Source: a virus. Taken from it: DNA of 21,270 nt. The notes under the pieces were generated by a model. It had not been told where the DNA came from and searched no databases. It worked only from the letters and a program-made list of their open reading frames with translations. Shown in pieces: positions 1-21,270 of the stretch; within the stretch, counting starts at the first letter, position 1, and the number at the start of each line of letters is the position of its first letter. The DNA lies in IMG/VR virus record IMGVR_UViG_3300033816_000018, positions 1 to 21,270 of that record. The stretch is one strand, 5' to 3'. The position numbers and the translations under genes are program-made.

Positions 1-1
1 T

Positions 2-148
2 TCAAATGGTTTATTGCCGTTAATAGCTACTTCTAACGGGTATTTCACCAGCGATTGTAAACTTACTATTCAACAACAAATTATAAGCCTTCAGGAACGA
101 GCTAATTCAATAGAGAATGCGGTACAAGGATTAAAGAAATTTCTATAA
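2..148 (+). CDS. 3' end of an unidentified phage protein (5'-truncated)
   Basis: An open frame enters from the left edge and stops at TAA 146-148, leaving the last 48 residues. The visible tail begins SNGLLPLIATSNGY and ends in an amphipathic, probably coiled-coil helix (QQQIISLQERANSIENAVQGL). It lies in the same orientation as, and 69 bases upstream of, the recombination operon. The other two forward frames are interrupted, which supports this one as coding. The fragment is too short to name; a DNA-replication or regulatory protein would fit the neighbourhood, but nothing in the sequence proves that. Confidence 0.6.
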   Translation, partial: SNGLLPLIATSNGYFTSDCKLTIQQQIISLQERANSIENAVQGLKKFL

Positions 149-186
149 ATATTTTTTTTAATTATAGTTATATTAAAAATTATTAT

Positions 187-194
187 TAAATTTG
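187..194 (+). promoter_or_regulatory. Bacteroidetes-type -7 box upstream of the ERF gene
   Basis: The sequence TAAATTTG matches the Bacteroidetes/Flavobacterium -7 consensus TAnnTTTG exactly and lies 23 bases before the ATG at 218. No clear TTG occurs 17-23 bases upstream, where the region is an A/T run, so only half of the consensus is present. It is the likely promoter of the recombination operon. Confidence 0.5.
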
Positions 195-217
195 CATAAC
201 ACAAAACACAAAATAAC

Positions 218-721
218 ATGAAACAGTTAACTAAAATTCAGGCAGAATTAAAATGCCCTAAAGGAAGCTTCAACAAATTTGGCGGCTTCAAATATCGAAG
301 TGCAGAACAAATACTTGAATCTGCAAAACCTATTTTATACAAATACGAAAGTGTATTAATACTCACTGATGAAGTAGTAGAGGTTGGTAGTAGGTTATTT
401 TTAAAAGCAACTGCAACTTTGATTAACACGGATGGAGAAATTAAAGTAAACGCCTATGCTGAATTAAGCGAACACAAAGGAATGTCAAGCGAACAAACAA
501 CTGGCACGGCTTCGAGCTATGCACGTAAATACGCTTTAAATGGTTTATTCTTAATTGATGAAACGGAAAACGATCCTGATTCAAAAGACAATAGAAAAGC
601 GGAAACGTTAGACAACAAAAGATTTTTAGAGGCACTAAAAGCAATTCAAGAAAATAAATTTACTGCTGAAGAACTACGCGCTAAATTTGATTTAACTAAA
701 GAACAACTTGCAGCGCTATGA
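218..721 (+). CDS. erf: ERF-family single-strand annealing protein
   Basis: This 167-aa protein carries ERF-superfamily features: an N-terminal helix with KYRSAEQILE (about 26-35), a beta-rich middle, then KGMSSEQTTGTASSYARKYALNGLF (roughly 87-111), the hallmark segment of phage ERF annealing proteins. ERF proteins bind single-stranded DNA ends and anneal complementary strands during phage recombination or genome circularisation. The C-terminal 45 residues are charged and probably form an accessory helical domain. The ATG at 218 follows a -7 promoter box and an A-rich leader. The stop overlaps the next ATG as ATGA, coupling it to the exonuclease gene. The length is somewhat short for the family but the core is complete. 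Confidence 0.9.
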   Translation: MKQLTKIQAELKCPKGSFNKFGGFKYRSAEQILESAKPILYKYESVLILTDEVVEVGSRLFLKATATLINTDGEIKVNAYAELSEHKGMSSEQTTGTASSYARKYALNGLFLIDETENDPDSKDNRKAETLDNKRFLEALKAIQENKFTAEELRAKFDLTKEQLAAL

Positions 722-1392
722 AAATACGATGTTCACAAATAGGAAAAATTATGAGTAGCCCCCGAACCAAGGGGGAAACTCTTTCTCAAACTACTAAAAC
801 GTATTTACTTGAGTTGGCTGTAGAAGAAAAATACAATATTCACAAAGAATTTTGGAGTAGATACACCGACAAAGGAAACGAAGTAGAACCCGAATCAATA
901 AAGTTAGTTAACAATGTTTTAGACGTAGGATTTATTTATAAGAATGAAGAACGAATAACAAATGAATGGGTAACGGGAAAGCCAGACGTAAACACGGACG
1001 TATTAATAGATGTTAAAAGTAGCTGGGATGCGTTTACGTTTTTTGAAAAGGTAATTGAAGAAGAAGTAAAAAACAAAGATTACTATTTTCAATTACAGGG
1101 CTATATGTGGCTAACTGATAAACAAGAAGCGTTATTGTGTTACTGTTTAATAGATACACCTTTACAAATCGTTCGTGACGAAATAAGAAGGGAACACTGG
1201 CGAAGAAACGAAATAGACGAAAACGACGAAATAATAGACTTTGTAGAAGCCAAACATACTTTCATGCATATACCTAAGGAAAAGCGCGTTAAAACGCACG
1301 TAATTAAGCGAGATGAGAAGGTAATAGAAGCTATCAAAACACGAATAGAAGAATGTAGAGAATATTATAACAACTTAATTCAAGTGATATGA
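718..1392 (+). CDS. YqaJ-like PD-(D/E)XK exonuclease
   Basis: This 224-aa protein has the layout of YqaJ/lambda-type alkaline exonucleases. GNEVEPESI holds a candidate acidic residue (E55), followed by GKPD (87-90) and IDVKSSW with D98-x-K100, and then YYFQLQGYMWL with glutamines at 125 and 127. Such enzymes resect 5' strands at double-strand ends and hand the 3' overhang to the annealing protein encoded just upstream, forming a Red-like pair. The ATGA overlap with the ERF gene suggests translational coupling. The C-terminus beyond residue 150 is rich in charged residues. Some family members act as Cas4-like nucleases, but no cysteine cluster is present here, so a recombination exonuclease is preferred. 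Confidence 0.85.
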   Translation: MKIRCSQIGKIMSSPRTKGETLSQTTKTYLLELAVEEKYNIHKEFWSRYTDKGNEVEPESIKLVNNVLDVGFIYKNEERITNEWVTGKPDVNTDVLIDVKSSWDAFTFFEKVIEEEVKNKDYYFQLQGYMWLTDKQEALLCYCLIDTPLQIVRDEIRREHWRRNEIDENDEIIDFVEAKHTFMHIPKEKRVKTHVIKRDEKVIEAIKTRIEECREYYNNLIQVI

Positions 1393-1544
1393 ATCCTGAA
1401 GTTAACCAAGAAATACAAGAATTAAAAAAAGAACTTAAAGAATTAAAGCAATTAGTAAAAGCACTAACAAGCGTAACCGACGAAGGCGGTACTGTAAATG
1501 CGGATTCTTTAGTAATTAAAATGTTAAAATTAAAAGTAAAATAA
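1389..1544 (+). CDS. Small coiled-coil protein in the recombination operon
   Basis: This 51-aa ORF starts with an ATGA overlap on the exonuclease stop and ends two bases before the next gene. Its first half (EIQELKKELKELKQLVKAL, residues 8-26) is a heptad-like coiled coil, and the rest contains a Gly-Gly turn and a basic C-terminus. The length and tight junctions on both sides support a real gene. Function is unknown; it could be an accessory or oligomerisation partner of the recombination proteins, which is inference from position only. Confidence 0.65.
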   Translation: MNPEVNQEIQELKKELKELKQLVKALTSVTDEGGTVNADSLVIKMLKLKVK

Positions 1545-1546
1545 AA

Positions 1547-1780
1547 ATGGAAAAAAGAGACAACAGCGGAGCGTTATTTACAAACGACAAAAAGACGAAA
1601 GAAACACACCCCGATCTAAATGGTAAAGTAACAATTTTAGGGCGTGAATTTTATATGAGTGCATGGAAAAAACAAACAGGTCAAGGCAAAGGATATTTAA
1701 GTTTATCTGTTAAACCAGTTGACGAGCAAAACACGAATACTAAAAGCAACGATATTTCAGACTTTTTAAACAACTTTTAA
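1547..1780 (+). CDS. Small conserved phage protein with SSB-like acidic/aromatic C-terminal tip
   Basis: This 77-aa protein begins MEKRDNSGALFTNDKKTKETHPDLNGKV and has a short beta-rich centre (ILGREFYMSAWKK, YLSLSVKPV), a pattern I associate with small phage and plasmid proteins of unknown function. The last residues, NDISDFLNNF, are acidic and end in phenylalanine, recalling the C-terminal tip through which bacterial single-strand binding proteins recruit partners. It lies two bases after the coiled-coil gene and four before the HTH gene, inside the recombination operon. A role in single-strand DNA handling is plausible but unproven, and the protein is far shorter than a canonical SSB. Confidence 0.75.
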   Translation: MEKRDNSGALFTNDKKTKETHPDLNGKVTILGREFYMSAWKKQTGQGKGYLSLSVKPVDEQNTNTKSNDISDFLNNF

Positions 1781-1783
1781 GCT

Positions 1784-1990
1784 ATGAAAGAGGAAAAGAT
1801 AGTAGCGAATATAAATAATGTAACACGCACGTTAATATGGCGGTATATTCAAAGCAAAGGAATAACACTAAACAAGTTTTGTTTAGAAGCTAAATTGCAT
1901 CAGTCAAACATTCACACTTTTTTAAAAGGCAAAACAATAAACACGGCTACAATTGAACGAATAGGAAAGTTTTTAGACTCAAACAAATGA
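1784..1990 (+). CDS. XRE/Cro-like helix-turn-helix protein
   Basis: This 68-aa protein contains a single Cro/XRE-like HTH. GITLNKFCLEAKLHQSNIHTF (about 26-46) gives helix-turn-helix geometry, followed by LKGKTINTATIERIGKFL, the usual third helix and packing helix. Such proteins bind operator DNA as dimers. It closes the early operon just before a terminator, so it may repress or time that operon. It could also act as an antirepressor-type regulator. It lacks any N-terminal sensor or protease domain. Confidence 0.75.
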   Translation: MKEEKIVANINNVTRTLIWRYIQSKGITLNKFCLEAKLHQSNIHTFLKGKTINTATIERIGKFLDSNK

Positions 1991-2070
1991 ATTATTTAAT
2001 TAGAATTTATAACAAGTATTGTTGGAGCTATAAAACGCCACAATCGATATTAGATAAAATAAAAAATTAG
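1987..2070 (+). CDS. Tiny ORF overlapping the HTH gene
   Basis: A 27-codon frame (MNYLIRIYNKYCWSYKTP...) begins with an ATGA overlap on the HTH stop and ends at TAG 2068-2070, just before the structured intergenic RNA. The overlap is typical of this genome, but the frame is short and its composition is not distinctive. It may be a leader-like peptide or simply chance. Confidence 0.3.
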   Translation: MNYLIRIYNKYCWSYKTPQSILDKIKN

Positions 2071-2146
2071 GCTCTGGTAAACCTAAAACTTGCAGTGGTT
2101 AATGGATTGTGTAACACGGTCGCCCACACTTTGCAAGTATTTCAAG
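2071..2146 (+). ncRNA. Candidate structured RNA in the 3' region of the early operon
   Basis: No ORF of useful length lies here. ACTTGCA (2088-2094) pairs with TGCAAGT (2132-2138), and the adjoining GTGG (2095-2098) pairs with CCAC (2124-2127), giving an 11-bp stem with one four-base bulge and a 25-base apical region. This stem directly precedes an intrinsic terminator, so the transcript ending there would carry a two-hairpin 3' end. It could be a 3'UTR-derived small RNA or a stabilising element. No tRNA fold fits. Confidence 0.4.
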
Positions 2147-2179
2147 TGCGGAACGTAAAAAATTCCGCATTTTTTTTTA
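2147..2179 (+). terminator. Intrinsic terminator ending the early recombination operon
   Basis: TGCGGAA (2147-2153) and TTCCGCA (2163-2169) form a perfect 7-bp stem with a nine-base A-rich loop, followed by a run of nine T. It separates the recombination operon from the next promoter. Confidence 0.85.
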
Positions 2180-2188
2180 TTCAAAGTA

Positions 2189-2218
2189 TTGTTTATTTAA
2201 TTTTTTATATTAATTTTG
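2189..2218 (+). promoter_or_regulatory. Full Bacteroidetes-type promoter for the gene at 2242
   Basis: TTG at 2189-2191 (-33 element) is separated by 19 bases from TAATTTTG at 2211-2218, an exact TAnnTTTG -7 box. It lies immediately after a terminator and 23 bases before the ATG at 2242. This is the best promoter in the window and should be read by the host housekeeping sigma. Confidence 0.75.
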
Positions 2219-2241
2219 AAGAAATAATTAAATAAAGAGCT

Positions 2242-2607
2242 ATGAAAACACGAAACACAACAGTAAAAAACATTGAAGTTAACAACGGAGTAGGGTATTT
2301 TGATATTGACTGCGGCAAAGGAAAAGAAATGCAGTTTCAATTTACGCCTGAATGGATATTAAAAGACGGTGAATTAGACGGTGTAACAGTTAAATTAAGT
2401 AAATACGACTTGTATGCTGAGGATGGAGCGTTAATAAGTTCTAAGCACTTAAACAAAAGAAACACGAAATTAATTTGTGAATATATTGAAAGCGTTTTAG
2501 ACAATGATCCGTATTCTTTTGAGTTTGACGAGTACGAATTAATGCAAGAAGAGTTTGATTTTAACCAAGAAATGATATTCGAAGAAAGACGTTTGTCGAA
2601 TATTTAA
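2242..2607 (+). CDS. Acidic protein of unknown function
   Basis: This 121-aa protein has an N-terminal beta-rich half (VGYFDIDCGKGKEMQFQFTPEW) and a strongly acidic C-terminal half rich in Glu and Asp (DNDPYSFEFDEYELMQEEFDF). It has no signal peptide and no membrane helix. It is the first gene behind a strong host-type promoter, so it is probably expressed early. Small acidic early phage proteins often act as inhibitors or DNA mimics, but I cannot assign such a role from sequence. It stands 22 bases before the next gene, whose own promoter-like box lies in that gap. Confidence 0.7.
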   Translation: MKTRNTTVKNIEVNNGVGYFDIDCGKGKEMQFQFTPEWILKDGELDGVTVKLSKYDLYAEDGALISSKHLNKRNTKLICEYIESVLDNDPYSFEFDEYELMQEEFDFNQEMIFEERRLSNI

Positions 2608-2625
2608 AAAAATAGTATAACTTTG
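2592..2625 (+). promoter_or_regulatory. Second Bacteroidetes-type promoter, before the membrane protein and sigma factor genes
   Basis: TTTG at 2592-2595, inside the end of the preceding gene, is 22 bases from TAACTTTG at 2618-2625, an exact -7 box. The spacing is within the wide range reported for Flavobacterium promoters. The predicted transcript start, around 2630-2633, coincides with the GTG start of the next ORF. Confidence 0.55.
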
Positions 2626-2629
2626 TAGG

Positions 2630-2830
2630 GTGAGACACGCCTTACTTTTACCTTTTTTGATAACCCTATTTATTTTAGATAGGGTTTTTCTTGTTTGTGC
2701 CTTTTGGGTAACAAGTGAAAAGTTTCAAACGTGGGTATATAAAGACGAATTAATATTAGAATCTATACACCGTGTTTTAATATTTTTATCCAGCTTATCA
2801 GTAATACAATTATTTAGTTCACTTTGGTAA
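2630..2830 (+). CDS. Small two-helix membrane protein, unknown function
   Basis: This 66-aa ORF has two hydrophobic segments, roughly residues 3-27 (with a charged DR pair in the middle) and 48-65, separated by a soluble stretch, SEKFQTWVYKDELILES. That is the layout of a small inner-membrane hairpin protein. The start is GTG at 2630, almost on the predicted transcript start, so it would be leaderless or nearly so. Its stop overlaps the TTG start of the sigma-like gene by seven bases. It could be holin-like or an accessory membrane protein. No lysis genes are visible nearby, so I do not name it. Confidence 0.6.
   Translation: MRHALLLPFLITLFILDRVFLVCAFWVTSEKFQTWVYKDELILESIHRVLIFLSSLSVIQLFSSLW
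2662..2689 (+). terminator. Possible intrinsic terminator/attenuator inside the membrane protein gene
   Basis: AACCCTAT (2662-2669) and ATAGGGTT (2679-2686) form a perfect 8-bp stem with a nine-base loop, and T residues continue to 2689. It lies about 30 bases after the predicted start of the promoter at 2592-2625, inside a coding frame. It may attenuate that promoter or be incidental to coding. Confidence 0.35.
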
Positions 2831-3363
2831 ATGAAAAGTTTTTAATAGAACTAAGCAAACACCACAACGACTGGATTAAGATTGTTGGCACTTTTGGCGA
2901 GGAATTTTACGCACAGGATATAGTACAAGAAATGTATTTAAAGATGGCTGTAATAAATAACGTTGAACGGTTCTATTTAAACGGTAAGCTAAATAAAAAC
3001 TTTGTTTGGACTGTATTACGAAATATGACATTTGATTACAAAAAGAGCAAAACACGAATAACAAAAGTAAGCATAACAGAAGCATATCAAATCAAAGACG
3101 AATACTTACCTGAAATACTTGAAGCAAAGAAACGTTTAGAAATAAAAATAAACCACGAGGTTAAACAATGGCACTGGTACGATCAACTATTATTTGATCT
3201 TTACCGAACTTCAGGAATGAGTACACGACAAATAGAAGGTGTTACGGGTATAAGTTTTAAAAGCGTATGGAAAACAATTAAGACTTGCAAAGAACGATTG
3301 AAAGAAAATGTACGGGAAGATTACGAAGATTTTAAGAACCAAGATTACGAATTAATAAAATAA
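2824..3363 (+). CDS. Sigma-70-like (ECF-type) transcription factor, putative late regulator
   Basis: This 179-aa protein has the two-domain layout of small sigma factors. A region-2-like part includes QDIVQEMYLKM (31-41) and NFVWTVLRNMTFDYKKSK (59-76), matching the core-binding and -10-reading helices. A C-terminal HTH follows, GMSTRQIEGVTGISFKSVWKT (131-151), like region 4. ECF factors direct RNA polymerase to alternative promoters. The best in-frame start is TTG 2824, overlapping the upstream stop; the nearby ATG at 2831 is out of frame. Its position just ahead of terminase and virion genes suggests a late-gene activator. A DNA-binding protein of sigma ancestry that no longer binds polymerase is the main alternative. 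Confidence 0.7.
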   Translation: MVNEKFLIELSKHHNDWIKIVGTFGEEFYAQDIVQEMYLKMAVINNVERFYLNGKLNKNFVWTVLRNMTFDYKKSKTRITKVSITEAYQIKDEYLPEILEAKKRLEIKINHEVKQWHWYDQLLFDLYRTSGMSTRQIEGVTGISFKSVWKTIKTCKERLKENVREDYEDFKNQDYELIK

Positions 3364-3366
3364 ATT

Positions 3367-3762
3367 ATGGCACGAAAAAGACGTACAAAAGCTGAAATAT
3401 TAGCAGCACAAAGTGAAGGATTAGGGGACACGGTAGAAAAAGTTTTAGAAGTTACTGGAGTAGCTAAATTAGCGAAATGGGTTTTAGGTGAAGACTGCGG
3501 TTGTGATGAACGAAAAGCAAAGTTAAATTCTTTGTTTCCTTATCGTAAACCTGAATGTTTACTAAAACACGAACACGAATTTTTATCTGAATGGTTTACT
3601 GAAAAGCGTTACAGCATGAAGCCTACCGAACAAAAAAGAATGTTAGAAATTTACAATAGAGTATTTAAAGTAAATATGCAGCCAACAAGCTGCGGTTCTT
3701 GTCTAAGGGATGTAATGAATAAACTTGAAATTTTATACAACAGTTATAAAGAAGAACAATAA
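3367..3762 (+). CDS. Unknown phage protein with N-terminal basic tail and CxC motif
   Basis: This 131-aa protein starts with a basic, possibly nucleic-acid-binding tail (MARKRRTKAEIL), followed by a helical segment and DCGCDERKAKLNSLFP (48-63). A second helical half contains CGSC near residue 111. The two cysteine pairs could bind a metal ion. The start lies four bases after the sigma-like gene, and the end 15 bases before the small terminase, so it belongs to the same transcription unit. The CGCDERK-type motif recurs in short phage proteins of unknown role, in my recollection. A packaging or transcription accessory role is possible from context only. Confidence 0.7.
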   Translation: MARKRRTKAEILAAQSEGLGDTVEKVLEVTGVAKLAKWVLGEDCGCDERKAKLNSLFPYRKPECLLKHEHEFLSEWFTEKRYSMKPTEQKRMLEIYNRVFKVNMQPTSCGSCLRDVMNKLEILYNSYKEEQ

Positions 3763-3777
3763 AAACACGAACTAAAA

Positions 3778-4206
3778 ATGGCAAAAGTAGGTAGACCAAG
3801 AAATTTAGATAGCCCTGAACAACTATACGAACTATTCCTAAGATACAAAGAAGACGTAAAAGCAAATCCAAGAATAAAAAGCGTATTCGGTGGTAAAGAG
3901 TTTGAAGAAAGAGCAGAGCCACTTGAAAGACCTTTAACAATGGAAGGCTTTGAGATATTTTGCTGGCACGAAGTAGGCGAAGTTGAACAGTATTTTAAGA
4001 ACGTAGACAAAAGATACGAGGAATTTATACCTATCTGTTCGCATATACGCAAAGAAATACGTAGAGACCAAATAGAGGGCGGTATGGTAGGACAGTACAA
4101 CCCGAGCATTACACAGCGTTTAAACAACTTGAAAGAACACGTAGAACAAACGAACGTAGAACAACCTTTATTTAAGTTACGTGATAATAACGACGGCAAT
4201 AGATAA
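3778..4206 (+). CDS. terS: Terminase small subunit (gp3-like DNA packaging protein)
   Basis: This 142-aa protein starts AKVGRPRNLDSPEQLYELF, an N-terminal pattern typical of phage small terminases. It continues with RPLTMEGFEIFCWHEVGEVEQ (a helix-turn-helix-like region, about 51-71) and ends its core with SHIRKEIRRDQIEGGMVGQY and NPSITQRLNNLKEH (about 89-121), as in the gp3-type packaging family. Small terminases bind the packaging site on concatemeric DNA and hand it to the large subunit. The gene overlaps the large subunit gene by 26 bases, which fits paired synthesis. The ATG follows an A-rich leader. Confidence 0.85.
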   Translation: MAKVGRPRNLDSPEQLYELFLRYKEDVKANPRIKSVFGGKEFEERAEPLERPLTMEGFEIFCWHEVGEVEQYFKNVDKRYEEFIPICSHIRKEIRRDQIEGGMVGQYNPSITQRLNNLKEHVEQTNVEQPLFKLRDNNDGNR

Positions 4207-5338
4207 AATTGAAGCGTTACAAAAACGAATCAAAATAATTCAAGGCGGTACTTCAGCTGGTAAAACATATTCCGTTTTAGCGGTGTTAATTACAAAAGCC
4301 GCATCCTATGCACGAACTGAAATTAGTATTGTCGCTGAAAGCATCCCTCATTTGCGTAGAGGTGCGCTCAAAGACTTTCTTAAAATCATGAAAGAAAATA
4401 ATAGGTACTTTGACGAACGCTTTAATAAGTCGCTTTTAAGGTACGAATTTTCAAACGGTAGTGTAATGGAATTCTTTAGTGCTGACGATTCAAGCAAATT
4501 AAGGGGTGCAAGGCGTGATATACTTTACATTAACGAATGTAACAACGTAACCTTTGAATCTTATAACGAACTCTCAATACGTACAAAGAAAGAAGTATAT
4601 TTAGACTTTAATCCAGCAAATGAGTTTTGGGTACACAAAGAGCTGAAACACGAACCAGATAGCGACTTCTTAATTTTGACCTATAAGGACAACGAAGCCC
4701 TGGACAATAGTATTGTACAACAAATAGAAAAGAATCGTTTAAAAGCCGAAACAAGCGCATACTGGAGTAACTGGTGGCGTGTGTACGGCTTAGGCGAAAT
4801 AGGAATGCTCGAAGGCGTTATATTTAGTAACTGGAAAACAATTGACACACTACCGAAAGACGCAAAGTTAATAGGTATTGGATTAGACTTTGGATATACG
4901 AATGATCCAACTGCAATTATTGAAGTTTACAATTACAACGGGCAAAGAATATTAAACGAATTGAAGTACCAAACAGGAATGTTAAACAGTGATATTGCAA
5001 AGGAACTACCAAAACACGTACCTGTATATGCTGATTCAAGCGAGCCTAAAAGTATTGAAGAAATAAAGCGCTACGGAATAACAATTAAAGGCGTTACAAA
5101 GGGCAAGGATTCAATTAACTACGGTATTGATGTTATGCAACGCCAAGAATATTTAGTTACTTCTAACAGCGTTAATTTGATTAAAGAGCTACGTGCCTAC
5201 TGTTGGGACACGGATAAACAAGGAACGCGTTTAAACAAACCTATTGATACGAATAATCACGCTATTGACGCTTTACGATACCACGAAATGGAAACGTTAG
5301 GAATGAATTCTAACTACGGCAAGTATCATATTTGGTAA
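4181..5338 (+). CDS. terL: Terminase large subunit (ATPase and nuclease)
   Basis: This 385-aa protein carries the full set of packaging motor motifs: Walker A GGTSAGKT (22-29), Walker B DILYINE (113-119) with catalytic E119, and coupling motif FNPAN (143-147). The RNase H-like nuclease acids follow: D236 in LDFGYTNDP, D285 in YADSSEP and D363 in NHAIDALRY. It pumps DNA into the prohead and cuts it. The length and motif order fit the Terminase_3/XtmB group. The start is GTG 4181, inside the small subunit gene; no later in-frame start precedes Walker A, so this start is needed. A 113-base noncoding gap with a palindrome follows the gene. Confidence 0.95.
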   Translation: MIITTAIDKIEALQKRIKIIQGGTSAGKTYSVLAVLITKAASYARTEISIVAESIPHLRRGALKDFLKIMKENNRYFDERFNKSLLRYEFSNGSVMEFFSADDSSKLRGARRDILYINECNNVTFESYNELSIRTKKEVYLDFNPANEFWVHKELKHEPDSDFLILTYKDNEALDNSIVQQIEKNRLKAETSAYWSNWWRVYGLGEIGMLEGVIFSNWKTIDTLPKDAKLIGIGLDFGYTNDPTAIIEVYNYNGQRILNELKYQTGMLNSDIAKELPKHVPVYADSSEPKSIEEIKRYGITIKGVTKGKDSINYGIDVMQRQEYLVTSNSVNLIKELRAYCWDTDKQGTRLNKPIDTNNHAIDALRYHEMETLGMNSNYGKYHIW

Positions 5339-5389
5339 ATAAATAATAGTTCGCACCCGTTCAAGTATGCAAATAGTGTGAAAATATCT

Positions 5390-5409
5390 TTTTGTTGACG
5401 TTAACAAAA
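5390..5409 (+). promoter_or_regulatory. 20-bp near-perfect palindrome between terL and the tail genes
   Basis: TTTTGTT (5390-5396) and AACAAAA (5403-5409) are exact inverted copies around a six-base centre, GACGTT. The whole 20 bp differs from a perfect palindrome at one symmetric pair. It lies in the only noncoding gap (5339-5451) of the packaging-tail region. It could be an operator, a phage-specific promoter element or a packaging-related site. Confidence 0.4.
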
Positions 5410-5451
5410 TGCTCAAACTACAAAAACACGAATAAAAAGTTAATTAATAAG

Positions 5452-6177
5452 ATGAAAACAGAAATTGTAATACCTACTTCATTAAGTGAAATACCTCTAA
5501 AGAGTTATCAGGAATTTATGAAGGTAGTAGAGAAGTCAAACGACCAAGAATTTATTGGCCAAAAGACGGTTGAAATATTTTGTGGCCTACAAATGAAAGA
5601 CGTAGTAAGGGTAAAATGGAACGACATAAGAGATTTAACAGTACACCTAAATAATATCTTCAAAGAGAAGCCAAAATTTCAAGCTACATTCAAAATAAAG
5701 GGTGTTGAGTTTGGGTTTATTCCTAATCTGGAGGATATGACCTTTGGAGAGTATATTGATTTAGAAAGTAATATATCCAGCGTAGAAACTTTTCACAAAG
5801 CGATGGCTGTAATGTACCGACCAATCACAAAGAAAGTAAAAGATAGGCACGAAATATTTGAATATACGGGTACAGATGAGTTCAGCGAGGTAATGAAGTA
5901 CGCACCTTTAAATGTTGTCTTAGGTGCAACGGTTTTTTTTTCGACTTTAGGAAGCGACTTAGTACAACATACGCTTACCTCTTTGGAGACGGAGATAAAG
6001 AAGAATCCGAAGATAATGACTTTAGCGAAAGAACGCAATTTAATAAAAGATGGGGCTGGTACAATTCAATCTATGCGTTATCTCAGGGAGACGTTACAAA
6101 GTTTGATGAAGTTACCAAGCTGGGAGTTAGAAAATGTCTTACCTACCTCACTTACGAAAGACAAAAAAGAGAAATAG
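5452..6177 (+). CDS. Tail assembly chaperone-like protein, zero-frame product
   Basis: This 241-aa product starts at ATG 5452 (MKTEIVIPTSLSEIPLKSY). An upstream TTG at 5392 is in frame but would add an atypical basic leader across a palindrome, so it is not preferred. The N-terminal 160 residues contain patterns I associate with Bacteroidetes siphophage proteins: FGFIPNLEDMTFGEYIDLE (about 87-105), HKAMAVMYRPI and PLNVVLGATVFF. A run of nine T at 5933-5941 falls right after this segment, and a well formed -1 frame follows. After the T run the zero frame continues for 78 codons, but third-position G+C rises to about 42%, versus about 33% earlier in the gene by hand count. Position between terminase and tape measure fits a tail chaperone. 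Confidence 0.75.
   Translation: MKTEIVIPTSLSEIPLKSYQEFMKVVEKSNDQEFIGQKTVEIFCGLQMKDVVRVKWNDIRDLTVHLNNIFKEKPKFQATFKIKGVEFGFIPNLEDMTFGEYIDLESNISSVETFHKAMAVMYRPITKKVKDRHEIFEYTGTDEFSEVMKYAPLNVVLGATVFFSTLGSDLVQHTLTSLETEIKKNPKIMTLAKERNLIKDGAGTIQSMRYLRETLQSLMKLPSWELENVLPTSLTKDKKEK
5932..5941 (+). other. Likely -1 ribosomal slippery site
   Basis: In the zero frame the bases read GTT TTT TTT TCG, a run of nine T after G. Both tRNAs can re-pair after a one-base backward slip, giving TTC GAC and entering the long -1 frame. U-rich runs of this kind are typical of tail-chaperone frameshifts. Confidence 0.6.
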
Positions 6178-6215
6178 AAGATAGAGAATTAAAAAAAATA
6201 CAACGACATGGCTAA
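5940..6215 (+). CDS. -1 frame extension of the chaperone-like gene (frameshift product C-terminus)
   Basis: From TTC 5940-5942 the -1 frame is open for 91 codons to TAA 6213-6215, ending eight bases inside the next gene. It contains an acidic linker (GDGDKEESEDND), then FNKRWGWYNSIYALSQGDVTK and LTYLTYERQKREIEDRELKK, a compact Trp/Tyr-rich helical domain of the sort that follows tail chaperones in Bacteroidetes phages, as I recall. The frame is open back only to a TGA near 5876 and holds no in-frame ATG, GTG or TTG, so it is unlikely to be translated on its own. Third-position G+C is about 32%, like neighbouring genes. The fused product would be 254 residues: 163 from the zero frame plus 91. 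Confidence 0.6.
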   Translation, partial: FDFRKRLSTTYAYLFGDGDKEESEDNDFSERTQFNKRWGWYNSIYALSQGDVTKFDEVTKLGVRKCLTYLTYERQKREIEDRELKKIQRHG

Positions 6216-6963
6216 TTATTACACGGTATTAGATACGTTAAAAACCAACTTAGAAAATGATCCATTTGTAAACACGGTTACACAAGGTGATATCTTTGGA
6301 GTGGACTTAGCAAAGCAAACTATATTTCCTTTAGTTCATATCATAGTAAATAATGCTACGTTTGAAAGTAACATAATTCGTTTTAACGTAAGTTTAATGG
6401 CTATGGATATTGTCAACAAATCAAAAGACGAAGATACCGATATATTTAACGGAAACGATAATGAGGTATATGTATTAAATACTATGCTTTCAGTTTTAAA
6501 TAGATTGTACGAAGAGTTAAGAAGGGGTGATTTATACACACTACCTTTTCAGGTGGATGGTAATCCAACCTTAGAAGCTTTTGCTGAAAGATTTGAAAAC
6601 TATTTAGCTGGTTGGACAATGACTTTCGATATTTTAGTCCCTAACGAAATGACAATATGCGACAATGACACGTACTTAGTTTATACTCAAGTAATAGATT
6701 TTGTAACTACACCTATGAACTCAATTCAATATTTATGTGATGGTGATTTTGTAACGGCTTGTTATGGCACGAATCAAAATAATATAAGTGATTTTGTAGA
6801 TATGTTAAATGCAAATCCACCTGTTCAGAATCAAGCGTGTTTTTTAAATTACGGAACTTACCACGATAATGGGGATGGGCGTGTACGTTTAGAAATGAAC
6901 AGCGTACAATACGCTTCACTTTGCCCGAGCGGTGTAATTACTTTAAATGCAATTTACGATTAA
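6208..6963 (+). CDS. Putative tail completion/terminator protein with extra C-terminal domain
   Basis: This 251-aa protein begins MANYYTVLDTLKTNLENDPFVNTVTQGD and has an alternating alpha/beta N-terminal domain (to about 150) containing IFPLVHIIVNNATFES and LAGWTMTFDILVPNEM. That architecture resembles the tail terminator or completion proteins that cap the tail tube and join it to the head. The C-terminal 90 residues (MNSIQYLCDGDFVTACYGTNQ...) look like a separate beta-rich module of unknown role. It lies between the chaperone-like gene and the gp10-like gene, which supports a neck/tail role. The stop shares a base with the next ATG (TAATG). Confidence 0.55.
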   Translation: MANYYTVLDTLKTNLENDPFVNTVTQGDIFGVDLAKQTIFPLVHIIVNNATFESNIIRFNVSLMAMDIVNKSKDEDTDIFNGNDNEVYVLNTMLSVLNRLYEELRRGDLYTLPFQVDGNPTLEAFAERFENYLAGWTMTFDILVPNEMTICDNDTYLVYTQVIDFVTTPMNSIQYLCDGDFVTACYGTNQNNISDFVDMLNANPPVQNQACFLNYGTYHDNGDGRVRLEMNSVQYASLCPSGVITLNAIYD

Positions 6964-7529
6964 TGAGTGAAAGATTAAAAGCATTAGAGAAGTTCCGTGA
7001 TTTGGTAGTAGCTGAGGCAAAAGCCAATTTAAAAAAGATGGGTAAAGATAGCAGCGGTAAATTATCCAGCTCGATTAAAGGCGAAGTAAAAGCAATGCCT
7101 AATTCAATTGGTATTTATTTTGAAATGGAGCCTTACGGTAATTTTCAGGACAAAGGAGTTAAAGGTGCAAATCCAACGGGGCTGCCTTCAAGTTCAAAAA
7201 ACTACGGTAAACAAAACGCACCTAATTCGCCTTATAAATTTGGCAGCGGTTCGGGACCAAAAGGTGGATTAACACGAAGCTTAGATAGTTGGATGGTCCG
7301 CAAAGGAATAGCACCACGAAATGTATCAGGACAGTTTCAAAGTAGAAAAGGATTAAAGTTTATAATAGCACGAAGTATTTACATGACAGGAATCAAACCA
7401 AGTTTGTTTTTTACCAAGCCATTTGAGGCAGCCTACAAAACTTTGCCAGATACGTTAATAGATAAATACGGTTTAGATGCTGAACAGCTATTAGACGAAA
7501 TATTAAGAGAAAATTTAAAGAATAGATAA
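6963..7529 (+). CDS. HK97 gp10-like neck/tail protein
   Basis: This 188-aa protein starts at ATG 6963 in a TAATG overlap; the frame extends 14 codons further upstream, but that would invade the previous gene and lacks an ATG. Features typical of gp10-like proteins are an N-terminal helix (LKALEKFRDLVVAEAKANLKK), YGNFQDKGVKGANP, a basic Gly/Ser loop and a C-terminal helix (PFEAAYKTLPDTLIDKYG). Family members bridge the head completion proteins and the tail tube. The next gene begins within the final base of the stop codon. The length is within the usual range for the family. Confidence 0.65.
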   Translation: MSERLKALEKFRDLVVAEAKANLKKMGKDSSGKLSSSIKGEVKAMPNSIGIYFEMEPYGNFQDKGVKGANPTGLPSSSKNYGKQNAPNSPYKFGSGSGPKGGLTRSLDSWMVRKGIAPRNVSGQFQSRKGLKFIIARSIYMTGIKPSLFFTKPFEAAYKTLPDTLIDKYGLDAEQLLDEILRENLKNR

Positions 7530-8605
7530 TGAGTATTTTTGCACGTTCACCTTATATAGTTGAAATATCGGAAACAGGCCAAGAGGGTTCTAAGTTAGAG
7601 GTATTTATTTGGAATGGAACGGGGAGCGCACCAGCTTCGCCAAGTTACACTTTAAGTAAATTAATACCAGCTTCAAACAACGTAAAGACGTATTATAATA
7701 TCAGTCCTTACATTCGTGAGTATATCAGTTGGAATACAAGGCAAGAAATTTATAATACTTTTCCAGCAAGTAACACAAGCCAATGGTGCAATGTTCAACT
7801 GAAAAGATACAAATTAGACGGAGGTACATACACGCTACTTAGTAATAATTCATACGTAGCTTTCGATGGTTTTGGATGGTACGAACAAGGGTACAATTAC
7901 ACACCAACTTACGATATACTACACAATGAGGGAACGTTTTTCTATTACTACGATGGCACGAACCCAAGTTCAAATTCAAGTAGAAGGGCGGGACACATAA
8001 TGGTAAAAACTGCGACAAGCTACAAAGCGAAATATACTAACTTAGCAACGGCTGCAACGTTCACACAAAACTTAACAAACAATTCTATTTTAGATGTACC
8101 GACCGTTTATCAAAACTATTATGCTGGTGGAAATAAATTAGAAATAACAATCGATATTTTAGGAACTGATGTTACTGTTTGGGAAGCCAATTTTAAACCG
8201 TTTGAACTTTGTAGATATACGCCAGTTTTATGCGACTTTGTAAACCGATATGGATGTTGGCAAAGGACGTGGTTTTTTGCAGCGTCTAACGATACATTCA
8301 GCATTGAAAACACGGAATACAATTTAATGCAGTCAACGTTTCCTAACTACAATACTTTAGAAGGGCAACGAAAGGTATTTAACACAACGGCAAAACGAAG
8401 CATTAAAGTAAATACTGACTGGGTAACTGAAAGCTACAACGATTTGTTAGAACAATTAATGACAAGCGAAAGAATATTATTAAACAGTTTACCTGTTAAG
8501 ATTAACACGAAGTCAACGGAGCTATTCAAGAATATAAATCAAAAAATGATTAACTATTCTTTGGAGTTTGATTTTGCTTTCAATGCTATTAACAACGTAA
8601 TATGA
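7529..8605 (+). CDS. Probable tail structural protein, unknown family
   Basis: This 358-aa, beta-rich protein starts MSIFARSPYIVEISETGQEG and is rich in aromatic residues and Asn/Thr, with no signal peptide or membrane segment. It contains two well separated cysteine-bearing stretches (ELCRYTPVLCDFVNRYGCW, about 227-245). Its place between the gp10-like gene and a large tail protein, with single-base and ATGA overlaps, makes it a tail component, possibly a distal tail or baseplate protein. I recognise its general style from Bacteroidetes siphophages but cannot name the family. Confidence 0.6.
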   Translation: MSIFARSPYIVEISETGQEGSKLEVFIWNGTGSAPASPSYTLSKLIPASNNVKTYYNISPYIREYISWNTRQEIYNTFPASNTSQWCNVQLKRYKLDGGTYTLLSNNSYVAFDGFGWYEQGYNYTPTYDILHNEGTFFYYYDGTNPSSNSSRRAGHIMVKTATSYKAKYTNLATAATFTQNLTNNSILDVPTVYQNYYAGGNKLEITIDILGTDVTVWEANFKPFELCRYTPVLCDFVNRYGCWQRTWFFAASNDTFSIENTEYNLMQSTFPNYNTLEGQRKVFNTTAKRSIKVNTDWVTESYNDLLEQLMTSERILLNSLPVKINTKSTELFKNINQKMINYSLEFDFAFNAINNVI

Positions 8606-10926
8606 GACAAGTACAAGTTTATATTGAAGGACTTAAGATTGAGCTATTTGAAGATGAACAAATTAACGTTACTTCGAGCGTTCAAAATATTAACGATATT
8701 TCAAAAGTATTTACCGACTTTTCGCAGTCGTTTACCGTACCAGCTTCAACTGTTAACAATGAAATATTTCAACATTTTTATCAAACTGACGTAGACGGAA
8801 CTATTGACCATAACATAAGACGGAACGCAGTAATAGAAATTGACCTTACTACATTTAGACGCGGCAAAATTCAGATTGAAAAAGCTAACATAAAAAACGG
8901 TCATGCTGAAAACTACCAGCTAACTTTTTATGGTGAAATACGAACCTTAAAAGATTTGTTTGGCGAAGATAAATTGAATCAGTTAGATTTAAGTTTTTTG
9001 GAGTTTGCTTATACTGCAAATAATGTTTACGACCGTATAACGGATTTAACAACCGATTACGATGTTAGATATCCTTTAATTGCAAGTAACCGAGTTTGGG
9101 AGTATAGGCAAGGCACTGAAAACGTAACGCAAAACGCTCATGCAATACGTTACGACGAATTATTCCCAGCGGTAAGAATTAGAGGAATCTTTAGTGCTAT
9201 AAGTGCTGATTACGGTGTTAATTTTACTGGAACATTTTTAAGCGATACACGATTTAACCAAGTATTTTTGTACGGTAAAAACACGAACGAATATACTTTT
9301 TTAACTGAAAGTACAGACGTAGTAATTGACCAAGTAACAGCAACGGTAATAGGGGATAACACTTTACCAAACCCGGGCGATTTAACATATACGGATATTT
9401 ACCAAGACGAAATAAATGTATTATTTGCACAAGACGTTCAATTTAGTGTTATTAGTTTTCAAGTATTAAATCAATCAGCGGTTGGAACTTGGTATATTGA
9501 CGTATTTCAAGACGGTAATTTTTATCAATCAATTGAAGGAAACACAACGGGTGTTTTTGGTAATGTAAGTTTTCAAAATGTTTCAGGATTAGACACAACT
9601 TTGACTTTTAAAATGAAAGCCACTGCGCCTATGAATATTGATATGTTAATTAATTACCAAATAACGGGAGTAAACGGGTTGAGTAATTACGCACAAATAA
9701 GCACGGTACAAACTGTTTTAGCTGGTAATGTTAGCGTTAATTCTACGCTACCAGATATGAAAGTATCGGATTTCTTTTCAGGCGTTTTAAAAGAGTTTAA
9801 TTGTACTTGCGTAGCTACTTCAGAAAATACTTTTGAAATACTACCTTTAGAAGATTGGTATTCACAAGGCGCAATTGTAGATATTACACAATACACTGAT
9901 ATTGATTCAATTGATATTGAACGCATTAAACTTTATAAAAAAATAGCTTTTAAATATCAACAGTCAGAAAGTTTTGTTAACCGTAATTTCTTTAAAATAA
10001 GTAATTCGGAATACGGTAATATGGAGTATCAATTTGCCTACGATGGCGATGAGTATGTAATTGAAGCACCGTTTGAAAATTTATTATTTGCACGGTCAAC
10101 GCATTCTTCAGGCGACTATGCTATTTTCGGTTATACGCTAAATGAAAGTTTTAACGCATATACACCTAAACCGATGCTGCTTTATTTGTACGGTGAAAGC
10201 AATGATTTAAGCGCACACCCTATTAAATTTGATACTGGTACAACGCATTTAAATATAGATTCATTTGCACAATTTGGTCAAGACCTTACCTACCAAAACA
10301 CGAAATATAGTTTAAACTTTGGTGCTGAAAATTCAGTAATACATTTAGAAACAATTCAACAAGGTTTATATGCTGAATATTATTTTCCTTACTTAATTAA
10401 CTTGTTTAATTTAAAGAATAGATTAGTTCACGTTAAGACGAATTTACCTATTTCTTTACTGACTAACTTACAACTGAATGACCGTCTTATTATAAGAGAT
10501 AAAAGATACATTATAAACGAAATGAAAAGTAACCTAACAACTGGGCAAGTAGATTTCAGTTTGTATTTAGATTTTCGACCTTTAAGAGCTGGCAAGCCTA
10601 TTGTGCCTTCGTTTAATGCACAAAGTTTACAAGTTCCTATTAACTGGCTTAACGGGGCTGTGAGCGCAGATATTACAACGGCTTTTCCTGGTGTTACAAT
10701 TACACCAAGCACGATAACAGAAAGTGGATTTATAACTGTTACAATTCCTGAAAATTTAAACACCCCTTCAAATATATTAGCTGAAAATTCCGATCCTTTA
10801 ATTACGGAGGAGTTTCAAAACATAGTAACTGAAAATTCAGCGGTGCAAGTTATTACCTTAATAACTACGTACACTTTAAGCAACGGAGAACAAGTAACAG
10901 GACAAACTCAAATATTACAACAATGA
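8602..10926 (+). CDS. Large tail protein, probably tail-tip/baseplate
   Basis: This 774-aa protein begins MRQVQVYIEGLKIELFEDEQINV, and residues 30-60 (INDISKVFTDFSQSFTVPAS) form a pattern I associate with tail-tip proteins of Bacteroidetes siphophages. The N-terminal 130 residues form a beta-rich domain ending LTFYGEIRTLKDLFGEDKL. The middle is long and beta-rich, and the C-terminus is a Thr/Ile-rich stretch that may be a carbohydrate-binding or beta-sandwich domain. The gene overlaps its predecessor as ATGA and precedes the tape measure, consistent with a distal tail or hub role. Precise function is inference. Confidence 0.65.
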   Translation: MRQVQVYIEGLKIELFEDEQINVTSSVQNINDISKVFTDFSQSFTVPASTVNNEIFQHFYQTDVDGTIDHNIRRNAVIEIDLTTFRRGKIQIEKANIKNGHAENYQLTFYGEIRTLKDLFGEDKLNQLDLSFLEFAYTANNVYDRITDLTTDYDVRYPLIASNRVWEYRQGTENVTQNAHAIRYDELFPAVRIRGIFSAISADYGVNFTGTFLSDTRFNQVFLYGKNTNEYTFLTESTDVVIDQVTATVIGDNTLPNPGDLTYTDIYQDEINVLFAQDVQFSVISFQVLNQSAVGTWYIDVFQDGNFYQSIEGNTTGVFGNVSFQNVSGLDTTLTFKMKATAPMNIDMLINYQITGVNGLSNYAQISTVQTVLAGNVSVNSTLPDMKVSDFFSGVLKEFNCTCVATSENTFEILPLEDWYSQGAIVDITQYTDIDSIDIERIKLYKKIAFKYQQSESFVNRNFFKISNSEYGNMEYQFAYDGDEYVIEAPFENLLFARSTHSSGDYAIFGYTLNESFNAYTPKPMLLYLYGESNDLSAHPIKFDTGTTHLNIDSFAQFGQDLTYQNTKYSLNFGAENSVIHLETIQQGLYAEYYFPYLINLFNLKNRLVHVKTNLPISLLTNLQLNDRLIIRDKRYIINEMKSNLTTGQVDFSLYLDFRPLRAGKPIVPSFNAQSLQVPINWLNGAVSADITTAFPGVTITPSTITESGFITVTIPENLNTPSNILAENSDPLITEEFQNIVTENSAVQVITLITTYTLSNGEQVTGQTQILQQ

Positions 10927-11084
10927 TTCAATTAATTTTAGAACTATTAAAGAGCGATGATTTTTACGGGGTGAGTGAGATAGTAGATGTGGCAAAAGGA
11001 AAACACGAATTAACGGGAAATTTAAAAAAGATTTATAAACAAGAAAAGCGCAAACAATGTCTGAAACAAGAACGCTCGAACTAA
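10923..11084 (+). CDS. Small ORF between the tail-tip protein and tape measure genes
   Basis: This 53-aa ORF starts in an ATGA overlap with the preceding stop and runs 28 bases into the tape measure gene. It is basic, with a hydrophobic N-terminus (MIQLILELLKSDDFYGVSEIVD) and a Lys/Gln-rich C-terminus. Small ORFs before tape measure genes often encode tail chaperones, but this one is short. Its overlapping junctions on both sides support translation. Confidence 0.5.
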   Translation: MIQLILELLKSDDFYGVSEIVDVAKGKHELTGNLKKIYKQEKRKQCLKQERSN

Positions 11085-13426
11085 GAGTAAAAGATAATGC
11101 AAATGAGGTTCAACAACAGTTTGAAAACCTACGTCAACAGATTGCAAAAACAACTCAAGAAGTAGATGAGTTAACACAAGCCTATGGTGAAAACAGTCAA
11201 GAGGTAACAGCGGCTAAAAATAAGCTTACTGAATTAACCACAAGCTACAAAGAGTTAAATAAAAGTGCTACGGATACGGGTGCAACTTTTGCTAATGTTT
11301 ACGGAGAAATACAGCCTTTGACAACACGGATGGGTGAAGCCGAAGATAGGTTATATGAATTAGCGGCAGCTGGTAAAACGGCAAGTAAAGAATACCAAGA
11401 TTTATTACAAACTACTCAAAATTATTTGAGGATTCAACAGTCAGTCGATTTACAAGTGGAAGCGGGTGCTGTTCCAGCTGCTCAAAAGATGACTATGGCG
11501 GTTGGTGGTGTAGCTGGTGCGTTTGGTGTAGCTGAAGGTGCGGCTGCTTTATTTGGCGTTGAAAGTCAAAAGTTACAAGAAACAATGGTAAGGCTACAGG
11601 CTGCAATGACCATTACTCAAGGACTTACTACAATACGTGAAGCGATACCTACTTTTCAAGCAATGGGTGAGGCTGCAAAAAACGCTTTATCAGGAATTAG
11701 AACGGGAGTAGCAGCGACTGGAATAGGTTTATTAGTTGTAGCCGTTGGTACTTTAGTAGCTTATTGGGATGATATTAAATTGGCTGTTACTGGTGTTTCT
11801 AACGAGCAAAAGAAATACATGAAGGAACTTGACAAAGATATTGTTAAGCAAGAGCATAAAGGCGATATGTTAGACGCCCAAGAAAACATATTAAAGCTTC
11901 AAGGTAAATCCGAAAAGGAAATCCTACAAATTAAAATTAAACAGATAGAAGGTGAAATTGAATTAGCTGAAAATAAACTTAAAAATACTAAGGCTAATGC
12001 GAAAATTGAAATTGAAGCTGCTGAAAGGAACATGAATTGGATGAAAACCTATGTACGAATTACTTTAGAAGGTATGTTGTATGTAGTTCGTGCAATTGCT
12101 TTACCTATTGATGCTGTAATTGCAGGCGCTAATACAGTAAGTAAAGCGCTTGGAATAGGTGAAGTAGTAGCTACAAATTTAAACGAATATATAAGTCAAG
12201 GTCTTAATTCGGCTGCTGAATGGACTGCTAAATTATTATTTGATCCTAAAGAAACAAAAGAAAAAAGCGATGCCACTATTCGCGCTCTTGAATTAGGTTT
12301 AGAGCAAATGAAAGGCGAAAAAGCTGGGTTTGAATTAGAAATAAAAGCATTAGAGCAAGGAGGGGCAGCAAGTTCAGTAAGCACAGCGGCTGGAGCAGCA
12401 CAAGAGCAAATTGACATCACACGTCAAATGGAAGAAGAAAAAAACCGTTTGATGGAAGAAGGGCGCGCAAAAGATTTAGATGCGTTACGGATAAAATATA
12501 AATACGAAAAACAAGAAGCTGATAAAAACTTAAAAGAAAATAAATTAAGCAAAGAAAATTACGACAAGTTAATAAAACAACAAGTTGAAAGTTTAGAACT
12601 TGATACCAAAGCTATCAATGACAAGTACGATAAAATAGAAAGGGATGCGCGAGATTTAAAGTTACAAGAACAAATAAAAGCGGAAGATGCTGCATGGTTA
12701 GAATTACAAAAGGCGCGTAACTCACAACGTGAACAAGAATTACTTGATTTACAATTAGCCTACGATGCTAAAATAGAAGCGGCAAATGGTAACGCGGAAG
12801 CTGAAAAAGCAATTACTGAAAGGTTTAATAAAGAATACGCTGCTATAAATAAAAAATATTCAGATGCAGAAGCAGAGGAAAAAAAGAAAAAAGATGAGGA
12901 AGAACTTGCAAGAATACAAGAATTAAACAAGGCTAAATTTCAGTTAGCTTATGACGGTTTATCTTTAGTTTCTGAATTAAGTTCTTTGTTTGGTGAACAA
13001 GATGAAAAGAAAGCAAGGTTAGCATTTCAAGTAGATAAAGCGGCAAAGATTTCGAGTGCTACAATAGCTGGTTATGAAGCAGTTTTAGAAGCATATAAGA
13101 CAGGTCAAAAATCACCATTGACAGTTGCGTTTCCAGCATATCCGTATGTTCAAGCTGGACTCGCTGGCGCATTCGCTGCGGTTAATATTGCAAAGATTGC
13201 AAAAGCTAAATTTCAAGCTTCTGGCGGTGGTGGTTCTATGTCGCCAAGTGGCGGCGGTGGTGCTGGAGGGGGTGCTATGACTGCGAATTTTAACACAATA
13301 GGATCAAGTGGTATTAATCAACTTGCACAATTACAACAAACACCTACACAGGCATACGTAGTAAGTGGTGAAGTAACAAGCGCACAAGCCTTAGACAGAA
13401 ATAGAGTACAAAACGCAACATTATAA
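11057..13426 (+). CDS. Tape measure protein
   Basis: This 789-aa protein has the hallmarks of a tape measure. There is a long N-terminal coiled coil (residues 1-130), a hydrophobic glycine/alanine-rich region (about 145-168), a membrane-type segment GIGLLVVAVGTLVAYW (about 222-237), further coiled coils around 245-330 and 450-650, and a Gly-rich C-terminus (GGGGSMSPSGGGGAGGG). Tape measures set tail length and are ejected into the host envelope with the DNA; 789 residues predict a tail of about 118 nm at 1.5 A per residue. No lysozyme or peptidase motif was seen. The ATG lies inside the small upstream ORF. Gene length and composition make this call firm. Confidence 0.9.
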   Translation: MSETRTLELRVKDNANEVQQQFENLRQQIAKTTQEVDELTQAYGENSQEVTAAKNKLTELTTSYKELNKSATDTGATFANVYGEIQPLTTRMGEAEDRLYELAAAGKTASKEYQDLLQTTQNYLRIQQSVDLQVEAGAVPAAQKMTMAVGGVAGAFGVAEGAAALFGVESQKLQETMVRLQAAMTITQGLTTIREAIPTFQAMGEAAKNALSGIRTGVAATGIGLLVVAVGTLVAYWDDIKLAVTGVSNEQKKYMKELDKDIVKQEHKGDMLDAQENILKLQGKSEKEILQIKIKQIEGEIELAENKLKNTKANAKIEIEAAERNMNWMKTYVRITLEGMLYVVRAIALPIDAVIAGANTVSKALGIGEVVATNLNEYISQGLNSAAEWTAKLLFDPKETKEKSDATIRALELGLEQMKGEKAGFELEIKALEQGGAASSVSTAAGAAQEQIDITRQMEEEKNRLMEEGRAKDLDALRIKYKYEKQEADKNLKENKLSKENYDKLIKQQVESLELDTKAINDKYDKIERDARDLKLQEQIKAEDAAWLELQKARNSQREQELLDLQLAYDAKIEAANGNAEAEKAITERFNKEYAAINKKYSDAEAEEKKKKDEEELARIQELNKAKFQLAYDGLSLVSELSSLFGEQDEKKARLAFQVDKAAKISSATIAGYEAVLEAYKTGQKSPLTVAFPAYPYVQAGLAGAFAAVNIAKIAKAKFQASGGGGSMSPSGGGGAGGGAMTANFNTIGSSGINQLAQLQQTPTQAYVVSGEVTSAQALDRNRVQNATL

Positions 13427-13437
13427 GTTAATGAGAT

Positions 13438-14340
13438 ATGGCAAAAGTTGAAATAATAGAATTACTGATTGATGAGACAAAAGAAGAAATGGGTATTAAT
13501 GCCGTTTCTGTTGTTGAATCACCAGCGATTGAAGAAAATTTTGTAGCACTACAAAAACACGAAGTAGAACTAAAAGAGGTCGATACTGAAAAAAGAATTT
13601 TGATGGGTGCGGCTTTAATTCCTAACAAACAGATATACCGTAAAAACAAAGATAAAGAGTTCTACATTTACTTTAGTGAGGACACGGTACGTAAAGCTTC
13701 GGAACTTTTTTTAATGCGTTCTAATCAAAACAACGCAACGTACGAACACGAACGTAAAATGTTAGAGGGAATGTCCGTTGTTGAAAGTTGGATAATTGAA
13801 GATGAAAAGACGGACAAAAGTAAATTGTATGGATTTAGTTTACCTAAAGGAACGTGGATGATTTCAATGAAAGTAAACAATGACGAAGTTTGGCAAAAAG
13901 TAAAAGACGGTGAAGTAAAAGGATTTTCAATAGAAGGTTATTTTGTAGATAAATACGACATGAGTAAAAATATAAATGAAATGGATACAATAGAAAAACT
14001 AAAAGAGCTTATTAGAAAGCACGAGAATGAAACAAAGTTAGGAACGCACGAAGTAGAATTAAACAAAATAGAAGATTTATATAAAAAAATAACTACAACA
14101 CTTTTAACTTCTATTACTAATTATGAAAATTCCATTACTCAAATAATTAAGGATAAAACGAACCTACAAAAATCATTTGACAAAATTAATAAAGAGCAAA
14201 AACAATTATATGCTGAATACGATTCAAAAGCACGTGAATTAGGTTTAGCTTTAAATGATATACCGGGTTTTAAAAAAATGTACGATGCTTTATTATTTGC
14301 AGAACAAAAATATTATGACGCAATTGAAAAGAAATTATAA
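13438..14340 (+). CDS. XkdF-like prohead serine protease with C-terminal coiled-coil domain
   Basis: This 300-aa protein matches the XkdF-type phage protease pattern: MGAALIPNKQIYRKN (56-70), FYIYFSEDTVRKASELF (75-91), TYEHE with candidate catalytic H104, ESWIIEDEKTDKSKLYGFSLP, PKGTWM, and GFSIEGYF (162-169) with candidate nucleophile S164. These enzymes cleave scaffold and other prohead proteins during capsid maturation. Residues 182-300 form a separate coiled-coil domain with HEVEL (204-208), NYENS (228-232) and KARELG (264-269), which reappear in the gene at 14543. Protease-plus-scaffold fusions are known in phages, so this tail may be a scaffolding part. A few bases separate it from the tape measure. 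Confidence 0.85.
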   Translation: MAKVEIIELLIDETKEEMGINAVSVVESPAIEENFVALQKHEVELKEVDTEKRILMGAALIPNKQIYRKNKDKEFYIYFSEDTVRKASELFLMRSNQNNATYEHERKMLEGMSVVESWIIEDEKTDKSKLYGFSLPKGTWMISMKVNNDEVWQKVKDGEVKGFSIEGYFVDKYDMSKNINEMDTIEKLKELIRKHENETKLGTHEVELNKIEDLYKKITTTLLTSITNYENSITQIIKDKTNLQKSFDKINKEQKQLYAEYDSKARELGLALNDIPGFKKMYDALLFAEQKYYDAIEKKL

Positions 14341-14343
14341 CCT

Positions 14344-14505
14344 ATGAAAACACCGACAAAAAGTAAAACAAGCCCTAAAGGCGGTAAACGTGGATGCCTA
14401 TGTAAAGACGGTAAATACGATTCTAAATGCTGCAACGGGGACTTACAAAATCAAGGTATAGGAAGTTTAGTAAATCAAGGTACTTCAACAATAGTACATT
14501 TATAA
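14344..14505 (+). CDS. Small Cys-rich phage protein (GCLC...CC...QGIG)
   Basis: This 53-aa ORF starts three bases after the protease stop. It has a basic N-terminus (KTPTKSKTSPKGGKRG), then CLC and CC (residues 18-20 and 29-30), and a Gly-rich tail ending QGIGSLVNQGTSTIV. The four cysteines could form a small zinc site. I recall similar GGKRxCLC...CC...QGIG peptides in Bacteroidetes phages next to capsid genes, but no function is known to me. Its tight spacing with flanking genes supports translation. Confidence 0.65.
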   Translation: MKTPTKSKTSPKGGKRGCLCKDGKYDSKCCNGDLQNQGIGSLVNQGTSTIVHL

Positions 14506-14542
14506 AAAAGGAACAATTAAAAAACCAATAAGTTAATAAGCT

Positions 14543-14902
14543 ATGATAAACAATATTTTAAAGAAAATCGAAAAGGCTAACGAAGTTCAAAAAGTAGAAC
14601 TTGAAAAGCACGAAATTGAACTTGCTTTAGTAGACGATTTAAAACAGTCTATTGCATTTATACAAAAAGCGAATGATTCCGTTAATTTATCTGTTAAAAA
14701 TTACGAAGATTCGTATAAAAAAATGCAAACAGAAAATAAAGGTGCTAAATCCATCTTAGATACGCAAGCAAAATTAATTAACGTAGTAGAAGCAAAAGCA
14801 AAAGAATTAGGAATTAACGCGGCTTCTATTCCTAATTATAATGAAGTAAATAAATCATGGGAAACGTTAAGTAATTTAATAGATAAAGTAAATGAATTTT
14901 AA
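14543..14902 (+). CDS. Helical scaffold-like protein, paralogous to the protease C-terminal domain
   Basis: This 119-aa, almost fully helical protein is rich in Lys and Glu. It carries HEIEL (23-27), NYEDS (53-57) and KAKELG (85-90) in the same order and with similar spacing as the protease C-terminus (204, 228 and 264), so the two regions look homologous. The predicted coiled coil and its place between protease and scaffold-like gene suggest a capsid assembly role, possibly scaffolding or an internal protein removed by the protease. It is preceded by an A-rich leader with AAGGAAC. Confidence 0.7.
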   Translation: MINNILKKIEKANEVQKVELEKHEIELALVDDLKQSIAFIQKANDSVNLSVKNYEDSYKKMQTENKGAKSILDTQAKLINVVEAKAKELGINAASIPNYNEVNKSWETLSNLIDKVNEF

Positions 14903-14912
14903 ATAAACAAAA

Positions 14913-15488
14913 ATGAAAAATAGCCTAATCAATCAAATTAAAACTTTACTCGGAATGGAGGTAAAGTTAGAAACAATGAAACTATCGGACGGTGTTACAG
15001 TTTTAGAAGCTGAAATGTTTGAAGCTGGTAACGAGGTTTTCGTAGTTACTGAAGATGAACAAAAAATAGCTTTGCCAATAGGTGAATACGAACTTGAAGA
15101 CGGTCGTATTTTAGTAGTAGTAGAAGAAGGAATAATTTCTGAAATCAAAGAGAAAGAGGTTGAAGAGGAAGAGGTAGAAGAGGAAGCACCGATCGAAGAA
15201 GAAGCGAAGAAAGAGCAAGAAATGGAAACTTCAAAAGCTGCGCCTAAAAAGATTGTAGAAAGCATGATTAAAGAATCTTTCTTTTCTGAAATTGAAGCGC
15301 TTAAAAACGAGAATAACGAGCTAAAAGCTGAACTATCTAAACTAAAAGAAGCTAAAGAAGTTGAACTATCTGAGGTTAAACCAATTTCTTTTAACCCTGA
15401 AAACCAAAACACGAACGAGTCTATTAAATTGGGTGCTAAAAGAACACGTACTACAATGGATTCTATACTTGAAAAATTAAATAAATAA
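14913..15488 (+). CDS. Putative capsid scaffolding protein
   Basis: This 191-aa protein has a beta-rich N-terminal half (MEVKLETMKLSDGVTVLEAEMF...GRILVVVEEG, to about 75) and a very acidic Glu-rich linker (about 84-107), followed by a coiled coil (FFSEIEALKNENNELKAELSKL, about 125-146) and a basic C-terminal tail with KRTRTTMDSILEKLNK. The acidic middle, coiled coil and basic C-terminus match the general plan of scaffolding proteins, whose C-terminal helix binds the capsid subunit. It lies between the helical protein and the decoration-like gene, just before the capsid. Clear sequence relatedness is not established. Confidence 0.65.
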   Translation: MKNSLINQIKTLLGMEVKLETMKLSDGVTVLEAEMFEAGNEVFVVTEDEQKIALPIGEYELEDGRILVVVEEGIISEIKEKEVEEEEVEEEAPIEEEAKKEQEMETSKAAPKKIVESMIKESFFSEIEALKNENNELKAELSKLKEAKEVELSEVKPISFNPENQNTNESIKLGAKRTRTTMDSILEKLNK

Positions 15489-15508
15489 TTAACTAAATAC
15501 AAAAAAAA

Positions 15509-15931
15509 ATGAGTACAACTTACAACTTTGTATCTAACGACGTAACAAGACAAGTAGGTCTTTCTGAAACGTTGACTGGTGCAACAACTTTGACTGCTGA
15601 AGATTCGGACAAGTCATTTTATTTAAACGCTGCTGCTGGAGCGCAAATTACTTTGCCAGCGGTTGCAACTTCTGCGGGTTTTAGATATCGTTTTACGGTA
15701 GCTGCATTATTTGCTACTACTGCGTGGACTATCAAAGCTGCTACAAACAAAATTCAAGGCGGTGTTATTGTGAATTCAGTAAACGTACCGGGAGCTGATG
15801 AAAACACAATCACTTTTGCACACGCTGCTGATACAATCGGTGATTTCGTAGAATTGAATTGTGACGGTACAAACTGGTATGTTTTCGGATTGGGAACTAC
15901 TGCTGGTGCAATTACATTAACTGCTGTTTAA
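15509..15931 (+). CDS. Putative capsid decoration or head-fibre protein
   Basis: This 140-aa, Ala/Thr-rich protein looks all-beta. It contains TLTAEDSDKSFYLN, ITLPAVATSAGFRYRFTV and NWYVFGLGTTAGAITLTAV, the pattern LT-D-K...LP...G...F...W-FG seen in small fibre or decoration domains. The fibre-like protein at 20544 shows the same pattern. Lying directly upstream of the capsid gene, it is probably an abundant head-surface protein. A major tail role is less likely because a better tail tube candidate exists at 16996. No catalytic motif or signal peptide is present. Confidence 0.6.
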   Translation: MSTTYNFVSNDVTRQVGLSETLTGATTLTAEDSDKSFYLNAAAGAQITLPAVATSAGFRYRFTVAALFATTAWTIKAATNKIQGGVIVNSVNVPGADENTITFAHAADTIGDFVELNCDGTNWYVFGLGTTAGAITLTAV

Positions 15932-15951
15932 TCTAAATAAAATATTATAAA

Positions 15952-16920
15952 ATGGAAAAAATTAATTTAAGTACAAGTACAAATATCACCACTACATACG
16001 CTGGTGAGTTTGCTGGTAAGTACATTGCTGCTGCTATCCTTAGCGCACCAACTTTAGAGCAAGGTGGAATGACTATTCACCCTAACGTGAAATTCAAACA
16101 AGTAATTCAAAGAGTAGCAACAGACGATCTAATCAGAAACGCTTCATGCGATTTTGATGCTTCTTCTACGGTTACGTTAACTGAGCGTATATTACAACCT
16201 GAGGAGTATCAAATAAATTTACAATTGTGTAAAAAAGATTTTCATCAGACTTGGCAGGCGATTGAAATGGGTTACTCTGCGTTTGATGTAATGCCTAAAT
16301 CGTTTACTGATTTCTTAATTGCACACGTTGCTGAAAAAGTAGCTGCTAACATGGAAACTTCAATTTGGCAAGGTGTTAACGCTACACAAGGTCAATTCGC
16401 GGGTATCATGACACAATTGACTACAGACGCTTCTTTGCCAGCTGCACAAGAGGTAACGGGAACAACTGTTGATGCTTCTAACGTAATCGCTCAAATCGGT
16501 TCTATTGTTGACGCTATACCAACAAGATTGTACGGACAACCTGATTTAAAATTGTATCTTTCTTCAAACATCGTTCGTGCTTACGTTCGTGCTTTGGGTG
16601 GATTTGGCGCAAGTGGATTAGGTGCTAACGGTACTAATAACTTAGGTACACAATGGTATTCTAACGGTTCACTTTCTTTTGACGGGTTACCAATCTTCTT
16701 GGCTAACGGTTTAGCTAACAACACTGGTTTGGCTTCTCAAACTTCTAACTTACATTTCGCAACTGGATTGTTAAATGACATGAACGAAGTTAAAATTATC
16801 GACATGGGATTGATTGACGGTTCAATGAATGTACGTGTTGTAATGAGATTCACTGGGGACGTTAAATACGGATTCGCTGAGGATGTAGTTACTTACGGAA
16901 TTGTTAACTCTGCTAACTAA
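15952..16920 (+). CDS. Major capsid protein (HK97-fold)
   Basis: This 322-aa protein shows features of Bacteroidetes HK97-fold capsid proteins: an N-terminal arm (NLSTSTNITTTYAGEFAGKYIAA), an early segment with LEQGGMTIHPNVKFKQVIQR, the internal P-like domain (SASFDV-type: SAFDVMPKSFTDFLIAHVAEKVAANMET, about 103-130), and a beta-rich C-terminus (FTGDVKYGFAEDVVTYGIV). Codon use shifts to AAC, TTC, ATC, GCT and TCT endings, a sign of high expression. An intrinsic terminator follows 20 bases after the stop. No protease cleavage site could be assigned, and residue boundaries are approximate. Confidence 0.85.
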   Translation: MEKINLSTSTNITTTYAGEFAGKYIAAAILSAPTLEQGGMTIHPNVKFKQVIQRVATDDLIRNASCDFDASSTVTLTERILQPEEYQINLQLCKKDFHQTWQAIEMGYSAFDVMPKSFTDFLIAHVAEKVAANMETSIWQGVNATQGQFAGIMTQLTTDASLPAAQEVTGTTVDASNVIAQIGSIVDAIPTRLYGQPDLKLYLSSNIVRAYVRALGGFGASGLGANGTNNLGTQWYSNGSLSFDGLPIFLANGLANNTGLASQTSNLHFATGLLNDMNEVKIIDMGLIDGSMNVRVVMRFTGDVKYGFAEDVVTYGIVNSAN

Positions 16921-16939
16921 AAAACCAAAAACTATAAAT

Positions 16940-16972
16940 AAGGGTGGTGCAAAATACACCACCTTTTTTTTT
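16940..16972 (+). terminator. Intrinsic terminator after the major capsid gene
   Basis: GGTGGTG (16943-16949) and CACCACC (16957-16963) form a perfect 7-bp stem, extended by A-T and G-U pairs to ten, with a seven-base loop and nine T. It ends the capsid transcript and lies just ahead of the tail tube gene. Confidence 0.9.
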
Positions 16973-16995
16973 GTTAAACTTTAAAAAATAATAAA

Positions 16996-17571
16996 ATGAG
17001 CTGTGATATAACAAATGGTAGAATAGAACAATGTAAAGATTCCGTTTCGGGATTGAAGGCTATTTACTTTATAAACTACGATGACTTAAATTCTGACGAT
17101 GTAACATACGATGCAACGGACACGGATTTAATTACTGACTGGACTCCACTTGGCGCAAGCGCTATGAACTTGTATAAATACGAATTAAAAGGAGCTAACA
17201 GTTTTGAAACTACAATCAATTCTTCAAGAGACAACGGTACTACTTTCTTTCAACAAACTTTGACTATCCAATTAAAAAGACAAGACGTTACAACGCATAA
17301 AAACGTTAAACTACTTGCTTACGGTAGACCAAGAATTGTAGTTAGAACAATGACTGACCAATTCTTTTTAATGGGCTTGACGCAAGGGGCCGACGTGACA
17401 GCGGGAACTGTTTCGAGTGGTAGTGCCTTGGGTGATTTTAACGGTTATAATTTAACTTTCGAAGCAATGGAAGTTTCACCCGCTAATTTCTTAGACGTAA
17501 CAGACGAAGCTGGATTAAAAGTTTTATTTGAAACTGGAGCTGGTACTGATGCAACAATAGTTACTGCTTAA
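16996..17571 (+). CDS. Major tail tube protein
   Basis: This 191-aa protein begins MSCDITNGRIEQCKDSVSGLKAIYF, followed by YKYELKGANSFETTINSSRDNGTTFF (61-86) and LTIQLKRQDVTTHKNVKLLAYGRPRIVV, then a beta-rich end with LGDFNGYNLTFEAME. The motif run ELKG-SF-TTINSSRDNGTTFF is one I strongly associate with tail tube subunits of Bacteroidetes siphophages. These stack as rings around the tape measure. The gene stands alone between two strong terminators, which suits a high-copy structural protein. Unusually, it lies beside the capsid gene and far from the other tail genes. Confidence 0.75.
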   Translation: MSCDITNGRIEQCKDSVSGLKAIYFINYDDLNSDDVTYDATDTDLITDWTPLGASAMNLYKYELKGANSFETTINSSRDNGTTFFQQTLTIQLKRQDVTTHKNVKLLAYGRPRIVVRTMTDQFFLMGLTQGADVTAGTVSSGSALGDFNGYNLTFEAMEVSPANFLDVTDEAGLKVLFETGAGTDATIVTA

Positions 17572-17597
17572 TTTCCTTCATATACTTGCATACAATT

Positions 17598-17623
17598 AAC
17601 CCTTACTTCGGTAGGGGTTTTTT
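17598..17623 (+). terminator. Intrinsic terminator with UUCG loop after the tail tube gene
   Basis: AACCCTTAC (17598-17606) pairs with GTAGGGGTT (17611-17619), including one G-U pair, around a cUUCGg tetraloop, followed by T to 17623. This is a very stable textbook terminator that isolates the tail tube transcript. Confidence 0.9.
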
Positions 17624-17663
17624 GTTTTACGGTACAAAATCGACCTCTAATCGTTTATAATAT

Positions 17664-17996
17664 ATGATTATTCTAACTACTTCAACAAATAACCAAAGCT
17701 TTGTGTTTATTCCACGAAGCAAAGATTTTGATTACGTAGCTATTACGGATGACCAAACGAACGTAACAACTGAAATAGATACTTATACCCATACGGAAGG
17801 GGACTATTACGATACGTTTGAAGCTGAATTTAATTTAGTAGAAAATCATTTTTACGATTTGGTATTTATTAACGGTGCGGTCGTAGTTTATAAAGATAGG
17901 ATATTTTGTACAAATCAAAATGTTAATACCTTTACAGTAAACAAAAACCAATATACGGCTAATAATACCACGAATGAATTTATAGTTTATGAATAA
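17664..17996 (+). CDS. Beta-rich phage protein of unknown function
   Basis: This 110-aa protein begins MIILTTSTNNQSFVFIPRSKDFD and shows alternating short strands with Thr, Tyr and Val (DTYTHTEGDYYDTFEAEF, FYDLVFINGAVVVYKDRIF). It has no signal peptide or motif of known function. It overlaps the portal gene by eight bases and follows the strong tail tube terminator, so it may start a new transcript, although no consensus promoter was found in the 93-base gap. It is probably a small virion or connector-associated protein, by position only. Confidence 0.6.
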   Translation: MIILTTSTNNQSFVFIPRSKDFDYVAITDDQTNVTTEIDTYTHTEGDYYDTFEAEFNLVENHFYDLVFINGAVVVYKDRIFCTNQNVNTFTVNKNQYTANNTTNEFIVYE

Positions 17997-19749
17997 TATA
18001 CACGTTTTAGAATTAAGTACATACACAACGCCAATAATTCAGGAGTCTAAAAGAGATGCTTGGGTAGAATTTGGCGAGGATAACAATTACTTTCAGTTTA
18101 TCATTGATAGATACGTTAATTCAACGACTAACAGCGCGGTAATTAATAATGTAAGTAGATTAATATACGGGCGTGGATTGAGTGCCTTAGACGCTAATAA
18201 AAAGCCTAATGAGTACGCTCAAATGATGGCGTTATTTCATGCTGATTGCATTCGTAAAATAGTACTTGACCGTAAAATGTTTGGTCAATTTGCTATGCAA
18301 GTTCACTATGACAAGGCGCATAAAAAGATTTTAAAAGCTTATCACATACCCGTTAATTTGTTACGTGCTGAAAAATGCAATAAAGACGGTGAAATAGAAG
18401 GTTATTACTATTCAGATAATTGGGAGGATGTAAAGAAATACGCACCTAAAAGAATTCCAGCTTTTGGATATTCAAACGAACAAGTAGAAATACTTTATTC
18501 TAAGCCGTATGCGGTTGGAATGAAATACTATTCTTTGCCTGATTATCAAGGTGGTTTACCGTATGCAAAGTTAGAAGAAGAAATTGCTGATTATTTAATT
18601 AACGAAGTTCAAAACGGTTTTTCAGGAACTAAAGTAGTAAACTTTAACAACGGTGTACCGACTGAAGAACAACAACAAATAATTAAAGGCAAAGTTTTAA
18701 GTCAATTAACTGGCTCAAGAGGTCAAAAAGTAATAGTTGCTTTTAACAATAACCAAGAAAGTAAAACTACGGTTGACGATTTACCGTTAAACGATGCGCC
18801 AGAACACTACACTTACTTAAGTGAGGAGTGCGTTAAAAAGATTATGTTAGCTCATAACGTTACTTCGCCACTTTTATTTGGATTAGGTTCTGCAAATGGA
18901 TTTAGCTCAAATGCTGATGAGTTAAAGAACGCTTCAATTCTATTCGATAACATGGTAATTAAACCTATTCAGGATCAAATAATAGAAGCTTTTGATAAAA
19001 TTTTAGGTTATAACGGAATCACTTTAAAGTTATTCTTTAAAACATTGCAGCCTTTGGAGTTCGTAGATTTAGAAAACGCACAAACGGAGGAACAAGTAGC
19101 TGAAGAAACAGGAACGGAACTAAGCAAAGAAATACAAATAGCACAAGCGTTAATTGATTTAGGCGAAGATATACCCGAAAACTCAATTCTAATAGATGAA
19201 TATCCTGTTGACTATGATTCGGACGACCAAGAGAATGAAACGCTTTCTAAAGAGCCTAAACAGTCTTTATTGAGTAAAATAGTTAACTTAGTTTCAACGG
19301 GAGACAATAGGCCAAATATAAGAAGCGCACAAGATGAAGTAATAGACGGTGTTAAGTTTCTAACTCGATATGTTTACGCTGGTAAAAGTGCTGATAATAC
19401 GCGTGAATTTTGCCGTAAAATGATAGCGGCTAATAAGATTTACCGTAAAGAGGACATTTTAAAAATGGGTTCTGAATCAGTTAATCCAGGATGGGGCCCG
19501 AAAGGAGCTAATACATATTCAATTTGGTTTTATAAAGGCGGTGGCAATTGTAACCATAGGTGGAATAAACAAGTTTACGCTACATTTAGCGGTAAAGCAA
19601 TTGACGTTAACAGCAAAGAGTTAAAACAAATAGCGGTACGTAAAGCTGAAAAGTTAGGGTACGTTGTAAAGAATGATTCTAAAGTTAGCCAATTACCAAA
19701 GGACATGCCTAATAACGGATTTTTACCAACGAATAAAAGAGGGAAATAA
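17989..19749 (+). CDS. Portal protein with C-terminal MuF-like domain
   Basis: This 586-aa protein begins with DAWVEFGEDNNYFQFIIDRYVNSTTNSAVINNVSRLIYGRGL, the start of a portal-type fold, followed by FGQFAMQVHYD and LAHNVTSPLLFGLGSANGFSSNADELKNASILF (about 284-320), the stem region of Bacteroidetes portals. An acidic hinge (about 360-430) leads to a C-terminal domain, about 452-530, with YVYAGKSADNTREFCRKM and KGGGNCNHRWNKQ, similar to head proteins of the Mu gpF group. Portals form the twelve-part ring through which DNA enters the head, and a fused gpF-like part may line the neck or head interior. Fusion is not rare in this host group, by recollection. Confidence 0.85.
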   Translation: MNNIHVLELSTYTTPIIQESKRDAWVEFGEDNNYFQFIIDRYVNSTTNSAVINNVSRLIYGRGLSALDANKKPNEYAQMMALFHADCIRKIVLDRKMFGQFAMQVHYDKAHKKILKAYHIPVNLLRAEKCNKDGEIEGYYYSDNWEDVKKYAPKRIPAFGYSNEQVEILYSKPYAVGMKYYSLPDYQGGLPYAKLEEEIADYLINEVQNGFSGTKVVNFNNGVPTEEQQQIIKGKVLSQLTGSRGQKVIVAFNNNQESKTTVDDLPLNDAPEHYTYLSEECVKKIMLAHNVTSPLLFGLGSANGFSSNADELKNASILFDNMVIKPIQDQIIEAFDKILGYNGITLKLFFKTLQPLEFVDLENAQTEEQVAEETGTELSKEIQIAQALIDLGEDIPENSILIDEYPVDYDSDDQENETLSKEPKQSLLSKIVNLVSTGDNRPNIRSAQDEVIDGVKFLTRYVYAGKSADNTREFCRKMIAANKIYRKEDILKMGSESVNPGWGPKGANTYSIWFYKGGGNCNHRWNKQVYATFSGKAIDVNSKELKQIAVRKAEKLGYVVKNDSKVSQLPKDMPNNGFLPTNKRGK

Positions 19750-20483
19750 TGGCAGAAGCACTTTTAATAACAAGAAACGATGTAGTTAAGTTCACTGCAA
19801 TGAACGGTAACGTAGACACGGACAATTTTATTCAGTACGTTAAAATAGCTCAAGACATTCACATTCAAAATTTCTTAGGTACTGATTTACTACAAAAATT
19901 ACAAGCTGAAATTATTTTAGCTACTTCAGGAATACCAACGGCAATAACAGTAAGCAATCAAGGAACTGGATATACTACGGGAACGGCTGTAAATACAACG
20001 AGCGCAACGGGAACGGGTTTAAAATTAAATATTACGGCTCCTTCTGGGTTAATTACAAACGCCACAATAAATACAGCGGGAACGGGTTACAAAGTAGGAA
20101 ATACAGCAACTGTTTCGGGTGGTACAAATGGAGCGGTTACAATAGCTTCAATTTACACAATACCAACAGACTACAATAATCTTTTAGTTACGTATGTTAA
20201 ACCGATGCTTATACACTGGGCTATGGTTGAATACTTACCTTTTGCAGCTTATACAATAGCTAATAAAGGGGTGTATAAACACAATTCAGAAAACGCAACT
20301 AACGTAGAAAAAGTCGAAATAGATTTCTTAATCGAGAAAGAAAGAAGTATTGCACAACATTACACTGAAAGATTTATTGATTATATAGCATTTAACAACG
20401 ACTTGTTCCCGGAATACAATAGTAATTCAAACGGGGATATGTACCCGGATACAAATAATAACTACAGTCCCTGGTGTTTATGA
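19749..20483 (+). CDS. Head-tail connector (adaptor) protein with inserted GTGY-repeat domain
   Basis: This 244-aa protein shares its first base with the portal stop (TAATG). The N-terminal part (VDTDNFIQYVKIAQDIHIQNFLGTDLLQKLQ, 22-52) and the C-terminal part (LLVTYVKPMLIHWAMVEYLPFAAYT..., about 145-230) look like one helical adaptor fold. It is split by residues 62-136, a Gly/Thr-rich beta domain with two repeats, ITVSNQGTGYTTG (66-78) and ATINTAGTGYKVG (105-117). The adaptor helps join portal and tail. The inserted domain probably lies on the virion surface. Next to the portal gene, the role is well supported; the insertion is unusual. Confidence 0.7.
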   Translation: MAEALLITRNDVVKFTAMNGNVDTDNFIQYVKIAQDIHIQNFLGTDLLQKLQAEIILATSGIPTAITVSNQGTGYTTGTAVNTTSATGTGLKLNITAPSGLITNATINTAGTGYKVGNTATVSGGTNGAVTIASIYTIPTDYNNLLVTYVKPMLIHWAMVEYLPFAAYTIANKGVYKHNSENATNVEKVEIDFLIEKERSIAQHYTERFIDYIAFNNDLFPEYNSNSNGDMYPDTNNNYSPWCL

Positions 20484-20587
20484 AGAAGTACAAACCAAAA
20501 GACGAAAATATAAAGAAATTATTAATGTATTTAAACAAGCAAAATGGCGAACGTAAAGATAAGTCAATTAACAGCAAAAGGAAGTAA
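20480..20587 (+). CDS. Small basic ORF between the connector and fibre genes
   Basis: This 35-aa ORF overlaps the connector stop as ATGA and the next gene start (20544) by 44 bases. It is lysine-rich (MKKYKPKDENIKKLLMYLNK). The overlap style matches other genes in the window, but the frame is short and the second overlap is long, so it may be a coupling ORF or chance. No function can be assigned. Confidence 0.4.
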   Translation: MKKYKPKDENIKKLLMYLNKQNGERKDKSINSKRK

Positions 20588-20987
20588 TATAGTTGCTACC
20601 GACCTTTTTGCAATTGCACAAGATGATGGGGGTGGTACGTTTTCAAGTAAGTACGTTACGGGTGCGCAAGTATTCAATAAAACAATGGTTACTTATTCAG
20701 CTGCGTTAAATAACTTAACTTTAACGGATGCTAATAAAATTATAAAAACAGACCGTGCTTCGGCAAATGATTTACGTATTCCGTTAAATTCAAGTCATGC
20801 GTTTCCAATAGGTACTGAAATGATTATATTTCAACATGGCGCTGGTCAAACAACTATTGCGGGAACTGCTGGGGTTACTTTACATTCAACGGGTGGTAAA
20901 ACAAAAACAACGGGACAATATTCAGTTGCTACGTTAATAAAAGTAGGTACTGATGAATGGGTTTTATTTGGAGACATAACAACTTAG
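20544..20987 (+). CDS. Fibre-like virion protein
   Basis: This 147-aa protein begins MANVKISQLTAKGSNIVATDLFAIAQDDGGGTFSSKY, the KISxLTA start typical of phage tail-fibre or capsid-fibre N-termini, which attach the fibre to the virion. It then runs through a beta-rich part, TLTDANKIIKTDRASANDLRIPL, to a GTEMIIFQHGAGQ and EWVLFGDITT end. The pattern LT-D-K...LP...G...F...W-FG also occurs in the protein at 15509. It belongs to the terminal fibre or receptor-binding block. It has no enzymatic motif. Confidence 0.65.
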   Translation: MANVKISQLTAKGSNIVATDLFAIAQDDGGGTFSSKYVTGAQVFNKTMVTYSAALNNLTLTDANKIIKTDRASANDLRIPLNSSHAFPIGTEMIIFQHGAGQTTIAGTAGVTLHSTGGKTKTTGQYSVATLIKVGTDEWVLFGDITT

Positions 20988-20990
20988 AAA

Positions 20991-21270
20991 ATGGCAAATG
21001 CAAACGGATGGGGTGACGGTGCCTCAAATAATAATATAGGATGGGGAAAAGGTGCTGATAATGCAATTGGCTGGGGTTCGGTTTATTCCGTTTCTGAAGC
21101 TGGTGCAACTGATATTATCGGAACTCCAGCTGTTGACCCCGATGCACAAGCGTTCATTACAGCGGCTGCAATAACAGACCCTACTCAACAAGCGGCTATT
21201 AATACTTTAGTAGTAGACTTAAAAGGTTATTCTATATGGGATAAAATGAAAGCTTTGTATCCATTTGTGG
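20991..21270 (+). CDS. Fibre or tail structural protein with GWG repeats (3'-truncated by window edge)
   Basis: This frame starts at ATG 20991, three bases after the previous stop, and runs off the right edge after 93 complete codons. It opens with three near-repeats of about ten residues, ANGWGDGASNN, NIGWGKGADN and AIGWGSVYS, then a Gly/Ala-rich stretch and a helical segment ending KGYSIWDKMKALYPFV. GWG-type repeats are familiar to me at the start of Bacteroidetes phage structural proteins. The full length and the function (receptor binding, decoration or baseplate) cannot be determined here. Confidence 0.65.
   Translation, partial: MANANGWGDGASNNNIGWGKGADNAIGWGSVYSVSEAGATDIIGTPAVDPDAQAFITAAAITDPTQQAAINTLVVDLKGYSIWDKMKALYPFV

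Follow-up and report, generated by a model that had tools for sequence, protein, structure and literature searches.

A Predicted ECF-Type Sigma Factor and a Candidate Two-Box Late Promoter in a Group of Bacteroidota Phages

The sigma locus and its neighbourhood

The window, that is, the whole stretch of DNA that was analysed, is a virus record of 21,270 bases that carries on its plus strand, in this order, the ERF, exonuclease, HTH and 2242 genes, a gene for a small membrane protein, a sigma factor gene, g3367, the terminase genes terS and terL and the virion genes (Table 1). The names "major capsid" and "portal" were assigned in the window from gene position and not from family matches; in the isolated Nonlabens phage P12024L, the portal gene is annotated as such. 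One scan of IMG/VR returned 239 relatives (the best 80 of the 239 were kept), and other scans reached down to about 42% identity; in loci of sufficient length, the sigma gene is followed by g3367 and then by the terminase genes, while the genes upstream of sigma, as well as terS, are often exchanged or broken up by inserted genes. Two scans of genome contigs for hosts and prophages yielded no relative.

Table 1. Positions of the genes, boxes and hairpins of the window.
Feature	Position	Strand	Remarks
Host-type box TAAATTTG, early operon (ERF gene)	187-194	+	TAnnTTTG scan
Host-type box TAATTTTG, early gene 2242	2211-2218	+	Present 5' of the gene in 7/7 genomes
Host-type (sigma-A) promoter -7 box TAACTTTG of the sigma operon	2618-2625	+	18/18 dereplicated relatives
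ORF of a small two-segment hydrophobic protein, 66 aa	2630-2830	+	GTG start; overlaps the sigma start codon
RNA hairpin AACCCTAT...ATAGGGTT, then U-run (to 2690)	2662-2686	+	Inside the membrane ORF, 3' of the promoter and 5' of sigma
ECF-type sigma factor, 179 aa	2824-3363	+	TTG start; TIGR02937, AlphaFold model, Foldseek/VIA matches
Domains of the sigma protein			Region 2, ~residues 5-79; linker, 80-91; region 4, ~96-163; conserved acidic tail, 164-179
g3367, conserved neighbour with CxC...CL...CxxC motif	3367-3762	+	Next after sigma in nearly all loci reaching that far
terS, terminase small subunit	3778-4206	+	Pfam GP3_package 1.6e-10; PHROG 606
terL, terminase large subunit	4181-5338	+	Pfam Terminase_3 1.1e-15
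Candidate late promoter P1, ACTACA-N15-AGTTAAT	5416-5444	+	7 nt 5' of ATG 5452
Candidate late promoter P2, GTACA-N15-AGTTAAT	13404-13432	+	5 nt 5' of ATG 13438
Candidate late promoter P3, GGAACA-N15-AGTTAAT	14509-14537	+	5 nt 5' of ATG 14543
Intrinsic terminator, 3' of the major capsid gene	16940-16966	+	Similar hairpin in every genome shown for the gap
Intrinsic terminator, 5' of P4	17598-17619	+	Terminator-like hairpin in the gap of most related genomes
Candidate late promoter P4, GGTACA-N15-CGTTTAT	17630-17658	+	5 nt 5' of ATG 17664; immediately follows the 17598-17619 terminator

The neighbour g3367, with the consensus GLGDTVEKV..TGI...GEDCGCDERK.KLN.LFPY..P.CL...CxxC, lies beside sigma in all clades; its AlphaFold model is poor (pLDDT 68.2), and a role as sigma cofactor is not favoured, since its core also occurs in phages without a sigma match. 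In the terL loci L184, L193, L203 and L214, ParB-like and methyltransferase-like or HNH-like genes (translations read by eye) stand between g3367 and terL, and the terminase small subunit is exchanged. These loci seemed to be without sigma, but the contig starts within or shortly before g3367 in three of the four and genes are inserted before terL in all four, so that a loss is not demonstrated, and they were counted neither as having nor as lacking sigma.

All 18 of the 18 dereplicated relatives retain a TATAACTTTG/TATAAATTTG-like box 4-5 nt 5' of the GTG codon of the membrane ORF, even the two in which the upstream sequence is entirely different. The sigma-A box TAnnTTTG of F. psychrophilum occupies positions -12 to -5 according to PMC9723704, and this placement would put the start site of the sigma operon on the GTG at 2630. 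The TTG start of sigma overlaps the stop of the membrane ORF by 7 nt, and this stop/start overlap is kept in 18 dereplicated relatives, in agreement with the coupling to a small membrane protein described in the initial annotation. Anti-sigma factors are co-transcribed with their sigma and often membrane-bound; the locus has a coupled membrane protein 5' of sigma, for which Pfam and PHROG gave no convincing family match. The window clade has matches to the membrane ORF, as do many, though not all, of the loci of about 60% identity, and no match was found in those of about 45%. Short hydrophobic peptide-like ORFs were seen by eye directly 5' of sigma in L134, L138, L143, L148 and L153, which belong to clades without the membrane protein of the window. 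Additionally, the distant loci L150, L155, L247 and L251 present, 5' of sigma, a classical-looking ECF promoter (AAC-N16-CGTC) together with a TACATTTG box.

The hairpin within the membrane ORF lies in a region (2628-2700) with a z value of -3.1. Among 24 distinct sequences, 99.0% of the cells were paired, with compensatory changes in 2 of the 8 pairs, and the covariation score was above all 500 shuffles, which are uncorrected for relatedness. The U-run is missing in some of the relatives of about 60% identity, and an Rfam search gave no match. As a suggestion only, the hairpin with its U-run (2662-2690) is a candidate attenuator.

The distribution of host-type boxes was evaluated in the window and 18 related contigs, with early and late classes set by gene function and the sigma gene counted as early. 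TAnnTTTG was found at 70 nt or less from the start in 37 of 105 early cases and in 5 of 332 late cases, with about 0.05 expected per case from base composition (derived from the 15.06 expected in the window). No exact TAnnTTTG was present in the gaps 3763-3777, 5339-5451, 16973-16995 and 17572-17663. The initial annotation had described host-type boxes at early genes and none in these late-gene gaps, and the early/late contrast holds over the 19 genomes. An E. coli-type promoter scan was uninformative (75 found vs 67 expected).

Identity and fold of the sigma protein

The sigma ORF contains the motifs QDIVQEMYLKM and LRNMTFDYKKSK. In an alignment of 26 sequences (the window and 25 relatives of 40-90% identity), DIVQEMY was found to be invariant, as expected for the (A)EDxVQExxxK helix of ECF region 2. 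The NCBIfam model TIGR02937, for the ECF sigma superfamily, matched the window protein with an E value of 3.3e-9 and 36.6 bits, below the curated naming cut-off of 42.9 bits, and matched all 26 aligned sequences (E<=0.01), with 1.2e-12 for the best relative. Similarly, PHROG 1740, "RNA polymerase sigma factor", matched the ORF with an E value of 8.4e-4. A Pfam search with the window protein gave no match, and Sigma70_r2 was found in 17 of the 26 aligned sequences. The PDB gave no match when searched with the single sequence and, with the sigma profile, weakly matched SigL (E 0.0018).

The AlphaFold model (pLDDT 81.8, pTM 0.43) presents two helical domains joined by a low-confidence linker at residues 80-91. 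The best PDB matches found by Foldseek were E. coli sigmaE, M. tuberculosis SigL and AlgU, the region-2 structures 2map and 4lup were also among the matches, and the ECF sigma of Cronobacter phage GAP52 was matched at an E value of 1.4e-2, as many sigmas are. Residues 100-168 of the model superpose on the DNA-bound region 4 of sigmaE (2h27) with a Z of 10.2 and an rmsd of 1.9 over 69 residues. The protein has only regions 2 and 4, with a flexible linker, and its length is within the range of about 150-200 aa of ECF factors. The dN/dS values for seven pairs (the window vs 7 relatives) were between 0.045 and 0.20, and the gene is under purifying selection. Judged from these profile matches and the predicted fold, the ORF at 2824-3363 encodes a two-domain ECF-type sigma-70 protein, and the region-2-like motifs and the region-4-like HTH that had been read there by eye are confirmed by TIGR02937 and by the superposition on sigmaE.

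Late activators of the RinA/ArpU type commonly have their gene directly 5' of the small terminase gene. The protein could be read as a DNA-binding activator that aids the host sigma-A holoenzyme instead of replacing its sigma, but regions 2 and 4 are both there, in ECF order, and the late sites described below have no TAnnTTTG box, which makes this reading very improbable.

A two-box motif upstream of late genes

The sequence ACA-N15-[AC]GTTWAW-N5-ATG, referred to here as the late motif, occurs four times in the window, 5' of the genes at 5452, 13438, 14543 and 17664, and recurs 5' of the orthologous genes in relatives. After the terminator 5' of gene 17664, the related genomes present GGACA, GGTACA or AAACA, followed by N15-[AC]GTTWAW-N5-ATG. 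A motif shared by late genes, for which the initial annotation had proposed a search, was found as a two-box element: two copies lie in the gaps 5339-5451 and 17572-17663, and two others elsewhere in the window. Most of the late genes that lie inside operons do not have the late motif, and no late-type site was found 5' of g3367, terS or terL in the window. The classical ECF promoter has a -35 box of the AAC type, and the late boxes, [A/G/T]NACAA and [AC]GTTWAW, are similar to the classical -35 and -10 boxes without being identical with them. The classical pattern AAC-N15..17-CGTC was rejected as the late promoter, its matches being scattered and mostly on the wrong strand.

P1 lies directly downstream of a conserved non-coding block at 5340-5400 (ACCCGTTCAAGTATGCAAATAGTG), 3' of terL in the window clade, and is kept both with the block and with the ORF of about 50 codons that stands there in other clades. 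The block itself was rejected as a promoter, being restricted to the window clade and replaced elsewhere by that ORF.

The pattern ACA-N14..16-[ACT]GTTWA was counted in the 60 nt upstream of genes, in a test that is post hoc since the motif was first spotted by eye in the same data. Matches were found at 42 of 300 late genes (4.6 expected from dinucleotide shuffles) and at 0 of 102 early genes (1.1 expected), and the late matches were concentrated at four gene families (11/18, 10/18, 4/5 and 15/19). Partly independent tests are given only by held-out genes and by other phages, orthologous sites in related genomes not being independent counts. A matrix trained on the gene-17664 sites only, with a threshold at 1% of shuffles, matched the held-out genes at 5452 (10/18), 13438 (8/18), 14543 (4/5) and 14913 (4/18), with at most one match at each of the other late genes and 0 of 102 at early genes; only about half of the sites 5' of other genes pass this single-gene matrix. 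When the start codon was included, the 19 genomes gave 74 coding-strand and 5 opposite-strand matches, with about 12 expected. A matrix without the start codon was unspecific (145 plus-strand and 32 minus-strand matches in the 19 genomes at a threshold of 10.5, many of them inside genes), and the distant relatives G015, G017 and G018 have only two strict-pattern sites. A high-scoring late-promoter-like sequence at 7431-7459, inside the 6963 gene, is retained even by distant relatives that have no suitably spaced start codon, and may reflect coding constraint.

Among isolated phages, a syntenic sigma relative was found only in the Nonlabens phages P12024L and P12024S (genus Inhavirus), whose genes 35 and 33, respectively, are annotated as containing Sigma-70 region 2 and lie 5' of the g3367 homologue, terS and terL. 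The hhalign profile comparison of P12024L gene 35 with the window sigma gave 97.5% and an E value of 8.6e-12, with 28% identity in the alignment. The late motif has 9 coding-strand matches in P12024L (0.65 expected) and none on the other strand. Seven of these end exactly on annotated starts, at 7 of 26 late and 0 of 21 early or middle plus-strand genes, the late class being the analyst's assignment (before 9918 or from 22090 on). The motif was present at 3 of the 3 late plus-strand genes that follow an opposite-strand gene, and at none of the 4 early or middle genes with a gap of more than 100 nt. One match is directly 5' of the g3367 homologue, where the window has no motif. P12024S is nearly identical to P12024L and is not an independent count. 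No sigma homologue was found in the flavobacterial phages Fpv8, 11b and P12002L, and none of the three has the motif on the plus strand, 11b having one match on the other strand; these sigma-less controls are a small, unsystematic set, and the scan of P12002L began after its first 1,899 bases.

The nearly fixed distance between the -10 box and the ATG (5 nt in 55 of 76 cases) would suit a signal for translation initiation, the ACA box then being coincidental. Against this, a second box occurs at a preferred spacing, since among 133 distinct -10/ATG sites ACA was found at N15 in 44 and at N16 in 14 (0-7 at other spacings), and the motif is absent from most operon-internal late genes, though all of them need translation. 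Moreover, it stands where a new transcript must start, namely after the terminator at 17598-17619 and at the three P12024L genes that follow opposite-strand genes. Translation in F. johnsoniae favours A at -3, -6 and about -14 to -11, and not a GTT core (PMC6847099). A translation signal in place of a promoter has a very slight chance of being correct.

The late motif might in principle be recognised by an ECF sigma of the host, in which case the phage sigma would act otherwise, for example by competing for core polymerase so as to shut off host genes. Flavobacteria have several ECF sigmas; F. psychrophilum has seven, and one class of its promoters carries a CGT -10 box (PMC9723704). The motif and the phage sigma nevertheless occur together in the 19 genomes of the family and in Inhavirus, the three flavobacterial phages without a detected sigma have no coding-strand match, and purifying selection acts on the sigma gene, which stays beside the terminase module. 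The promoter of a host ECF sigma was considered a very improbable explanation.

The proposed late switch

The protein encoded at 2824-3363 is very probably a phage ECF-type sigma factor that directs late transcription from the shared two-box motif, and the virus, one of flavobacterium-like bacteria, probably redirects the host RNA polymerase to its particle-building operons. Recognition of the motif by the sigma is suggested by the co-occurrence of the motif and the sigma gene. In the switch as we infer it, which concerns polymerase binding, motif recognition by the phage sigma, timing and leaderless starts, the host polymerase with the host main sigma would transcribe the early genes and also, starting at the TAACTTTG promoter, an operon of the membrane ORF and sigma, probably extending to g3367, terS and terL. 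The phage sigma would then bind the host core polymerase and lead it to the promoters [A/G/T]NACAA-N14-[AC]GTTWAW 5' of 5452, 13438, 14543 and 17664, and the late mRNAs would start on or next to the AUG. With boxes 5-7 nt 5' of the start codon, late mRNAs are probably leaderless, and the analogy with gp47 of Salmonella phage 7-11, whose transcripts start 6-9 bp from the promoter element, likewise places the late starts at or beside the ATG. In F. psychrophilum, only 5.5% of the mRNAs counted were leaderless, according to PMC9723704.

The earlier proposal of a switch to phage late promoters is upheld by the shared motif, its absence from early genes, its tracking of sigma in P12024L and its absence from three phages without a detected sigma. 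It requires revision for the packaging genes, which have no late-type site before them, and for the sigma gene itself, which is under a conserved host-type promoter. The lack of a late-type site 5' of g3367, terS and terL suggests that the packaging genes probably share a transcript with sigma and that the virion genes 3' of terL are the targets of the switch. A wider reading, which is tentative and somewhat short of an even chance, is that the ECF sigma of these Bacteroidota phages yields leaderless late mRNAs, with [AC]GTTWAW-N5-ATG as one fixed promoter/start module bypassing ordinary leader-dependent initiation, the sigma operon being leaderless on its GTG and the attenuator hairpin acting as a timing gate of the late switch.

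The closest functional parallel is SaPh711_gp47 of Salmonella phage 7-11, a phage sigma with region 4 whose holoenzyme with the host core polymerase uses a two-box late promoter, GTAAtg-(16)-aCTA, the early genes having host sigma-70-type promoters, as described in PMC8948821. The arrangement predicted here is of the same kind, but the window differs in promoter sequence, host phylum and genome type, and the gp47 gene is deep in the late cluster. In contrast, phi32_gp36 of E. coli phage phiEco32 was described in the same source with a single-element promoter (tAATGTAtA) and no region 4 homology, and phiEco32 also encodes gp79, an inhibitor of host sigma-70, whereas no such partner was identified for the window sigma. 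No gp36 or gp47 record was among the 7 tblastn matches of the window sigma. As a caution, the promoters of the phage 7-11 sigma were predicted from sequence in PMC4331800, whereas the authors of PMC8948821 report that bioinformatic prediction had failed them and that the promoters were found by experiment. P12024L gene 35 and P12024S gene 33 share with the window a homologous protein, its place and the late motif type, although P12024L has a marine host and a VRR-NUC gene, in place of the membrane ORF, 5' of sigma. The cellular ECF sigmas, such as E. coli sigmaE and M. tuberculosis SigL, share the two-domain fold, and the late motif resembles ECF promoters in its CGT-type -10 box, but the present protein is a phage gene product with a conserved acidic C-terminal tail and no recognised anti-sigma partner. 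The literature search, based on search listings, gave no phage late sigma described in Bacteroidota and listed other phages. The mechanism is known in kind from phage 7-11 gp47, and the family, the host phylum and the promoter appear to be new.

If correct, the proposal would describe how early and late transcription are programmed, down to the exact promoter positions, in a seemingly abundant group of Bacteroidota phages, and would offer a testable case in the isolated Nonlabens phage P12024L and a candidate orthogonal sigma/promoter pair for flavobacteria. It would also raise the question of whether phage late messages are leaderless in what is, to our knowledge, a phylum without Shine-Dalgarno signals.

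As a separate observation on the window, the octamer AACACGAA is its commonest 8-mer, with 18 occurrences on the plus strand and none on the minus strand, against 0.7 expected from base composition (for example at 1338, 3051, 5425, 9280, 13556 and 15408); its copies fall in all three reading frames. Most related contigs also have it commonly and with strand polarity, and P12024L lacks it. The octamer resembles a signal of the Chi type or another polar signal.
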